Shown here: positions 1-64,000 of the stretch, one piece after another
Position numbering within the stretch: the stretch's first letter is position 1
Layout of the letters: each line of letters starts with the position of its first letter
Source of the DNA: Sulfodiicoccus acidiphilus
GTDB lineage: Archaea; Thermoproteota; Thermoprotei_A; Sulfolobales; Sulfolobaceae
DNA length: 64,000 nt
Assembly (NCBI RefSeq): GCF_003967175.1
Contig: NZ_AP018553.1
Span: 1,240,001-1,304,000 of the forward strand
Direction of reading: 5' to 3'
The notes under the pieces: model-generated
Told to the model about the DNA's origin: nothing
The model's database searches: none
Seen by the model: only the letters and a program-made list of their open reading frames with translations
Made by a program: the position numbers and the translations under genes

Positions 1-1279
1 GTTCCTGTGCTCTGAGAATAACGTTTGGTAATGTCCTACTCACCTCCTCAGCAGTGACGTTCCTTGAGAACCACTTGACGTAAGGGAGCAACAGGCTTCT
101 ACCCTGGGATAGTGTAATCTGGTCCTTCACTGTAGAGACCCTCGTCTTCAGGAGAGAAGGACAGATCAATACGATTGCTAAAATGGAGATTAACGCAATA
201 GAATAGACCCTAGGGCTCACTACACTGGCCTCGAGGCCAGCTAGGAGGAGGGCACCATCTACTCCTCCCTTGAATGTGGAGCCTACGGCTGCGAAGAAAG
301 GGTTCTTCGCGCCTCTCATTAAGGAAGTCAAGTATCCTAGGCACAGCTTGCTTATCAATATCACAGCTATCAATTCTAACAAAGGAAGAACGAAGTTCGC
401 CACCAACTCAAGGCTAATGGAGAGTCCGAGACCTCCAAAGAAGAGAGGCTCGAAGAGCCCATAAGTCACCCCCCGTAATCTCTCTAGCAACTGCGGTCTC
501 TCTCCCACATACTCTGAGAGGGTGAAACCGACAAACAAGGCCACTATTGCATCGTTGAAACCCGCTATCTGGCCCGCGTAACCCAGGAGGAATACCATAG
601 CTAGTAAAAGGGCTAGTACAGCTTCCCTACTGCCTACGAACTTCTCCACATAGATCATTGCCTTGGGTATATAGTTCCTGACGACATAGAGTCCGCCCAT
701 CAGGACCCCCACCTGTGCTATCACAATTAACGGCCTATCGCCCAGGGAGATCTGGAGAGCGATAGATGACGCTACCAATCCCAATATCTCCACCAACAGA
801 GTAAAAACGAACGTTCTCACAGCGGTTCCTGTCTTGGATACTCCCAGGTCCTTCAGAGCCCTAGAAAGGGGAGCGACGCTACTCATCCCAAGCACGAACG
901 CAGAAAAAAGCAGCTCGGTTCCCCTCACTCCTAGTAGGTAGTAGAGGGCGACCAGCAAAGCTATGGAAGAGCCTGCCCAGTCTAAGGAAGCTCCAAGTAG
1001 GTAGATCCTAACGTTAGTTACGCTCTCCCTTATTCCATTCACGTCGAACTCCTCGGCTCCTGAAATGAATAACAAAAGTATCACACCCAGGTCCACGAAT
1101 AGTGCTATGTATGGTGTATTTCGTACTAACCCGAGGACAGACTTGCCTAGTATTATCCCTCCTAACACCGCCCCGACTAGCGGAGGTAGTTTCAACCTGG
1201 AGAAGACGTCCTCCATTACCTTGACCACTACGAGCAACAGACCTAAATAGAGAAGACCGAGGACCTCAGGACTCTCCAT
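1..1279 (-). CDS. Cation/proton antiporter, CPA2 (KefB/NapA-like), 3' end outside window
   Basis: Predicted integral membrane antiporter exchanging Na+ or K+ for H+. I translated the minus strand from the ATG at 1279; the frame stays open to base 1 (about 426 codons), so the C-terminus lies outside the window. The N-terminus begins MESPEVLGLLYLGLLLVVVK and runs through alternating hydrophobic segments. A GFNDAIVALFVGF segment near 540-590 and a GGVDGALLLAGL segment near 240-275 fit the ion-binding helices of the family. After the last hydrophobic segment the chain turns hydrophilic, perhaps the start of a cytosolic regulatory domain. A TATA-like ATATAT at about 1303-1310 lies 25-30 bp before the ATG, so the mRNA is probably leaderless. 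Ion specificity cannot be read. Confidence 0.85.
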   Translation of the reverse strand, partial: MESPEVLGLLYLGLLLVVVKVMEDVFSRLKLPPLVGAVLGGIILGKSVLGLVRNTPYIALFVDLGVILLLFISGAEEFDVNGIRESVTNVRIYLLGASLDWAGSSIALLVALYYLLGVRGTELLFSAFVLGMSSVAPLSRALKDLGVSKTGTAVRTFVFTLLVEILGLVASSIALQISLGDRPLIVIAQVGVLMGGLYVVRNYIPKAMIYVEKFVGSREAVLALLLAMVFLLGYAGQIAGFNDAIVALFVGFTLSEYVGERPQLLERLRGVTYGLFEPLFFGGLGLSISLELVANFVLPLLELIAVILISKLCLGYLTSLMRGAKNPFFAAVGSTFKGGVDGALLLAGLEASVVSPRVYSIALISILAIVLICPSLLKTRVSTVKDQITLSQGRSLLLPYVKWFSRNVTAEEVSRTLPNVILRAQE

Positions 1280-1369
1280 CGAATAGGTTCAATTCTAGGG
1301 ATATATGAACACTTGTCTGGCGGTCAACAGTAGCGTTCCCAAGGCTTTTAGATTTGGACAAACACAGCT

Positions 1370-3019
1370 ATGGAAGTGAAATACGACGCCGTAGTTATAG
1401 GTGCTGGTCACAACGGGCTGGTGGCAGCGTGTTACTTAGCTAAAGCTGGACTGAAGGTGGCAGTTGTGGAGAGGCGGAGCGTGCCTGGAGGAGCTGCAGT
1501 AACCGAGGAATTATGGCCAGGATACAAGGTTAGTAGGCTCTCCTACTCTTACAGCCTTTTCTCACCTAAGATAGTTGAAGATCTCAAGCTCAAAGAGAGT
1601 GGTCTAGAGGTGGTGGAGTCTGATGTCGAACTATTCGTTCCTTTCGAAGATGGAAGGTACCTGACGATCTGGAGCGATCCACGCAAGACGGTGAAGGAGA
1701 TCTCCAATTTCAGTGTTAAGGACGCCGAAGCTTACTTGAAGTTCGAAGCATACTGGAGAAAAGTGGGTTCCGCCCTAAACGATCTCATGCTCTCTCCTCC
1801 TCCCGACTTAACTCAGCTAGTTACCCTTTCTGACGCGATTTCCGATCCCATAAGGGCCGTCAAACAGTTGGGGAGTCTCCTAGATATGTCGAAGGCAGTG
1901 AGGGCCTTCGCTTCCCACTTCGACAACCCTAGGGAGGCTGTCGAGGTGACTAGGACTCTCATGTTCGCCAGCGTTCATGACTTCCTCTCAGAGTACTTCG
2001 AGACGGAGGAGGTTAAGGCGGCATTCGTTCCTCGAGGCCTGATAGGAACAATGGTAGGTCCGAGGACCCCTGGAAGCGCTTATGTCCTTGCACACCACAT
2101 GATGGGTGAGTCCACTGGGAGAGCAAGCAGCTGGGGTTACCTGAAGGGAGGTATGGGTGGACTGAGTTGGGCATTAACTAAGAGAGCACGGTCACTCGGT
2201 GCTCAAGTGTACCTAGGAGTAGAGGTTGAGGAAATACTAGTCTCTGACGGAAAGGTTAGAGGTGTTAGACTCGGAGATGGTAGGACCTTTGAAGCATCTG
2301 TGGTGCTGTCTAACGCCTCGCCTAAGCACACTATCAAGCTGATCGGGAGGGACAAAGTGGACCAAGACTATGTCAGGGCTGTCGATAGACTCAAGGACCA
2401 AGGATGTGTACTCAAGTTTAACGCGGCCATCTCAGAACTGCCAGACTACAAAGCCTTGCCAGGGAAGGGTGTCGGACCTCAGCACAGGGGAATAACTAGC
2501 ATAGGACCTTCGGAGGACTATGCTGAAAGAGCTTTCGACGACGCTAAGTACGGAAGGTTCTCTAGGGAGCCTGTACTTAGAGTGGTTCACCACTCAGTTC
2601 ACGATCCAACTATGGCCCCTCCAGGGAAACACACGATTTCCATTTTCGCCCTATACTTCCCATATGATTTGAAGGAGGGAGACTGGGACTCCCTCAGAGA
2701 TCAGGCTGCTGACGCTGTTATAGACGCCCTCTCCAACTTCGCCCCCAACTTCAGGGGCTCACTCCTCCAGAGGGATGTCCTAACACCTCTCGACTTGGAG
2801 AGGGAGTTTATGCTCCCCAAAGGGAACATATTTCACGCCGAAATAACGCCTGATCAGATGTTCTCATTTAGACCTGTTATAGGTTGGAGTAGCTACAGGA
2901 CGCCCATAAATGGGTTGTACTTGTGTGGCTCTGCAACTCACCCTGGAGGGGGAGTGACTGGAGCCCCAGGTCACAATGCCGCCTTCACGGTGTTGCGGGA
3001 CTTGGGCCTGACTCGCTGA
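1370..3019 (+). CDS. FAD-dependent oxidoreductase, CrtI/PYROXD2 family
   Basis: Flavoprotein of the phytoene-desaturase superfamily (549 aa). The N-terminus has a dinucleotide-binding fold with GAGHNG (residues 11-16) after a hydrophobic strand and the acidic end of strand 2 (VVERR). The C-terminus has the superfamily signature NGLYLCGSATHPGGG, which closes the FAD site. Length and the GGAAVTEE segment fit the PYROXD2-like branch better than true carotenoid desaturases, and no other carotenoid gene is next to it, so the substrate is open. A TATA-like CTTTTAGATTT lies about 25 bp before the ATG (leaderless). Its last 35 bp overlap the convergent aminotransferase gene. Confidence 0.85.
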   Translation: MEVKYDAVVIGAGHNGLVAACYLAKAGLKVAVVERRSVPGGAAVTEELWPGYKVSRLSYSYSLFSPKIVEDLKLKESGLEVVESDVELFVPFEDGRYLTIWSDPRKTVKEISNFSVKDAEAYLKFEAYWRKVGSALNDLMLSPPPDLTQLVTLSDAISDPIRAVKQLGSLLDMSKAVRAFASHFDNPREAVEVTRTLMFASVHDFLSEYFETEEVKAAFVPRGLIGTMVGPRTPGSAYVLAHHMMGESTGRASSWGYLKGGMGGLSWALTKRARSLGAQVYLGVEVEEILVSDGKVRGVRLGDGRTFEASVVLSNASPKHTIKLIGRDKVDQDYVRAVDRLKDQGCVLKFNAAISELPDYKALPGKGVGPQHRGITSIGPSEDYAERAFDDAKYGRFSREPVLRVVHHSVHDPTMAPPGKHTISIFALYFPYDLKEGDWDSLRDQAADAVIDALSNFAPNFRGSLLQRDVLTPLDLEREFMLPKGNIFHAEITPDQMFSFRPVIGWSSYRTPINGLYLCGSATHPGGGVTGAPGHNAAFTVLRDLGLTR

Positions 3020-4333
3020 GGACCTCTCTCAGGGCAGAAGCAAAGGCATCTAGCCCTCTATCCAGCAACCCTTCAGGGGTGGTGAGAGGAGCCATGAACC
3101 TCAGTACGTTACTATGAATTCCGCACTTGTACATCAGTACGCCCCTCTTCAGGAGCGCCCCTATCATTGCAACTGTTCCCTCCGGCCACGGCCTCTTCTC
3201 GTCTCTAACGAGCTCGAAGCCAATCATGAATCCCTTTCCTCTAACATCCATTTTTCCGTCCGCTACCTCCTCATTTATCTCCTGGAACCTAGTCCTTAGT
3301 CTCTCTCCGACCGTTCTGACTCTCTCGAGGAGCTCCTCCGTTAATCCATCCAACACCGCTTTACCTGCTGCGAGGCCTAGGGGGTTGCCCCTGTAGGTTC
3401 CTAAATGAAAGGCCCTAGGTAGCTCTACTAGATCCTTCCTGTAAGCCACAAGGGACATGGGTATTCCAGATCCTATGGCCTTCGACGCACACATGATGTC
3501 AGGAGTTATGTTCTCCCACTGATGTGCCCAGACCTTTCCAGTTCTGCCCACACCGGTCTGAACTTCGTCAACTATCATCACTAAGTCCCACCTGTCCGCG
3601 ATCTCCCTAAGCCCCCGTAGAAAACCCTCTGGAGGTACGACGTAGCCCCCTTCTCCTAGGATCGGCTCCACCATTATAGCCGCAACATCGTCGATGTTCA
3701 AACGGACGGCCTCGGCTACGGCCTCCAAGGTGTGGTTCAGGCAGTCCTGATGATCACATCTGAAAGTATAAGGGTAGGGGACTCTCACTACCATATCGTC
3801 ATAAAATTGAGTGAACCTCTTGTACTCGCTCTCGAAAGTGAGGCCTAAAGTCCCCGCCGTTATCCCATGATACGCCCCCTCGAAGGCTATAACTTTCCTC
3901 CTTCTAGTCTTCCATCGGGCTACCTTCACGGCCGCCTCACAAGCGTCAGCACCAGTTGTAGTGAAGAGCACCTTAGGATCGAATGAAAGTGTCTCCTTGA
4001 ACTTCTTCAGGAACTCCACCCTGACTTCCGTAGGAACCTCTAGCGCGTGCCAGACAGAGTCCAATTGCCTCTCCACGGCCCTCCTCACAAGCGGGTTGTT
4101 GTGACCCAAGTTCATTACGGCTATCCCTGCCACCCAGTCTAAGAAGACGTTGCCGTCTACATCGACGATCGTTGATCCCTTCGCCTCCTTTATGGCGATC
4201 CTGAAGTACTTCGGATAATTCAGAGCAGTGGTCTCCATTTCCTCCTGAAGTCCGAGGATTTCTTTAGACTTGGGCCCGGGGGAGGAACTACTATCTTTGG
4301 AGCGTCTTTTACGCTTCCGTCCTCGAATGACAC
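2985..4333 (-). CDS. Class III PLP-dependent aminotransferase (GABA/ornithine type), frameshifted near its N-terminus
   Basis: Transfers an amino group from an omega-amino acid to a 2-oxoacid. The downstream frame has the fold-type I signature: the cofactor-binding TTGADACEAAVK segment, VDEVQTGVGRTG, and the PLP lysine in CASKAIGSG. The frame carrying the enzyme can be extended upstream to 4394, but its first residues are unlike the family. The expected N-terminus (SFEDGSVKDAPKIVVPPPG) is in another frame starting at GTG 4333. The two frames join perfectly if the five-G run at 4278-4282 (CCCCC on the coding strand) had six bases, giving PPPGPKSKEI. As read, the gene is broken or mis-sequenced. 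An Lrp regulator sits 50 bp upstream in the same direction and probably controls it. Confidence 0.8.
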
Positions 4334-4383
4334 AAGAAGGGGTTGATTTGGACGAGTAAAAAACCTTGAACGACTCGCTTCGC

Positions 4384-4839
4384 TTATAGTACAAGGTGGG
4401 GCGATTCCTTAATCACGTTAACCACCACCTGGGTGCTGGACCTCTCTATTTCTGGCATGGACATTATTCTCTCCAAGTACTTGTCCATGAACTCTTCCCT
4501 ATTTTTATACCTTGCCATTACTATGAAGTCTATGTCGCCCAGTACGAAGTAAACTCCCCAGACACCTGGGATTTGGGCTATCCTACTCCCTAACTCGTTA
4601 TGGTAGTTCTTACCGTACTTTGTCCTGACAAGAGTCACTACTATGTAGTCTAGGTCGAGGGAGGCAGGATTGATCGAGGCGTGGTAACCCCTAATTACTC
4701 CAATTCTCTCCAGTCGCCTCAACCTGTAGGAGATCGTCGACTTTGGAGTCCTCAGCGCTTGCGCTAGTCTATCCAGGGGATATTTGGCGTCTTCTTGAAC
4801 AGCCTTCAATATTCTTAGATCTAGTTCGTCTAGCTCCAC
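4384..4839 (-). CDS. Lrp/AsnC-family transcriptional regulator
   Basis: DNA-binding feast/famine regulator (151 aa). An N-terminal winged helix-turn-helix (LDLRILKAVQEDAKYPLDRL followed by STISYRLRRLERIGVIRGY) leads into a RAM effector domain with the usual alternating strands (VWGVYFVLGDIDFIVMA). The start is GTG at 4839, chosen because the helix-turn-helix begins at once. A TATA-like TTTATT lies upstream on the minus strand, and a short palindrome sits just before the start. It is co-directional with the aminotransferase, a common arrangement in which Lrp proteins sense the amino acid metabolised by the neighbour; the effector is inferred, not seen. Confidence 0.9.
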   Translation of the reverse strand: MELDELDLRILKAVQEDAKYPLDRLAQALRTPKSTISYRLRRLERIGVIRGYHASINPASLDLDYIVVTLVRTKYGKNYHNELGSRIAQIPGVWGVYFVLGDIDFIVMARYKNREEFMDKYLERIMSMPEIERSSTQVVVNVIKESPHLVL

Positions 4840-4847
4840 GTGATCAA

Positions 4848-4858
4848 TTGGACACCAA
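4848..4858. promoter_or_regulatory. Candidate Lrp operator palindrome
   Basis: TTGGACACCAA is a perfect inverted repeat (TTGG/CCAA, 3-bp spacer) lying between the TATA-like element and the GTG start of the Lrp gene. Lrp-family proteins commonly autoregulate by binding imperfect palindromes at this place. Short, so it could be chance. Confidence 0.35.
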
Positions 4859-4915
4859 CTAACAAATAAACCTTAACTGTTCTGGAAATACCTTCTAATA
4901 CGTTTCCTGTGTGAT

Positions 4916-5707
4916 ATGGCCTACAAATATAACATCGCGTGCAGGATTTCTCCAGTGCCTGTAGAGAGGGATGTGTTACTGGGTAGAGTAAGGGACGTGA
5001 TAGACCGGGCTAGAGTAGAGGGACTGACCATTAGAGTAATAGGGGGAGCTGCAGTAGCTATGTTGGCCCCTCGGGGCGTAAACCTTTATCCAAGGAGCTA
5101 CAAAGACGCTGACTACTTCGGACTGTCCAGCGAGAGCGGGAGACTCTCAAAGTTCCTCGAATCTCTAGGTATGATTCCCAACAGGAGGTTCAACGCATTA
5201 AGGGGAGGAACTAGGCTCATGTTCTACGACCCCTCCCTTGAGGCAACGGTGGATGTGTTCCTTGACGAGTTCGTAATGTGCCACAAACTTTCCTTGAAGC
5301 CAAGACTCAAGATTATGGATTACACTGTTGCGCCTTCCGACCTGCTTCTAACTAAGTTGCAAATAGTGAAAATGACTCCAAACGACGTAAAGGATGTAAT
5401 GGCTCTTCTTCACGACCTTGAGCCTGGGACCTCAGACAGTTACTCCACCTTCGACGTGAACTACATTATTAGACTGCTCAGCGACGACTGGGGTTTCTAC
5501 ACCACTGTAACTGATAACCTCAACACACTCATTTCTGTGTTTAAATCAGTTCAGGACGGTGAGCTCTTGATATCTCGAGCAGACTCGTTGTTAAAGTCCT
5601 TGGAGGGATCTCCCAAGACTGTGAAGTGGAAGCTTAGAGCTAAGGTGGGAAGGAGAACCAAGTGGTACGAGGAACCTGAGGAGGTAGCCGAGTTCAAGCC
5701 GTCATAG
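4916..5707 (+). CDS. Nucleotidyltransferase-fold protein, function unknown
   Basis: Cytosolic 263-aa protein. Residues about 35-80 read IRVIGGAAVAMLAP then YPRSYKDADYFG, which resembles the GG...hDhDhh core of the polymerase-beta-like nucleotidyltransferase fold (the family that includes AbiEii-type and aminoglycoside nucleotidyltransferases). A later acidic position in EATVDVFLDE could complete a metal site. The middle part (SDLLLTKLQIVKMTPNDVKD) matches the helix seen after the catalytic domain in such proteins. It stands alone, divergent from the Lrp gene. No partner with an antitoxin-like look adjoins it, so a toxin role is only a possibility. Confidence 0.55.
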   Translation: MAYKYNIACRISPVPVERDVLLGRVRDVIDRARVEGLTIRVIGGAAVAMLAPRGVNLYPRSYKDADYFGLSSESGRLSKFLESLGMIPNRRFNALRGGTRLMFYDPSLEATVDVFLDEFVMCHKLSLKPRLKIMDYTVAPSDLLLTKLQIVKMTPNDVKDVMALLHDLEPGTSDSYSTFDVNYIIRLLSDDWGFYTTVTDNLNTLISVFKSVQDGELLISRADSLLKSLEGSPKTVKWKLRAKVGRRTKWYEEPEEVAEFKPS

Positions 5708-5716
5708 TGAACACGC

Positions 5717-6946
5717 CTAAGGGTTTAGCTTATAAACATGATTCGTTTTCTCCACACGTAACTCCGTGAGGTTGTCAATGGAGAGTGGGCTTTGTATTTC
5801 GGGAAAATGTCCTTCACTGCCGTTGTCAGCAGTTTCCGATAAGCCATAAAGTTCATATCGTTTGATGTCATTTGACAGTTCTAGCCCTCTCAATGCTATT
5901 AAGTAAGCTGAGGCTGTATGTCTATCAAATCCCTTCTCCCTCATCACCTTATCATGCTCTTCAGAGTTGGTAGTACCCTTAGGGTTAACTAACACAACGT
6001 TAAAGCCTAACCTCAACGATTTAATAACACCATGAATTAGTAACTGCTTTTTAGCAAAACGCGAAATTTTCCTATCACCACTCCTACTCTTAGTAAACTC
6101 CCTCTTCTTCACTAGGAATAAATCCTCAAAAACAACGTAATCAACACCAATCCTTGAGATGAACTCCAGGGTATCACTTAAAGCGTTCGATCTTAAAGCT
6201 TTAGCCTTCTCCTTAGGAAAACCTGGTCTGGTAACATCTGGATACCAAAAAGTCTTAGTAGTAACGACAGTACCGTCCTTATTAACGACAACAACGTTCA
6301 GCCTATCACTGTTTAAATCAAAACCGGCAACCGAACCATAACCTGCAAGTTTTGGTGAAGAGAGATGCTTCAAGTACAACCAAAGTGGTACTTGAAGGTG
6401 GATCATCGGTTTTTCCTTAAAACTAACGACAGCACCGTAACCCTCCTCCTTCCTTTGGGATAACTCCTCCAACTCACGAAGCAAGGGTAAATGCTCCTCA
6501 CCGAAATATGCGTTCCCACGAACCCACTTACCCCAAGGGTCTTTAACCCTAACTTCAACGTGATCCTCCAAAACGTGGAATTTAATGTTCCTATTACCCT
6601 CATCACTTTTATTCCCCCTACTGGCAAACCAGAACTTCCTTACCCTTACATGGATTATCTCACCTTTCTCGTCCTCCCTATCCAGCAGAACGTTAATAAT
6701 TGTCTTAGCTTGCTTTAAAGCTGTTTCAAGGTAAACGTAATTCGGTAAAACGTCGTAAAACTCCTTAGTCAACTCCTCGATGCCCTTCCCGTCAAACAAA
6801 GGTCTAATAGCGCTCTTAACGACTTGCGAGTAAGCTCTAGCGATCCTAACAACCCTCTCCTTTTCGTTAAAAATTGCCTCACCGTTTATAGTTACGAATT
6901 GGAAGTTATCAATTGCTTCCTTAGAAGCGATCAACTTACTCCTCAT
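5717..6946 (-). CDS. TnpB-like (IS605 OrfB-related) RuvC-fold protein without zinc ribbon
   Basis: Protein of about 409 aa from the ATG at 6946 (an in-frame ATG at 6964 would add six residues). It carries a complete-looking RuvC triad: Asp in AGFDLNSDRLNVVVV (about residue 210), Glu in VDYVVFEDLFLV (about 274) and Asp in GFDRHTASAYLIALRG (about 341). The CxxC...CxxC zinc ribbon that TnpB normally has between the last two catalytic residues is absent; the space holds NPKGTTNSEEHDK. The N-terminal half (about 200 aa) is the expected place for RNA/target recognition. The start overlaps the stop of the small broken gene upstream. Base composition is visibly more AT-rich than the flanks. No TnpA and no obvious element end just 3' of it: only 9 bp separate its stop from the previous convergent gene. 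Whether it is an active nuclease or a domesticated derivative is open. Confidence 0.75.
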   Translation of the reverse strand: MRSKLIASKEAIDNFQFVTINGEAIFNEKERVVRIARAYSQVVKSAIRPLFDGKGIEELTKEFYDVLPNYVYLETALKQAKTIINVLLDREDEKGEIIHVRVRKFWFASRGNKSDEGNRNIKFHVLEDHVEVRVKDPWGKWVRGNAYFGEEHLPLLRELEELSQRKEEGYGAVVSFKEKPMIHLQVPLWLYLKHLSSPKLAGYGSVAGFDLNSDRLNVVVVNKDGTVVTTKTFWYPDVTRPGFPKEKAKALRSNALSDTLEFISRIGVDYVVFEDLFLVKKREFTKSRSGDRKISRFAKKQLLIHGVIKSLRLGFNVVLVNPKGTTNSEEHDKVMREKGFDRHTASAYLIALRGLELSNDIKRYELYGLSETADNGSEGHFPEIQSPLSIDNLTELRVEKTNHVYKLNP

Positions 6947-7099
6947 CGTCTGGTAGGATGGCAATCACTATCACCTCCTTGCCGTATAATTTCTCTCCCC
7001 TATCCCTAAGTTTCGAGGGTATTGTTATACCGTCCTTTTATTCCCGTACTTATCTGTACCGTAACTTGAGACGGTAGACCTGAAAACTATTTGCTCCAT
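6936..7099 (-). pseudogene. Small tnpB-associated protein gene (DUF2080/AbrB-like), one-base frameshift
   Basis: From ATG 7099 the minus strand encodes MEQIVFRSTVSSYGTDKYG then NKRTV and stops at TAA. Shifting one base gives ITIPSKLRDRGEKLYGKEVI and then VIAILPDDEE, ending in TAA at 6936-6938, overlapping the TnpB-like start. Joined, the two parts form a compact protein of about 53 residues of the swapped-hairpin sort that often precedes orfB-type genes in archaeal insertion elements; the family name is from memory. One missing base near 7030 explains the break, and it is not in a homopolymer, so real decay is plausible. Confidence 0.55.
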
Positions 7100-7100
7100 A

Positions 7101-7131
7101 AGAATGTTAAAAACATTAAAATTTATAAACT
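7101..7131. promoter_or_regulatory. Shared palindromic TATA box between tnpB locus and candidate RNA
   Basis: TTTATAAA at 7122-7129 is a perfect palindrome, so it reads as a TATA box both ways. It lies about 26 bp from the minus-strand ATG at 7099 and about 26 bp from 7151, where a structured plus-strand segment begins. AATGTTAAAAACATT at 7103-7117 is a further inverted repeat next to it and may be a regulator site. The spacing fits Sulfolobales leaderless promoters. Confidence 0.5.
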
Positions 7132-7150
7132 TTCATGCTAACATTAAATT

Positions 7151-7410
7151 AGAGGGTGCCACAATGAAGTCGATGAGCAATGTGAGGTGGAGGAAGGCAC
7201 CCAATGAAACTCCCTGTGTCCTCGAAGGGAGTGGTTTGACTACCGCTCCCGTAGACGGCACGGGGAGGAAAACAAGGGGAATGAGGACGAGGGTTGATAT
7301 GAAATATCATGAAACCCTAAGAAAGTCCGACCCCTACAAAACCAAACCTCCAGTGAACTCGACCTTAATGGAGGTCTATGGAGACCCTTTCCTAGGTGTG
7401 TGGAGACTGA
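7151..7410 (+). ncRNA. Candidate structured RNA (omega-RNA-like), divergent from the TnpB-like gene
   Basis: No convincing protein is seen, but the segment is packed with perfect inverted repeats. They are GGGTGCC 7154-7160 with GGCACCC 7196-7202; ACTCCCT 7209-7215 with AGGGAGT 7226-7232; and, competing with the latter, GGGAGTGG 7227-7234 with CCGCTCCC 7243-7250. Further on come AGGGTT 7290-7295 with AACCCT 7313-7318, enclosing GATAT/ATATC; CCTCCA 7347-7352 with TGGAGG 7369-7374; and GGTCT/AGACC 7373-7386. A TATA box lies about 26 bp before the first stem. The tail CGGGGAGGAA at 7261-7270 is identical to the tail of the right-end-like hairpin at 50202-50211. A 103-aa frame across it has no recognisable domain. 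RNA ends are not defined by sequence alone. Confidence 0.45.
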
Positions 7411-7505
7411 ACTGAGGTCCTTCTGAGTTGTTCAGTATACGGGAGGAGGAAGATTTATAACCTAGAGGATGAAAAGCGATCTAAAAATACGTGAGCTAGA
7501 TTCGA

Positions 7506-7937
7506 ATGGAGGAAAAAGTAAGTAATCTAAAACCCGGCATGGAGAACATAGCCGTGAAGGGTAGGGTTCTTGAAGCCGGGGAGCAAAGGGTAATAAACAC
7601 GAAGAACGGCCCTAGGACTCTAAGCGAGGCCGTAATAGGTGACGAAACGGGCAGGGTCAAGGTGACCCTGTGGGGAAACCATGCGGGGAGTATAAAGGAA
7701 GGGCAGGTAGTGAGAATCGAGAACGCTTGGACTACGGCCTTTAGAGGCCAGATCCAAGTTAACGCAGGTAGCCGAACCAAGATAACGGAGGCAGGCGATA
7801 ACGAGGCGCCAGAGGCCTCCGAGATACCGGAGGATATGCCCACCGCCCCCGAGGATTACAGGCCTCCTCAGCGGAACAGAAGGTTCGGAGGCGGAGGCCG
7901 CAGATTCTCGAGAGGCGGTAGGGGCGAGGAGGAGTGA
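7506..7937 (+). CDS. ssb: Single-stranded DNA-binding protein, OB fold
   Basis: Crenarchaeal SSB of 143 aa, the usual size. One OB fold (about residues 5-110) with the family stretch [19 protein letters not shown] and [17 protein letters not shown], then an acidic and Arg/Gly-rich tail ([16 protein letters not shown]) for protein contacts. It coats ssDNA in replication and repair as a monomer-type SSB. TATA-like ATTTATAA at about 7453-7460, with the ATG roughly 45 bp on, so a short leader is expected. The stop overlaps the next start by 4 bp (GTGA), giving a two-gene operon. Confidence 0.93.
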
Positions 7938-8221
7938 ACTACGAAGAGATAAAGGATGTCAAGCCCCGACAGGTTGGGGAGCTCGTGGACAGGAGTGAGG
8001 ATGGAGAGAACTACGTCATTAAGGTGGAGGAGGACAAGGTTTACGAGGTAGCCCCGATAGCGTACTATGTGTGGAGTCTGTGCGATGGTAATAGCACGGT
8101 AGACGAGATAATTACCAAGATAAGCAGTGAGGCCGAGCTCTCCCAAGACCAAGTGAGGGATCCAGTGGTAATGGTGATATCCGAGCTCGCCAACGCCTCG
8201 TTGGTGTCCTTCGGATATTAA
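7934..8221 (+). CDS. PqqD-like small protein
   Basis: 95-aa cytosolic protein, GTG start inside the ssb stop. The pattern fits the PqqD/RRE winged-helix fold: [11 protein letters not shown], then [20 protein letters not shown], the [17 protein letters not shown] helix and a C-terminal amphipathic helix. In RiPP pathways such domains bind leader peptides, but no radical SAM maturase or precursor is nearby, so the link to peptide modification is weak here. Translational coupling to ssb suggests a role around DNA metabolism or merely shared expression. Confidence 0.65.
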
Positions 8222-8281
8222 ATCAAAAAAGGTAAGTAGTCGTCACGTAAGTTATATATTTTTTGAGGCTAAACCTACTGC

Positions 8282-9901
8282 GTGAGGAAAGTTCTCCGCG
8301 ACGAGCAGTTAATAGATCCTACCGAAGCTGTCCAGCTAGCCATAAGCAGGCTTCCTGTTAAGTTGCCCGTAAGCGAAGTTTCGATCATCGATGCAATAGG
8401 CAAGAGGAGCGCGGAGGAAGTGGAATCTCCAATAGATCTTCCACCGTTCTCTAGGTCCACTGTTGACGGATACGCTATCAGGTCCTCTGACGTACCGGGC
8501 AAGCTCAGGCTAATGGGCAAATTGAACATAGGCGAGGAGCCTAGCGTAACTCTACCGCCTGGCCAATGTATTGAGGTTGACACGGGATCTGCCCTTCCTC
8601 CTGGAGCCGACGCGGTTGTAAAAGTTGAGGACGTGAGGAAGACCTCCGAGTTTGTTGAAGTGACCTCCTCGGTAAGTCCCGGCCTCAACGTCGCATGGAT
8701 GGGGAGCGATCTAGTCCAGGGTGAACCGATCCTGAGCCAGGGAGAGCAAATCACTTCGGAGAAGATAGCTACTCTCGCCGCAGCTGGCATAAGCACGATC
8801 AAAGTCGTCGAAGGACTAAAGGTCGCAGTGATAACCACGGGGAACGAACTCGTACCTCCCGGCTCGCCATTACCCCCAGCTCACGTGTATGAATCCAATG
8901 GGTGGTACCTCGCTGCGAGGCTGAAGGAACTTGGCCACGAAGTGTTAGGACCTACCATGGTAAGAGACAATTACGAGGAGATCCTCAACGCCATATCTGA
9001 GGCTGTGGATAGGAGTGACCTAGTCCTCGTCACTGGAGGGACCAGTGCGGGTGAGAGGGACTACGTCCACGCGGCCCTCTCTTCCTTGGGCGAAGTCGTG
9101 TTTCACGGTCTCAGGTTTAAACCAGGAAAGCCCACTGTGATGGCGATAGTAAGGGGGAAGCCCGTCTTCGGCCTCCCCGGTAACCCCGCTTCTACGGTAA
9201 TGGTGTTCGACAGGATTGTCAACAAGTACCTTTCTCAAGGTGGCTGGGACGAGCCCCTCACGATCACCGCCGTGTTGGCTGCCCCTGTAATGGCTGATCC
9301 TCGAAGGTTCACTTACGTTCCAGTTTACGCCTTCAGATCCACCAGTACTACGTTTGTCTACCCCATAATCTTTGACAGCCATATGATAGGCACTCTCTCC
9401 TCGTCCGATGGTTACTTGGCCCTACCTCCGGGGACAAGATTGGAGGCAGGAAGCGTGGTCGAGGTGAGGCTGCTGAAGGTGGATCCTAGGCCGGTCGTTC
9501 TGGGGGAGGAGGAGAGATCCCTGAGCTTATCCAACAATGTAAGGAAGTTGCTTGTTGGTTCCAGGCCAGCATGCGACGCGCTTCGGATGGGGTTCGGCGA
9601 CGTCCTGATAGTAAGCTCTCTACTCTGCCAGCCCGATTCCTATCAGTACTCAATGACCAGGACACTCTTCTGGAGTGGGAGAGGTGTAGAGGTGGGTTAT
9701 GTTGACTGGGTTGGAATGAGTTCCCTTACTAAAACAGCCCACGTCAAGGTCAAGTCTCCCTCCATCGCGCTGAAGTTCTTAAATCGGGGAAGGGTCCTCC
9801 TTCCATCGACATATCACGCCGGGGAGGAGGAGGTAGGAGAGGAAACCCTCTACGTTGTAGTCAGGAACAACTCTCGTAAATTCCTTGAAGGAATAAAGTG
9901 A
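8282..9901 (+). CDS. moeA: Molybdopterin molybdenumtransferase MoeA with C-terminal extension
   Basis: Inserts molybdate or tungstate into adenylated molybdopterin. The MoeA core (about residues 1-400) shows STVDGYAIRSSD, TGSALPPGADAVVKVED, TTGNELVPPGSPL, TGGTSAGERDYV and the PGKPTVMAIVRGKPVFGLPG segment. About 130 further residues follow where many archaeal MoeA proteins have a periplasmic-binding-protein-like domain of roughly 200 residues; here it is short and diverged. GTG start at 8282, with a TATA box (TTATATATT, 8252-8260) about 25 bp upstream, so leaderless. Molybdoenzymes are expected elsewhere; a ModE-type gene is present at 45.2 kb. Confidence 0.92.
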   Translation: MRKVLRDEQLIDPTEAVQLAISRLPVKLPVSEVSIIDAIGKRSAEEVESPIDLPPFSRSTVDGYAIRSSDVPGKLRLMGKLNIGEEPSVTLPPGQCIEVDTGSALPPGADAVVKVEDVRKTSEFVEVTSSVSPGLNVAWMGSDLVQGEPILSQGEQITSEKIATLAAAGISTIKVVEGLKVAVITTGNELVPPGSPLPPAHVYESNGWYLAARLKELGHEVLGPTMVRDNYEEILNAISEAVDRSDLVLVTGGTSAGERDYVHAALSSLGEVVFHGLRFKPGKPTVMAIVRGKPVFGLPGNPASTVMVFDRIVNKYLSQGGWDEPLTITAVLAAPVMADPRRFTYVPVYAFRSTSTTFVYPIIFDSHMIGTLSSSDGYLALPPGTRLEAGSVVEVRLLKVDPRPVVLGEEERSLSLSNNVRKLLVGSRPACDALRMGFGDVLIVSSLLCQPDSYQYSMTRTLFWSGRGVEVGYVDWVGMSSLTKTAHVKVKSPSIALKFLNRGRVLLPSTYHAGEEEVGEETLYVVVRNNSRKFLEGIK

Positions 9902-9951
9902 CCACAATTGAGGTACGTCCCTCTTTTTAACCGACCTTCCAACTGCCTTCC

Positions 9952-10860
9952 GTGAAGGTCGCCAAGTCGATGGCTCACTCGAGCTCAGCTAACCTAGGCC
10001 CTGGGTTCGACGTGCTCGCTGTAGCGCATTCCGTGTTTCGAGACGAGGTCGAGGTGAGGATACTAGGAGAGGGGAGCCTGAAGGTCGAACTAGCTGGAGG
10101 AGATCCTTTGACCAACACAGCTAGTTACGCCGTTTTAAAGATGTTAGAGAACCTAGGGCATAAAGTTCAGGTGGAAGTTAGAGTAAGGAAGGGGATACCA
10201 GCTGGACTGGGATTAGGCAGCAGTGGGGCCAGTGCCGCCGCCGCGGTGGCCGCCCTAAACGAGCTTCTCGGATCGGGAGTAGACAGGAATACGTTGGTAA
10301 AGTATGCTATGGTAGGGGAGGTAGCGTCCTCAGGTTCGCCTCATCCCGACAATGTTGCAGCTAGTGTGGTTGGGGGATGGGTTGCGGTAACCTCGGTTGA
10401 GCCCCTCAAGGTGGTCTCAATTCCGGCGCCTAGAGATTACTTGCTTGTACTAGTCGTCCCAGACTTGAAGCTTGAGGGGAAGACGAAGAAAGCAAGGGAG
10501 ATGGTCCCCAGACAGATCTCCATGGAGGATCACGTTGAGTCCACGAGGAGGCTCACTTCGCTTCTTGTTGGACTTTCCTCAGGGAACAGGGAGCTCGTGA
10601 GGGAGGGGATGCGTGACAACTTAGTGGAGACGGCCAGGTTGCCACTCTTCCCGTTCTACCCGGAGGTGAGGAAGTCTGCTCTGGAGAGGAACGCGGTGGG
10701 AGTTTGCGTCAGCGGAGCAGGACCCTCTGTGCTAATTCTCGCGGATCGGTCCACTGACGTAGACGGTATAAGGGATGACGTACGGAGGATCTCTGGCCTC
10801 AGGGCCGAGGTCTATTTGACTGAAGTCGGGGAAGGTGTGAAGGTTGAAGTTCGGAACTAG
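9952..10860 (+). CDS. thrB: Homoserine kinase
   Basis: ATP-dependent phosphorylation of L-homoserine on the way to threonine, and here also to the substrate of the next gene. 302 aa, the family size. GHMP-kinase motifs: N-terminal AHSSSANLGPGFDVLA, ATP loop PAGLGLGSSGASAAAA (about residues 84-99), and the C-terminal GVCVSGAGPSVLIL. GTG start at 9952 preceded by the TATA-like CTTTTTAACC. It overlaps the following gene by 17 bp, giving a homoserine-branch operon. Confidence 0.93.
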   Translation: MKVAKSMAHSSSANLGPGFDVLAVAHSVFRDEVEVRILGEGSLKVELAGGDPLTNTASYAVLKMLENLGHKVQVEVRVRKGIPAGLGLGSSGASAAAAVAALNELLGSGVDRNTLVKYAMVGEVASSGSPHPDNVAASVVGGWVAVTSVEPLKVVSIPAPRDYLLVLVVPDLKLEGKTKKAREMVPRQISMEDHVESTRRLTSLLVGLSSGNRELVREGMRDNLVETARLPLFPFYPEVRKSALERNAVGVCVSGAGPSVLILADRSTDVDGIRDDVRRISGLRAEVYLTEVGEGVKVEVRN

Positions 10861-11959
10861 GGCAGTGAGGGAGGAGGTTGACGATAATACCGGCGCAATA
10901 ACCACGCCGGTCTACATGACCACTGCCTACGCTTTCCCGCGCGGGGAGAAGTACAGGTACTCAAGGGAAGCTAACCCCACAGTCCTTGAACTTGGAAGGA
11001 AGATCGCTGAGCTGGAAGGTGGAGAAGCAGGTGTAGCGTTCTCCTCAGGAATGGGTGCAATATCCACGACCCTCCTAACGTTACTGAGGCCCGGGCTAAA
11101 GCTGATTGTACAAAGGGACATGTTCGGACGCAGTCTCAAGTTCTGTAGTTCCTTCCTTGGATCATGGGGCGTAAAGACAGTAATGGCAGAACCTGGTAGC
11201 GAGGATCTCATCGAGAAGGTTACAGAAGGTGCCGACTTGGTATTCGTTGAGAGCGTGACAAACCCACTACTCAGGGTCATCGACCTACCGGCCCTAGCTA
11301 AGGCTTGCAGGGAGACCTCCGCTAAGCTGGTGGTCGACTCAACTTTCGCCACACCAGTCAATCAGAGGCCATTAGAAGTTGGAGCAGACGTTGTACTGCA
11401 CAGTGCGTCTAAGTTTATCGCTGGACATAACGACGTAATTGCTGGCTTAGCCGCCGGTAGCTCAGAGCTAATGAACCAGGTGGATCAGATGAGGAGGAGT
11501 TTGGGTACTTCACTTGACCCTCACGCTGCATACTTAGTCCTCAGGGGAATGAAGACCTTGAAGGTTAGGATGGAAACGCTGGAAAGGAACGCCATGGCAC
11601 TGGCTGAATTCTTGGAGTCTCACCCGAAGGTAAGAAGGGTTTACTATCCCTGGCTAAAGAGTCACCCAGACTATCAGGTGGCCAGGAGGGTCCTTAGTGG
11701 TGGTGGAGGAGTCCTCAGCTTCGAGGTGAACGGTGATCCGACGGCCGTCATGAGGTCGGTGAGGGTGATAACCCCAGCTCAGACACTTGGTGGAGTGAAT
11801 TCCGTGATCTCCCACCCCGCAACCATGACTCACAGGAGCCTCACTCCTGAGGAGAGGAGGGCTGCTGGAATAGACGATTCTCTACTTAGGCTATCTGTGG
11901 GAATAGAGGAGTTAGAGGACCTAGTGGAGGACTTGGACAGAGCACTGTCAAAGGCCTAG
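10844..11959 (+). CDS. Cys/Met-metabolism PLP enzyme (cystathionine gamma-synthase/lyase type)
   Basis: PLP-dependent trans-sulfuration enzyme of 371 aa. Seen: YRYSREANPTVLELGRKIAE (phosphate-binding Tyr/Arg), AFSSGMGAIST, VFVESVTNPLLRVID, the cofactor lysine in LHSASKFIAGHND, and the C-terminal RLSVGIEELEDLVEDL. Placement directly after thrB, with translational overlap, points to O-phosphohomoserine or a similar activated homoserine as substrate (gamma-synthase direction). The sequence alone does not separate gamma-synthase from gamma-lyase. Confidence 0.88.
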   Translation: MKFGTRAVREEVDDNTGAITTPVYMTTAYAFPRGEKYRYSREANPTVLELGRKIAELEGGEAGVAFSSGMGAISTTLLTLLRPGLKLIVQRDMFGRSLKFCSSFLGSWGVKTVMAEPGSEDLIEKVTEGADLVFVESVTNPLLRVIDLPALAKACRETSAKLVVDSTFATPVNQRPLEVGADVVLHSASKFIAGHNDVIAGLAAGSSELMNQVDQMRRSLGTSLDPHAAYLVLRGMKTLKVRMETLERNAMALAEFLESHPKVRRVYYPWLKSHPDYQVARRVLSGGGGVLSFEVNGDPTAVMRSVRVITPAQTLGGVNSVISHPATMTHRSLTPEERRAAGIDDSLLRLSVGIEELEDLVEDLDRALSKA

Positions 11960-12273
11960 AGTAAATCCGCCTTTCCTGCATGAGCCACTTTCTTCAGTTC
12001 CCTAGTCAACTCGTCTCTTACGAGGGCCTTCACCTCTTCCCGGTGGACCCGAGTCAAGTGAAGGAAGAGGCCCTTCCTAGTCAGTGGGCCTCTATCACAA
12101 ATACCGCACTTCAAAACGCTTCCGTTGATTTTGAACAACCAGAAAGACACCTTAGTAAGCACTTCCCTGCTAGTTGGAGCCATGGCGAAGCCAACTAGAG
12201 CTATTAGTTCGTTGTCCTCAACCTTGAAACCACAAGCTACCTTGACGGTGGGAACTACGAGCTTCTCAACCAT
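11956..12273 (-). CDS. Small protein with one C2H2-type zinc finger
   Basis: About 105 aa from ATG 12273 (a TTG at 12294 would add seven residues and overlap the upstream gene). An alpha/beta N-terminal part (VVPTVKVACGFKVEDNELIA) precedes a single classic finger: CGICDRGPLTRKGLFLHLTR followed by VH, i.e. CxxC-x12-HxxxxH-like spacing. Crenarchaea carry several such one-finger proteins, mostly uncharacterised and presumed to bind nucleic acid. It is downstream of and co-directional with the next unknown gene. The 3' end meets the convergent trans-sulfuration gene (4-bp overlap). Confidence 0.6.
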   Translation of the reverse strand: MVEKLVVPTVKVACGFKVEDNELIALVGFAMAPTSREVLTKVSFWLFKINGSVLKCGICDRGPLTRKGLFLHLTRVHREEVKALVRDELTRELKKVAHAGKADLL

Positions 12274-12278
12274 TGTTT

Positions 12279-12794
12279 CTATTCCTGAGCCCAACTCCTC
12301 CCCCGTACCGAAGATATTCCAAATGCCAAGGCCAACGCCGTCACAAGGACTTTAGTTCTGGACGACGGATCCGTCGAGTTCTCGAACCTATAGAGTTCCT
12401 CCGTCTTCACTCCCATGGATCTAAGGATCCTCTCTACTCTCACCTCGAGGTCCTCCGCCCCTATCATCAATGCTCCAGAGTTCAGTCGCCTCTTGAACTG
12501 AACGGCGTATTCGAGGGCCAATGAGAGTTCATCCTCGCTCACGTTCTCAAATACCTCCCAAGGCTTGGCATTGAGTTGCTCTCCCACGACCTCTGCCATT
12601 CCATCTACGTAATCCAAAGGCACGAGCTCCGCGATCCACCGATCCACGTACCTCCTCACGGTGTCCTCCAGTTCGAGATCTTCTCCAAGGAACTCGAAAG
12701 CCACGGACGCCGTGGCCAGAACGTGTGCTAACGCTTCTCCCGTCCTCAACTCCAGCTCCTCTGTCTCGCCCCTAGAATCTACGTCTAAGCTCAT
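12279..12794 (-). CDS. Hypothetical protein, mostly helical
   Basis: 171-aa soluble protein rich in Glu, Leu and Val, with no motif I recognise. It reads as helices (ELELRTGEALAHVLATASVA; DELSLALEYAVQFKRRL) with a short Ala/Leu-rich hydrophobic stretch near the C-terminus (TKVLVTALALAFGI). ATG at 12794. Coding looks genuine: long frame, no competing frame, and tight coupling to the zinc-finger gene 5 bp downstream. Confidence 0.6.
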   Translation of the reverse strand: MSLDVDSRGETEELELRTGEALAHVLATASVAFEFLGEDLELEDTVRRYVDRWIAELVPLDYVDGMAEVVGEQLNAKPWEVFENVSEDELSLALEYAVQFKRRLNSGALMIGAEDLEVRVERILRSMGVKTEELYRFENSTDPSSRTKVLVTALALAFGISSVRGRSWAQE

Positions 12795-12983
12795 TGTAGT
12801 TTACTTTTCCCTTCGGAAAGCACTTTAAGTGATCCATCCTGTAATACTGGGTGTTTCCACGAACGTTCTCCCTAAACTTTCACATGGTGCTGACCTATAC
12901 CACGGACGGTAGTAGTTTTAAGTCCAACAGTGTTCCCTCTAAGTGGGGATACAAAGTTTTCTAGTAGCTAGCGAGGGCAATGT

Positions 12984-13751
12984 ATGCCAGTCAAGTCAGT
13001 CAAGATGTTTAAAGTAGGAGAACACGGGGAGGTCCCAGGTCCAGAGGTATTCTGGATGAAAGAGTTTGGAAAGTGGTATCCCCTGACCTTCTACTCCTTC
13101 CTGGTGCGACTACAGAGCGGCTACCTTCTGGTGAACACTGGACTAGTGGAGGACTTATCCAAGAGAAACCAATTCTTGAGGAATTGGGCTGGGACAGATC
13201 GGTGTAAGTTCACATCCTATGGAAGGATCGATCACATTCTGGAGGAAGCTGGAGTCTCTCCCGACGAGGTCACCCACGTGGTTGTGACGCCAGTTCAGGA
13301 CTACACAGTCGGAGGGCTTCCCCTCTTCAAGAGGGCCTCCCTTTACTTCTCGAGGAAAGGGTGGTATAACGACGTCGTAACTCCTGGTCCTCAGCCGTTC
13401 TTGAATAGAGACATTTACCTTCCTAAGTACGTGAGGAGCTACTTGTTCGAGGAGGCCTGGGAAAGGATATCCCTAGTGGATGACCAGGAGATAGTGGAGG
13501 GCGTGAGCCTGTTGTGGACCGGTTGTCATCACAGGAGCTCCATGGCAGTTCAGATAGACCTCTCTGAAGGCAAGCTCTGTCTGACTGACACCGCCTTCAC
13601 ACTTAGAAACCTCTCGGAGAACGTGCCAATAGGTATAGCGGAGGACATTTACGAGTGCCTCGATGCCTACAGGAGATTGAGGGAGAGTTGCGTTAAAGTT
13701 GTCCCGGCCTATGACCCGGATAACCCTAAGAACTTTCCAGAGCTCCTCTGA
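12984..13751 (+). CDS. Metallo-beta-lactamase-fold protein lacking the metal-binding His cluster
   Basis: 255 aa with the general order of an MBL hydrolase: GYLLVNTGL near residue 46 (cf. the LIDTG strand), then THVVVTPVQDYTVGGL at about 97-111 where active members have HxHxDH. Here only the Asp (106) remains and the histidines are T, V and Y. TGCHHRSSMAVQ (about 179-190) replaces PGHTPGS, CLTDTAF (199-205) keeps one Asp, and the final His position reads AYDP. The fold is therefore likely but canonical dinuclear Zn chemistry is not. It is close to the MFS and dehydratase genes and may serve the same pathway or be regulatory. Confidence 0.7.
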   Translation: MPVKSVKMFKVGEHGEVPGPEVFWMKEFGKWYPLTFYSFLVRLQSGYLLVNTGLVEDLSKRNQFLRNWAGTDRCKFTSYGRIDHILEEAGVSPDEVTHVVVTPVQDYTVGGLPLFKRASLYFSRKGWYNDVVTPGPQPFLNRDIYLPKYVRSYLFEEAWERISLVDDQEIVEGVSLLWTGCHHRSSMAVQIDLSEGKLCLTDTAFTLRNLSENVPIGIAEDIYECLDAYRRLRESCVKVVPAYDPDNPKNFPELL

Positions 13752-13811
13752 GCTAACTGACCCTAACGAGTATGGAAGTCTCTTTAAAATGTTTAAAAAT
13801 GACCCTTGTTC

Positions 13812-15194
13812 ATGTCTATTCCTTCTAAGGGGTCTGACGATCCCCTAAAAGCAATAGACGACGCTAGGCTGTCTTCCACCCACTATAAGTGGACTATGCT
13901 AGCTGCCATGGGAGACTTCCTCGACGCGGGGGCCATAGTCGCGGGCGGTGCCTCGTTAGTGATCTGGGAGAGCCACTTCGCGCTCACGGCGACCCTGGTT
14001 GGTCTCATAGGTGCTCTTAGTCCCAACGCTTTCGCCGCCTGGCTAGGCGCGCTCATTGCGGGGCCTCTCGGGGACCGCTATGGTAGAAAAGCGATATACA
14101 CCTACGACCTAGTGCTCTACGCTATAGGAACGCTCATCATGACTGCGGCTGTCAACTACGTTATGCTTATCATAGGTTACATCATGTCTGGAGTAGCCGT
14201 AGGTGTAGACGTTCCCACCTCTTGGTCTCTCATAGCTGAGTACTCCCCTAGGGGGAGCAGGGGACGGCTAATGAGCTTCACCAACATATTCTGGTACGTC
14301 GGCCCAATAGTGATTCTGTTGGCCGCGATCGCTACAGTGCCTATAGGTGTTAACAGCTTCAGGGTCCTCTTCGGCATTCTTACGGTGGTCGCCGCCATCA
14401 CGTGGTTCCTCAGGAGGTCTTTAATCGAGTCTCCACGATGGGCTGCCGTAAAGGGTAGGACTGACGTTCTGAAGGACGCCATGGATAAACTGGGAATCTC
14501 GGCACCTACGCAGACGACGGGTGGGGAGAAATGGAGCTGGTCCAAGATGTTCAGGTACAAGAAGGGACTTGCCTTGGTCATACCGATATACATATTGTGG
14601 GGTATCCCAGCGGGCACCTTCGGGTTCTTCCTAGAGTTCTTCGAGAGAGACGTGGGAGGGACGACGCTTGCGGCAGCGGATCTCATACAGGTGGGCTGGT
14701 TTGTCACCGCCATAATTGCGTTGCTCGCAGTTTACATTCCATTGGCCGACAGGGTGAACAGGAGGACCCTCTACGTGGCTAGCGCAGCGCTCTGTGCACT
14801 CAGCTTCGCTGTGCCCATATTTCTGCCTTTCAAGATACTCGCTGTGGCCCTCTTCAACGTCCTATTATTTGGTTTCGGACAAGGTGTGGGCCTATGGCCC
14901 TTGAACAGGATGTGGTCAGTGGAGCTTTTTCCCACAGAGATAAGGAACACCGCTCAAGGGTTCGTGTGGGCTTGGATGAGGTTCGCCATAGGAGTCTGGA
15001 GCATATTCGTTCCCTCAATAGTTGCAGCCATAGGGTACTCTGCCATAGCTGCTGTAGGGACGGCGTTCTTCATAGTTAGTATCGTGATCGTGCTCGCGTT
15101 AGCTCCAGCCAGCCAAGGTAAGAGCTTAGAGCAAGTGCTCAGGGACTTCTACGGAGGAAAAGCCAAGGAGGAAGTGAAGGAGAAGGCTAAGTAG
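13812..15194 (+). CDS. MFS transporter (sugar/metabolite:H+ symporter type)
   Basis: Integral membrane carrier of about 460 aa with twelve predicted helices. Motifs: GPLGDRYGRKAIYTYD in the loop after helix 2 and WSLIAEYSPRGSRGRLMSFT after helix 4, then RRSLIESPRW before the central loop, typical of the sugar-porter/metabolite:H+ symporter branch. I prefer ATG 13812 over the upstream TTG at 13806 because TATA-like TTTAAAATG lies about 30 bp before it. Its neighbours (enolase-superfamily dehydratase, alcohol dehydrogenase) suggest uptake of a sugar acid or related organic acid. The 3' end overlaps the convergent dehydratase by 8 bp. Confidence 0.88.
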   Translation: MSIPSKGSDDPLKAIDDARLSSTHYKWTMLAAMGDFLDAGAIVAGGASLVIWESHFALTATLVGLIGALSPNAFAAWLGALIAGPLGDRYGRKAIYTYDLVLYAIGTLIMTAAVNYVMLIIGYIMSGVAVGVDVPTSWSLIAEYSPRGSRGRLMSFTNIFWYVGPIVILLAAIATVPIGVNSFRVLFGILTVVAAITWFLRRSLIESPRWAAVKGRTDVLKDAMDKLGISAPTQTTGGEKWSWSKMFRYKKGLALVIPIYILWGIPAGTFGFFLEFFERDVGGTTLAAADLIQVGWFVTAIIALLAVYIPLADRVNRRTLYVASAALCALSFAVPIFLPFKILAVALFNVLLFGFGQGVGLWPLNRMWSVELFPTEIRNTAQGFVWAWMRFAIGVWSIFVPSIVAAIGYSAIAAVGTAFFIVSIVIVLALAPASQGKSLEQVLRDFYGGKAKEEVKEKAK

Positions 15195-16305
15195 TTTTTT
15201 CTTCCACATCGTATTCCACGCAGAACCCTTTTCCCTTGGGTTCGAAAAAGAACCCCCGTTCTGGAAGAGGGGGATTGATGGCGAAGTTCTCCATCCACCT
15301 GTAGTGAGGGAGGTACTCAACCATGGGGACAATGTTTTCAGGCTCCGCGAAGGCGAAGTGCAAGTTGTAAACGTTTGATGTGTGTGGTATAACCCACGCT
15401 CCGTAGGCCTCGGCGATGGACGCAACCTTCCTTAACGTCTCTAAACCACCGCTCCATAAGGCGTCCGGTTGAACTATGGTGACTCCAACGTCGAGGAGTC
15501 TCTTGAAGTCGTAGACGTGGTAGTGGTGTTCCCCAGCTGCCAGAGGCACTCCAGTCCTGGAGGCAAGCTCTCTATATCCCTCTAGGTCGTCGGGCAAGAG
15601 GGGCTCCTCTATCCACGCTAACTCGTACTTTTCCAACCTCCGCAACATCTTTAAGGAGAAGTTCAGATTCCACGACATCCAGGCGTCGGCCGCGAGCAAC
15701 ACTTCCTTTCCCACTTCCTCTCTCACTGCCCTCACTACTTCCTCGTTTCTCTCCACTCCTAGCGCATCCCAGGGCCCCGAGGGGAAGCGCATCTTCATGG
15801 CAGTGAACCCCTGTTCCAGATAGTTCCTTGCTTCTCTTTTCAATTCCTGAATAGGTTTTGGGTGGAGGTGGCTAGCGTAGGCCCTTACTTTCTCTCGAGT
15901 AGGCCCTCCTATCAAAGAAAGGCACGAGACCCCCAACTCCTTACACCTCGAGTCCCACATTAACAGTTCCAGGGCACTTATTGCGTGGAGGAATATTCCA
16001 GTTCTACCAGTGGGAAGGGTGAGTCTGTAGAGTAGGTCCAAGGCCAGGGAAGTCTGGGAGGTCCTGAGCCCTTCTATGGCCCAGGCGAGCGACAGGGCTG
16101 TTCTCCCTGCCACTTCTGAGGTCTCCACGTACCCCTTTACTCCCTCGTCTGTGGTGAGCTTGAGGAGTGACACCCTGTCAGACAAGGCCGCTCGAGCGGG
16201 AGACATAGATGGCAACTTATCGTAGTAGTCTGTGGGCTTGCTGTAAGGGTAATTAAGTTGTTCCACACCCTTGGTGGCCACCAACTCTATCTTCTTTACA
16301 TACAC
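15187..16305 (-). CDS. Enolase-superfamily sugar-acid dehydratase (mandelate racemase-like)
   Basis: 372 aa, full length for the family. The capping domain (about 1-120) precedes a TIM barrel with Mg2+ ligands in LLAADAW, AWIEEPLL and LAAGEHHY, a base-bearing AMKMRF strand, and the C-terminal QPDALWSGG and IPHTSN with the catalytic His. Members abstract a proton alpha to a carboxylate; dehydration of an aldonic acid is the usual role in Sulfolobales. Divergent from the alcohol dehydrogenase across an 85-bp spacer with a palindrome, and convergent with the MFS carrier. Exact substrate not readable. Confidence 0.85.
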   Translation of the reverse strand: MYVKKIELVATKGVEQLNYPYSKPTDYYDKLPSMSPARAALSDRVSLLKLTTDEGVKGYVETSEVAGRTALSLAWAIEGLRTSQTSLALDLLYRLTLPTGRTGIFLHAISALELLMWDSRCKELGVSCLSLIGGPTREKVRAYASHLHPKPIQELKREARNYLEQGFTAMKMRFPSGPWDALGVERNEEVVRAVREEVGKEVLLAADAWMSWNLNFSLKMLRRLEKYELAWIEEPLLPDDLEGYRELASRTGVPLAAGEHHYHVYDFKRLLDVGVTIVQPDALWSGGLETLRKVASIAEAYGAWVIPHTSNVYNLHFAFAEPENIVPMVEYLPHYRWMENFAINPPLPERGFFFEPKGKGFCVEYDVEEKTT

Positions 16306-16356
16306 TACTCACCTTCTCTTCGAGTCCTTTAGGGGAGAGATCCCGACATGTATGGG

Positions 16357-16372
16357 AGGTATCCAAATACCT
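16357..16372. promoter_or_regulatory. Candidate operator in divergent dehydratase/alcohol dehydrogenase promoter
   Basis: AGGTATCCAAATACCT is a perfect inverted repeat (6-bp arms, 4-bp spacer) in the 85-bp gap between the two divergent genes, about 20 bp before the GTG at 16391. Position and symmetry suit a dimeric regulator controlling both directions. Confidence 0.45.
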
Positions 16373-16390
16373 GACAATTAAGTAGCTCCT

Positions 16391-17419
16391 GTGAAGTCGA
16401 GGGCCGCGATGTTTATGGGTCCTGGAACTCCCTTACAGCTTGGGGAGTTGGATCTCCCTTCCCCAAGAAGAGAAGAAGTGTTAATTAGAGTAAAGGGAGC
16501 AGGTGTCTGCAGGACCGACCTCAGGATATTTAAAGGACTAGAGGCTAGACCTAACATCAAATTGCCCATGGCCCTTGGTCACGAGAATGCTGGAGTAGTG
16601 GAGGAGGTGGGCGATGAAGTTGTGGGGTTGAAGAAGGGAGACAGGGTAGTGGTTTACGCTACGTGGGGGGATGGGACATGCAGGTACTGTAGGGAGGGCA
16701 AGTTCAGCCTCTGTAAGAACCAGGAAATTCCAGGGCAGACTACCAACGGGGGGTACTCCGAGTACCTCCTAGTTCCAAGTTTCAAGTGGCTTATCAAACT
16801 TGAGACCCTAGATCCGGTTAGCGCGTCACCGTTGGCCGACGCCGGAACCACCTCGATGGGCGCCGTGAGGAAGGCTGCCTCGAGGTTCAGGCCGGGTTCC
16901 TTAGTTGTAGTTTATGGAGCTGGAGGGGTAGCCCTCTACACGATTCAAATACTTAAGGCCCTTTTTTCTTCGATATACGTGATGGCGGTCTCCAGAAGCC
17001 AGGCTAGGAGGGAGGCTGCGTTGAGGCGAGGAGCTGACGTTGCTGTAAGACCAGAGGAACTCAGAAGTACCGTAAACTCGCTGTCAAAGGGAGGTATTGA
17101 CGTGGCTTTCGACGTTGTAGGGGACGAGTATTCGGCTCAGCTACTCTCCTCATCCTTATCCAGTGCCGGGCTCCTCATCCTAGTTGGACTAGAGGGAAGA
17201 ACCATGGTCCTACCTGTCTTCGACACAGTTGTATGGGAGCATCAAGTTATCGGCTCAAACTATGGGACGCTTAACGACCTGTCAGACGTCGTTAAACTTG
17301 CTGAGAAAGGGAAGCTCTCGATCAATGTAAGGACCTACAGCCTTGATGAGGCAAACGATGCTCTCGTGACTCTGGAATCGGGAGAGGTGGCAGACACCCG
17401 GCTAGTGATCACCCCTTAA
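16391..17419 (+). CDS. Zinc-dependent alcohol dehydrogenase (MDR family)
   Basis: NAD(P)-dependent oxidation of an alcohol, 342 aa. Catalytic zinc site: Cys in GAGVCRTDLRIF, GHENAGVVEEVG, and an acidic/Cys partner near ADAGTTS. The structural-zinc lobe reads GDGTCRYCREGKFSLC: three Cys with Asp where the first Cys usually is, comparable with the Glu found there in Sulfolobus solfataricus ADH. Coenzyme fold: VVYGAGGVALYTIQ. GTG start at 16391, leaderless-like. Function with the divergent dehydratase (sugar or sugar-acid oxidation) is inferred from context. Confidence 0.88.
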   Translation: MKSRAAMFMGPGTPLQLGELDLPSPRREEVLIRVKGAGVCRTDLRIFKGLEARPNIKLPMALGHENAGVVEEVGDEVVGLKKGDRVVVYATWGDGTCRYCREGKFSLCKNQEIPGQTTNGGYSEYLLVPSFKWLIKLETLDPVSASPLADAGTTSMGAVRKAASRFRPGSLVVVYGAGGVALYTIQILKALFSSIYVMAVSRSQARREAALRRGADVAVRPEELRSTVNSLSKGGIDVAFDVVGDEYSAQLLSSSLSSAGLLILVGLEGRTMVLPVFDTVVWEHQVIGSNYGTLNDLSDVVKLAEKGKLSINVRTYSLDEANDALVTLESGEVADTRLVITP

Positions 17420-17560
17420 TCAAGAAATCTGAGCCCTACCTCTACGAACGATCGTCCTTGTTAGTTTGTGGATTCTCCCTCTTCGAAGGAGAAGAGATTG
17501 GTGAAGGTTAACGTATGACCAAAAATATTTAGTATTACGAATCTATCACTTCTGATCTCC

Positions 17561-18262
17561 GTGGTGGAGTTAAGAACTCCGCTCGAGTTCGCAGCAGTAG
17601 AGGTCAAGGTTAGGCATAAAGGATGCTGGAGCGAGCTCACCTCAGATCACAACGTAGTTATCAGAACTCTAGCAGCCAAGGTCAGGGACGGGGTAATAAT
17701 TGGAATAGACGAGGTGAAGAGTAACTCCCTGAGAGACTTCAGAAATTTCATGAGAGACTTCAGGAGGAGCCCGAGGATCAAGGACGTGTTGGACGTGAAG
17801 TTGACCGACGAGAGGAGGAGGACCTTCAGGCTGTGCTTCCTAGAGGATTACGAGTCCATGATCATGGGCGTATTGAGTAAGTATACCGTGCTCAGGATCA
17901 GGGACTTGATAGTTGACGGTGTCGAGAGGATATCGTTCGTGGTCCCAGTCAACGAGGTCGAGCCAATAAGGTTTGATATGATGCGACTTGGCAAGGTACT
18001 CCAATACAGGGCGAAGGTGGTAGATCTCGACGGAGAAATATTCACTTCCTTCGATCTGTCTCCACAGGAACGCTACGCCGTTTCCGAGGCCATCAGGAGG
18101 GGTTACTACGAGCTTCCTAGGAAGATGAAATTGGAAGACCTAGCCTCTCAAATAGGACTGTCGAAACCCACCTTGGAAGAGTATCTCAGGAAGGCTGAGA
18201 GGAAACTGCTCAAGAGGGCCCTTAGCGACATCGAGTTTTACCGAGGAGGAGAGTTTGAGTGA
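17561..18262 (+). CDS. Bacterio-opsin-activator-type HTH transcription regulator
   Basis: 233 aa. The C-terminal 55 residues match the HTH_10 domain: LSPQERYAVSEAIRRGYYEL, then KLEDLASQIGLSKPTLEEYL and RKAERKLLKRAL. The N-terminal 170 residues are a probable effector-sensing domain with no motif I can name. GTG start at 17561, with AAAATATTTAG about 35 bp before it. The stop overlaps the next gene by 4 bp, so it is co-translated with the LmbE-like deacetylase; it may also regulate the catabolic genes just upstream. Confidence 0.8.
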   Translation: MVELRTPLEFAAVEVKVRHKGCWSELTSDHNVVIRTLAAKVRDGVIIGIDEVKSNSLRDFRNFMRDFRRSPRIKDVLDVKLTDERRRTFRLCFLEDYESMIMGVLSKYTVLRIRDLIVDGVERISFVVPVNEVEPIRFDMMRLGKVLQYRAKVVDLDGEIFTSFDLSPQERYAVSEAIRRGYYELPRKMKLEDLASQIGLSKPTLEEYLRKAERKLLKRALSDIEFYRGGEFE

Positions 18263-18972
18263 TCCTCCTATCGCCTCATCCAGACGATCTGGCCCTATCG
18301 ATTGGGGGTATACTCAGTCTAGGGCTGTTAAATGGTTACTCTGCCGTCACTGTCTTCACAGAGAGTAGGTATTCGCCAGCCGCTATGATTCCTCCGAGCG
18401 AGGTGAGCGCGGCTAGGAGAGCTGAGGACCTCAGGTACTTTTCATCCTTAGGGGCGAGTGTCACCCACCTGGGCTTTCCAGACACCTCAATGAGGGGATA
18501 CATATCGCTCAAGGGAGATGGGCGGTACATCGACCCAATTCTCCATAAAGTCACGTCTACGCTAAGGGAGCTGCTGAAGGGGCAAGATCTAGTAGTCGCC
18601 CCCCTAGGACTGGGGGGACACGTCGACCACGAAACTGTGAGGAGGGGAGCGGAGCTCTCTGGCGAACCACTGATTCTCTACGAGGATCTACCCTATGCGT
18701 CGGACTTCGACGACAACGAGATCCGACTGGCAGCGAGTGGCTATAAGCCGCTCCTCTTCGATGTCACTAGGGTATTTGGCAGGAAACTAGACGGACTCTC
18801 TGCGTATAGGACTCAAATAACTCGACGCGATCTGAACTCTGTAGTTAGGTACGCTAGGAGGTTGCTTCCAGGCGGCTACGGCGAGAGGTTGTGGGTCAAC
18901 TATCGGAGCTGGGAGGAGATCTCCAGAAGGGCCTGGGCTTCTGCCCTCGCTACGTTCTCCCAAGAGGAATGA
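18259..18972 (+). CDS. LmbE/PIG-L family N-deacetylase
   Basis: Zn-dependent deacetylase of N-acetylglucosamine-type substrates, 237 aa. The zinc motif is at the very N-terminus (LLSPHPDDLALSIGG) and the third ligand is in LGGHVDHETVRRGAEL, with the GFPDTSM loop between. GTG start embedded in the preceding stop. A convergent glycosyltransferase follows with a 73-bp overlap, so a role in glycan or glycolipid building is reasonable, though the substrate is unknown. Confidence 0.87.
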   Translation: MILLSPHPDDLALSIGGILSLGLLNGYSAVTVFTESRYSPAAMIPPSEVSAARRAEDLRYFSSLGASVTHLGFPDTSMRGYISLKGDGRYIDPILHKVTSTLRELLKGQDLVVAPLGLGGHVDHETVRRGAELSGEPLILYEDLPYASDFDDNEIRLAASGYKPLLFDVTRVFGRKLDGLSAYRTQITRRDLNSVVRYARRLLPGGYGERLWVNYRSWEEISRRAWASALATFSQEE

Positions 18973-20051
18973 ACCTTGAGGAACTCTATGGCCTCTGGGG
19001 ACTGAACGTAGTCTCGCCTCATAGCCTCCAGGACGGCCTTAGCCATAGAGGTCAAATCGTCCTCACTTATCTTGACTACGTCTCTTAGGCTGCCGTACAC
19101 TTCCCTTATCGCGGGCAGGTCGAAGGTGACAACTGGTGTTCCCACTGCTAACGATTCCAATGTAACTAAGGAGAAACTGTCGAAGTGTGAAGGGTAAAGC
19201 ATAACCCTTGCTCTCGACACCACCCTGAAGAGCTCGCTCCCCCTCATAAAGCCGAGGTACTCTACGTTCAAGTCTCTAACCTCCCTCTCGAAGTCCTCCG
19301 CGTCTCTAGGATCCTCGAACTTCCCCATGACGTAGAGTCTCACGTCTCTCTCGGAGTTCACCTTCCTCCAGATCTCGGGTATATCAAACAGCCCCTTCTC
19401 TGGAATTAACCTAGTGAAGTAAACCGCGTAGTCCTCCTTACCTTCCCTCCTCCATTTAACTGCCTCTGGGTCGAACGCGTTCGCTGGTCTAGTCACAATT
19501 GTCCGAAGTCCGAGTTCCTCCAAACCAGCTACATCTATTGGAACTCTTGAAACGGAGGTGGCGAACTTTAGTTTATCCTCTCTTATCATCCTTTCCCATC
19601 CTGGCCTGGTCTCCTCAGAACACCTCTTTGCCTTGAGGAAACGCTCCTCACCTCTAGGTCCCCTGTGGGTTATCTTGAACAATTCTTCTTCCTTCTTGTA
19701 GAAGGGCTGGAGCTGAAGCTGTACTCCTAGTGGCCTCCCCTTAGACAACTTATACCCAAGCTCAAGTTCCCTCAGTGAGTTGCTGTAAACGTAGAACACG
19801 TCGGCCTCCACGTCTGGGATGAAGTCTGGATCCAACATCTCCTCCAATGGCGCAGGCAACTTGGCGTCCACCCTTTCCAGCACTTCCCTTAGTTCCCTCT
19901 CGTGGCCATCCTTGGCTAGCTCGAGGTCTCTCCTGGAGGGTATAACTACGACATCCAAGAACTTGGTAAGTCTAGATAGGACTTCCTCGTTCCTCTTATA
20001 TCCACCGGTGATCTCAGTTAAACCGAAGTCGGAAACCACCGCTACTCTCAA
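18900..20051 (-). CDS. Glycosyltransferase, GT4-like (GT-B fold)
   Basis: 383 aa. N-terminal VAVVSDFGLTEITGGYKRN supplies the acceptor-side loop. The donor domain has YAVYFTRLIPEKGLFDIPEI and YLGFMRGSELFRVVSRARVM, then SHFDSFSLVTLESLAVGTPVV, which is the ExFGxxxxE sugar-nucleotide site with Asp in the first acidic position. It transfers a sugar from a nucleotide donor in the cytosol. It follows the tRNA methylthiotransferase gene by only 10 bp on the same strand, which looks like co-transcription rather than shared function. Confidence 0.82.
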   Translation of the reverse strand: MRVAVVSDFGLTEITGGYKRNEEVLSRLTKFLDVVVIPSRRDLELAKDGHERELREVLERVDAKLPAPLEEMLDPDFIPDVEADVFYVYSNSLRELELGYKLSKGRPLGVQLQLQPFYKKEEELFKITHRGPRGEERFLKAKRCSEETRPGWERMIREDKLKFATSVSRVPIDVAGLEELGLRTIVTRPANAFDPEAVKWRREGKEDYAVYFTRLIPEKGLFDIPEIWRKVNSERDVRLYVMGKFEDPRDAEDFEREVRDLNVEYLGFMRGSELFRVVSRARVMLYPSHFDSFSLVTLESLAVGTPVVTFDLPAIREVYGSLRDVVKISEDDLTSMAKAVLEAMRRDYVQSPEAIEFLKVHSSWENVARAEAQALLEISSQLR

Positions 20052-20061
20052 TTTGGGTTCC

Positions 20062-21321
20062 TCAGTTAAGCCTTCCCCTCAGGTCGAAGAAGGACGCCTC
20101 CTCCACCTTTGCTTTCACCCACTTCCCCAACTCCACGGCTTCCCTGAGGACAACTGGAATGTAGTTTGTCGTTCTACCAATTACAGAACCTCTAGCTCCT
20201 AGTTCGGTCGTTATGACGCTGACTGAACTCCCGAGGTACTTCGAGTGTTCCCTTAGGGCCACCTCTGCGTAAACTCTGTTGGCCCTCTCCATTCTCTCCT
20301 TCTTGACAATATCTGGTATCTGCTTCATGGACGCGCTTCTGGTGTTCGGCCTGACGGAGTACTTAGCCAGGTGAACTCGTTCGAACCTAAGTTCCTCCAT
20401 CAACTTCAAGGTGTTCCTGAAGGCCTCCTCGTCCTCTCCGGGGTGGCCCACTATGACGTCTGTGGCCACGCTCAGGTCAGGGACCTTTGACCTGAGCTCC
20501 TTCACCAACTGTCTGAACTGGTCTACGGTATATTTCCTGTTCATGAGTTCAAGCACACTATCGTCCCCACTCTGCACAGGAAGGTGAACGAACTTGAACA
20601 CCTTCTCTCGCTTTAAAGCGTCGACCAGATCGTCAAGGATTCTCATTGCTTGTTCAGGCGTCATCATGCCTATTCTGACCATGAAGTCGCCCTCCACGGA
20701 GCTCACCTCGTTCACCACCTGGGCGAGGTTTATGGAGGGATCGAAGTCCAGTCCATAGGCCGCGGTGTCCTGACCTGTGAGCTCTATCTCCACGGCCCCC
20801 CTCCTTACTCCCTCCCTCACTGACTCTACTATCCTCCTTATTGGGTAACTCCTCAGTTTTCTCCTCGCGTTCTTAGTTATACAGAAGCTGCAGTTTCCCG
20901 CACATCCATCTTCTACTGGCACTATAGCTATTTTCCCCTCAACTATCCGAGGAAGGACAGTGGGGACGGTGGGCTCAAGTCTCACAACACGTCCTGGCGA
21001 CTCTACCACCTCCACTACTTCCTCCACCGCCTGCGGGGAGAGGAGGGAAGCCGTGGGGATCGTCGTCTTCACCAACCCCGGTTCGGCAGTAGCCATGCAC
21101 CCTGCCACCACTAGCTTCTTGCCGTACCTGTAGAGGGATTTCATTCTCTCTATCATTCTTTCCTCAGTATCCATTCTCACTGTGCATGTGTTCAGGATGA
21201 GTACGTCAGCCTGCTCTGGCGTCTCCACAACCTCGTGTCCTCTATCCTTCAACAGGGTCTCCATAATGAGCGAGTCTCCCCTATTCAAGGCACAACCGTA
21301 GGTCTCAAGGTATACCCTCAA
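20062..21321 (-). CDS. tRNA t6A37 methylthiotransferase (MtaB/CDKAL1 type)
   Basis: Radical SAM enzyme converting t6A37 of ANN-decoding tRNAs to ms2t6A, 419 aa. UPF0004 domain with Cys residues in LETYGCALNRGDS, LILNTCTVR and VVAGCMA for the auxiliary [4Fe-4S] cluster; radical SAM CxxxCxxC in EDGCAGNCSFCITKNARR; C-terminal TRAM domain ending near KVEEASFFDL. All three parts are present and of normal length. ATG at 21321. Confidence 0.92.
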   Translation of the reverse strand: MRVYLETYGCALNRGDSLIMETLLKDRGHEVVETPEQADVLILNTCTVRMDTEERMIERMKSLYRYGKKLVVAGCMATAEPGLVKTTIPTASLLSPQAVEEVVEVVESPGRVVRLEPTVPTVLPRIVEGKIAIVPVEDGCAGNCSFCITKNARRKLRSYPIRRIVESVREGVRRGAVEIELTGQDTAAYGLDFDPSINLAQVVNEVSSVEGDFMVRIGMMTPEQAMRILDDLVDALKREKVFKFVHLPVQSGDDSVLELMNRKYTVDQFRQLVKELRSKVPDLSVATDVIVGHPGEDEEAFRNTLKLMEELRFERVHLAKYSVRPNTRSASMKQIPDIVKKERMERANRVYAEVALREHSKYLGSSVSVITTELGARGSVIGRTTNYIPVVLREAVELGKWVKAKVEEASFFDLRGRLN

Positions 21322-21397
21322 CGTTGCCCGAGGGAATTTGACAGCTAGGCCTTTTTACTCTTCCCCTCGAGGAACCACTTAAGCTTATTTAATAGGT

Positions 21398-23820
21398 TTG
21401 AAGGGTAATAAGAAGATAAAATTGCACAGATACTTCCTCGTCCTCCTCATCTTTGTAGTTTTATCCACATACGCCATGCCAACAATACGGCACGGCTTAG
21501 AGGCTCAAATCCCGTCAGTGGGGAGGGGGCCGATCCGTCTTATTCCTTCTCACTTCCTCCTTCCTATTACGAGTACTTCTGGATCACTCTCCTCTCTGGG
21601 CAGAACTTGACGTTTTCGGTCACGTCTAACGCGACCATCGACGTACTCGTCATGACTAGCTCACAATTTCATTCCTTCAGTAACGGGATAGCTGCTGGAG
21701 TAGTCTTCTCTTCCCTTGGCACTCACCTCGACGGCGACGTAGGTCCATTTTCAGGCGGCCTGTATTACATAATCATCGACAACAACGTCTCTGGTCAGAC
21801 GGCGGAAGTTGACCTAGAATATGGAGGCCTACCAGTAGATCCTTTTCTATATCACTCTAAGCTTCCAGCCCCGATAGGTATAGCCGACTACGGAATCCTG
21901 AACACCTCGAGGGGACTGATCCCTTATGTAGTTAAGTACAGTGAGGCAGTCGGCCACTTCACTGTCCGATCCATCGGAGCCTACAATGCCACCCCTCCCT
22001 CAGGTGTGAGCCCCTATCAGGCTAGTCTTCAGATGAATGTAGTTCTCCAGGTCAACACCCAACATGGAAGTTTCCAGTATTGGCTTCAGGACGTCGTCGA
22101 CTTTTACACCAACAACGACACTTACAACGTCATAGATAACGTGTGGAACTCCTCCTCTTATCCCTCGCTTTTAACCAATTCAAGCGTCAAGGGAGGAGGT
22201 GCAGTTTACATCTACAACAATCAATCCTACTATGCCTTCGGTACGCAGAACTACCACTATTCGATGCCGTTCTCTGGCTCCCTACTGATAAGGGAACAGC
22301 AGACGAACTCTGGAGTTCTCGTCTCTTTCGGGTTCTACAATGGTTCGCTCAGCTGGTTCGACAACGTCACCATTATTCAGCCTGGAGTCTCTTCGTCCTA
22401 TATGCTGGTCGATGGGTATAACTTCACTGGATCTAAAAACTACTACGATGCGGAGTTGGTCTTCGGGGGAGGAGGAAATGGTGAGATAACAGACTTCACG
22501 TCGATGAACTCGACCCTAGGAATGGAGTACGTTTTGACCAACGGAACCTACGCTGCTCCGCGGGAGCTTTATGGGTTCGGGAGTGACACTGCGGAAGCCG
22601 CAGACGACCTGACTACCTACCTCAGAGACGGAGTTCCCTCAGTTTCACTAGGAGTCGAGAACCTCTACTCCCCACTCTTCTACGTCCCTTCACCCCTCAA
22701 CATCAGACTCAACCTCACGTATCAGAGGTTAGATGCGGGGCAACCTATCAACGCGACGTTGAGCGGTACAATGCATGGAGGACTCTTACCTTACACGTTC
22801 TATCTCTACCTCAATGGTACTCCCGTGCTTAACTTCACCTCTTTCGGTACTCAAGTAATCCGCTACCTTGAACTGGGTTCCCTAATACAAGGAGTGTATC
22901 GCCTAACTGTAGTAGTAGAAGCGGCTAATGGCCAGAACTCGACGTTCTCGTACCTGATCACAGTCGAACCAGACCCTCAACTTTCCCTGACGGCGAAGGC
23001 GAGTAAACTAGATGCTGGGCAGGCACTCTCGCTCAGCCTGTCGGCCTCAGGTGGAACTTCACCCTACCAGCTGACGCTCTACGTAAATGGGAAACCTTAC
23101 GGACAGGTTCAACTGGGTACTTTCGCCGTGACTTTTCAAGGGTCAGGAACGTACGAGGTGTGGGCGGTACTGAGGGACGCCGCCGGCTTCCTAACGAATT
23201 CGACAGTCCTCACTGTTACAGTGGACCCAGATCCAACATTGACCTTAGTTGCCTCTAGGACGACCACCGACTACGGACTTCCATTGCCTCTCCGAGCAGA
23301 TGTAACAGGAGGAACACCCCCTTACCAGTATAGGTGGGATGTAGACGGCAAATACGTTTCCTCCTCCAATGTCCTGAACTTCACCGCTCCAGTGGGAAAC
23401 TACACAATTACCTTGTTCGTCACTGACCAATCTAACTACACGATCTCCTATACATTAAACGTCACTGTTAACCCGGATCCCGTGCTCCGACTCGTCTACT
23501 CAACAGGTTCTGCCGGCCTCCTATATACAGGTAACTTAGTCAACTTGACCGCGTCAATAAGCGGCGGCACTCCTCCTTACGTTTACATGTGGACTGTCGA
23601 CGGTGCAGTTGCGGCCAACACGACCTCGCCGTCCTACGTTTTCCACCTTAAGGGTCCTGGTTCCTACAGCCTTGGGGTCTCGGTAAGGGACGCTGCAACT
23701 TATGTTACAACCAAGTCCATCTCGTCTACTGTGGGTTACAATCTGGCTACCCTAGGAATAGGTGCTGTAGTCGTTATAGCTCTAGCAGTGGGGATCGGAG
23801 TAGCCTTTAGGAGGCGCTAG
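21398..23820 (+). CDS. Thermopsin-family secreted protein with PKD-like repeats, frameshifted after the signal peptide
   Basis: Cell-surface acid protease candidate (about 800 aa when joined). TTG 21398 opens a signal peptide (KLHRYFLVLLIFVVLSTYAM). The long downstream frame carries the thermopsin core: PAPIGIADYGILNTSRGLIP, then AYNATPPSGVSPYQASLQMN and YWLQDVVDFYT. Four Ig/PKD-like repeats follow, the last three introduced by (E/D/N)PDP, and a C-terminal membrane anchor ends in FRRR. The two frames meet at the five-G run 21525-21529; six Gs would give VGRGADPSYSFSLPPS and a continuous protein. Asn-rich sequons suggest heavy glycosylation. As read it is interrupted. Confidence 0.8.
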
Positions 23821-23825
23821 TTCTC

Positions 23826-24074
23826 TTACCGGTGGAGTTCTATATGAGCCGAAAACTTAGTTAGCTGAGATGAAAATGTCCTCGTAAGTTCATAGGATTC
23901 GATAAAAGTGTTTACCCGCGGCTCAAAGTTGTCACTTTCAATTCCTTCTAGATACGCCACGGACACCTCTCTTAAGGGATCATACAAAGTCACCCCAAAT
24001 CGTCGGGGCCGACGGAGGAGAACACCACTACCCTCCACCTTCATCGCTCCCAAGACCTCGTAAGCAGAGCCCAT
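23826..24074 (-). CDS. Hypothetical small protein
   Basis: 82 aa from ATG 24074 (the frame is open up to 24137, but the extra residues look non-coding). Basic/hydrophobic alternation (LLRRPRRFGVTLYDPLREVS) with no recognised domain. TATA-like TTTATATGAT at about 24107-24118 lies 35 bp upstream. Convergent with the thermopsin gene. Modest support: reasonable codon use and a promoter, but no homology I can claim. Confidence 0.4.
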   Translation of the reverse strand: MGSAYEVLGAMKVEGSGVLLRRPRRFGVTLYDPLREVSVAYLEGIESDNFEPRVNTFIESYELTRTFSSQLTKFSAHIELHR

Positions 24075-24137
24075 CGTGGGTTGTGAGATATAGGAGATGA
24101 GGCAAATATCATATAAACATAACTCACGTCGATACAA

Positions 24138-24464
24138 TATTTAGAGATTAAGAGATTAAAAGTTACGTAAAAGTATTATAGTCTCATAAACGCAAGCTGG
24201 CCAGCTTAAAGCGCCTTAATTGCCTCATCAAGGGCCAATGAGTTTCCAGGCCGACCAACTTCCATACTTCAAAGTGTCCGAGGCATCCTAGCCTTGGAAT
24301 TCCGCCTCGGGCTAACTTCTGACGAGTTGGGTCGTGTAGCGAGAGTTTCTCTTCGCTAGGACAACGTAATTCTTACACTATAGGCCGGACAAAAAGGGCT
24401 CACAGGAGGGATCGTCATAGCTCGTTTCCAACATTTTTATTCTACTTCGTTTAAGACTGCAATC
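24138..24464. other. 327-bp intergenic region with strong palindromes, possible RNA gene
   Basis: No protein frame. It holds AAGCTGGCCAGCTT (24194-24207), a perfect 14-bp palindrome; CCGAGGC 24278-24284 paired with GCCTCGG 24304-24310; and TAGCGAGAG 24337-24345 facing CTCTTCGCTA 24349-24358 (9 bp, one bulge, 3-nt loop). The end near 24430-24455 is the promoter of the aIF2-beta operon (TTTTTATT). It does not match tRNA, 5S, SRP or RNase P landmarks that I know. Confidence 0.35.
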
Positions 24465-24878
24465 ATGGACAAGTCCTACCAACAACTGCTCGATAGGCTC
24501 TACGCTAAGCTCCCCCAGAAGGAACCTAGCTCTGCCTACCAAGAGCTACCAAAGCTGAACATAATGAGTGCCGGGAACCTCACCGTAATAAGGAACTTCG
24601 AGGAGTACTGCGACAGGATAAGAAGGGATCCCAAGTTGGTTACCAAGTACCTCTTGAAGGAGCTGGCTGCCCCAGGCATGCTTCAGGACAATGGACAACT
24701 TAGCATCCAGGGTAAGTTCTCGTCTACCGTTATAAACACCCTAATGGATAGATTCGTTAAAGTGTACGTCCAATGTCCCACATGTAAGAGCCTTGACACG
24801 GTGTTGAAGCTGGACAAGAGGGTGTGGACCATGTCTTGCCTTGCCTGCGGTGCAGTGACTACTATTAAGCCACTGTGA
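24465..24878 (+). CDS. Translation initiation factor aIF2, beta subunit
   Basis: 137 aa, standard size. Part of the aIF2 trimer that carries initiator Met-tRNA to the 30S subunit. Central domain LNIMSAGNLTVIRNFEEYCD, then C-terminal zinc ribbon CPTCKSLDTVLKL...CLACGAVTTIKPL (four Cys). First gene of a tightly packed operon (aIF2-beta, DUF424, NMD3, RNase HII, TGS protein), all on the plus strand with overlaps or gaps of a few bases. Confidence 0.95.
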   Translation: MDKSYQQLLDRLYAKLPQKEPSSAYQELPKLNIMSAGNLTVIRNFEEYCDRIRRDPKLVTKYLLKELAAPGMLQDNGQLSIQGKFSSTVINTLMDRFVKVYVQCPTCKSLDTVLKLDKRVWTMSCLACGAVTTIKPL

Positions 24879-24884
24879 TGAGTC

Positions 24885-25181
24885 TTGGACGTGATAGTGA
24901 AAGTCCTACATAAGGAGGACAACGTATTCGTCAATGTCTGTGAAACCGAACTATTGGGAAAGAAGTTCAGGGAAAACGGGCTCCTTCTCGACGTAAACCT
25001 AGAGTTCTACGAGGGAGATCCCATGGAGCTAGACGCCGCCTTATCCATGGTCAATCAAGCCACCGTGATGTCCCTCGTCGGGAACAGACTCGTCGATGAG
25101 GCTATTAAGAGAGGCATAGTCCATAAGAACTCCACCTTGAAGGTCGCTGGAGTCGCCTTCGCCCAAGTCTACAACCTGTGA
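24885..25181 (+). CDS. DUF424 family protein
   Basis: 98 aa, TTG start at 24885 (a GTG two codons later is possible; an in-frame stop lies just upstream). Pattern IVKVLHKEDNVFVNVCETEL, LDVNLEFYEGDP and ATVMSLVGNRLVDEAIKRGI matches the small archaeal DUF424 family that is repeatedly found beside aIF2-beta. Function unknown; association with translation is by context only. Confidence 0.8.
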   Translation: MDVIVKVLHKEDNVFVNVCETELLGKKFRENGLLLDVNLEFYEGDPMELDAALSMVNQATVMSLVGNRLVDEAIKRGIVHKNSTLKVAGVAFAQVYNL

Positions 25182-25873
25182 GCGAGATGACTAGGTTCTG
25201 TGTGTCCTGTGGTAGGGAGGGCGTACAATTAGTTGGCTCCCTATGTCCCTCGTGCTACGTGGAGAGGACGGAGTTAATCAAGTTCCCCGACGAGGTGGAG
25301 GTGAGGCGATGCAGGTTCTGTGGGTCCTCTTGGTTCGACAGGAAGTGGGTCAAGTTGCCTGAGCAGGAGGTGCTAGCCGCGACCATAAGTCAGACCTCAT
25401 TAATCGATCACAACATCTCCTCCCTCAAGATAGAGGCCTCTCAGATTCGCTTTGATCCTAAGGAAGGTAAGGTCGTAGAAGTCACAGCGTCTGGTCATGT
25501 CCATGGCGCAGGATTTAGGCTCAACAGGAGTGTCAGACTCACCGAGAGAAACGTAACTTGCGACTCCTGTCTGAAGAAGAGGGGAAAGAAGTATGAAGTC
25601 GTGGTGCAGCTGAGAGGTAAAGAAGGCAAGCTCGACGAGGGAGTGAAGAGGCTGTTCGAGGAAAGCTTAGACAAGGAGGCTTTGGATAACCTCTGCGACG
25701 TGGTATCCTTGAGGGAAGGCGTCGACTACTACTTCATAAGCAAGTCCGTAGGTAAAAGAGTGGTTAGTAGGTTTTCCCAGGTGACTAGGGTTTGGGTGAC
25801 AGAGAGCCACGAGGGGGAGAGAGTCAGGGACGGAAGGAGGGAGAGCAAGCTCATACTCGCGGTGAGAGCGTAG
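25178..25873 (+). CDS. NMD3-like protein
   Basis: 231 aa, GTG start overlapping the previous stop. N-terminal zinc-binding Cys pairs (CVSCGREG...CPSCYVER; CRFCGSSWF) and a third set (CDSCLKKRGKKYE), then the RNA/ribosome-binding region YEVVVQLRGKEG. Archaeal homologue of the eukaryotic 60S export adaptor NMD3; in archaea it is presumed to act in large-subunit assembly, as there is no nuclear export. Shorter than the eukaryotic protein, normal for archaea. Confidence 0.85.
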   Translation: MSEMTRFCVSCGREGVQLVGSLCPSCYVERTELIKFPDEVEVRRCRFCGSSWFDRKWVKLPEQEVLAATISQTSLIDHNISSLKIEASQIRFDPKEGKVVEVTASGHVHGAGFRLNRSVRLTERNVTCDSCLKKRGKKYEVVVQLRGKEGKLDEGVKRLFEESLDKEALDNLCDVVSLREGVDYYFISKSVGKRVVSRFSQVTRVWVTESHEGERVRDGRRESKLILAVRA

Positions 25874-25875
25874 TA

Positions 25876-26496
25876 GTGGGGGTAGATGAGGCGGGAAGAG
25901 GATGTTTATTGGGCCCCATGGTGGTGGCGGGGATCGCCCTATCTGAAAGGTCGCTCCAAACCTTGAGAGAGGCGGGAGTGAAAGACAGCAAGAGATTGAC
26001 TAGAAGGTCTCGGGAGAAGCTCTTTCTTCTAATATTGGAAGAGTCCTTAGGAGTGTCGGTAGTACGGGTCTGGCCCGAGGAGATAGACTCCTTCAATCTG
26101 AATCAGTTAACCTACGACGCCGTACTAAAGGTAATAAGAGCCCTCTCTTACCTAAGGCCGGGGTTGGTCACCGTGGATAGGGTAGGGAGGGAAGAGGTGG
26201 TGGTCAAGGAAGTCCGTTCCATAGGCTCCACCCCTCGTGTCGAGTTCGGTGCCGACACCCACTACGTTGAAGCTGGCGCCGCCAGCGTAGTAGCCAAGGT
26301 TATCAGGGACTTGGAGATCGAAAAGATAAGGACCCAGTATGGGGACGTGGGTAGTGGTTACCCGTCAGACCCAAAGACTAGGAAGTGGGTGGCCTCAATA
26401 AGGGGAAGCGAGCCTCCGAGTTTCCTGAGGAGAAGTTGGAGGACTCTGCAGGCAATAGCACCTGAACTCTACGTGGGGAAGAGTATTGGTCACTAA
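25876..26496 (+). CDS. rnhB: Ribonuclease HII
   Basis: Cleaves the RNA strand of RNA-DNA hybrids and at single ribonucleotides. The start is set at GTG 25876, directly after the nmd3 stop, because the conserved VDEAGRG must be at the N-terminus; the open frame further upstream is a shadow of nmd3. Catalytic acids: Asp and Glu in GVDEAGRG, Asp in VTVDRVG, Asp in EFGADTHYVEAGAASVVAK. 206 aa, family size. It overlaps the next start by 11 bp. Confidence 0.93.
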   Translation: MGVDEAGRGCLLGPMVVAGIALSERSLQTLREAGVKDSKRLTRRSREKLFLLILEESLGVSVVRVWPEEIDSFNLNQLTYDAVLKVIRALSYLRPGLVTVDRVGREEVVVKEVRSIGSTPRVEFGADTHYVEAGAASVVAKVIRDLEIEKIRTQYGDVGSGYPSDPKTRKWVASIRGSEPPSFLRRSWRTLQAIAPELYVGKSIGH

Positions 26497-27538
26497 CTTA
26501 CCTGCAGAGGCTAAGGCGAAATGGTTAAGGGTGATGGATGCTAAGACTCCAGAGGAGAAGCTGCAGGCACTTCAGGACTTCCTGAGCTACGTCCCCAAAC
26601 ACAAAGGAACGGAGAACTTGGTAATGTGGGCCAGGAGGAGGATGGCGGAACTCAGGGAACAGACGGAGAAGGAGAAACGAAAAGGCTCTGGAAGAGGACT
26701 TCAGTTGTTCGTTGAGAAGGACGGTGCGGGACAGGTCCTCCTCTTAGGTAACTATCAGTTGAGGTGCAACGTAATGAGGTCTATAACCAACGTTAAGCAG
26801 GACCCGGTGGAATTGCCGGTAGTGGGAATGACTTACTATGAGGACGTAAGGATACAGGTGGTTAATCCGCCCTTCTTCACGACGGAGTCCAGGTGGGCCA
26901 CTAGAATCGTTGGAATGGCCAGGAACGCTGACGTACTCGTCCTAACAGTGGAAAACAGCGGGGAGCTCTCGAAGCTCAAGGATTTCTTGAGCGATAACGG
27001 CATGACCCTAGGCAGGCCGCGCGGCAGGGTGGTGGTGGAGAGAATGAGGACAGGCTCTGGAGTGAGAGTAGTTAACATGGGTAAGCTAGTTGGCACCACG
27101 GAAGAAGAAGTTAAGAGGTACGTCGAGGGTTTCGGGTTCAGGTCCGCTATTGTGAAGATAACGGGGGAAGTCGCCATGGATGATGTCGAGAGGGCAATAT
27201 TCGAGAGCGGTTCGACTAAACCTTTCGTGGTGGTCTCCCACGACGTCCCGGGCTCCCTAAAGCCATGGGAGAGAGACCAGTTAAAGCTGGCCCTCTTCAG
27301 GGAACTGGACGTCATCAGGGTCTACACTAAGGAACCTTTCGAACCTCCCACCAAGGACCCCCTTGTTCTTAAGAGAGGTTCCACAGTGGCCGAGGTGGCC
27401 AAGAAGCTTCATAGTTCCCTCTATGAGGGACTTACCTATGCTAGAGTCTGGGGTAAGTCGGTGAAGCATCAGGGTCAGAGGGTGGGGCCAGACTGGGTTC
27501 TTGAGGACGGAGACATCGTGGAGCTTCACACCAGGTAG
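26486..27538 (+). CDS. TGS-domain protein with degenerate GTPase core
   Basis: 350 aa, TTG start. The C-terminal 75 residues are a TGS domain (VLKRGSTVAEVAKKLHSSLY ... VWGKSVKHQGQRVG...EDGDIVELHTR) and the N-terminus resembles the helical arm of DRG-type GTPases (AKWLRVMDAKTPEEKLQALQ). The position of the P-loop reads LLLGNYQLRCNVMRSITN, without GKS/T; the DxxG and NKxD motifs are also gone. So it looks like an Obg/DRG relative that cannot bind GTP in the usual way. Its place in a translation operon suggests a ribosome- or RNA-binding role. Confidence 0.8.
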   Translation: MVTNLPAEAKAKWLRVMDAKTPEEKLQALQDFLSYVPKHKGTENLVMWARRRMAELREQTEKEKRKGSGRGLQLFVEKDGAGQVLLLGNYQLRCNVMRSITNVKQDPVELPVVGMTYYEDVRIQVVNPPFFTTESRWATRIVGMARNADVLVLTVENSGELSKLKDFLSDNGMTLGRPRGRVVVERMRTGSGVRVVNMGKLVGTTEEEVKRYVEGFGFRSAIVKITGEVAMDDVERAIFESGSTKPFVVVSHDVPGSLKPWERDQLKLALFRELDVIRVYTKEPFEPPTKDPLVLKRGSTVAEVAKKLHSSLYEGLTYARVWGKSVKHQGQRVGPDWVLEDGDIVELHTR

Positions 27539-27611
27539 CAGAGGCTTAGTTAGAAAGGGAGACCATTTTGAAAAAGGTTTATAATCGTGCCCTGAGAGGC
27601 CCGATCAGGTG

Positions 27612-28586
27612 ATGATGTTGAACGCTGCAGTGGTAAAGATAAAGCTCTCGATGATATTGGCCTCAATAGGAATAGTTCTCCTCGGTCTTGCCTTAGGGCT
27701 GGCCGTTACAACTTACCTGTTCGGTTACACGTTCGGGACCGGCCTCATAATCGGTATACTAGGCTTCATATTCGTGCTCAACATACTGCAGTGGCTCCTA
27801 GGTCCCTACTTCATTAATATGGCTTACAGGGCCAAGGAGGTGAAGCCAGACGATCCGACGTATGGTTGGCTCCTGTGGGACGTCAGTGAGGTCGCGAGGA
27901 ATAACGGTCTACCCGCTCCTAAGGTTTACATAGCTAACGTACCTTTCCCCAACGCTTTCGCCTACGGTAGTCCGTTGGCAGGAAAAAGGGTGGCCATAAC
28001 TGCTCCAACCCTCAGGATCCTCAACAGGGACGAGTTGAAAGCCGTGCTAGGACACGAACTTGGACACTTGAGACACAGGGACGTGGAGTTGCTGATGGCA
28101 GTAGGGCTCATACCAGCCCTAGTGTACTGGCTCGGTTACAGCCTATTCTGGGGCGGAATGTTCGGTGAGGGAGGCAGGGGCAACAACTCTGGCCTGCTCT
28201 TCCTGATAGGCATAGCACTAATAGCGGTGAGCTTCCTCTTCCAACTATTCATGCTTTTCCTCAACAGAATGAGGGAGGCTTACGCTGACATAAACGCTGC
28301 ACAGACCGTTCCAGGAGGTGCGAGCAACCTCCAAACCGCGCTAGCTAAGATAGTTGCCTCAGTAGATCCTTCAGTTGCCCAGAGGTACAAGTCTAACACT
28401 ACCATGAAGATGTTGTTCTTCGCCCCCATAGACGTGAAGGAGGTTCCGGAAGACGACGTAAGGGCGATAGTTGAGGGTTGGAAACACGAAAAAGTGTCTT
28501 GGCACGCCGACCTTTTCAGCGATCACCCCCACCCCGCCAAGAGGATTCAGCTATTGGAGAAAATGAAGGGCAGCTACTACTATTGA
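27612..28586 (+). CDS. htpX: HtpX-family membrane zinc metalloprotease
   Basis: About 324 aa. Two N-terminal transmembrane segments, the zinc motif HELGHLRHRD, two further membrane segments (ALVYWLGYSLFWGGMFGE; LLFLIGIALIAVSFLFQLFM), then a Glu ligand in NRMREAYADINAA and a C-terminal DHPHPAKRIQLLEKM. Degrades misfolded membrane proteins. The frame opens at GTG 27609; ATG 27612 or 27615 is more likely, following GGTGA, which can serve as a ribosome binding site. Confidence 0.9.
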   Translation: MMLNAAVVKIKLSMILASIGIVLLGLALGLAVTTYLFGYTFGTGLIIGILGFIFVLNILQWLLGPYFINMAYRAKEVKPDDPTYGWLLWDVSEVARNNGLPAPKVYIANVPFPNAFAYGSPLAGKRVAITAPTLRILNRDELKAVLGHELGHLRHRDVELLMAVGLIPALVYWLGYSLFWGGMFGEGGRGNNSGLLFLIGIALIAVSFLFQLFMLFLNRMREAYADINAAQTVPGGASNLQTALAKIVASVDPSVAQRYKSNTTMKMLFFAPIDVKEVPEDDVRAIVEGWKHEKVSWHADLFSDHPHPAKRIQLLEKMKGSYYY

Positions 28587-29362
28587 ATCACATTGAGGGA
28601 ACCGAAAAGTAAGTCCCTCTCCGTCACGATCCCTTCGGGCTTTTTCTCTCCCTTTCCCACAATCAGGGAGCCTATCCTTCTCTCTACCATGATTGACGCA
28701 GCATCCCTTAGGTGAGTTTCTCGCATACACCAAATTACTGACTTAGAACCCACCTCTATTGCCTTCTCTCCTCCTTTCTTTAACCCCTTAACCAGGTCCG
28801 CGGCAGTTACTATCCCCTTTACCTCTTCGCCCTCAAGTAGGGGTAGTCTCCTGACCTTTCTATTTGCCATCAACTTCGCTATGTCCCTGATTGGAGTGTC
28901 GGGAGAAGTTGTGACTAGAGATGAAGTCATCACTGAGTCCACAATCCCCGTGCTTTGAGATCTACTTACCACCTTGAGGATCTCCCTCTCGCTTAACAAT
29001 CCAACCAGTTTTCCGTTCTCGACAACAGGTAATCCCCCAAACCCACCCCAGAGCATTTTCCTCACTGCAATTTCTAATTCGTCTCGAGGAGCCACTGTAG
29101 TTACCCCTTGCTTGGCCACGCTGGAGACGCTCAGCTTAAGCATATCCTTTCCTAGAGTTGCAAATAGCTCAACAATGTCCCTAGTTGACAGGATCCCCCT
29201 AACTTCTTCTCCTTCTAGAATCACCACCCTTCCCGCATCTATATTCGACATCACCTGGACTGCCTCCTCGAGCGTGGAGTCTAAGGAGAGGGTGATTAAT
29301 GAAGTCCTCATTACTTCCTCTACTTTCACAAGTGTTACTGTGGTTCTGTCCCTAATTATCAT
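28580..29362 (-). CDS. Protein with four CBS domains
   Basis: 260 aa built only of four tandem CBS motifs (starts near residues 13, 75, 140 and 200), each with the hallmark pattern, e.g. VMRTSLITLSLDSTLEEAVQ, GLPVVENGKLVGLLSEREIL, LMANRKVRRLPLLEGEEVKG and IGSLIVGKGEKKPEGIVTER. Such proteins bind adenine nucleotides or SAM and act as energy sensors for partners. No partner domain is fused. It overlaps htpX by 7 bp (convergent). Confidence 0.87.
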   Translation of the reverse strand: MIIRDRTTVTLVKVEEVMRTSLITLSLDSTLEEAVQVMSNIDAGRVVILEGEEVRGILSTRDIVELFATLGKDMLKLSVSSVAKQGVTTVAPRDELEIAVRKMLWGGFGGLPVVENGKLVGLLSEREILKVVSRSQSTGIVDSVMTSSLVTTSPDTPIRDIAKLMANRKVRRLPLLEGEEVKGIVTAADLVKGLKKGGEKAIEVGSKSVIWCMRETHLRDAASIMVERRIGSLIVGKGEKKPEGIVTERDLLFGSLNVIQ

Positions 29363-29389
29363 TAATGTTGCTGAACACTTAGGGGTTCC

Positions 29390-29740
29390 TCAACTAACAC
29401 CTAGGTAAGTCTTCAGGATCCTCACTTCTTCTACTCCGAGGTGGAACCTATAGATCTTCTCTGATTTCATTGAGACGTCGACGAACCTCACCAGTAACTC
29501 CGTTTTCTCTATGAGAGTGCTTGCGAATTGTTTAGTCACCTGAAACTCCACGTAAAGGGGATCCTTGGGATCATCTAGTATTATCAGTCTAGCAATAACT
29601 TTCCCCTTTTCTCTATCTATCTCCAGCTCCCCAGGGACGTCCGTCCTCCTGGGCGAGTCTGTGCCGTAACATAGAACGTAAGAGCTTTCACAGACGTTAC
29701 ACTTACCTGGGATAACGCACGGGGGGTTATCGTCGTTCAA
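29390..29740 (-). CDS. Hypothetical protein with N-terminal Cys cluster
   Basis: 116 aa from TTG 29740, chosen because a TATA box (TTATAA, 29762-29767) lies about 25 bp upstream; the frame remains open to 29830 but that part overlaps the divergent gene. CVIPGKCNVCESSYVLC near the N-terminus offers four Cys for a metal site. The remainder is a beta-rich domain (GKVIARLIILDDPKDPLYVE). I recognise no family. Confidence 0.5.
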   Translation of the reverse strand: MNDDNPPCVIPGKCNVCESSYVLCYGTDSPRRTDVPGELEIDREKGKVIARLIILDDPKDPLYVEFQVTKQFASTLIEKTELLVRFVDVSMKSEKIYRFHLGVEEVRILKTYLGVS

Positions 29741-29775
29741 ATCAACTGATATAGGCCTTTCCTTATAATATTCAC

Positions 29776-31205
29776 ATGCCTGCTGTAGTGGGAAGGAAAG
29801 TTGTAGCGTCGCAATCCCCCCTAGCCACATACGTAGGCGCTAGAGTGCTCAGCGAAGGGGGTAACGCATTCGACGCCGCCTTAGCTGTTAGTGCAGTGCT
29901 CTCCGTCGTTCTTCCTCAAACCAGTGGACTGGGGGGAGACGCTTTCCTGTTAGCCAAGACGCCGGAGGGGACAGTTGCCTACAACGCCTCAGGTTGGGCC
30001 CCATCAAGGGTACCGGAGAGAGTGGAAGAACTTCGGGGACCGCTTACTGTGACAGTTCCAGGCCTCGTTGATCTCTGGGACTTCCTCTACAGGAAGTACA
30101 TCACCCTCCCCCTAGATAGACTTCTAGCGCCGGCCATATCGTTGGCCACCGAAGGGTTCGAGGTAGGGAGGAGCCTGAGCAGAGCGATCTCGTCGGGAAA
30201 GGACTTTCACGAGAGCTGGAAGAAAACGTTTTGGGGGAGAGGCTACGGTGATACTCTGCGTCTACCTGAGATGGGAGAGGTGATGAAGAGAATAGCTAGG
30301 GATCCGCGGGAGTTCTACGAAGGTAAGGTAGCAGAGGAGATGGTAAATGGAATGATCGCTCTAGGCGTAGGGGTGGAACCAGAAGACTTCAGAAGGTTCA
30401 GAGGAGAGCAAGTACGTCCTATCAGGTCGTCCTACGGATCTTTCACGCTCTACGAACTCCCCCTAACTCACAGGGAGTAACTACCTTGGAAGCGCTGAAG
30501 TTAGTGGAGTTGACAAACGTGAACAGGATGTCCTTTAACGAACCAGAGAGGGTGAGACAGCACGTCAGACTCTTCTCCCTCGCATACAGGGATAGGGACT
30601 CCCATGTGGCGGATCCTAGGTTTCACGACTTCGACGTCAACTACCTACTCAGCTCGGGACACCTCGCGTCTCTACTCTCAAGCCAGGGGATCTCCGACGT
30701 TAAAGCCGCTGGGGACACCACCTTCTTTACCCTCACTGACGGAGAGAACCACGTAGGTTTCATACAGAGTCTTTTTCACCCCTTCGGCTCGGGAATGGTT
30801 GTAAAGCAGATACCACTCCAAAACAGGGGCGCGGGCTTTACTGAGGGTCACAACAGTCCCAAACCGAGAAAGAGGCCTCTCCACACACTCTCCATACTAA
30901 TGGCAGAGTCCGAAGCGGAGCTCTTAGTGATAGGTTGTGCAGCTGGTCACCTGAGGCCTCAAATTCACTCCCAAGTGTTGGAGTATTATGTGGATTACAA
31001 GATGGACATAGATGAGGCAGTTTACGCTCCTAGGTTCGTCATTGAAGAAGGAGAGGTGAAGGTTGAGAGGAGACTCAATCTCCCCTTCAAGCAAATACAG
31101 GAATTTTCGCCGGAAGTAGGGGTGGTTCAAGCCCTTAAGGTAAGGGGTAAAGCGTCAACTGCGGTGGCGGACCCTAGGAGTGAAGGTGTCGCTCTAAGGG
31201 CTTGA
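29776..31205 (+). CDS. Gamma-glutamyltransferase-family protein, frameshifted
   Basis: Ntn-hydrolase of the GGT family. The first frame (29776-30480) has the large-subunit start VVASQSPLATYVGARVLSEGG and the GLGGDAFLLAK loop. The second frame (from about 30459) holds LEALKLVELTNVNRMSFNEP, the catalytic-Thr region GDTTFFTLTD and the SLFHPFGSGM loop. They join if the C run 30459-30463 had six bases, giving ELPPNSQGVTTLEALK, a family hallmark. As read, the frame ends early at 30480 before the catalytic Thr. The joined protein would be about 476 aa, and its overlap with the convergent kinase is 32 bp. Confidence 0.8.
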
Positions 31206-32076
31206 GGCAACCAGCCTCCTGGGAGGCTATTAGGACAGCCCCCAAAACACCTTCCCTCTCAGCCCTCTCCGTTTTAACCCCTCTCTTGGAAGTCCAGTCG
31301 GAGAAGAGCTTGAAGTAGAGCTGTGACTCGAATACACCACCTATCACATACACCTTCTCCACTCCCACCTTCTTAGCCACGTTTACCGACTGGGCAGCAA
31401 GCTCTCGCGCCGCCGTTCTCATGATCTTTAGGGCCAGTTTATCTCCTACCTTAGCGGCTTTCTCAACCACTTCAGCCACCCCAGCGATCTCTGATACCCT
31501 GTGCCCGTTGTAGTAAGCCCATTCCACCAAGTCATCCAAAGTCTTCACCCCTATTTTCTCCTTCACCATCGTTGTCATTTGACTCCTCTTGGAGACCCCC
31601 TGCATTGTCCTAGTCAGTGCCCTAAGGGCTTCTCTTCCTATCCAATACGCAGATCCCTCGTCTCCCAACAGCCACCCCATATTCGCAGCTCTCCGTTTTC
31701 TCGTACCATCGTACCCAACTACCGCGCTCCCTGTTCCAGCTATAGTGATCACGCCAGGCTTACCCCAGGTCTGGGCGTAAAGTGTGACGAAGCCGTCATG
31801 TTCTACTCGCACATGTCTCCCTAACCTATCAGCCAACGGCTTCACCAGCTCCACGTCCCTTTTAGTGTCCAAGCCTGCCATCCCAAGGCAAACGTAGTCC
31901 GGCTGGTTGACTCCAGTTTGAGCCACCGCCTTTCTCACGTTCTCCATTGCCACCTCTAATCCAACGTTGTGGAAGTTTCCAGGTCCTGCTCTCCCCCTGC
32001 CCAGCTCCTCACCATCGCACGTATAAGCCAGGGCTCGAGTGTGAGTTCCCCCAGCGTCTACTCCTACTAGAATCAT
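31174..32076 (-). CDS. BadF/BadG/BcrA-type sugar kinase (N-acetylglucosamine kinase-like)
   Basis: 300 aa, ASKHA fold: phosphate-1 loop VGVDAGGTHTRALAY, phosphate-2 loop TIAGTGSAVVGYDG, and adenosine motif VYVIGGVFESQLYF. The closest described relatives I know are the broad-specificity hexokinase/GlcNAc kinase of Sulfolobus tokodaii and eukaryotic NAGK. Phosphorylates a hexose or amino sugar with ATP. Divergent from the agl3-like gene, with one TATA box between them. Confidence 0.82.
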   Translation of the reverse strand: MILVGVDAGGTHTRALAYTCDGEELGRGRAGPGNFHNVGLEVAMENVRKAVAQTGVNQPDYVCLGMAGLDTKRDVELVKPLADRLGRHVRVEHDGFVTLYAQTWGKPGVITIAGTGSAVVGYDGTRKRRAANMGWLLGDEGSAYWIGREALRALTRTMQGVSKRSQMTTMVKEKIGVKTLDDLVEWAYYNGHRVSEIAGVAEVVEKAAKVGDKLALKIMRTAARELAAQSVNVAKKVGVEKVYVIGGVFESQLYFKLFSDWTSKRGVKTERAEREGVLGAVLIASQEAGCLKPLERHLHS

Positions 32077-32097
32077 GAACTACTTATACATCGCCGA

Positions 32098-32107
32098 GTT
32101 TTATAAC
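32098..32107. promoter_or_regulatory. Shared TATA box for sugar kinase and agl3-like gene
   Basis: TTATAA at 32101-32106 is palindromic. Its centre is about 27 bp from the minus-strand ATG at 32076 and about 25 bp from the plus-strand ATG at 32129, the right distance for leaderless initiation both ways. Confidence 0.5.
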
Positions 32108-32128
32108 CTTAGCATAACTACTCTACCT

Positions 32129-33276
32129 ATGAAAATTGTAGTCCTTGGGGCCGATGGGTACTTAGGGTGGCCGCTGTCCCTCAGATTACTCAGGAGGGGG
32201 CATCGGGTTGTCGGTGTGGACAACTTGGCTACGCGGAGGGCAGTAGAGGAGGTCGGCTCAGATTCGGCCCTACCCATATCCTCACCGCAGGAGAGGGAAA
32301 GGGCAGCCAAAGAACTCGGAGACTTCAAGTTCGTCTTCGGTGACGTTACAGACTACCAGTTCGTGAAGGAGCTTATATCGAGCGAGAAACCCGACGCTGT
32401 AGTACACTTCGCTGAACAGAGGTCCGCTCCGTATTCGATGAAGGATGTAGAGCACGCGGTCTACACTATGCACAACAACTTGGAGGGCACGCTAAACCTG
32501 ATATACGCCGTGAAGGAGGCCAAACCCGACGTCCACGTTGTTAAGATGGGAACAATGGGGGAATATGGCACTCCCAACTTCGATATACCGGAGTCGGCTT
32601 TCGTGGAAGTGGAGATTAAAGGAAGGAGGGACAGGATACCCACTCCTAAGTTTGCCGGTTCCTGGTATCACTGGACCAAGGTCTACGATACTTACAACAT
32701 GCTCTTCGCCAACAAGATATGGGGATTGACCTTCACCGACATCATGCAAGGACCAGTTTACGGAACTAGGACGGAGGAGATAGTCAGCGAACGGTTCTTC
32801 ACGAGGTTCGATTTCGACGAGGTGTGGGGTACGGTCGTAAATAGATACTGTGTTGAAGCAGTGCTCGGCCTTCCTCTCACCCCTTACGGGAAAGGAGGTC
32901 AGACTAGGGGTTTCCTGTCGTTAGAGGACAGCGTAGAGGCCTTGAGGATACTGATAGAGAACCCCCTGAGATGGGATCCTACCGGCACGTCAACCAGTTC
33001 GTAGAACTCAGGAGCGTCAGGGAGATAGCTTCTTTCGTTCAGGACGCTGGAAAGGAACTCGGCTTGGACGTGAAGGTACAACATGTTCCGAACCCCAGGG
33101 TGGAGGCAGAAGAACACTACTACAACCCAGAGTTGAAGGTCCTCCCCAATCTAGGTTTCAGGCCTAGGAAGAGCATGAGGGAAGAGGTGAAGGTGATGTT
33201 AAAGGACTTACTTCCCTTCAAAGAAAGGATCTCTAGGTTCTCTTCAGTCATTATGCCAAGGACGAGGTGGAAGTAA
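32129..33276 (+). CDS. agl3: UDP-sulfoquinovose synthase-like (Agl3/SqdB), frameshifted near the C-terminus
   Basis: SDR-type enzyme making UDP-sulfoquinovose from UDP-glucose and sulfite for the S-layer N-glycan of Sulfolobales. Rossmann motif VVLGADGYLGWPLS, signature KMGTMGEYGTPNFDIPES, YxxxK in GSWYHWTKVYD, and DIMQGPVYGTRTEE. ATG 32129 is preferred over 32075 because a TATA box lies 25 bp before it. The frame stops at 33004, but the rest of the family sequence (MGSYRHVNQFVELRSVREIA through PRTRWK) continues in another frame to 33276. A sixth C in the run 32962-32966 restores ENPPEMGSYRHVNQF. The convergent nucleotidylyltransferase overlaps its end. Confidence 0.82.
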
Positions 33277-34034
33277 TTCTTGGAAAGAGTGGTTGAGCGC
33301 TCTGATGTAACTGTCTGGATCCCCCACGTTAAGCCACACTTCCTTATCTAGCATTAATGCTAGCACCTCCCCTCCATCCTTCAGTACTCCCGATATGCCG
33401 TAGGTGAGCTCCAGTTCTCCATCAGCTGGGTTGGTTTTCTTCAATGCTCTGAGGACGGAGGGTTTGAAGACGTAGACCGCTGACACCGCCAGGTCGGACT
33501 TAGGGACAGGCGGTTTCTCTTGGGCGTCCAGAACCCTAAGAAGTCTAGTACCCATGAATTCTCCCTCCTCTCTTGCCTCAACTATCCCATATCTCTTGGG
33601 GTTAGAAACTCTCCTCACCAGTAGCACAGCGTCGGGTTCCCTCTCTTCAAAGAGAGAAGTAGCCCTCTCATAGCCCCCGAAAGGACTCCATCGTCGGCAT
33701 GAACGAAGAAAGGGTCCTCTCCCACAAACTTCTCTGCCTTTAGTACAGCGTCTCCAAACCCCTTAGGTTCCTTCTGGAACTCGAAGGTGGCTCCCAACCC
33801 CAACTCGAAGAGGTAATCCATGAGCAATCTACCGTTCCTCCCCACCACTAGGCAGAAGTTACTCACCCCCACTCGGGCCAGGGAACCCAATATTAGGTCG
33901 ATCACAGGTACGGTCACTTTCCTATCCTCCTCATCGACGAATAGGGGAAGTAAGCCCTTCGGTAGCACTGACGTTATGTGCTTCATCCTGGTCCCTTTAC
34001 CCGCAGCCGTTATCACAGCTTTCCTGATCTTCAT
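33244..34034 (-). CDS. Sugar-phosphate nucleotidylyltransferase, frameshifted in the middle
   Basis: GT-A-like nucleotidyltransferase producing an NDP-sugar such as UDP-glucose. First frame: AVITAAGKGTRMKHITSVLP then KGLLPLF (nucleotide loop and substrate Lys), FGDAVLKAEKFV and VHADDGVL. Second frame: SNPKRYGIVEAREEGEFM, VYVFKPSVLRAL, and LNVGDPDSYIRAL. They fuse to HADDGVLSGGYERATSLFEE if the C run 33674-33678 (G on the coding strand) had six bases. Position tail to tail with agl3 suggests it supplies the UDP-glucose for sulfoquinovose synthesis (inference). Confidence 0.8.
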
Positions 34035-34243
34035 CGTGGCGGTTTGGCATCTAACACAAATAACTTTGTTTGTGACGACACCACGTCCCTTACAAAGATG
34101 TCGCGAATCGGTCTAAAACATGGCCTAATAAATGGTACTATACGATGTCAGTTAGCCTAGTGCAGTCAATATCTCCGTGAGTGGTTGTATTGTCTTAGTT
34201 CATCGAATCCCACACTTTATAAACCGATTCTCGACTTCGTCTT

Positions 34244-35050
34244 ATGTCAGGTGTAGAAATAAGGACCTCCCGTCTATTCTCTAGAGGGAGAGCATTCATA
34301 GTGGCCTTAGATCACGGCCTAGTCATGGGACCCCTGAGGGGAATAGAACGGGCCGCGGAAGTTGTGTCCAAGGTCTCGAAGGGTCCAGATGCCCTTCAAA
34401 TGACCCCAGCCCTGGCTCAACTAGTTAAGGAGAACTTCGCGTCCAGGGGCGGCCCACTCTTTATCGCTAGGCTAGATACGACCAATGTTTGGAGGGAGGT
34501 AGGGGGCAGGTCCACAGGGTACTACTCCATGTCTTACACCGTAAAGGAGGCTGTGAGGGCCGGGGCCGACGCAGTCATATGCTACCTTCTCGTTGGATTG
34601 GGAAACGGTAACACGGAGGCCCTTAATTTGGAGAAAGTCTCGGAGGCGAGGAGGGAGGCGAACGACTACGGAGTTCCGTTCATTGTGGAGCCCCTTGCCG
34701 TTAAGGAAGGAGAATACGAATCGTTAAGGGAGCCAACAGTGCTCAAGTACCTCGGACGTTTCGGCTCTGAGCTAGGAGCTGACGTATTGAAGCTTGACTT
34801 CGGGGGAGACTCGAAACAGTTTAGAGAAGTCGTCGACGCCTCCTTCTCTCCCATAGTAATAAGGGGAGGGCCTAAAACGAAGACCGATCTCGAGTTCCTC
34901 CAAATGCTCGCCGACGCTCTCGCTGCAGGGGCTAAGGGCGTCACGGTGGGCAGAAACATCTGGCAGTCCAGTGACCCAGTTGTCTTCACGGAAATAGTTA
35001 GTAAGGTCGTTCACGAAGGTGCAGATCCGAGGAACCTCGTAAACTCTTGA
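34244..35050 (+). CDS. DhnA-type class I aldolase (fructose-bisphosphate aldolase family)
   Basis: TIM-barrel Schiff-base aldolase, 268 aa. Seen: FIVALDHGLVMGPLRGIERA, VPFIVEPLA, the Schiff-base Lys in GADVLKLDFGGD, SPIVIRGGPKT and the phosphate loop AGAKGVTVGRNIWQSSDPV. Archaeal enzymes of this family cleave fructose 1,6-bisphosphate or related ketose phosphates. In Sulfolobales gluconeogenesis a different bifunctional FBPA/phosphatase is used, so the physiological substrate is uncertain. TATA box (TTTATAAA, about 34216-34223) 25 bp before the ATG; leaderless. Confidence 0.82.
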   Translation: MSGVEIRTSRLFSRGRAFIVALDHGLVMGPLRGIERAAEVVSKVSKGPDALQMTPALAQLVKENFASRGGPLFIARLDTTNVWREVGGRSTGYYSMSYTVKEAVRAGADAVICYLLVGLGNGNTEALNLEKVSEARREANDYGVPFIVEPLAVKEGEYESLREPTVLKYLGRFGSELGADVLKLDFGGDSKQFREVVDASFSPIVIRGGPKTKTDLEFLQMLADALAAGAKGVTVGRNIWQSSDPVVFTEIVSKVVHEGADPRNLVNS

Positions 35051-35052
35051 GT

Positions 35053-35457
35053 TTACCTTCTCCTGCTTTTTCTCTTGAGTCCCGTGGTCACCTGTCTTCT
35101 CATCACCATGTACTCACGGGTCCTCGTTACTGCCTCTCCGGGTTCCCCTACGCCCTTAAGCATCTCCGCTAAACCGTTCTCCCCTATGTAAGTTAGCCAC
35201 TGCACTAGGTGCCCTTCCTTCAGGTGCCAACTTACACAGTTTGGATCCTCTTTCGACAATCTCTCCAACTCCGTCAGGAGAGAGTTCACGTCTCCTGCCT
35301 TACCCACAACTCTCCCATAGCTGGTGAAATAGAACGGTTCCATGTCTTTTAGTTTGCAGAGGTGATCGCATTTAAGGAGAATGGCTCTAGGGCACAGCTC
35401 TGGCTCTATTTCCTGAGGAGAGGTAGAGCCTGAGGATTTGGTCCCTAGTGCCCCCAT
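35053..35457 (-). CDS. DUF5752-like protein
   Basis: Up to 134 aa. The conserved-looking part begins near ILLKCDHLCKLKDMEPFYFT, followed by SYGRVVGKAGDVNSLLTELE and CVSWHLKEGHLVQWL, then a basic tail (GLKRKSRRR). I associate this with the DUF5752 group; function unknown. The frame opens at ATG 35457 and overlaps the upstream MBL gene by 71 bp, more than usual, and the first about 20 residues look unlike the rest, so the true start may be further in or a base may be missing in the five-C run 35451-35455. Confidence 0.55.
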   Translation of the reverse strand: MGALGTKSSGSTSPQEIEPELCPRAILLKCDHLCKLKDMEPFYFTSYGRVVGKAGDVNSLLTELERLSKEDPNCVSWHLKEGHLVQWLTYIGENGLAEMLKGVGEPGEAVTRTREYMVMRRQVTTGLKRKSRRR

Positions 35458-36145
35458 CTACAGACAGCTCTTCGACCTCCGCCCCACTCATCGACTCGTC
35501 CACCTCGTTGAGGTGGTTGTACCCCACCAAACCAGAGTGGGATATACCTATGAGTTTTGGCCTCATGGATTTGGTCCTTTCTACCACCTCCATAAACTTC
35601 CGCCTGTCACTCCAAGCTATCTTAAATGACCTCCCGTTTATTCTCCCTCCCAAGGAGTCTCCAGCAAAGAGAATGTCGTCCAGTATAAACGAGATGTGTG
35701 CATTAGAATGTCCAGGTGTATAACTCACCTTTCCCTTTCTATCTCCTAAATCGATTTCCTCGCCATCACCGACTTCCCTGATCGTGGTCTTGATCGGTTC
35801 AACTTTTCCGAAAACAGTAACCAGTTCTCCCATCATATTTTCCGCCTCCTTGTTTACTTTCTCAGGCGAGGTGATCTTTCCACCCTCTCCTTCAGGTACC
35901 AACACAACGACATTGGGAAACCTTTCCACCACTTCCTTCAGGAGGCCTATGTGGTCTATGTGAAGGTGAGTGAGAAACACGTAGTCCAACCTATCTAGGA
36001 AGCCTAGGTCCGCTACAGAGTTCGAGGGCCCAGGGTCGATCATCATAGCCTTCTCATAGCACAGAAGGTAAAGTGAGTGGAACTCAGGGAACTCGGGCGG
36101 ACCAGCTTTCACTTCACGCAGTCCTTGACAAGGCAAGGGATTCAC
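35387..36145 (-). CDS. MBL-fold metallo-hydrolase
   Basis: 252 aa with an intact dinuclear metal site: [11 protein letters not shown] (HxHxDH), [10 protein letters not shown] (third His), FAGDSLGG (bridging Asp) and a final His in [12 protein letters not shown]. Glyoxalase II-like hydrolase branch; substrate unknown. ATG 36145 overlaps the fumarase stop by 4 bp, so it is co-translated with fumC. The last about 23 residues lie inside the DUF5752 gene and may be a product of a base error near 35451. Confidence 0.83.
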
Positions 36146-37461
36146 TCCTTTGTGGGAAGGCCACCTTTGGTCAACCGAGATACATCGAGTACCTTGTTGA
36201 TCTCCTGTTCACTCATGCCCATGTCCCTTAAGGCCTCTCTAATCGACATTCCTTTCGCTATTCTCTTGCCTAAGGCGGATGCCCTATCGTAACCGATGAG
36301 TGGGGAAACCACTGTTATTAGAGAGGCTGAGGACTCGGCGTACCTGAGAGCTTTCTCTCGATTAGGTACGATCTTGTCAAGCACCAGGGAGCTAAACTTC
36401 CTTAGCGCCTCCGAGAGGAGCGAGGCCTGACTAACTACGTTGTAACCCATTAGTGGCACTCCCATGCTCAGTTCGAACTCCCCCAGCATCCCTACGAACT
36501 GGTTAGCGTGATCCAGACCAATCACCTGAGCGCACACCAGTAAGGTGGACTCGACCGTTACTGGATTGGTCTTGCCAGGCATTATACTACTGCCCGCCAC
36601 CTCCTCTTGGCTTGGTATGTCTATTTCGTTCAGGCCAGTGTATGGACCTGAGAACATTAGCCTTACGTCCTGACCTATTCTGTACAAGTCCAAGGAGATC
36701 CCCCTCATGACGGCACTCAGGTTAACCATGTCAGTAAGTAGTCTCATTGCCCTGAAACTGTTCCCTTTCTTAAGGGGGTACCCAGTGAGTTTGGCAAGTC
36801 TGGACACTACTTCGTCTCCGAAGTTCGGGGGAGTATTGAGGCCGGTGCCAACTGCGGTTCCCCCAATCGGGAGCTCTGCCACATACTCCAGTGAGCTCTC
36901 CAAGGCTCTCCTTTGATGGGATAGAGCGTCCTCGTACGCTCCGAACTCTTGGCCCATAGTGACAGGAAGAGCGTCTCTGAGGTGCGTCCTCCCCGACTTC
37001 ACTATACTGGAAGTCCTCTCAGCCAGCGACCTAAGGGAGCCTATTGCCTGATCTAAGGCTGGAAGTAGGGATTCCCTCACTTCAGCGTAAGCGGCAACCC
37101 TTATGGCAGTGGGTACTGTATCGTTGGACGACTGCCCCATATTGACGTGGTCGTTGGGGTGAACCTTGACTCCAGCTAACTGACTGGCCCTTGCGGCAAT
37201 TACCTCGTTGATGTTCATGTTAAGGCCAGTTCCCGATCCAGTCTGGAATACGTCTAGAACCACTTCTTCGTCATGCTTACCTTGCATCACTTCATTAGCT
37301 GCATCCATTATTGCCATTCCTAGCTTGGAGTCCAGCAGTCCTATGGACGTGTTGAAGTCTGCGGCAGCGTACTTGACTGCCCCCATAGCCCATATGAGTC
37401 TTCTAGGGAACCTAGTTCCCGTGTTCATGAAGAGTTTCTTGGCTGCCTCAACGTACGACAT
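36142..37461 (-). CDS. fumC: Class II fumarate hydratase
   Basis: Interconverts fumarate and malate, 439 aa. Superfamily landmarks: [46 protein letters not shown] (catalytic His region) and the mobile loop [20 protein letters not shown]-like CTATAACC about 25 bp before the ATG at 37461 on the minus strand, hence leaderless. It belongs with the other TCA-cycle genes of this window and heads a fumC-MBL-DUF5752 operon. Confidence 0.95.
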
Positions 37462-37726
37462 GATCAGAAATTCGAAGAGAAGGTTATAGGGATTGGGGTC
37501 TCTGATTCGTCCCTAATCTTATGAAAAGATACCTATAGGAGGAAATTGCTGCTGGCTTCCTTTCCGCTCATGGAGGAGGCGAAGCTTTCGATCTTTGTAA
37601 CCCTCGCCCTTGAGGGGTTGAGCGGGGTCAATTAGGTCTTCCCCAACTTCCCTAGCCTTTTCTACTTATGTTCATGTATCCATAATCCAAGCGGAGGACT
37701 TAGGGCAGTTAGTAGTATTCTGAACG
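37462..37726. other. 265-bp intergenic region with a degenerate IS605-right-end-like hairpin
   Basis: No gene. At 37601-37616 CCCTCGCCCTTGAGGG forms a perfect 5-bp hairpin and is followed by GCGGGGTCA (37622-37630). It shares TCGCCCTT with the hairpins at 49901 and 50188 and is read as a decayed insertion-element end. The part next to 37461 is the fumC promoter. Confidence 0.3.
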
Positions 37727-38158
37727 TCATCCCCATATTCTTTCCCCGTTATAGTAGAAACAATCTTGTCCTGGAGTAAGTTGAGACTCATTCACCCAAG
37801 CTGCCCACTCCACCTCATCACCAGTCCTGAAAGGAAGCTCCTTCTCAGCATAGGAAAGGAACACCCTCACCCTAATTTGTTTTGAGTGAGGAGAAAATAT
37901 CCCCAAGGAACCTATTATCGTCGGTCTTATGCCTACTTCTTCTTCTGCTTCCCTCACTGCGGCCTCCATAGCAGTCTCACCCTCCTTCCTGTGTCCACCA
38001 GGGAGGGCCATCTGACCGGACCAAGGATCGCCCTTCCACGCCCTTCTCTTAATTATTAAGAAGCTGTGATCCGTAAAAAGCAGTACTACTGCGGCCTCAC
38101 TTATCACATCGTCTTCGATCGGCCTACTCAAGAGGTAGGGAAGGTTCATATCTTTCAC
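37727..38158 (-). CDS. Nudix hydrolase (NudL/CoA-pyrophosphatase-like)
   Basis: 143 aa. Complete Nudix box: GGHRKEGETAMEAAVREAEE followed by EVGI, preceded by WSGQMALPGG, which is typical of the coenzyme-A diphosphatase subgroup. Hydrolyses nucleoside diphosphates linked to another group. It follows the peroxiredoxin gene with a 4-bp gap, so the two may be co-transcribed in oxidative-damage control. Confidence 0.85.
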   Translation of the reverse strand: MKDMNLPYLLSRPIEDDVISEAAVVLLFTDHSFLIIKRRAWKGDPWSGQMALPGGHRKEGETAMEAAVREAEEEVGIRPTIIGSLGIFSPHSKQIRVRVFLSYAEKELPFRTGDEVEWAAWVNESQLTPGQDCFYYNGERIWG

Positions 38159-38162
38159 AAAA

Positions 38163-38633
38163 TTACTTGAGTGACTTCACCACCTTCTCCACTTCAGTGT
38201 AGTTGGGTTCTACACCAGGATTGTCCGACACCCAAGCATATCTAATTACACCATCCTTGTCAATCACGAAAACTGACCTCTTAGCGACTGTCCATCCAGG
38301 TAAGTTAAGGAAGTTCTCGTTTACGATACCGAACTTAGATATGGCCTCCCTAGTAGTGTCACTTGCCACCACGTAGTTCAATTTGTTCTCCTCCTTAAAC
38401 TTTTTGTTAGAAGGTGGTGTATCTGTGCTTACCCCTATGACCACCGCGTCGACCTCGTTGAACTTGGCCATATTGTCCCTGAATGTACACATCTCCTTAG
38501 TACAAACAGAAGTGAATGCGCCAGGGTAGAATGCCAATACGATCACCTTTCCCCTGAAATCGCTTAGCTTGATTGTCTTGAAGTCTGTCGTGACTAGCTG
38601 AACGTCTGGTGCCTTATCTCCTACTTTAACCAT
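38163..38633 (-). CDS. Peroxiredoxin (Bcp/AhpC-TSA family)
   Basis: 156 aa thioredoxin-fold thiol peroxidase. Peroxidatic Cys in [17 protein letters not shown] (about residue 45) with a second Cys five residues on; the conserved Arg is probably in [12 protein letters not shown]. Removes H2O2 and alkyl hydroperoxides in the cytosol. AAACTTAAAACGG on the minus strand, about 25-30 bp upstream of ATG 38633, is the likely TATA element. Confidence 0.92.
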
Positions 38634-38972
38634 GACTCATCAGACGTCATACTGTAGTAGGCCGTTTTAAGTTTTAGTAGAGCACGATCTAGTTCGGGAT
38701 CGATCCTCACATGAGAACTTACTCGATTTTCCTCAGTCCTTGTTTCCTTAGTTGCTTTGAAATAACCTGAAATTCCTAGCTATGACAGTTAGTCCTCTAT
38801 TATATCCGATAGTTTATCGAAAGCGTCACTCTGTCTTGTTCATACAAACCGATTGAAAGTTTTATATTTTTAATTATCTATATTAATATTTGAAATAAAT
38901 CTTAAATATACCGCTTCTTATAAGTGTTCACACTTTTGAAATCAGCTACCGTTGTGCCGATCACTGCTCTCC
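38634..38972. other. 339-bp intergenic region with AT-rich tract and hairpin
   Basis: No coding signal. About 38860-38920 is a run of A/T-dominated sequence. AAGTGTTCACACTT at 38922-38935 is a perfect hairpin (6-bp arms, 2-nt loop) that could end transcripts of the transporter gene lying just above it on the minus strand. The end near 38640-38670 is the peroxiredoxin promoter. Confidence 0.35.
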
Positions 38973-39830
38973 TCACCTCGCTTTGGCTCTCCTCTCCTCT
39001 CCCCTGACCTTCGCTATACCACCTTTTAACCTGGATACTACAATTCCGACGAACATCGTCCCTATTCCTGTCACCGTATAGACCGACGGAATCGCTAGCG
39101 CCTCTACAACTTGGGCCACAGTGGCAAATATGGGCACCGAGAAGCTCATGATGGTGACCTTTGCGACTTTCTCAGTTCTCACCATCGAATTCCACAGGAA
39201 GAATCCGACGGCCCCTCCTAACACCGACGTAAACAAAAGGTCACCTAGGAACTTTCCAGTGAATTGGACATGTGGAGTGATGAGGGAGAGACCCACTAGG
39301 GGTATAGAGCCCACCACGAACTGAGATGCGTTAAGAGAAATGGGATCGTAGTCCATTAACTTTCTATAATACACAGTGAAAGCGGCCCAGAACACTGCGT
39401 TTACTATAGTCAATACGCTACCTATCAGAGTGAACCCGTGAGCTAGGGGGATTCCGTATATCAGAACTCCAACAAGGCCCACAACGAGGCCCATCGTTTC
39501 TATCCTTTCTGGTTTCTCTTTTATTACCAAGTACGCTATGGGCAGCGAGAATAAGGGCATGGAATAGCTCAATACAGCTGACTGAGCAGGCGTCACGTAA
39601 ATCAGACCGTAGGCCCATAGGCTTGAGCTAGTCACTGTAAGGAGAGAGAGGATTAAGACTTCCCTGTTCCATATTAATTTCCTTGCTATTCCATACATTA
39701 TAGCGGCCGAGATCAAGTACCTCATAGCCATAAAGGGAAAAGGCGCAGCGTAGTTCAGCGCATCTTTAGCGAAGTAGTACTGAAACGTACTTATCAGAAC
39801 GTAGGGAACAAGGTAGCGCAGGACTCTCAT
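38973..39830 (-). CDS. EamA/DMT-superfamily transporter
   Basis: 285 aa with ten predicted membrane helices in two EamA repeats (e.g. APFPFMAMRYLISAAIMYGI in the first and GSVLTIVNAVFWAAFTVYYR in the second), and a short basic C-terminal tail (RLKGGIAKVRGEERRAKAR). Exporter or importer of small metabolites; substrate not predictable. ATG 39830. It stands alone between two long non-coding stretches. Confidence 0.85.
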   Translation of the reverse strand: MRVLRYLVPYVLISTFQYYFAKDALNYAAPFPFMAMRYLISAAIMYGIARKLIWNREVLILSLLTVTSSSLWAYGLIYVTPAQSAVLSYSMPLFSLPIAYLVIKEKPERIETMGLVVGLVGVLIYGIPLAHGFTLIGSVLTIVNAVFWAAFTVYYRKLMDYDPISLNASQFVVGSIPLVGLSLITPHVQFTGKFLGDLLFTSVLGGAVGFFLWNSMVRTEKVAKVTIMSFSVPIFATVAQVVEALAIPSVYTVTGIGTMFVGIVVSRLKGGIAKVRGEERRAKAR

Positions 39831-40195
39831 TTACCATCTCTTCGTGACCTTCACTCCTGCGAACTGAGGAAATAGGCGTTTCCGTCCTTCTTTTCCTTTA
39901 TGCCCATTAATCTCTACCAACCATAGGACTCTCCTAGGGTGATATGTTCCTGGAACCTCTCACTTTCGATCAACCACTTCTTTGACCCTTCTTCGAAATC
40001 GAGAATAAGAAATTCCTTCCGACCTAAGTTGATAAAAAGATGCTAGTTAGTTTAGTTTAACCACATCTAAAACAGAGTTAAGGTCGTGTAGGTTATTCTA
40101 GATACATAACCTCCCTACTCCACTCATCCCGTCGACTTTGGCTTAAAAGCATCATAGGCGTTTACTTAAGCCGCTCCCGTTGTGGTGGCTATACA
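39831..40195. other. 365-bp intergenic region
   Basis: No gene supported in either strand. GCTTAA at about 40141-40146 and TTAAGC at about 40166-40171 form an inverted repeat near the end of the following minus-strand gene, possibly a transcript end. The part next to 39830 should hold the promoter of the DMT carrier, but no clear TATA stands out. Confidence 0.3.
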
Positions 40196-40552
40196 TTACA
40201 TCTCCTCGTAATCCTCGGCGTACATTTCGGGCTCCAGTTCCTCCGCAGCCGACTTCTTCAGTTCCTCGAGGTGATCTAGAATCTCGTTTAATCTATCGAA
40301 CTTCGAGGGTATGTACTTAAGCCTCCCCACCGACATTGCGTATGAGCCAGGACATAAGAACCTTTCCTTCACGACTATGGCCTCAGCTCCTAGGTCTAAG
40401 ATGGCCTCCATTGAGGCCTCCTTGCTCATTTGATATCCAGGGTTTTCGTACTGCTCCACCACTTTCTTCTCGTCGTCTATTATTGCTAATACTTCGCCTC
40501 CGTCCAATGGTTTCAGAGTCTTCTCCTTATCGTATACCACAGCTATTTTCAT
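40196..40552 (-). CDS. Small conserved-type protein, possible NifX/DinB-like fold
   Basis: 118 aa. MKIAVVYDKEKTLKPLDGGE ... VEQYENPG ... MEAILDLGAEAIVVKERFLC follows the strand-helix order of the dinitrogenase iron-molybdenum cofactor (NifX/NifY-like) fold, with a single Cys and an acidic, Tyr/Glu-rich tail. The match is by pattern only. Its promoter has an unusually clear inverted repeat around the TATA box, so it is probably a tightly regulated gene. Confidence 0.5.
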   Translation of the reverse strand: MKIAVVYDKEKTLKPLDGGEVLAIIDDEKKVVEQYENPGYQMSKEASMEAILDLGAEAIVVKERFLCPGSYAMSVGRLKYIPSKFDRLNEILDHLEELKKSAAEELEPEMYAEDYEEM

Positions 40553-40567
40553 AATCTCTTAACGTTG

Positions 40568-40611
40568 GCCGTTCACCGCTATTTAAACATTGTTAACGAG
40601 CAGTGAACGGC
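40568..40611. promoter_or_regulatory. Inverted repeat flanking the TATA box of the 40196-40552 gene
   Basis: GCCGTTCACCGCT (40568-40580) and AGCAGTGAACGGC (40599-40611) are inverted copies matching at 12 of 13 positions. The 18-bp spacer contains TTTAAA, which lies about 30 bp before the ATG at 40552 on the minus strand. A regulator bound to both arms would straddle the TATA box and block TBP/TFB. Confidence 0.6.
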
Positions 40612-40653
40612 GATACAATTATATGGCTTTAAAAAATTATTTCCCCTATTATA

Positions 40654-41844
40654 TTAACTCTCCATGGACTGTATTAGGAAGTCCGCGAACTCTTCAGTAG
40701 AGAGGGGCTTCACTCCCATAAACCTAGCTATATCTTGCGTGACCTTCTTTTCCTTCATGGCCTTCCTTATCGCTGCATCGATCAGATCTGCTGCTTCCCT
40801 CCAGCCCATGAAACGAAGCATCATTTCTCCCCCCCTTATGATCCCAGTGGGGTTAGCCACGTTTTTCCCTGCGTACTTGGGAGCGGTTCCATGAACTGCC
40901 TCAAACATCCCTCCCGTGTCTCCCACGTTCGCCCCACCGAGTAGACCTATGTTCCCGATGAGGGCCCCAGCGGCGTCAGAGATGTAGTCACCGTTTACAT
41001 TTGGGGCCAGTATTACATCATACTCCTCTGGCCTAATTATTATCTGCTGAAACATGTTGTCGGCTATCCTATCGTTGAAGACTATCCTCCCAGGCTTGCC
41101 CTGGGCCTGTTCCTCCTCAGTGACCACATACTCTCTGAACTCCTTCAATGCAACCTCGTAGGACCATTCCCTGAATGCTCCCTCGGTATACTTCATGACG
41201 TTGCCTTTGTGCATCACTGTCACCTTCCTCCTGTTATTGTCTATAGCGTATTTGATCGCCATTCTAGCTATCCTTTGTGTCTTGTACTTGCTCATGAGCT
41301 TAACACCTATTCCAGTATCGTCCTCTACGTCAACCCCTAACTGTCTTCTGAGGAATTCCCTAAGTGAGGCGGCCTCCTTGCTATCGACACTGTACTCGAT
41401 CCCTCTATATAGGTCGTCTGTGTTCTCTCTGAATATTATCAAGTCAACCTTCTCTGGGTTCTTCAGGGGACTCTCCAACCCCTCCATGTACTTCACTGGC
41501 CTGATGTTAGCGTAGGCGTCGAGCATGAGCCTGATGGCGACGTTTATTGACCTCCACCCTTTCCCTATTGGAGTCTCCAGAGGTCCCTTCAGTACGACCC
41601 TATACTTCTGTATGAGCTCCTGTGACTCCTTGGGGAACCTGTCTCCCTTAGCTCTCTCTGCCTTCTCACCAGCTAGTGCCTCGACCCACTCTATCTTAGA
41701 TGACTTGTAAGACCTCTCCACCGCCTTATCTATAACCCTCATGGCAGCCCTCGTGATTTCCGGCCCTATGCCATCCCCTTCTACGTAGACTATCGTGGGA
41801 TTCTTGGGCACGATCCATTTGCCGTTCTCGAACTTTATCTCCAT
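40654..41844 (-). CDS. icd: Isocitrate dehydrogenase (NADP type)
   Basis: Oxidative decarboxylation of isocitrate. About 396 aa from ATG 41844 (an ATG at 41868 is also in frame). Substrate motif GWRSINVAIRLMLDAYANIR, metal/substrate region APNVNGDYISDAAGALIG, and coenzyme loop VHGTAPKYAGKNVANP; the Lys-Tyr there favours NADP+. The run of seven Gs at the IRGGEMML codons is read in frame, showing that long runs are not always mis-counted here. Downstream of an Lrp-like regulator gene on the same strand. Confidence 0.94.
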   Translation of the reverse strand: MEIKFENGKWIVPKNPTIVYVEGDGIGPEITRAAMRVIDKAVERSYKSSKIEWVEALAGEKAERAKGDRFPKESQELIQKYRVVLKGPLETPIGKGWRSINVAIRLMLDAYANIRPVKYMEGLESPLKNPEKVDLIIFRENTDDLYRGIEYSVDSKEAASLREFLRRQLGVDVEDDTGIGVKLMSKYKTQRIARMAIKYAIDNNRRKVTVMHKGNVMKYTEGAFREWSYEVALKEFREYVVTEEEQAQGKPGRIVFNDRIADNMFQQIIIRPEEYDVILAPNVNGDYISDAAGALIGNIGLLGGANVGDTGGMFEAVHGTAPKYAGKNVANPTGIIRGGEMMLRFMGWREAADLIDAAIRKAMKEKKVTQDIARFMGVKPLSTEEFADFLIQSMES

Positions 41845-41890
41845 GGGGACTCTGTTACTTGGGCCCAAAAAAGGGTTTCTAGATAGATTT

Positions 41891-42667
41891 TCATGAATTT
41901 ATTGTGTAGTCGTATATCACCATGACGTCTGCCTCCCTGTCGAAAGTCCTCGCCTTCGACACAACGTTTCTGGCCTGGTCCATGCTTTCTACAAACATGA
42001 AGTGGATGCTATGACCGTTCCCCATGACCTTGAAGAATGTGTATTTCGTGAACAACCTATCTAGGGTTTGGTCGTCCCTGCTGAACATGGAGAACACCAC
42101 GGAGTCGCTCTTGGAGACGTCCAGCACCGGGAGCACCTTTATCATCCCTTTCTCCTTCAAGAAAGAGATGTGCCTGTTGACAGTCTTGGCCGAGACTCCC
42201 ATTTCCTTCGCTATGTCTGAGACTTTTAAAAGAGGATCTGGCTTCATTATGCTTAGGATCTTCTGAGTGAAGGTCGAGGTTGGTTTGAGGTCCTGTTCTG
42301 GAACGTAAGTCATTACGGGAGTCCCGAGTTTCTCCGTCATAGTTTTGAACTTCGCTTCGAGGTCTTCCACAGTGTTAGCGGCTACCTCGTAAACGTTAAG
42401 CCACTCTAGGCATTTGAAGGTAGAAACTACCTCTCCGTCGTAGTCAGTGTAGTTCTTGAATGCTATGAAGCCGTGGTACTGGCCCATTAAGTTGGGGTTA
42501 ACGTAGAGGGTGAATTTCTTTATTATGTTATCGTCAATCAACTTCCTTATCCTGTAATTCACGGCAGGTGGGGAAAGTCTTAAAGCCGTAGCTATGGAGC
42601 GCTGGGAGGCCCTTCCGTCCCTGAGAAGCATGAAGAGAATTCTTTTATCTACCGCATCCACGGACAC
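41891..42667 (-). CDS. Transcription regulator with two winged-HTH domains, Lrp-like
   Basis: 258 aa. First HTH at about residues 5-50 (KRILFMLLRDGRASQRSIAT, then LRLSPPAVNYRIRKLIDD), a linker domain, and a second HTH at about 140-185 (LLKVSDIAKEMGVSAKTVNR, then HISFLKEKGMIKVL), each followed by a small alpha/beta region. The doubled arrangement is seen in some archaeal Lrp-related regulators. Nearest target is icd, 46 bp downstream of its stop. Confidence 0.8.
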   Translation of the reverse strand: MSVDAVDKRILFMLLRDGRASQRSIATALRLSPPAVNYRIRKLIDDNIIKKFTLYVNPNLMGQYHGFIAFKNYTDYDGEVVSTFKCLEWLNVYEVAANTVEDLEAKFKTMTEKLGTPVMTYVPEQDLKPTSTFTQKILSIMKPDPLLKVSDIAKEMGVSAKTVNRHISFLKEKGMIKVLPVLDVSKSDSVVFSMFSRDDQTLDRLFTKYTFFKVMGNGHSIHFMFVESMDQARNVVSKARTFDREADVMVIYDYTINS

Positions 42668-42729
42668 CCCTACCGTACAGGGGCTATAAAATATTTGGCA
42701 GCTGCAAATTGACTTTAGTTACTTATAGC

Positions 42730-43077
42730 TCATCTTACGTTAGTTATCATTCCCATCCACGCGCCGTCGTAAAGGAAGTATTGAGCTTCTATGTATATCT
42801 TCTTTGGGCCCGCCTTTGTTCTGACCTTGACCTGATACACGAAGTAGTAGGTCTCACCATCTATCTCGGTCTGTGCCCTCTCCGGGAACTCCACGTCGTA
42901 ACCGTACCTCTCGGCCATTTGTTGTATCATCGTCGTGAACCGGGTGGCTATCTCCTTCATAGAGTCACCATAGACCGGCTCAAACGACAGACTCATGAGC
43001 TCCTTCTTAAACACGGATACACTCTCTCCGCTTCTCACCCTTCTGGCCCTTCGCTCTGCAGTCTGCTTCTTATTCAC
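42730..43077 (-). CDS. Hypothetical protein
   Basis: 115 aa. Very basic start (MNKKQTAERRARRVRSGESV), then an alpha-beta domain (ETYYFVYQVKVRTKAGPKKI; YIEAQYFLYDGAWMGMITNV). I recognise no family. Sits 37 bp downstream of the LUD gene on the same strand and 60 bp upstream of the two-HTH regulator gene. Confidence 0.55.
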   Translation of the reverse strand: MNKKQTAERRARRVRSGESVSVFKKELMSLSFEPVYGDSMKEIATRFTTMIQQMAERYGYDVEFPERAQTEIDGETYYFVYQVKVRTKAGPKKIYIEAQYFLYDGAWMGMITNVR

Positions 43078-43114
43078 AGCTTCAGTCTCAATGTGCCACG
43101 GTATAAAAGACAGA

Positions 43115-44257
43115 TCACTGCTTTAGACCTCTCTTCTTCAGTTCCTCAAGAACCTTAGGTATGTCTATCTTCATTGGACATACCTCTCTGCATCCCCCAG
43201 AGTGGACGCACAACTGAGCGGGTCCAAAGTCCCTGTAGACCACGGCCGACCACATGGCCCCCATTGGGCCAGAATAAGGTGGAACTCCCCACTTTCCACC
43301 AAATACCCTGTAAACTGGACAATGGAGGTGACACCTACCGCACCTCACGCAAAGTAGGGACTCCCACAGTACTGGGTCTTTCGCAGCTTCCCTCCTTCCG
43401 TTGTCTAAGAGCACCAGGTGGAACTCCCTGGGTCCGTGAGCCGGACTTACCCTCTTCATCTCTATGTCAGCAGTCGAGCTAGGACCAGAGGACACGTTCA
43501 CGTAGCTAGGAGGGTAAAGTCCTCCGAAGGCCGCCTGCACCAACGCCTCGTAGAGAGCTAGTTGGAGATTGGGTAGTATCTTCTCGAGCCCAGCCACAGC
43601 TATGTGCACCTCTGGTAGGACTGTCGTCATTCTTATGTTACCCTCGTTTTCCACTAAGATTACAGAGCCCGTATCGGCTGCGACCGCGTTGGCCCCAGTT
43701 ATCCCTACGTGGGCTTTGATGAACTTATCCCTGAGGAACTTCCTGGCAGTCATCGCTATTTTCTCGTGGGTGGAGTTGTTTAACTCGTTGTCGATCTTCC
43801 TCATAACTTCCTCGGCCCTCTCCTTGGTCATGTGTAGAGAGGGAGCGATTATGTGAGAAGGTGGTTCGTCGGCGAGCTGAATAAGGAACTCCCCAAGGTC
43901 GGTCTCCCAGACGTCGTTCCCCATTGCTTCAAGATGTTTCCTCAACCCAGCCTCGTATGCCACCATCGACTTCCCTAGGACTATCGTCTTTCCAGTCCCA
44001 ACTATCTTAGATACTATCTCCTTGGCTTCCTCAGCGTTACTGACCAGGTGGGCCCTCCCTCCACTCTTTTCAACAGACTTAATTGTCTCCTCTACGTAGC
44101 GATCTAGGTTGCGAAGGACTTCGGTCTTACCCTCCCTCACTTTCATGGCCAAGTCCAGGAGATAGGGGTGTTCCTTGAGGATCGCCTCCACCTTTGGAAC
44201 GTTGTTCTTCACAGCCCTCTCCACTGCGTATATCCAGGTCACCCGATCACCTCTCAT
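43115..44257 (-). CDS. LutB-like LUD-domain iron-sulfur protein
   Basis: 380 aa. N-terminal LUD domain (about 60-300: [40 protein letters not shown]) followed by ferredoxin-like Cys motifs: [14 protein letters not shown] is complete, while the second reads [13 protein letters not shown], with Ser at the second ligand position. Together with the next gene this resembles the LutA/LutB part of L-lactate oxidation to pyruvate. Start could be ATG 44257 or, better placed after GAGGTGATC, GTG 44242. Confidence 0.83.
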
Positions 44258-44273
44258 TCCAGCGTAAAAACAT

Positions 44274-45167
44274 TCATCTGAAGCTCATTAACTCCGCTAA
44301 ATCCATTACTTTTCCTTTAAAGTGAGGAGAGAGTGCCAGATAACAGAGAGGACAGACTACGACCAATTTGTCCCCCAGTGAGCTCAGTTGTGCCGCCCTG
44401 TAGGAGGCTATGGCCTCGCTCTCTCTTTTCCTGAGCGGCCCGATGGGTGCTCCGCAACACATGGAGGTGGCGGGTCCCGTCACAAGCTGATCGTCTTTGA
44501 GAGAGGCCCCGGCCGCCTTAATTAAAGATCTGTAAGTCTCCCTCAATCCGAGGAAACGCGAATACAGACAGGAGTCGTGAACCACGTACTCACCTTCTAC
44601 TTTAGTACCTAGGTCTCTTATTAACTGGAGGTAACTCACCACCTCTAAATCGAAATTGGTGAACTCCCTGTACCTTGAGAACGCATAATGGCTGTGAGGG
44701 TCTACGGTAATCAGCTTCTTCACCCCTAGTCGGTTGAAGTGCTGCATTACCCTCTTAGCATACTCTGCGAACTCCTCTACGAACCCAAGCTCGAGTAGGA
44801 CCGTGCCACTGTAGGGCTCATCCTCGTAGAGGTAATTGAACTGTACTCCACTCCTCTTGAGCGCAGCCGCAACGTTCTGCAAGATCCTCTTAGCTCTCTC
44901 CCTATGCACCCTAGATGGGGTTATGGCCATAGCTAGGGGGTAGAGCTTCTCGGCTCCCTCCACCTTCGACAGTAGTGGTAACGCGTTGGCGTAAAGGTCG
45001 GTGAGTGGCGTCAGCTGGTACATGCACCCCGTGTAGATCACGGTTCCCCCTCCCCTCGGAATGTCGGTAGCCCATTCTGTGCACACCTTCTTACTTGTGG
45101 GGAACGGCATCATGTAATCTTTGAGGCTCCTTACTAACACCTCGCGGACTAAACCCTCGATCTTCAC
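44274..45167 (-). CDS. LutA-like CCG-domain iron-sulfur oxidoreductase subunit
   Basis: About 297 aa from GTG 45167. The open frame runs to 45344, but that part overlaps the divergent ModE gene and a TATA-like AAAATACT lies about 25 bp before 45167. Two cysteine-rich domains of the HdrB/GlpC/LutA type: IYTGCMYQL ... [11 protein letters not shown] ... [10 protein letters not shown] ... [10 protein letters not shown]. It binds a non-cubane or [4Fe-4S] cluster and passes electrons from substrate oxidation. Sixteen bp upstream of the LUD gene, the LutA-LutB order. Confidence 0.8.
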
Positions 45168-45228
45168 GCATGCAAGTTCCCCGTCGCAGTATTTTAGCTG
45201 GAGCCCTAACCCATAAATGTGTTGAGAG

Positions 45229-45563
45229 TTGGAAATCAAGTTCAAAATATGGCTTGAAAAAGGGGAAGGCCTGTGGTAGGAAAGGGAGGGGTCTCTCTCC
45301 TGAGAGAGATAGAGAGGACAGGTTCCATATCGAAGGCTGCCCATAACCTAGGTATGTCCTATAAGTTCGCATGGGACTACGTAAGTAAGATTAGAGAAGA
45401 GTTGGGAGAGGTGGTGTCTAAGAGGGGAAGGGAAACAGGTGGCTCGTCACTTACACCGCAGTTGGAGATGGTCTTGGAGATATACGAGGAAGCAGAGGTG
45501 GAGGTGAGGAACGTCTTAGATAAGTACGAGGCCAAACTCAAGGAGCTAATCGGCGATCCCTGA
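45229..45563 (+). CDS. ModE-type molybdate-responsive HTH regulator, apparent one-base frameshift
   Basis: The frame from GTG 45273 gives VSLLREIERTGSISKAAHNL then GMSYKFAWDYVSKIREELG, the LysR-type wHTH of ModE. ModE N-termini usually carry KxxLWLE... before this; exactly that (EIKFKIWLEKGEGL) is encoded from TTG 45229 in another frame. One missing base near 45272 (CTGTGG for CTGGTGG) would join them as GEGLVVGKGGVSLL. No C-terminal molybdate-binding domain, as is common in archaea. Divergent from the LutA-like gene; overlaps convergent tpiA by 26 bp. Confidence 0.75.
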
Positions 45564-46221
45564 TGGCCTTAGCGAACTCTTCGACGACTGAAGCGGGCGA
45601 GTTTGACTTCATGACGGCGGAGGCCGCGCCTACGCCATCAGCACCTAGTTCCATGGCCTTGATCACATCCTCGTAGGTGCTTATTCCAGCTCCCACGATT
45701 AGTCTCACAGACTGGTTCACCTTGACTGCCTTCACCGATTCCGAAACGATCTCTGGTCTCACCTTAGAAACGGATCTTCCAGAACCGATTAGCTCGGGTG
45801 GCTCCACTAGCACTGCTGTTGGTCCCATGAGAGCTGCTGGGGCCACTAGCTCTCTCCTGTCTACGCAAAGCACCGAGTCCATTCCCAGAGAGCTGAGCCT
45901 CTCTATGACGTTAGCCACTTGGTCCAGTCTGATCCTCCTCTCGCTGTGGTTCAGCAGCGTTCCTCTAGCTCCCGCTTCCTTGATCAGTTCAGGAGTTATG
46001 GATCCGGTGTGCGCTCCCAGTTGATCGTCGTCCACGTGTTGGGCGTAAATGGGTAGGGAGACGTTAGACGAGATCTCCCTTATCATTGTTGCTGGAACTG
46101 CCAGAGCAACTTCCACTCCTAGCTTTCTGCTGACCTGCTCTATGGACTTGGAGATATCCAAGGCCCTTGCTATCGAGATCTCGTAAAGCTTGAAGTTCAC
46201 GATAACTATAGGGGTCCTCAC
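45538..46221 (-). CDS. tpiA: Triosephosphate isomerase (archaeal short type)
   Basis: 227 aa, the length of tetrameric archaeal TPI. Active site: Asn and Lys in VNFKLYE, electrophilic His in TLLNHSERR, catalytic Glu in VLVEPPELIGSG, phosphate loops IVGAGISTYEDV and GADGVGAASAVM. Interconverts DHAP and glyceraldehyde 3-phosphate. ATG 46221. Confidence 0.95.
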   Translation of the reverse strand: MRTPIVIVNFKLYEISIARALDISKSIEQVSRKLGVEVALAVPATMIREISSNVSLPIYAQHVDDDQLGAHTGSITPELIKEAGARGTLLNHSERRIRLDQVANVIERLSSLGMDSVLCVDRRELVAPAALMGPTAVLVEPPELIGSGRSVSKVRPEIVSESVKAVKVNQSVRLIVGAGISTYEDVIKAMELGADGVGAASAVMKSNSPASVVEEFAKAIRDRRLAP

Positions 46222-46378
46222 GTCGTGTAGTTATAAGATCTCGCATGAAAAACTTACCCTCTGTCTATTCCCGCTTGGTAGCCGTATCAGCACTTCAGAG
46301 TGGGGAATCCACGAATTTCGAAATAAGCTATTTGTCAGTCTTAGCCTTCTCGTCATCGTTCGGTTCCCGGATTCCTCT

Positions 46379-49189
46379 TCATCCTTGGTCTAACTCGCTT
46401 TCTTGGCTTTTAAATGAGGCCGATGTGTGCCTCATCGCTTCAACCACCACTTTCAGTAATCTCCTCACCTTTGAGAGGCATAGTATGGGCGCTAGGATGA
46501 ACGACGTTATACTGGCTGCAGCACCGTAGTTAGCTAAATCTTGTCCACTGTAGATGGCGCTCAATTCATGCGTCCCTGGGGGGAGAGTCACGTTCCCGAT
46601 CACCTTGTGCCCGTCCATAAGGTACGTGAGGGCCGAGTAATTCAGTAAGTGGACTAGAACTGGTGCGTCCGATTGGACCCTGAGTATCTCTCCGCCCAAG
46701 GTCAGACTGTCGTTCAATGACAAACGTGGCTTTTCTGGTCCTGGGTATCCCACCGCGTAGAATTGGATGCCCTGGTCCACCAATTTAAGGAGCGTCAACG
46801 TTACCGGTCCCTCAGAATTCAACACAATCCCTTGGATACCTGTCACTGCTTTATCGGGCGACACTTCAGAACCGTTGGTGAGCAGAAATTTCGCCGTGAC
46901 TGGAGATGAGGAATTAAGGTACAGGGTACCGTTGAGGGGTTTGTCCAGTAAGAATATTATGGTAGCGTTGTCTCCAGTCCAACTGACGTTCCTCTGGTTC
47001 ACTTCTAGAAGAAAAGGCACTCCTACTTTCACCGACCTGAGGAGTAAGGGACCTCCCCTCTCAACGCCCACACCGAAGAACTTCGCCGAACTCCAGGTCA
47101 GCGGCGTCTCAATTGAGGTGGGGATGAATGTGTCGTTGACATACTCCCCGAAAATCTGAACGGAACCGTTGATGTCCCTCAAGAAGAAAGTCACCGAGAA
47201 CGGATAGGCCGTGTTGAAGTAGGAGAGTGTCCCCACGTAACGTGGTAGGCTGTCGTTCTCGTAGAACACCGATCCCTTACCCAGCCCAATTAGGAGCCCA
47301 ATTGACGGGAAGCCTGACTTTACAGTGTAGTTACTCCCTATGAAAACGTAGCCTCCGTATAGGCCACTCGCTGAGAAGGACAAACTAACTCGGGTTTGGT
47401 TGAGTAAAAGCGGCCACGCCGCGACCTGAATCCCCTGAGTGGAGGAAAGCTCCACAGTCGTGTTGAGAGTCTCGACTATCAGCCCCGCCGATCTCAACGG
47501 TGGGGTCAAGTTGCCTCCCGAGTAAATGGCGATCGGTCTAGGCACCTCTACCCAACTGCCGTTGGCGGGGTAGGTCGTTCTGTTGAAAATAGGCGAAGCG
47601 TAAGCTGGAAACCCCAAAAAGGCGGAGTTGTTCCTAATCGAGCCATTAGGCCGGACAATGTACTCTATGGCGGAGACTGGGACCGGGGTGCTGTTGATAG
47701 GCACTGGCGAGGCCAGGGGGTAGGAGTAGTTCCAGAAGGTAAGTCCCCCAAGAGACCCCTCTATCGAAGGCACCTTCACCTCAGATACTGGAGTGAACGT
47801 GTAAATGCCTTGGGCCGCGGAGAGAACCACCAAAAAGACCGCGAATCCCACTAGAACTTCCTTGATTTCACTCCTTGACACGCTTTCCACTAACCACAGG
47901 AGTCCCAAAACCAGGGTGGGGTAAAGGGCTTGATAGAAAGGGAGGTGAAAGGCCATGTAAACTGCGCTAGCGACTACCAGAATCGTGGAGTAAGTGTCCC
48001 CTCCTGAGGTTGACGCGACGACGGCCACGGTCAAAGCCACAAGTAAGGGTAGTGTCAATTCCACTTGGCCTAACGAAGGACCTCCTAAAACAGCGTAAGG
48101 AACTATCCAAAACATGTTAGCTCCAATAACTGCTAGGACAACGTAGAGCCTTTCTTTCCTGATCCAGCCCGAGGCGATCGTAGCGGTGGCCGGGAGAAGG
48201 AAGAAGGAGGAACCCGAGACCGAGGCAAGCATAAGCGCTGGATACCTTAGGTATGGCCTGAGGTTGGAATTGGCCAAGGCTATGAGCAAGGGCAGGAAGG
48301 CGAAGCCCCAGGACAGGGAGGGATCCCAGAATGGAGTAGCTACCTGGTATACTAGGGAAAGTAGAGTCCTGTACTTCCACCCCTTGAAAGCCCAGAAGGC
48401 TGACGTTCCCGCCAGAAATGTCACTATGAACTCGTACACTCTAGCCCCCTCCAAGCCCATGAGAATCGAGATCCTTGACACCAGCCACGTCCCTAGGATC
48501 TCGTTGATTACGGGGTGGTACATAGCAGGTATCCAGAGGGAGAGTGGGTCAGAGTCAAAGTAGAAGGACCTAGGAGTCCAATAGTAATATGCGTAGGATG
48601 GACCTAAATACGCAACTAAGGCAGGAAAGAGGAGGAAGGGTGCTAACCTGAGCACGGTAGACATCTTTTTACCTGCTCTCTTGCCCTCTAAGGCCACCCC
48701 TACCACACCGAAGACCAAAGAGAGGAAGGCTAGGTCGGACATGGCATTGGAGGGACCTGAAAGACCTAAGGAGTAGTCCAAGGCAGACGCTATTATGAGG
48801 AGTACTCCTGTGGCTATGACTCCCCTCAAGTCTCTTTTTAGGTACAGTAGGGCGCCCACCAAAGTGATGAAACCCAATAATTGAAGAGGTGTCCCCTGTC
48901 CGTAGAGCGCAGAAACTAGTGAGATTGGGGAAAGGTATTCCACCGAGCGTCCACCCATATAATAGGAACTCAACGCTGCTGCTGTTCCCATTAGTATTAC
49001 GTAGTGGTCTGTGAGTCCGAAGGGTATGGATCCGACTACTACCACCCAGGAGTACCTGTTGAGTTTCAGGGCTCCGATTGAAGCAGCTACTGCAATTAGG
49101 AGAGCTAACTGATACTGTGGCGAGTGAGTTAAGAAGAGCCCAATTAGTTCAAATGCGACCGGAAATGCTAGTAATGCTCTCCTATCCAT
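46379..49189 (-). CDS. Large membrane protein with extracytoplasmic domain, possible GT-C-like glycosyltransferase
   Basis: 936 aa. About residues 1-470 form a dozen or more membrane helices. An early acidic loop (SFYFDSDPLSLWIPAMYHPV) resembles the lumenal D/E-containing loop of GT-C enzymes. Residues about 480-890 are a beta-rich, Asn/Ser/Thr-rich outside domain (sequons NYS, NRT, NGS, NDT), part of it (GSNYTVKSGFPSIGLLIGLG) resembling a lectin/laminin-G sandwich. A last helix (AASITSFILAPILCLSKV) and a basic tail end the protein. I do not recognise a named family. Alone, ATG 49189. Confidence 0.65.
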   Translation of the reverse strand: MDRRALLAFPVAFELIGLFLTHSPQYQLALLIAVAASIGALKLNRYSWVVVVGSIPFGLTDHYVILMGTAAALSSYYMGGRSVEYLSPISLVSALYGQGTPLQLLGFITLVGALLYLKRDLRGVIATGVLLIIASALDYSLGLSGPSNAMSDLAFLSLVFGVVGVALEGKRAGKKMSTVLRLAPFLLFPALVAYLGPSYAYYYWTPRSFYFDSDPLSLWIPAMYHPVINEILGTWLVSRISILMGLEGARVYEFIVTFLAGTSAFWAFKGWKYRTLLSLVYQVATPFWDPSLSWGFAFLPLLIALANSNLRPYLRYPALMLASVSGSSFFLLPATATIASGWIRKERLYVVLAVIGANMFWIVPYAVLGGPSLGQVELTLPLLVALTVAVVASTSGGDTYSTILVVASAVYMAFHLPFYQALYPTLVLGLLWLVESVSRSEIKEVLVGFAVFLVVLSAAQGIYTFTPVSEVKVPSIEGSLGGLTFWNYSYPLASPVPINSTPVPVSAIEYIVRPNGSIRNNSAFLGFPAYASPIFNRTTYPANGSWVEVPRPIAIYSGGNLTPPLRSAGLIVETLNTTVELSSTQGIQVAAWPLLLNQTRVSLSFSASGLYGGYVFIGSNYTVKSGFPSIGLLIGLGKGSVFYENDSLPRYVGTLSYFNTAYPFSVTFFLRDINGSVQIFGEYVNDTFIPTSIETPLTWSSAKFFGVGVERGGPLLLRSVKVGVPFLLEVNQRNVSWTGDNATIIFLLDKPLNGTLYLNSSSPVTAKFLLTNGSEVSPDKAVTGIQGIVLNSEGPVTLTLLKLVDQGIQFYAVGYPGPEKPRLSLNDSLTLGGEILRVQSDAPVLVHLLNYSALTYLMDGHKVIGNVTLPPGTHELSAIYSGQDLANYGAAASITSFILAPILCLSKVRRLLKVVVEAMRHTSASFKSQESELDQG

Positions 49190-49719
49190 GGATGGTCAAG
49201 GAAGTCAAGTTATAAAACTGTTATCTTAGCGGGAGTTGAGTGGGATCCCTTATGCAGAGACTATAGCACCTTCGCGCGACCAAACGCTTTCAATCTCTTC
49301 TAAACGTCCTTGTCTAGAGTTGCGTTCACGTAGTGCCACCCGAGGACTTCAGTCGACTACCCCCGAACCGAGGACTGACACCTCTCGAGAGGGTGGGGGA
49401 CGAGGAAGGTGAGGGTGGTGCTCCCCTCCACCGGCCCCGAGGACTTGAGGGTTTGCGATCCCTTAAGGGTGGCCGGGGCGGAATTGGAGGTGGATGAGTT
49501 ACGCCGCGGGTAAACATAACTACTTCGGGGAAATCAATTGATCCACAGGCAAATTGGCGGACTTTTGAAGGACTTGGTGATCGCCAACTCGGCCTATAAA
49601 GGAGCAACGACTTGATCCACTAAAGTGGACTGTTCCAGTCTAACAGGGCTCCTGCTTTACAACTCCCTTTCCTGCTATCATGTACCTGTGTGAGGATAAA
49701 GCCCCAAGGGCGCCTCCTA

Positions 49720-49911
49720 CTACGACCCTTTGCTAACTCGAAGTTTTCTTTTCAAGATTGAGGCGTCATCGATTTCCTCGAACCTCTGGGCGTACCCCTG
49801 AGCTACTAGGACCCTTGATAGATCCTGTCTGTGCCTCAATCGTAATAACAACTTGTCGTAGTTGAGTTTACAGAGAGGGGGGTTGAGGGGGCGGAAAGCC
49901 TCGCCCTTCAC
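49720..49911 (-). CDS. Small ORF, doubtful
   Basis: 63 codons from GTG 49911. The later part (YDKLLLRLRHRQDLSRVLVA, then QGYAQRFEEIDDASILKRKL) has an amphipathic, protein-like pattern, and a TATA-like TTTAAATATATAA lies about 25 bp before the start. However, the first codons fall inside an insertion-end-like hairpin, so this may be a fragment of a decayed gene. No family recognised. Confidence 0.25.
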   Translation of the reverse strand: MKGEAFRPLNPPLCKLNYDKLLLRLRHRQDLSRVLVAQGYAQRFEEIDDASILKRKLRVSKGS

Positions 49912-49926
49912 GGCGGGGACGGATAG
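49893..49926 (+). repeat. IS605-right-end-like hairpin, copy A
   Basis: CCTCGCC (49899-49905) pairs with GGCGGGG (49912-49918), one G-U in RNA, and is followed by ACGGATAG. TCGCCCTTC and GGCGGGGA are shared with copy B at 50188. This hairpin-plus-purine-tail layout is what I know from right ends of archaeal IS200/IS605-type elements. Confidence 0.4.
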
Positions 49927-49964
49927 CCCCCTTATATATTTAAATACTTCTTTGTTAAAATTTC

Positions 49965-50215
49965 TATTAGTGGTACTAACGACGCTCCTCCCCAGCTCGA
50001 TCTAAGGTTTAATGGGACTGAGGGAGGAGCAGCTATTATCTCCTTCTCTTAAGGGACTAGACGTAATGGGTGAAAGTCCCCTCCTCTTCAAATGGGAGTG
50101 GATCTCTGATCCACTCGACTGCCCACCAAACGAGACATGTAAACCCGAACCGATGGTGGGAACGACGAGCCCTCTGGGAGGGAACCATCGCCCTTCCAGG
50201 GCGGGGAGGAAGTCA
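49965..50215 (+). ncRNA. Candidate orphan omega-RNA-like element ending in right-end hairpin, copy B
   Basis: A TATA-like TATATATTTAAAT (about 49933-49945) could start a plus-strand RNA near 49965-49970. Stems: GGGACT 50053-50058 with AGTCCC 50075-50080; CGATGGT 50151-50157 with ACCATCG 50184-50190, enclosing CCCTC/GAGGG (50170-50182); then CGCCCT 50189-50194 with AGGGCG 50198-50203, followed by GGGAGGAAGTCA to 50215. The nested hairpins and purine tail at the 3' end resemble the guide-proximal end of TnpB omega-RNAs. No tnpB is adjacent, so it is an orphan or relic. Confidence 0.4.
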
Positions 50216-50312
50216 GCCTCCACCAAGAACCAATATCTTAATCCCCAGGTTGGGTGGCACGAGAGAACTCTCTTCCTCTGAGATTAAAAATGAGTCTCGA
50301 GTAAGTACATTC

Positions 50313-52181
50313 GTGTTGTGGGTACCTCCTAAGGAGGTAGTGGAGGGATCTAACGTCTCCCAATTGTTGAGGAAGTCAGGAGTTACCACTTACGAGGAAT
50401 TAGTCAAGAAGTCCTTGGTCGACTACTCTTGGTTCTGGGGAAACCTCCCTGATTGGTTGGGGTTGAGGTGGGAGAGGAAGTTCACTCAGTTGTTAGATAG
50501 TTCTGCAGGGCCTGAGTGGACGTCGTGGTACGTAGGGGGCTTAATCAACCTAGAGGAACAACTCCTTGAAGATAAGTCTGGCGTCGCCCTGATCTGGGTA
50601 CCAGAAGTGGGACCCTCCAAGGAGCTCACGTATCAAGATCTGGCACGTATGAGTTCCAGGTTTGCCGGCTTTTTGACCTCCCAGGGAGTGGGGGAGGGAG
50701 ACGTGGTAACTCTCTACGCTCCCATGATCCCTGAGGTATTGGCAGCCATGTTTGGGACGTTCAGGGTGGGCGCAATCGCCTCTCCGGTTTTCTCGGGCTA
50801 CGGGGCCTCTGCCTTGGCCGAGAGACTTAGGGGAACGAAAGTCCTAGTCACCGTCGACGGCTACTACAGGAGGGGTGAAGTGAGGAGTTTGAAGGGGGTG
50901 GTGGACTCAGTGGTGAGCGATGGTGTCAAGGTAGTGGTGGTAGAGAGACTGAGGTCGTCGGTGGAGATGAAAGAAGGAAGGGACTTCACCTTTAGGGAGG
51001 TTCTGGAATACGGGGAGCAGGAGAGGAGGTACGTGGATCCCAACCATCCCGCCCTCCTCATGTATACATCGGGCACCACGGGCAGGCCAAAGGGAGTCCT
51101 CATAAGCCACGCTGGAGCCGCGTTAGAGCCGGCGAAGGAACAGAGGTACAACTTCGATCTAAAGCCTGGCGATAGGCTCTGGTGGGTAAGTGACATAGGG
51201 TGGATGATGGGTCCATGGCAGGTTATAGGGTCTCAGGTCCTTGGAGCTACCCACCTCGTAGTGGAAGGAGCAATAGATTATCCCTCGAAACACAAACTGT
51301 GGGACGTTGTCAGAACTCAGGGCGTGACTCACCTTGGCTTCGCGGCCACAGTGGCCAGGATGTTGAAAGGGTACGGGGCTCCTGAGAGCATACCTAGGCA
51401 CCTGAAGGTCTTTGGAAACACCGGGGAACCCATAGACGAGGACACGTGGAGGTGGGTAATGGAGGTGGGGGAGTGGAAGAGGCCCCTAATCAACATCTCT
51501 GGTGGGACTGAGGTGTTCGGTTGTATATTGGGCCCTAGCGTGCTCACCCCACTCAAGCCCTCAACTCTGTGGGGACCTTGTTTGGGAGTAGACGCCGACG
51601 TAGTGGACGATGAAGGCAGATCAGTGAGAGGTAAAGTGGGTTACTTGGTGATTAGAAGGCCAATTCCCTCGATGACCAGGGGGTTCTACGGTGATAGAGA
51701 GAGGTATCTAGAGACCTACTGGTATAGGTTCTATGGTATTTGGTATCATGGTGACTTAGCCTATGTGGACGAGGAGGGTTACTGGTTCCTTCGAGGAAGG
51801 GCCGACGACGTAATTAAAGTGGCGGGTAAGAGGGTCGGCCCTGCCGAGCTAGAGACAGTGTTGAACTCACATCCCGCGATCTTGGAGAGTGCCTGCGTTG
51901 GTGTCCCAGACTCCGTGAAGGGAGAGGTGATATACTGCTTCGTTAAACCGAGGGCATCCTCGGTTCCACTAGGGGAACTCAGCGATCTGGTGGCCAACAC
52001 GCTTGGGAGGCCGTTCGTCCCAGAGAAGGTATATCAGGTCAGGGACCTCCCACGAACCAGATCAGGTAAAATAATGAGGAGGGTGATCAAGGCGGCTGTG
52101 ACGGGAGGCCCACTAGGGGACCTCACCTCACTGGAGAATCCAGACTCCGTTCAGGAAATTAAAAAAATATTTGAGAGATAA
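50313..52181 (+). CDS. AMP-forming acyl-CoA synthetase
   Basis: About 622 aa. Motifs: MYTSGTTGRPKGVLISH (P-loop), WWVSDIGWMMGP, NISGGTEVFGC, YHGDLAYVDEEGYWFLRGRA, DDVIKVAGKRVGPAELE and the catalytic Lys in LPRTRSGKIMRR. Activates a short- to medium-chain acid (acetate, propionate, hydroxy-acid) as an acyl-AMP and then CoA thioester. Start set at GTG 50313 (TTG 50316 possible): TTAAAA lies about 29 bp upstream and the protein aligns from here; the open frame back to 50070 runs through the RNA-like element. In CO2-fixing Sulfolobales such enzymes act on 3-hydroxypropionate or 4-hydroxybutyrate, but the specificity here is unknown. Proximity to prp genes makes propionate attractive. Confidence 0.88.
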   Translation: MLWVPPKEVVEGSNVSQLLRKSGVTTYEELVKKSLVDYSWFWGNLPDWLGLRWERKFTQLLDSSAGPEWTSWYVGGLINLEEQLLEDKSGVALIWVPEVGPSKELTYQDLARMSSRFAGFLTSQGVGEGDVVTLYAPMIPEVLAAMFGTFRVGAIASPVFSGYGASALAERLRGTKVLVTVDGYYRRGEVRSLKGVVDSVVSDGVKVVVVERLRSSVEMKEGRDFTFREVLEYGEQERRYVDPNHPALLMYTSGTTGRPKGVLISHAGAALEPAKEQRYNFDLKPGDRLWWVSDIGWMMGPWQVIGSQVLGATHLVVEGAIDYPSKHKLWDVVRTQGVTHLGFAATVARMLKGYGAPESIPRHLKVFGNTGEPIDEDTWRWVMEVGEWKRPLINISGGTEVFGCILGPSVLTPLKPSTLWGPCLGVDADVVDDEGRSVRGKVGYLVIRRPIPSMTRGFYGDRERYLETYWYRFYGIWYHGDLAYVDEEGYWFLRGRADDVIKVAGKRVGPAELETVLNSHPAILESACVGVPDSVKGEVIYCFVKPRASSVPLGELSDLVANTLGRPFVPEKVYQVRDLPRTRSGKIMRRVIKAAVTGGPLGDLTSLENPDSVQEIKKIFER

Positions 52182-52188
52182 ATCTTTA

Positions 52189-54107
52189 TTAGACTGGAGC
52201 TGAGTTAACTATCTCCTCAATCTCATCTGTCTTGAATCCGCTCCTTGTGGCCGCGAAGTAGAATCCAATTCCCACTATAGCTGCTACTACCGTATCGTAC
52301 GGAAATGGAATGAGTGTGTTGAAGCCGAACGCGCCAAAGAAGGATAGAAGGTACATCGCCAATATGAGACCTATTAACCAATAACCTGCCCTAATGGGCG
52401 TCTTGTCTTTGGACATCGCTTGGAGCGCGAAGGTCATTCCTATAACAGTCGCCGCCGTTAGAACGTAGTATATGGCGAAATACATAGTGACAGTGGATAT
52501 CGGTTCTGTGGCCAACGTGCCGGGCACAATCACGTAGTAGTATCCGAAAATGCTAAGAGCGAGGATGATCGCGAACTCCAGAGCCCCGAGCAGGTACGAA
52601 GTGAAGGGCTTTGTTCCCAGCTTCCTAGGAGCGTAGAGCAGAAAGAACAACGGAAGTCCAAGGAACACACCTGATATTATGAAGAAGAGGGTAGAGAACC
52701 CAGACCAGTAAACTATGAGTACTGCCGCCATGGAGGCTATGGGGGCAAGTACTTGAGCTCCAGAGAGTCGGAAGGGCCTGTGTAGTGTGGACGCCGTTTT
52801 CCTCAGAACAGTTAGGGATATCCCTCCCATGACGTAAGTGAAGACTGTCGCAGAAGATATGAACGAGACGAGGAGGTACCAGCTGGGGAAAGGAAGGAGA
52901 AATATGGCCCCTACGACTAAGGAGGCCACAAGCGACCATATCGGTATCTTATACTTGGAGAGTTTAACGAACGCGCTCGGTATGTACTGATCCGTAGCAA
53001 GTCCGTAGAAGGTTCTTGTCCCAGTACCCATGTAAATCCACCCCGTGCCGCTGGGGCTTATCCAGGCGTCAATGAGAAGGAGGTAGGAGAAGGCAACGAG
53101 GGCTGGAATCGATGTGGAGACGAGCGCGTTGTAGAACGGCCCTGACGCCCAAGTCGAGGTTAGTAATTGCCCCCAGTTCCCAGGTTGAATAGGGCCCACA
53201 ATCGCCCCCGTTGAGTTGGTGAGCTGGATCTTGCTCCAGTCTATCGCGCCTATGAAGGATACCTGCAGTAGTGTGTAGATTAAGATTGCCACGGCAACTG
53301 AAAAAATGGTTGCCCTAGGCACGTCTCTCTGTGGGGTTTTAGCCTCGCCTCCGTACTCTAGAGCTTGCCTGAACCCGAGATAAGAGAACACTATGCCCGT
53401 GGTGGGGATTGCGTAGAACATGGCAGCTACTCCTGTTATTCCTGGAACGTGAAGGTTGGCTGATGGGAAGAAGCCGCCATATGCCGTGAAGTTTGACGCA
53501 TGGAAGGAAGCGAATAGTAGGAGGAATGTCAGTGTGGGGAGGATAAACTTCCACCAAGTGACACCCGTGTTAAACTTCCCCAGGAACCTGATTCCGAAGT
53601 AATTCAGGAAGAAGAAGGCGATCATGAGGACAATTGCCATCAAAATTCCCAGTCCAGTGAGCACTGTAACGGAAGTTCCCAGCACAGTGGTCGAGTAGGT
53701 GAGAGATGGAATGTAAGTGGCGGCGTAACCTACTACAGCCTCTGCCTCAATGGCTGGGACTGAGACCGTGGAGAGTAGGTACAGCCAGCCCATGATATAG
53801 CCGGTGTAGCTTCCGTGAGTGTAGTGAGGGTACCTCACTATTGCTCCAGTTCTAGGTATCATTCCACTGACCTCCGCGTACGCCAGAGCTATGAAGAGAA
53901 CGAAAATCCCCCCTATGATCCATGATAGGATGGCCCCAGGGCCGGCGGTGGCGGCACCGTCTAGGGCCGCAAAGAGCCAGCCCGACCCAATGATGCCCCC
54001 ATGGACATGAAGAAAAGATCTTGGAAACTCAGGGCCTTCCTCAGCTGCCGATCCGCTTCCTTTACTTCAGTTCCTTGAGCCTGAGACTTATTCTGTTCAG
54101 ACTCCAT
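52189..54107 (-). CDS. APC-family amino acid permease, frameshifted in the first membrane helix
   Basis: About 639 aa when joined, 12 or more helices. The downstream frame (from 53862) lacks helix 1. Helix 1-2 are encoded upstream in two frames: ATG 54107 gives MESEQNKSQAQGTEVKEADR and LSFQDLFFMSMG, then IIGSGWLFAALDGAATAGPG and EVSGMIPRTGAIVRYP continue in the other frame. A sixth C in the run 53996-54000 (G on the coding strand) gives FFMSMGGIIGSGWLF, the GxxG substrate-binding helix of the APC superfamily. Imports amino acids or related amines. Convergent with the acyl-CoA synthetase gene, 7-bp gap. Confidence 0.82.
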
Positions 54108-54145
54108 CTCCTTTGTTAACGAAGTTATAGATTTAAACTTAAGGG

Positions 54146-55060
54146 TTAAGTTGTGCCTACAAGTTGCGCCATATTCTCCTTGTAGACTCTGTGCACGTCC
54201 CTTAGTGCTTGGTTCAACTTCTCCTTCTCTTCCTCGGGTAGAGTTCCTTCTATTGAAGGTCCAATAACGTTGCCTACGACCGTAGGTACAGCGATGTGAA
54301 TGTAGTCGTTGTCCACCTTGTGAGGGGTAGCTATACTCATAACCCTATTCTCGTTCAACACTATGGACCTCACTACGTCCTTTATAATAGTGGCGGGTCC
54401 CCAAGTTGTCCCTCCCATTACCCTTATGATTTCCGCCGCTATTCCTTTGACGTATTGGTCAACCTCTTCCCTCTTCAGTCCTAATTGATCGAAGGGTTTC
54501 CCGTCAACTGAAACTGTGCTCCACAGGACTACAGCGTCTTCTCCGTGTTCTCCGCCGACGAAGCCATTAACCTTGGTGACGGGCGTCTTCAACTTCTTAG
54601 CTATAAACGACCTCATCCTCATCGTCTCCACCTGGTCTCCGGTGCTTATTGTGAACGCCTTCGAGTAGTTCATGAATACGGACGCCATCATATCCACCGG
54701 GTTGGTGACCATGACGTACTTCGCCCCAGGGTTCCTAGGTACTAGGTCCTTGGCAAGTCCCATCATTATCTTGGCGTTGTCCACGAAAAGATCCCTCCTA
54801 CTCATACCCGGTTTCCTTGGTTTTCCGGCAGTGATCACCACTACATCCGCCCCGTTCACGTCCTGTATGTTATTGGAACTCAGGATCTCTGTGTTTAGGC
54901 CTCGAGTGGCGAGGGCGTGCCTAAGTTCGTGTTCGAACTTGTCAGGCAGCTCGGGTATCACGTCGTATATCATTGCCTCAGAGGCCAAGCCATCCATTAT
55001 GATTGAGTAGGCTATGGTCTGACCTATTTTCCCAACACCTATGAACGCTATCTTTGCCAT
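54146..55060 (-). CDS. mdh: Malate dehydrogenase (LDH/MDH superfamily)
   Basis: 304 aa. NAD site [15 protein letters not shown] with Asp ending strand 2 (YDVIPE), substrate-loop Arg in [20 protein letters not shown], and the catalytic His in [10 protein letters not shown]. Oxidises malate to oxaloacetate. Divergent from prpD across a 50-bp gap with a single TTTAAA-type box, so mdh and the prp operon are probably expressed together. Confidence 0.93.
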
Positions 55061-55079
55061 GCTCCCCTATCCTAGGCCG

Positions 55080-55094
55080 TTTTTTTAAACTTTA
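55080..55094. promoter_or_regulatory. Shared TATA box for mdh and prpD
   Basis: TTTAAA (55084-55089) is palindromic, with its centre about 26 bp from the mdh ATG (55060, minus) and about 25 bp from the prpD GTG (55111, plus). Both starts would be leaderless. Confidence 0.5.
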
Positions 55095-55110
55095 GCTCTC
55101 CCCTCCTCTC

Positions 55111-56382
55111 GTGGAGATAGCCGAACTGATAGCGGAGTACGTAACGTCCTCGGACACTATACCAGATGAGTCCCTCAAGGAGGCCTCGAGAAGGTTTGTG
55201 GACTCGTTGGGCGTGGCCAGGGCTGCTCTCGGATCCCCACCGGTCTCCGCCAGCAAGAGGGCGCTCACCGCGTTCCATGGGGAGGCCTCTCTCATAGGAG
55301 GGGGAAGGTCAAGTCCTGACGCGGCGGCCTTCTATAACGCCCTAGCGATAAGGTACCTCGACTTCAACGACACCTACCTGTCCAAGGAGCCGCTACATCC
55401 AAGCGATATGATAGGCGGGTTGATAGCTCTGGCTACTGCCTTCAACAAGTCGGGGAGGGAATTAGCAGAGGCGATCGTAGTAGGTTACGAGGTGGGAGTT
55501 AGCCTCTGTGACACCACTTCATTGAGAGCAAAGGGCTTCGACCACGTGAACTTCTTGCAGGTGGGGGCAGCAGCGGGCATGGCCAGGCTGATGGGGCTCG
55601 ACAGGAGAGCCACGGCAAACGCGATATCCATGACAGTAGTTCCTCACGTAGCATTGAGGCAGACCAGAGTTGGGGAACTCTCTATGTGGAAGGCCGGAGC
55701 AGCAGGGGAGGCCGTGAGGAACGCCACCTTCGCCGTGTTACTTGCTAGACAGGGTTTCACCGGGCCTAAGGAGCCTTTCTCGGGGAAGATGGGGTTCATT
55801 AACCTCATCGCTAGGGACCTAGACCCCACTCCTCTCTCTAAAATGAACGGGAGGAGGATACTCGACACCTACATAAAGTACTACCCGGTTGAGTATCATG
55901 CTCAGGCAGCGGTGGAGGCTGCGAAGAAGATAAAGGTGAAGGACGTGAAGAAAGTGACCATAGAGACCTACGAAGCGGGTAAGAGCATCCTGGCCGACAA
56001 GGAGAAATGGAGGCCGACAAACAGGGAGACCGCCGATCACAGCCTACCCTACATAGTTGCCGTTACCCTATTGAGGGGTGAGTTCTGGTTAGAGTCTTAC
56101 GACCTCATAGGTGACCCGAGGGTGCTAGAGATCATGGATAAAACGGAAGTCGTAGAGAGGGAGGACTACACTAGGGTCTACGCCGATGAATTACCTACCA
56201 GAGTAATAGTGGAGTCGTCAGAGGGTGTAAAGGAGGCAGAGGTCAGGATCCCTAGAGGTCACTCTAGGAATCCTATGAGTGACGAAGAGGTGTTAAGTAA
56301 GTATTCCAGGCTCACAGGGCAAGAGGAAAGGCTCAATTTACTGCAGCTCAGTCCAGACGGGTTGAGGTGGGAGGTGAGCTGA
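55111..56382 (+). CDS. prpD: 2-methylcitrate dehydratase (MmgE/PrpD family)
   Basis: 423 aa. N-terminal helical domain with RRFVDSLGVARAALGSPPVS, ALAIRYLDFNDTYLSKEPLH (active-site Asp/His region, HPSDM), GYEVGVSLCDT and HVNFLQVGAAAGMARL; C-terminal lid domain NGRRILDTYIKYYPVEYHAQ. Dehydrates 2-methylcitrate in propionyl-CoA oxidation. First gene of prpD-prpB-prpC. GTG start placed by the TATA box and by the gap from mdh. Confidence 0.9.
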   Translation: MEIAELIAEYVTSSDTIPDESLKEASRRFVDSLGVARAALGSPPVSASKRALTAFHGEASLIGGGRSSPDAAAFYNALAIRYLDFNDTYLSKEPLHPSDMIGGLIALATAFNKSGRELAEAIVVGYEVGVSLCDTTSLRAKGFDHVNFLQVGAAAGMARLMGLDRRATANAISMTVVPHVALRQTRVGELSMWKAGAAGEAVRNATFAVLLARQGFTGPKEPFSGKMGFINLIARDLDPTPLSKMNGRRILDTYIKYYPVEYHAQAAVEAAKKIKVKDVKKVTIETYEAGKSILADKEKWRPTNRETADHSLPYIVAVTLLRGEFWLESYDLIGDPRVLEIMDKTEVVEREDYTRVYADELPTRVIVESSEGVKEAEVRIPRGHSRNPMSDEEVLSKYSRLTGQEERLNLLQLSPDGLRWEVS

Positions 56383-57237
56383 ACGTCGGAGGTTCTCAGG
56401 AAGGAACAGTTCTTAGTAATTCCCGGGGTGTTCAACGCCTTCTCTGCCCTCTTAGCAGAGAAAGTTGGATTCAAGGCCGTCTACCTCTCCGGTGGGGCCC
56501 TCACCTCCTCGATGGGCCTCCCAGACATAGGGTTAATAACGCTCACGGAGCTGGCCGATGCCGTGAGAAAGATAAAGGAAGTAACAGACATACCGCTCAT
56601 AGTTGATGCCGATACTGGTTTCGGGGAATCCGTCAACGTTTACAGGGCAGTCAGGGTGCTCGAGGAGGCTGGAGCAAACGCGATTCAGATTGAGGACCAA
56701 GTGATGCCCAAGAGGTGTGGTCACTTGGACGGTAAGGAAGTGATATCCAAGGACGAGATGGTATTCAAACTTAGGGCCGCCATCAGGGCCAGAAGGGACG
56801 CCCTCATTGTAGCCAGGACCGACTCTAGGGCCGTGCTAGGAATAGGTGAGGCTGTGAACAGGGCGAAAACGTACTTGGAGGAGGGTGCCGACGTGATTTT
56901 TCCTGAGGCCTTGACTTCCAAGGAGGAATTCGCAGAGTTCGCTAGGGAGGTGGAGGCGCCTCTGCTCGCCAACATGACGGAGTTCGGCAAGACCCCACTC
57001 ATATCCGCCACTGAGTTCAGGGAGATGGGGTATAAGTATGTCATCTTCCCTGTGACCATATTCAGAGTGGCGGCGAAGGCAATGAAGGAAGCCTTGCAAG
57101 TTTTGCTTGAAAAGGGTACACAGGCTCCTCTCATGGAGCTCATGATGACTAGGAAAGAACAATACGAAGTAATTAAGTATAACTTCTACGAGCAGTTAGA
57201 TAAGGAACTGTCAAAGTACAAACAAAAGAACCCTTAA
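56383..57237 (+). CDS. prpB: Methylisocitrate lyase (PrpB, isocitrate lyase/PEP mutase family)
   Basis: Cleaves 2-methylisocitrate to pyruvate and succinate. Seen: VYLSGGALTSSMGLPDIGLI, Mg site VDADTGFGESVN, catalytic Cys in PKRCGHLDGKEV, IVARTDSRAVLG. The first standard start codon is GTG 56428, but family-like sequence (TSEVLRKEQFLVIPGVFNAF) extends upstream to the prpD stop codon at 56380-56382, which is in the same frame, with no ATG, GTG or TTG between. Either a non-canonical start is used or a base is wrong here. The listed start marks the limit of the open frame. Confidence 0.85.
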   Translation, partial: TSEVLRKEQFLVIPGVFNAFSALLAEKVGFKAVYLSGGALTSSMGLPDIGLITLTELADAVRKIKEVTDIPLIVDADTGFGESVNVYRAVRVLEEAGANAIQIEDQVMPKRCGHLDGKEVISKDEMVFKLRAAIRARRDALIVARTDSRAVLGIGEAVNRAKTYLEEGADVIFPEALTSKEEFAEFAREVEAPLLANMTEFGKTPLISATEFREMGYKYVIFPVTIFRVAAKAMKEALQVLLEKGTQAPLMELMMTRKEQYEVIKYNFYEQLDKELSKYKQKNP

Positions 57238-57299
57238 ATTTTAGTAATTTATGAAGTCATCATGGAATCGGTGTTTTACACAACTGAGGTGAGCAGGGA

Positions 57300-58445
57300 G
57301 TGAGTGAGACAGAGAAGGCGGAAGTGAGCAGAGGTCTAGAGAACGTCTACATTAAGGCGACGTCTCTCACTTATATTGACGGAGAGAGAGGAATACTCAG
57401 GTATAGGGGTTACGACATAAACGACCTAGCAAACAACGCTACCTACGAGGAAGTGGTGCACCTTATGCTTTACGGGGAGCTGCCCAACTCGGAGCAGCTC
57501 AAGAGGGTCAAGGACGTCCTCAACTCATCGTACGAAGTCCCAGAGGACGTCCTAAGGGTGATGGAGGTTCTCCCCAAGGACTCCGAGCCAGTGGCGCTAA
57601 TGGAGGCAGGCTTAGCGGCCCTTGCCACCCACGAGAAGGAGTTCAAGTGGAAGGAGAGGGACAGGGAGAAGGCGTTGGAAATAATAGGAAAGGTATCTAC
57701 CATCACGGCCAACGTGTATAGGGTTAAGCAGGGACTCACACCGAGGGTTCCTTCCCCCGGAGAGAGCTACGCCAAGAGCTTCCTTGAGGCCACCTTCTCC
57801 AAGTCTTTCACATCCCAGGAGTCATCCATGATGGATAAGTTCCTGGTCCTTTACGCTGATCACGAGGTACCTGCTTCCACCACTGCCGCCTTGGTCACGG
57901 CCTCCACCCTGTCTGACATGTACTCCTGCATGGTTTCGGCCATCACTGCCTTAAAGGGTCCTCTCCATGGTGGGGCGATGGAGGCAGCTTTCCGACAATT
58001 CAAGGAGATAGGGGACCCTTCAAAGGTGGACGATTGGTTCGAGAGAACGATAGTCAAGGGAGGCAACAGGCTAATGGGCTTCGGCCACAGGGTCTATCGC
58101 ACCTACGATCCGAGGGGAAAGATCTTCAAGTCGATGGCGGAGGTGGCAGCACAAGGGGAAGCGAGGAAGTACTTGGAAATAGCGGAGAAGCTGGAGACCT
58201 TAGGGGTGAAACACTTTGAGTCGAAAAAGATATACCCTAACACCGACTTCTACGCTGGCATCCTGATGTACGGGCTTGGCTTCCCAGACTTCATGTTCAC
58301 TCCGCTCTTCGCCCTGTCGAGGACCTTAGGGTGGCTGGCACACGTGGTAGAATACGTCGACGAGCAGCATAGACTCATAAGGCCGCGAGCTCTCTACGTA
58401 GGACCTGGGAAGAGAGAGTTTGTACCCCTTAACCAAAGGAAGTGA
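57300..58445 (+). CDS. prpC: Citrate/2-methylcitrate synthase
   Basis: 381 aa, small archaeal type. ERGILRYRGYDINDLANN at the N-terminus, then GPLHGGAMEAAF, the active-site His and Arg in LMGFGHRVYRTYDPRGK, and DFYAGILMYGLGFP with the catalytic Asp. Condenses acetyl-CoA or propionyl-CoA with oxaloacetate; archaeal homologues often do both. Third gene after prpD-prpB, hence the prpC assignment, though it may also be the organism's TCA citrate synthase. Confidence 0.9.
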   Translation: MSETEKAEVSRGLENVYIKATSLTYIDGERGILRYRGYDINDLANNATYEEVVHLMLYGELPNSEQLKRVKDVLNSSYEVPEDVLRVMEVLPKDSEPVALMEAGLAALATHEKEFKWKERDREKALEIIGKVSTITANVYRVKQGLTPRVPSPGESYAKSFLEATFSKSFTSQESSMMDKFLVLYADHEVPASTTAALVTASTLSDMYSCMVSAITALKGPLHGGAMEAAFRQFKEIGDPSKVDDWFERTIVKGGNRLMGFGHRVYRTYDPRGKIFKSMAEVAAQGEARKYLEIAEKLETLGVKHFESKKIYPNTDFYAGILMYGLGFPDFMFTPLFALSRTLGWLAHVVEYVDEQHRLIRPRALYVGPGKREFVPLNQRK

Positions 58446-58548
58446 GCCTCACCTCGTGAGTATAAGCTTTTTAGAACTGATATATCAATTATAACAACAG
58501 TGAGGGAACACTTTTAACTCTAAGTCACGAAAGGGCACATAGAGAGCC

Positions 58549-61321
<2,773 letters not shown>

Positions 61322-62332
61322 TTGAAACTCTACGAGTACGAAGGTAAACAGCTTTTTCGTGATGTTGGAATTCCAGTTCCCCGTGGTGTGGTCACCCAGG
61401 GTCCAGTCCAGTGGCAGGGAAAGGCAGTTGTCAAGTCCCAGCTACTGGAAGGAGCGAGGGGAAAGAGAGGACTAGTCAAGGTGACTGACGACGTCAACGG
61501 CGCAATTAAGGAACTTAAGGCTCAAGGAGTTGAAACGTTCCTAGTGGAAGAGTTCGTTCCACATAGGGCAGAGGTCTACATATCTGCTATGTTGGATAGG
61601 AGAAGTGGTGAGCCTATAATAGTGGCTTCCCCTGAAGGGGGGATAGATGTAGAGGAGTCGAAGAACGTCAAGCTCTTCTCTATTCCCTTGGAGAGGGGAG
61701 TGAGGTCTTTCGACGTCTTAAACGTGGAGAAATACTTAGGAGTGAAGGGCCTAGAGAAGGTGGTGAAGGGTCTTTACAGGCTTATTACAGAGTACGAGGC
61801 GGAATTGGCCGAAATAAACCCTTTGGCAGTGACGGAATCTGGCGTCGTGGCTTTGGACTCCAAGGTGATCTTGGAGGACAACGCCCTCTACAGGCATGAG
61901 GAGCTGGTGAGCAAATTCTCCAGACAGTACGTGGCTGACACATACGTCGAGCTAGAAGGGGACGTCGGGATAATAGGGAACGGTGCTGGACTCACAATGG
62001 CTACCATGGACATGGTTAAGCTTGAGGGAGGTGAGCCGGCGGATTTTTACGACGTAGGAGGAGGTGCCAGCAGGGAGAGGGTAAAAGAGTGCGTAGTTAA
62101 GGTCGGAGGTAATCAGAAAGTGAAGAAGATTGTGATCAACATCTTTGGAGGGATAACTAGATGTGACGAGGTGGCGGCAGGGATCGTCGAGGCTATGAAG
62201 ATCGTGAAGAAGCCTATGTTTGTGAGGTTGGTGGGGACGAACGAGGAGGAGGGCCACAAGATCTTGAGGGAAAACGGTATAAAGGCCTATGCAGACGCGC
62301 TTTCAGCCGTGAGGGATGCGATACGATCGTGA
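61322..62332 (+). CDS. sucC: Succinyl-CoA ligase, beta subunit
   Basis: 336 aa, shorter than bacterial SucC (about 388) but complete for archaea. ATP-grasp N-terminal part ([39 protein letters not shown]), metal loop AEINPLAV, and C-terminal CoA-ligase domain [41 protein letters not shown] start directly after the previous stop. Forms a heterotetramer with SucD; makes ATP or GTP from succinyl-CoA. Confidence 0.93.
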
Positions 62333-63180
62333 GCTCTAACACCAGGGTTATCGTTCAGGGTATAACAGGGAAGGAGGGTTCCTTCCACGCTCAGAGGATG
62401 AAGTCCTACGGCACTAAGGTCGTTGCAGGAGTCACTCCTGGAAGGGGAGGGACGTCTGTCTCAGGCATACCTGTCTACGACACGGTGCAGGACGCCTTCA
62501 AGGAACATGAGGCTGAGGCCAGCGTAATATTCGTTCCTGCGAAGTTCGCTGCGGACGCGGTCTACGAGGCCGTCGACGCTGGACTGAAGTTGGTCGTCGT
62601 AATAACGGAACACATTCCAGTTCTAGACACGGCAAGGTTCGTCAAGTACGCCAAGGAAAGAGGAGTAATGCTCATAGGCCCTAACTGTCCCGGCCTTATA
62701 GCTCCTGACAGGGCCCTTGTTGGGATACTCCCACCTAGGGCCTTCACTAGGGGCAAGATAGGAGTGGTGTCTAGGTCTGGTACGTTGACGTACGAGGTCG
62801 CTGAAATGGTCAGGAACTTGGGTCAATCTACTGTAGTTGGAATAGGTGGAGATCCCATAATAGGAACAGATATGCCAACGATAGTCAAGAAGTTCGAGGA
62901 GGACCCAGAGACCGAGAAGATAGTAGTTATAGGCGAGATAGGAGGGGACATGGAAGAGAGAGTCGCTAAGATGAAGGAGAATGGGGAGGTGAAGAAGAGC
63001 ATGGTGGCGTACATAGCCGGTATGACAGCGCCTAGGGAGAAGAGGATGGGCCACGCAGGAGCGGTAGTGTACATGGGTATCGGTACGTTTAACAGCAAAA
63101 TGGAGGCCTTCAAGAGAGCCGGTATACCGGTGGCTAGGTCCCCCTACGAAATCCCCAAGTTACTGGAGGATCGACCGTGA
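62329..63180 (+). CDS. sucD: Succinyl-CoA ligase, alpha subunit
   Basis: 283 aa, GTG start overlapping sucC by 4 bp. [20 protein letters not shown] (CoA site), [28 protein letters not shown], and the phosphohistidine in [11 protein letters not shown]. Carries the phosphorylated His intermediate. Last enzyme gene of the OFOR-SucCD run. Confidence 0.95.
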
Positions 63181-63407
63181 GTGACACGTGTTCTTATGAT
63201 TCTATCATCAAAGATACGGAAATCAGGAAAATAATGGATGCGTTAGATGGCGAGTCTAGAAAACATGCGTCAAGGCTACTATCAGAGCTCTACGTGAAGG
63301 GTGAGAAGCTGTCCATCAGCGAGGCTATCGTGAAGTACGGATCTTTAGGGGAAGCTAGGGTGAGGGCCCTTTACGAGAGGGAACTTTCTCTCCTCAAAGG
63401 TAGATAG
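63177..63407 (+). CDS. Hypothetical small protein
   Basis: 76 aa, GTG start overlapping sucD by 4 bp. Helical ([20 protein letters not shown] ... [16 protein letters not shown]), no recognised domain. Co-translation with sucD argues that it is real. Confidence 0.5.
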
Positions 63408-63626
63408 GGACTATTTCCCTCCTTTCTGAAAATATTTAATGGGAAAAGATCTCTTCATGTAAGGATTAAAATCCATCGAAAAAGCGATCCTTGGAGAATT
63501 GTGCTCTAGGTACTGAAACCTGAAATTTGGTGCCTAATGGGAAAGGAGGGTGGGAGGTCTGGAGAAATTCTCGATTCTCCTCGGGAGGTAATATCTGCAG
63601 CGTCTTCTTTTAACTTGTTTCTGACA

Positions 63627-64000
63627 ATGGGACCATTCGTGGACATCCAAGAGGTAATCCTAAAGATAGGAGAGGGAATAGCACCAGAGGATTCTGTCGA
63701 CGCCCTAGCCGATAGGCTAGACGCCGAGAAGCTACTGAAACTTAGGCTCGACGTGTCCCTTTTCTACCTTCACAGGTCTGAGGAGACCAGTTCCCCCCAG
63801 CTTGCGTCGGAGTACCTTTTTAAGTCAGTTACGGAGGCGTTGAAGGGACTTGCCCAGTACTTGGGATTCAAGGGCTCAAGGAGCGAGATTGTGTCTCTAC
63901 TTACGGAGGCCTTGGGAGATTGGGTAGACGAGAGTTGGGAGGTGGCGATGGTTCTTCACTACGACGGGTATATAGACAATAATTTGGACGAGAGTGACGT
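63627..64000 (+). CDS. PaREP1-family protein, 3' end outside window
   Basis: Open from ATG 63627 to the window end (about 124 codons). DALADRLDAEKLLKLRLDVS, YLFKSVTEALKGLAQYLGFK and WEVAMVLHYDGYIDNNLDE follow the helical, HEPN-like pattern of the archaeal PaREP1 family (repetitive family first noted in Pyrobaculum). HEPN-related proteins often belong to toxin or nucleotide-binding systems; no partner is visible. A TTTTAAC box is 15-20 bp upstream. Confidence 0.65.
   Translation, partial: MGPFVDIQEVILKIGEGIAPEDSVDALADRLDAEKLLKLRLDVSLFYLHRSEETSSPQLASEYLFKSVTEALKGLAQYLGFKGSRSEIVSLLTEALGDWVDESWEVAMVLHYDGYIDNNLDESD

Follow-up and report, generated by a model that had tools for sequence, protein, structure and literature searches.

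The window, by which we mean the whole analysed stretch of 64,000 nucleotides, spans positions 1,240,001–1,304,000 of one 2.35-Mb contig of Sulfodiicoccus acidiphilus and contains, at 5820–7334, a mobile element of ~1515 bp with IS607-type ends and without terminal inverted repeats. The protein-coding part, the ends and the promoter of this element are composed of the following features:

5820..7334, no strand: whole mobile element, delimited by the stop of homology in many copies and by the occupied/empty site of copy L115
5820..5821, plus strand: CC crossover dinucleotide (GG on the minus strand) of the gene-side end, from copy comparison and the empty site
5820..5883, plus strand: counterpart of the left end found in canonical IS607 elements (CCGTTGTCAGCAGTTTCCGATAAGCCATAAAG...), which precedes tnpA in L030 and L032 and is kept in short derivatives (MITEs)
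5717..6946, minus strand: gene of a TnpB-like RuvC protein, from the open reading frame (ORF), alignments, fold and dN/dS
6317–6319 (D210), 6125–6127 (E274) and 5924–5926 (D341), minus strand: RuvC triad, numbered from the ATG at 6946
6936..7098, minus strand: small, putatively AbrB/MazE-like partner gene, frameshifted (MEQIVFRSTVSSYGTDKYGNK / ..GITIPSKLRDRGEKLYGKEVIVIAILPDDEE) and overlapping the start of the TnpB-like gene
7122..7129, no strand: palindromic TATA box TTTATAAA, read from the sequence as common to both divergent transcripts

The minus-strand ORF at 5717–6964 comprises 415 codons, with the homologous part of the TnpB-like gene at 5861–6946 (362 codons). Because the native stop, near 5858–5860, is lost, the ORF continues for ~34 codons beyond the end of the element, to 5717. 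It has a match to NCBIfam TIGR01765 (E 1.8e-17), a weak one to TIGR01766, the model of the TnpB C-terminus, and none in Pfam; compared pairwise with its five closest copies, the window gene shows a dN/dS of 0.11–0.16. As the initial annotation had proposed, the protein possesses a D-E-D RuvC triad and is devoid of the Cys4 ribbon. D210, E274 and D341 are invariant in alignments of 19 and of 40 sequences, and no ribbon cysteines are found between RuvC-II and RuvC-III in 80 loci. The ribbon position is occupied by NPKGTTNSEEHDKVMREKGFDRHTAS in the window protein and, family-wide, by NP(K/R)GTTxSxEHDxxMxxxGLDRHTAS together with shorter variants, with PF07282 (C-terminal zinc ribbon/TNB) giving a weak match in one out of 19 members. 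Since the zinc ribbon is part of the target-nucleic-acid-binding module, cleavage by the ribbon-less protein may be altered or lost.

The AlphaFold2 model of the window protein (pLDDT 83, pTM 0.80) provides the structural comparison with TnpB and Cas12 that had been suggested. The predicted fold matches Cas12f over its whole length at Z 18–20 (SpCas12f1, 20.1; AsCas12f1, 18.9) and TnpB at Z 14–15 (ISDra2, 15.0; ISFba1, 14.0), the matches covering residues 15–360, with Cas12k also being among the structural neighbours. In a tree that also includes zinc-ribbon TnpBs from the same genome, the family is split off from them by one branch (89/86), to be read with the usual caution for long branches. 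Members are distributed over the Thermoproteota and MAGs labelled Bathyarchaeota, Geoarchaeota, Baldrarchaeota, Nezhaarchaeota and Thermococci, with Sulfolobales such as Metallosphaera as close relatives.

The small partner gene, correctly described before as frameshifted, is intact in L114–L118, L120, L122, L125, L129 and others. Its product scores E 0.038 against PF04014, which is below the cut-off, and its best structural match, a weak one, is to a RIFT-fold (Z 3.4), together hinting at the AbrB/MazE-like fold class. Where an AbrB-like partner is present, the TATA palindrome extends over 5–9 of 10 arm positions, mostly 7–9, with ~3.5 expected; in copies without the partner, it is usually not extended past the TATA core. 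Judged from these sequences, the partner is probably an autoregulatory repressor acting on the palindromic promoter. In L160, L164, L167, L169 and L100, the partner encoded just upstream of the TnpB-like gene resembles a ribbon-helix-helix protein, not an AbrB-like one; the regulator partner seems to be exchangeable between lineages.

Across the shared TATA box lies a palindrome-packed segment, which had been put forward as a structured RNA candidate at 7151–7410. A structured RNA is indeed present, but it ends at 7334, and 7335–7410 is single-copy flank. Our own idea of a further TnpB element, the tail of which would lie at 7336–7415, was dropped, as this stretch is not repeated in the genome. 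The RNA and its adjoining flank are organised as follows, all on the plus strand:

7147..7334: predicted guide-RNA scaffold, from fold and covariance models, its start placed by the spacing to the TATA box
7154–7160/7196–7202: P1, predicted fold
7210–7223/7254–7267: P2, predicted fold, branched
7227–7235/7242–7250: P2b, predicted fold
7194..7267: part matching Rfam RF02814 Sso133 (Sulfolobus sRNA133), 90.2 bits
7276..7334: terminal k-turn hairpin, from fold and relatives
7276–7279/7331–7334: k-turn C stem GGGG/CCCC, from the fold
7280–7282: k-turn bulge AAU, 3 nt
7283–7284/7329–7330: k-turn GA/GA, tandem G-A pairs
7285–7288/7325–7328: k-turn NC stem GGAC/GUCC, from the fold
7333..7334: CC crossover dinucleotide of the RNA-side end, coinciding with the final two bases of the terminal stem in the RNA
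7335..7354: flank at the putative guide position, 5'-UACAAAACCAAACCUCCAGU, deduced from the element end and from where TnpB systems are known to take their guide (PMC8612924)

The stretch 7147–7334 has a folding energy of −75.7 kcal/mol (z −6.7 versus dinucleotide shuffles). Sso133, the Rfam model of which spans 73 nt only, constitutes the core of the window RNA itself. To our knowledge, neither a protein partner nor a function of Sso133 has been reported, and it presumably stems from one of two 2005 studies on S. solfataricus (RNomics or L7Ae co-precipitation). Both studies are listed in PMC3432209. A 3-nt bulge, tandem G-A pairs as well as C and NC stems, by which a k-turn is defined (PMC5539422), are found in the window RNA and in many relatives, which follow the same plan with other sequences, e.g., GCCGU-GAU-GA-ACCC...GGGU-GA-ACGGY, and then directly continue into flank. 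From this motif, L7Ae would probably bind the terminal k-turn. The last base pair of the terminal hairpin includes the last base of the element (7334); with the fold closing at the element end, transcription would therefore run on into flanking DNA.

Two covariance models were built without any Sulfolobales sequence, R1 from six RNAs of other archaea and R2 from four Desulfurococcales-type RNAs. In R1, nine pairs are changed on both sides, a value reached in 0 of 500 shuffles, and 94% of cells are paired, compared with at most 48% in slid controls. The window RNA is located by R1 at 7206–7335 (E 1.5e-5) and by R2 at 7205–7335 (E 4e-10), with both matches stopping at the element end, and five of the seven pairs of P1 are changed on both sides in Sulfolobales copies. 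Of the 68 family loci for which 250 bp or more of upstream sequence is available, 53 have the RNA upstream and on the opposite strand (39 by R1, with 14 added by R2, namely L136–L140, L142–L144, L146–L149, L158 and L163); upon removal of the training loci, the count is 44 out of 59. Neither model matches in 15 of the 68 loci, some of which visibly hold an RNA. A same-strand match just downstream of the gene is seen in one locus only (L153). The divergent order recurs within the Sulfolobales and across several archaeal phyla; hence, the segment is conserved with the gene, and the pair is kept well beyond the Sulfolobales.

DNA comparison with relatives reveals a sharp loss of homology at the same two points, 7335/7336 and 5818. 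The exact limits are derived from copy L115 of a related genus, which interrupts a gene that is intact in six congeners. The filled site (ccagtgA-GG-GGTCGG...TGTCAAC-GG-CAaaaccg) and the empty site of the congener L239 (CCAGTGA-GG-CAAAACCG) have only the GG dinucleotide in common at both junctions, with no other duplication, which places the window element at exactly 5820–7334. A GG dinucleotide alone at both junctions is the mark expected of an IS607 serine recombinase (PMC4058570). A five-base target duplication, hinted at by one copy (L114), is absent from other copies and contradicted by the empty site. The earlier statement that no element end is visible 3' of the gene does not hold, given the end at 5820, which lies past the gene's conserved part on the 3' side. 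Among 30 family genomes, the window copy's own empty site was not found, and its flanks are not common to them.

The genome of S. acidiphilus contains one full copy only, along with decayed copies at 551,481–551,934 (RNA and start of the gene, with their order kept), 2,221,001–2,221,411 (both ends present, interior deleted) and 843,762–843,932. The MITEs retain window 7334–7114 plus 5883–5818. Examples are the ~300-bp Sulfolobales MITEs L103, L104, L105 and L121, which are possibly the SMN1-type MITE (320 bp, PMC3718332). RNA-bearing MITEs, which comprise the RNA and the ends and are accompanied by few protein genes or none, are numerous in two genomes, with nine (L214–L222) present in G055 alongside two full copies, and more than 10 (L111, L112, L223–L233) in G054, where the protein is nearly absent, as though the RNA unit were spreading in trans. 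In L213, a second RNA copy (2821–2956, plus strand) seemingly sits within the gene of a family nuclease, as would result from the insertion of an RNA-bearing element into a full copy. A scan of viral_contigs for relatives and searches of PHROGs and PADLOC returned no match. With its frameshifted partner and the lost native stop of the nuclease gene, the window copy is probably decaying, and the case rests on the family.

As noted before, there is no TnpA within the element; i.e., no serine recombinase is encoded between 5820 and 7334. Both ends and the crossover dinucleotide, however, match a canonical ISC1904-like IS607 element of the same genome, L030 (ISC1904 in PMC4058570), the left end of which corresponds to the gene-side end of the window element. 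In contrast to the window element, L030 encodes TnpA (Resolvase plus helix-turn-helix) and a zinc-ribbon TnpB above the NCBIfam guided_TnpB cut-off, and it carries its terminal hairpin at the 3' end of tnpB. This hairpin (GGGCT-GAGGATTGATATTAAATATTACGAAATCCT-ATGAAGCCC-AAACCCC) closes in CCCC, matching its window counterpart (GGAC-GAGGGTTGATATGAAATATCATGAAACCCT-AAGAAAGTCC-GACCCC). Since neither R1 nor R2 matches the canonical L030 and L031, and a permissive Rfam scan gave no Sso133 in canonical TnpB loci, the only links to the canonical omegaRNA are the terminal hairpin and the ends. In the absence of tnpA, the element would most naturally be mobilised in trans by canonical IS607 elements. L030 (G000:C1:1415500-1418800) is a complete canonical element residing in a gene; when the element's flanks are joined at a single CC, the reading frame of this gene (REFYA|TAAIL) becomes continuous again. 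The same 2.35-Mb genome (G000) yields 44 matches, many of them truncated, to PF07282, the TnpB zinc ribbon. The suspicion of an architecture different from that of known TnpB systems is, thus, only partly confirmed: a divergent, separately promoted RNA is paired with a ribbon-less protein, but the RNA still resides at the omegaRNA-bearing end of canonical IS607; what has changed is on which strand the gene lies and that the RNA has a promoter of its own.

By position, the RNA would point out of the element end at the place where IS607 TnpB systems have their guide, and the guide of the window copy would be UACAAAACCAAACCUCCAGU. The target flank at 5818–5819 is TG, which makes a TAM-like TGCC in RNA orientation; in the resealed site, TGCC stands directly before the flank expected to be transcribed into the RNA. 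Among junctions that are not all fully independent, the bases after GG (gene orientation) include C in 20/21 and A in 15/21, and A precedes GG in 12/15. This flank bias may reflect recombinase preference, as canonical IS607 copies show the same bias, or a TAM, or both.

We consider it probable that the locus represents an IS607-type, TnpA-less mobile element encoding a ribbon-less TnpB-like RNA-guided nuclease, with a divergently transcribed guide RNA favouring retention of the element. In this reading, one TATA box would fire both ways, with the leftward transcript encoding the small DNA-binding partner and the nuclease, and the rightward transcript, a ~190-nt scaffold RNA (P1, P2 and k-turn hairpin), running through the element end into the flank, of which ~16–20 nt would serve as a guide. 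The serine recombinase of canonical IS607 elements, with the same ends and in the same genome, would excise the element, and the site would be resealed with the crossover dinucleotide. This empty site would be recognised by the RNP via the TAM-like TGCC followed by the guide match and cut, upon which repair from the sister chromosome would restore the element, in line with the retention model of PMC8612924. The partner would probably act at the palindromic promoter, and L7Ae would probably sit on the k-turn.

The structured segment could otherwise be a transposon end, with hairpins for recombinase binding, or an antisense/regulatory sRNA, with the TnpB-like protein having another role. This would accord with MITEs that keep the RNA end with little or no protein nearby, and cis-antisense sRNAs directed against transposases have been described in Sulfolobus (PMC3432209). 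However, pairing is maintained via RNA-type compensatory changes including G-U, and the RNA retains both a promoter of its own and, at a distance from the element end, a conserved 5' domain. Further, a second subgroup (L117, L118, L122–L124, L127) has different ends with the same protein and Sso133 core; because two end sets (groups A and B) carry the same core and protein, the core tracks the protein and not the ends. We therefore regard this explanation as unlikely.

It is quite improbable, in our view, that the system confers RNA-guided DNA binding without cleavage, as a TldR- or Cas12k-like repressor would, despite the lost zinc ribbon/TNB and the structural neighbour Cas12k; nuclease-dead relatives are expected to lose the D-E-D triad, which is invariant in 40 diverse sequences. 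The initial annotation had also raised a domesticated host system. The one full copy in S. acidiphilus would suit a single-copy system of this kind, but the sharply defined ends, the degraded copies within this genome, the multiple copies and RNA-bearing MITEs elsewhere, the occupied/empty pair, canonical IS607 ends and flanks not common to the 30 family genomes argue for a mobile element and make domestication hardly conceivable.

The probable reading, a mobile element with a retention-favouring RNA-guided nuclease, can be set against known systems. IS607 TnpBs act as RNA-guided nucleases with a RAGATH-18-derived reRNA, which is located downstream of tnpB and includes a possible kink-turn, and their TAM was found adjoining the left end (PMC11061315). 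The window family has in common with them the IS607 context, a possible kink-turn RNA, the RuvC D-E-D and the fold (ISFba1 TnpB, Z 14.0), while it is set apart by divergent transcription of the RNA from its own promoter instead of a position downstream of tnpB, by zinc-ribbon loss and by a regulator-like partner in many copies, as well as by the lack of tnpA in the element. The ISDra2 TnpB-reRNA system (IS200/IS605; PMC8612924) is likewise built on a compact TnpB fold, with the guide position in end-flanking DNA and the TAM on the other side; however, its reRNA derives from the tnpB 3' end plus the right end, and it has a Y1 transposase and a zinc ribbon. Cas12f (SpCas12f1, AsCas12f1, OsCas12f) provides the best structural matches of the predicted window protein (Z 18–20), but the window system has no CRISPR array, an element-encoded RNA and a protein of ~362 aa without the TNB zinc ribbon. 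In the literature searched, no description of a divergent TnpB guide RNA, or of TnpB with L7Ae, was found; the 2023 PNAS TnpB/Cas12 survey lies outside it, and an earlier description is possible.

Overall, this element of heat-loving archaea looks like a rearranged, unrecognised RNA-guided system. More tentatively, and with a probability that we place below even, it could represent an archaeal class of RNA-guided mobile elements that combines one palindromic bidirectional promoter, an element-encoded repressor, a ribbon-less working TnpB and an RNP including the host k-turn protein L7Ae. If the proposed reading is true, the orphan Sulfolobus RNA family Sso133 would gain a partner and a function. 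A TnpB-type nuclease would be separable from the mRNA that normally carries the guide RNA, allowing for separate regulation and RNA-only MITEs, and the ribbon-less protein of ~362 residues would be among the smallest natural thermophilic Cas12-like effectors.
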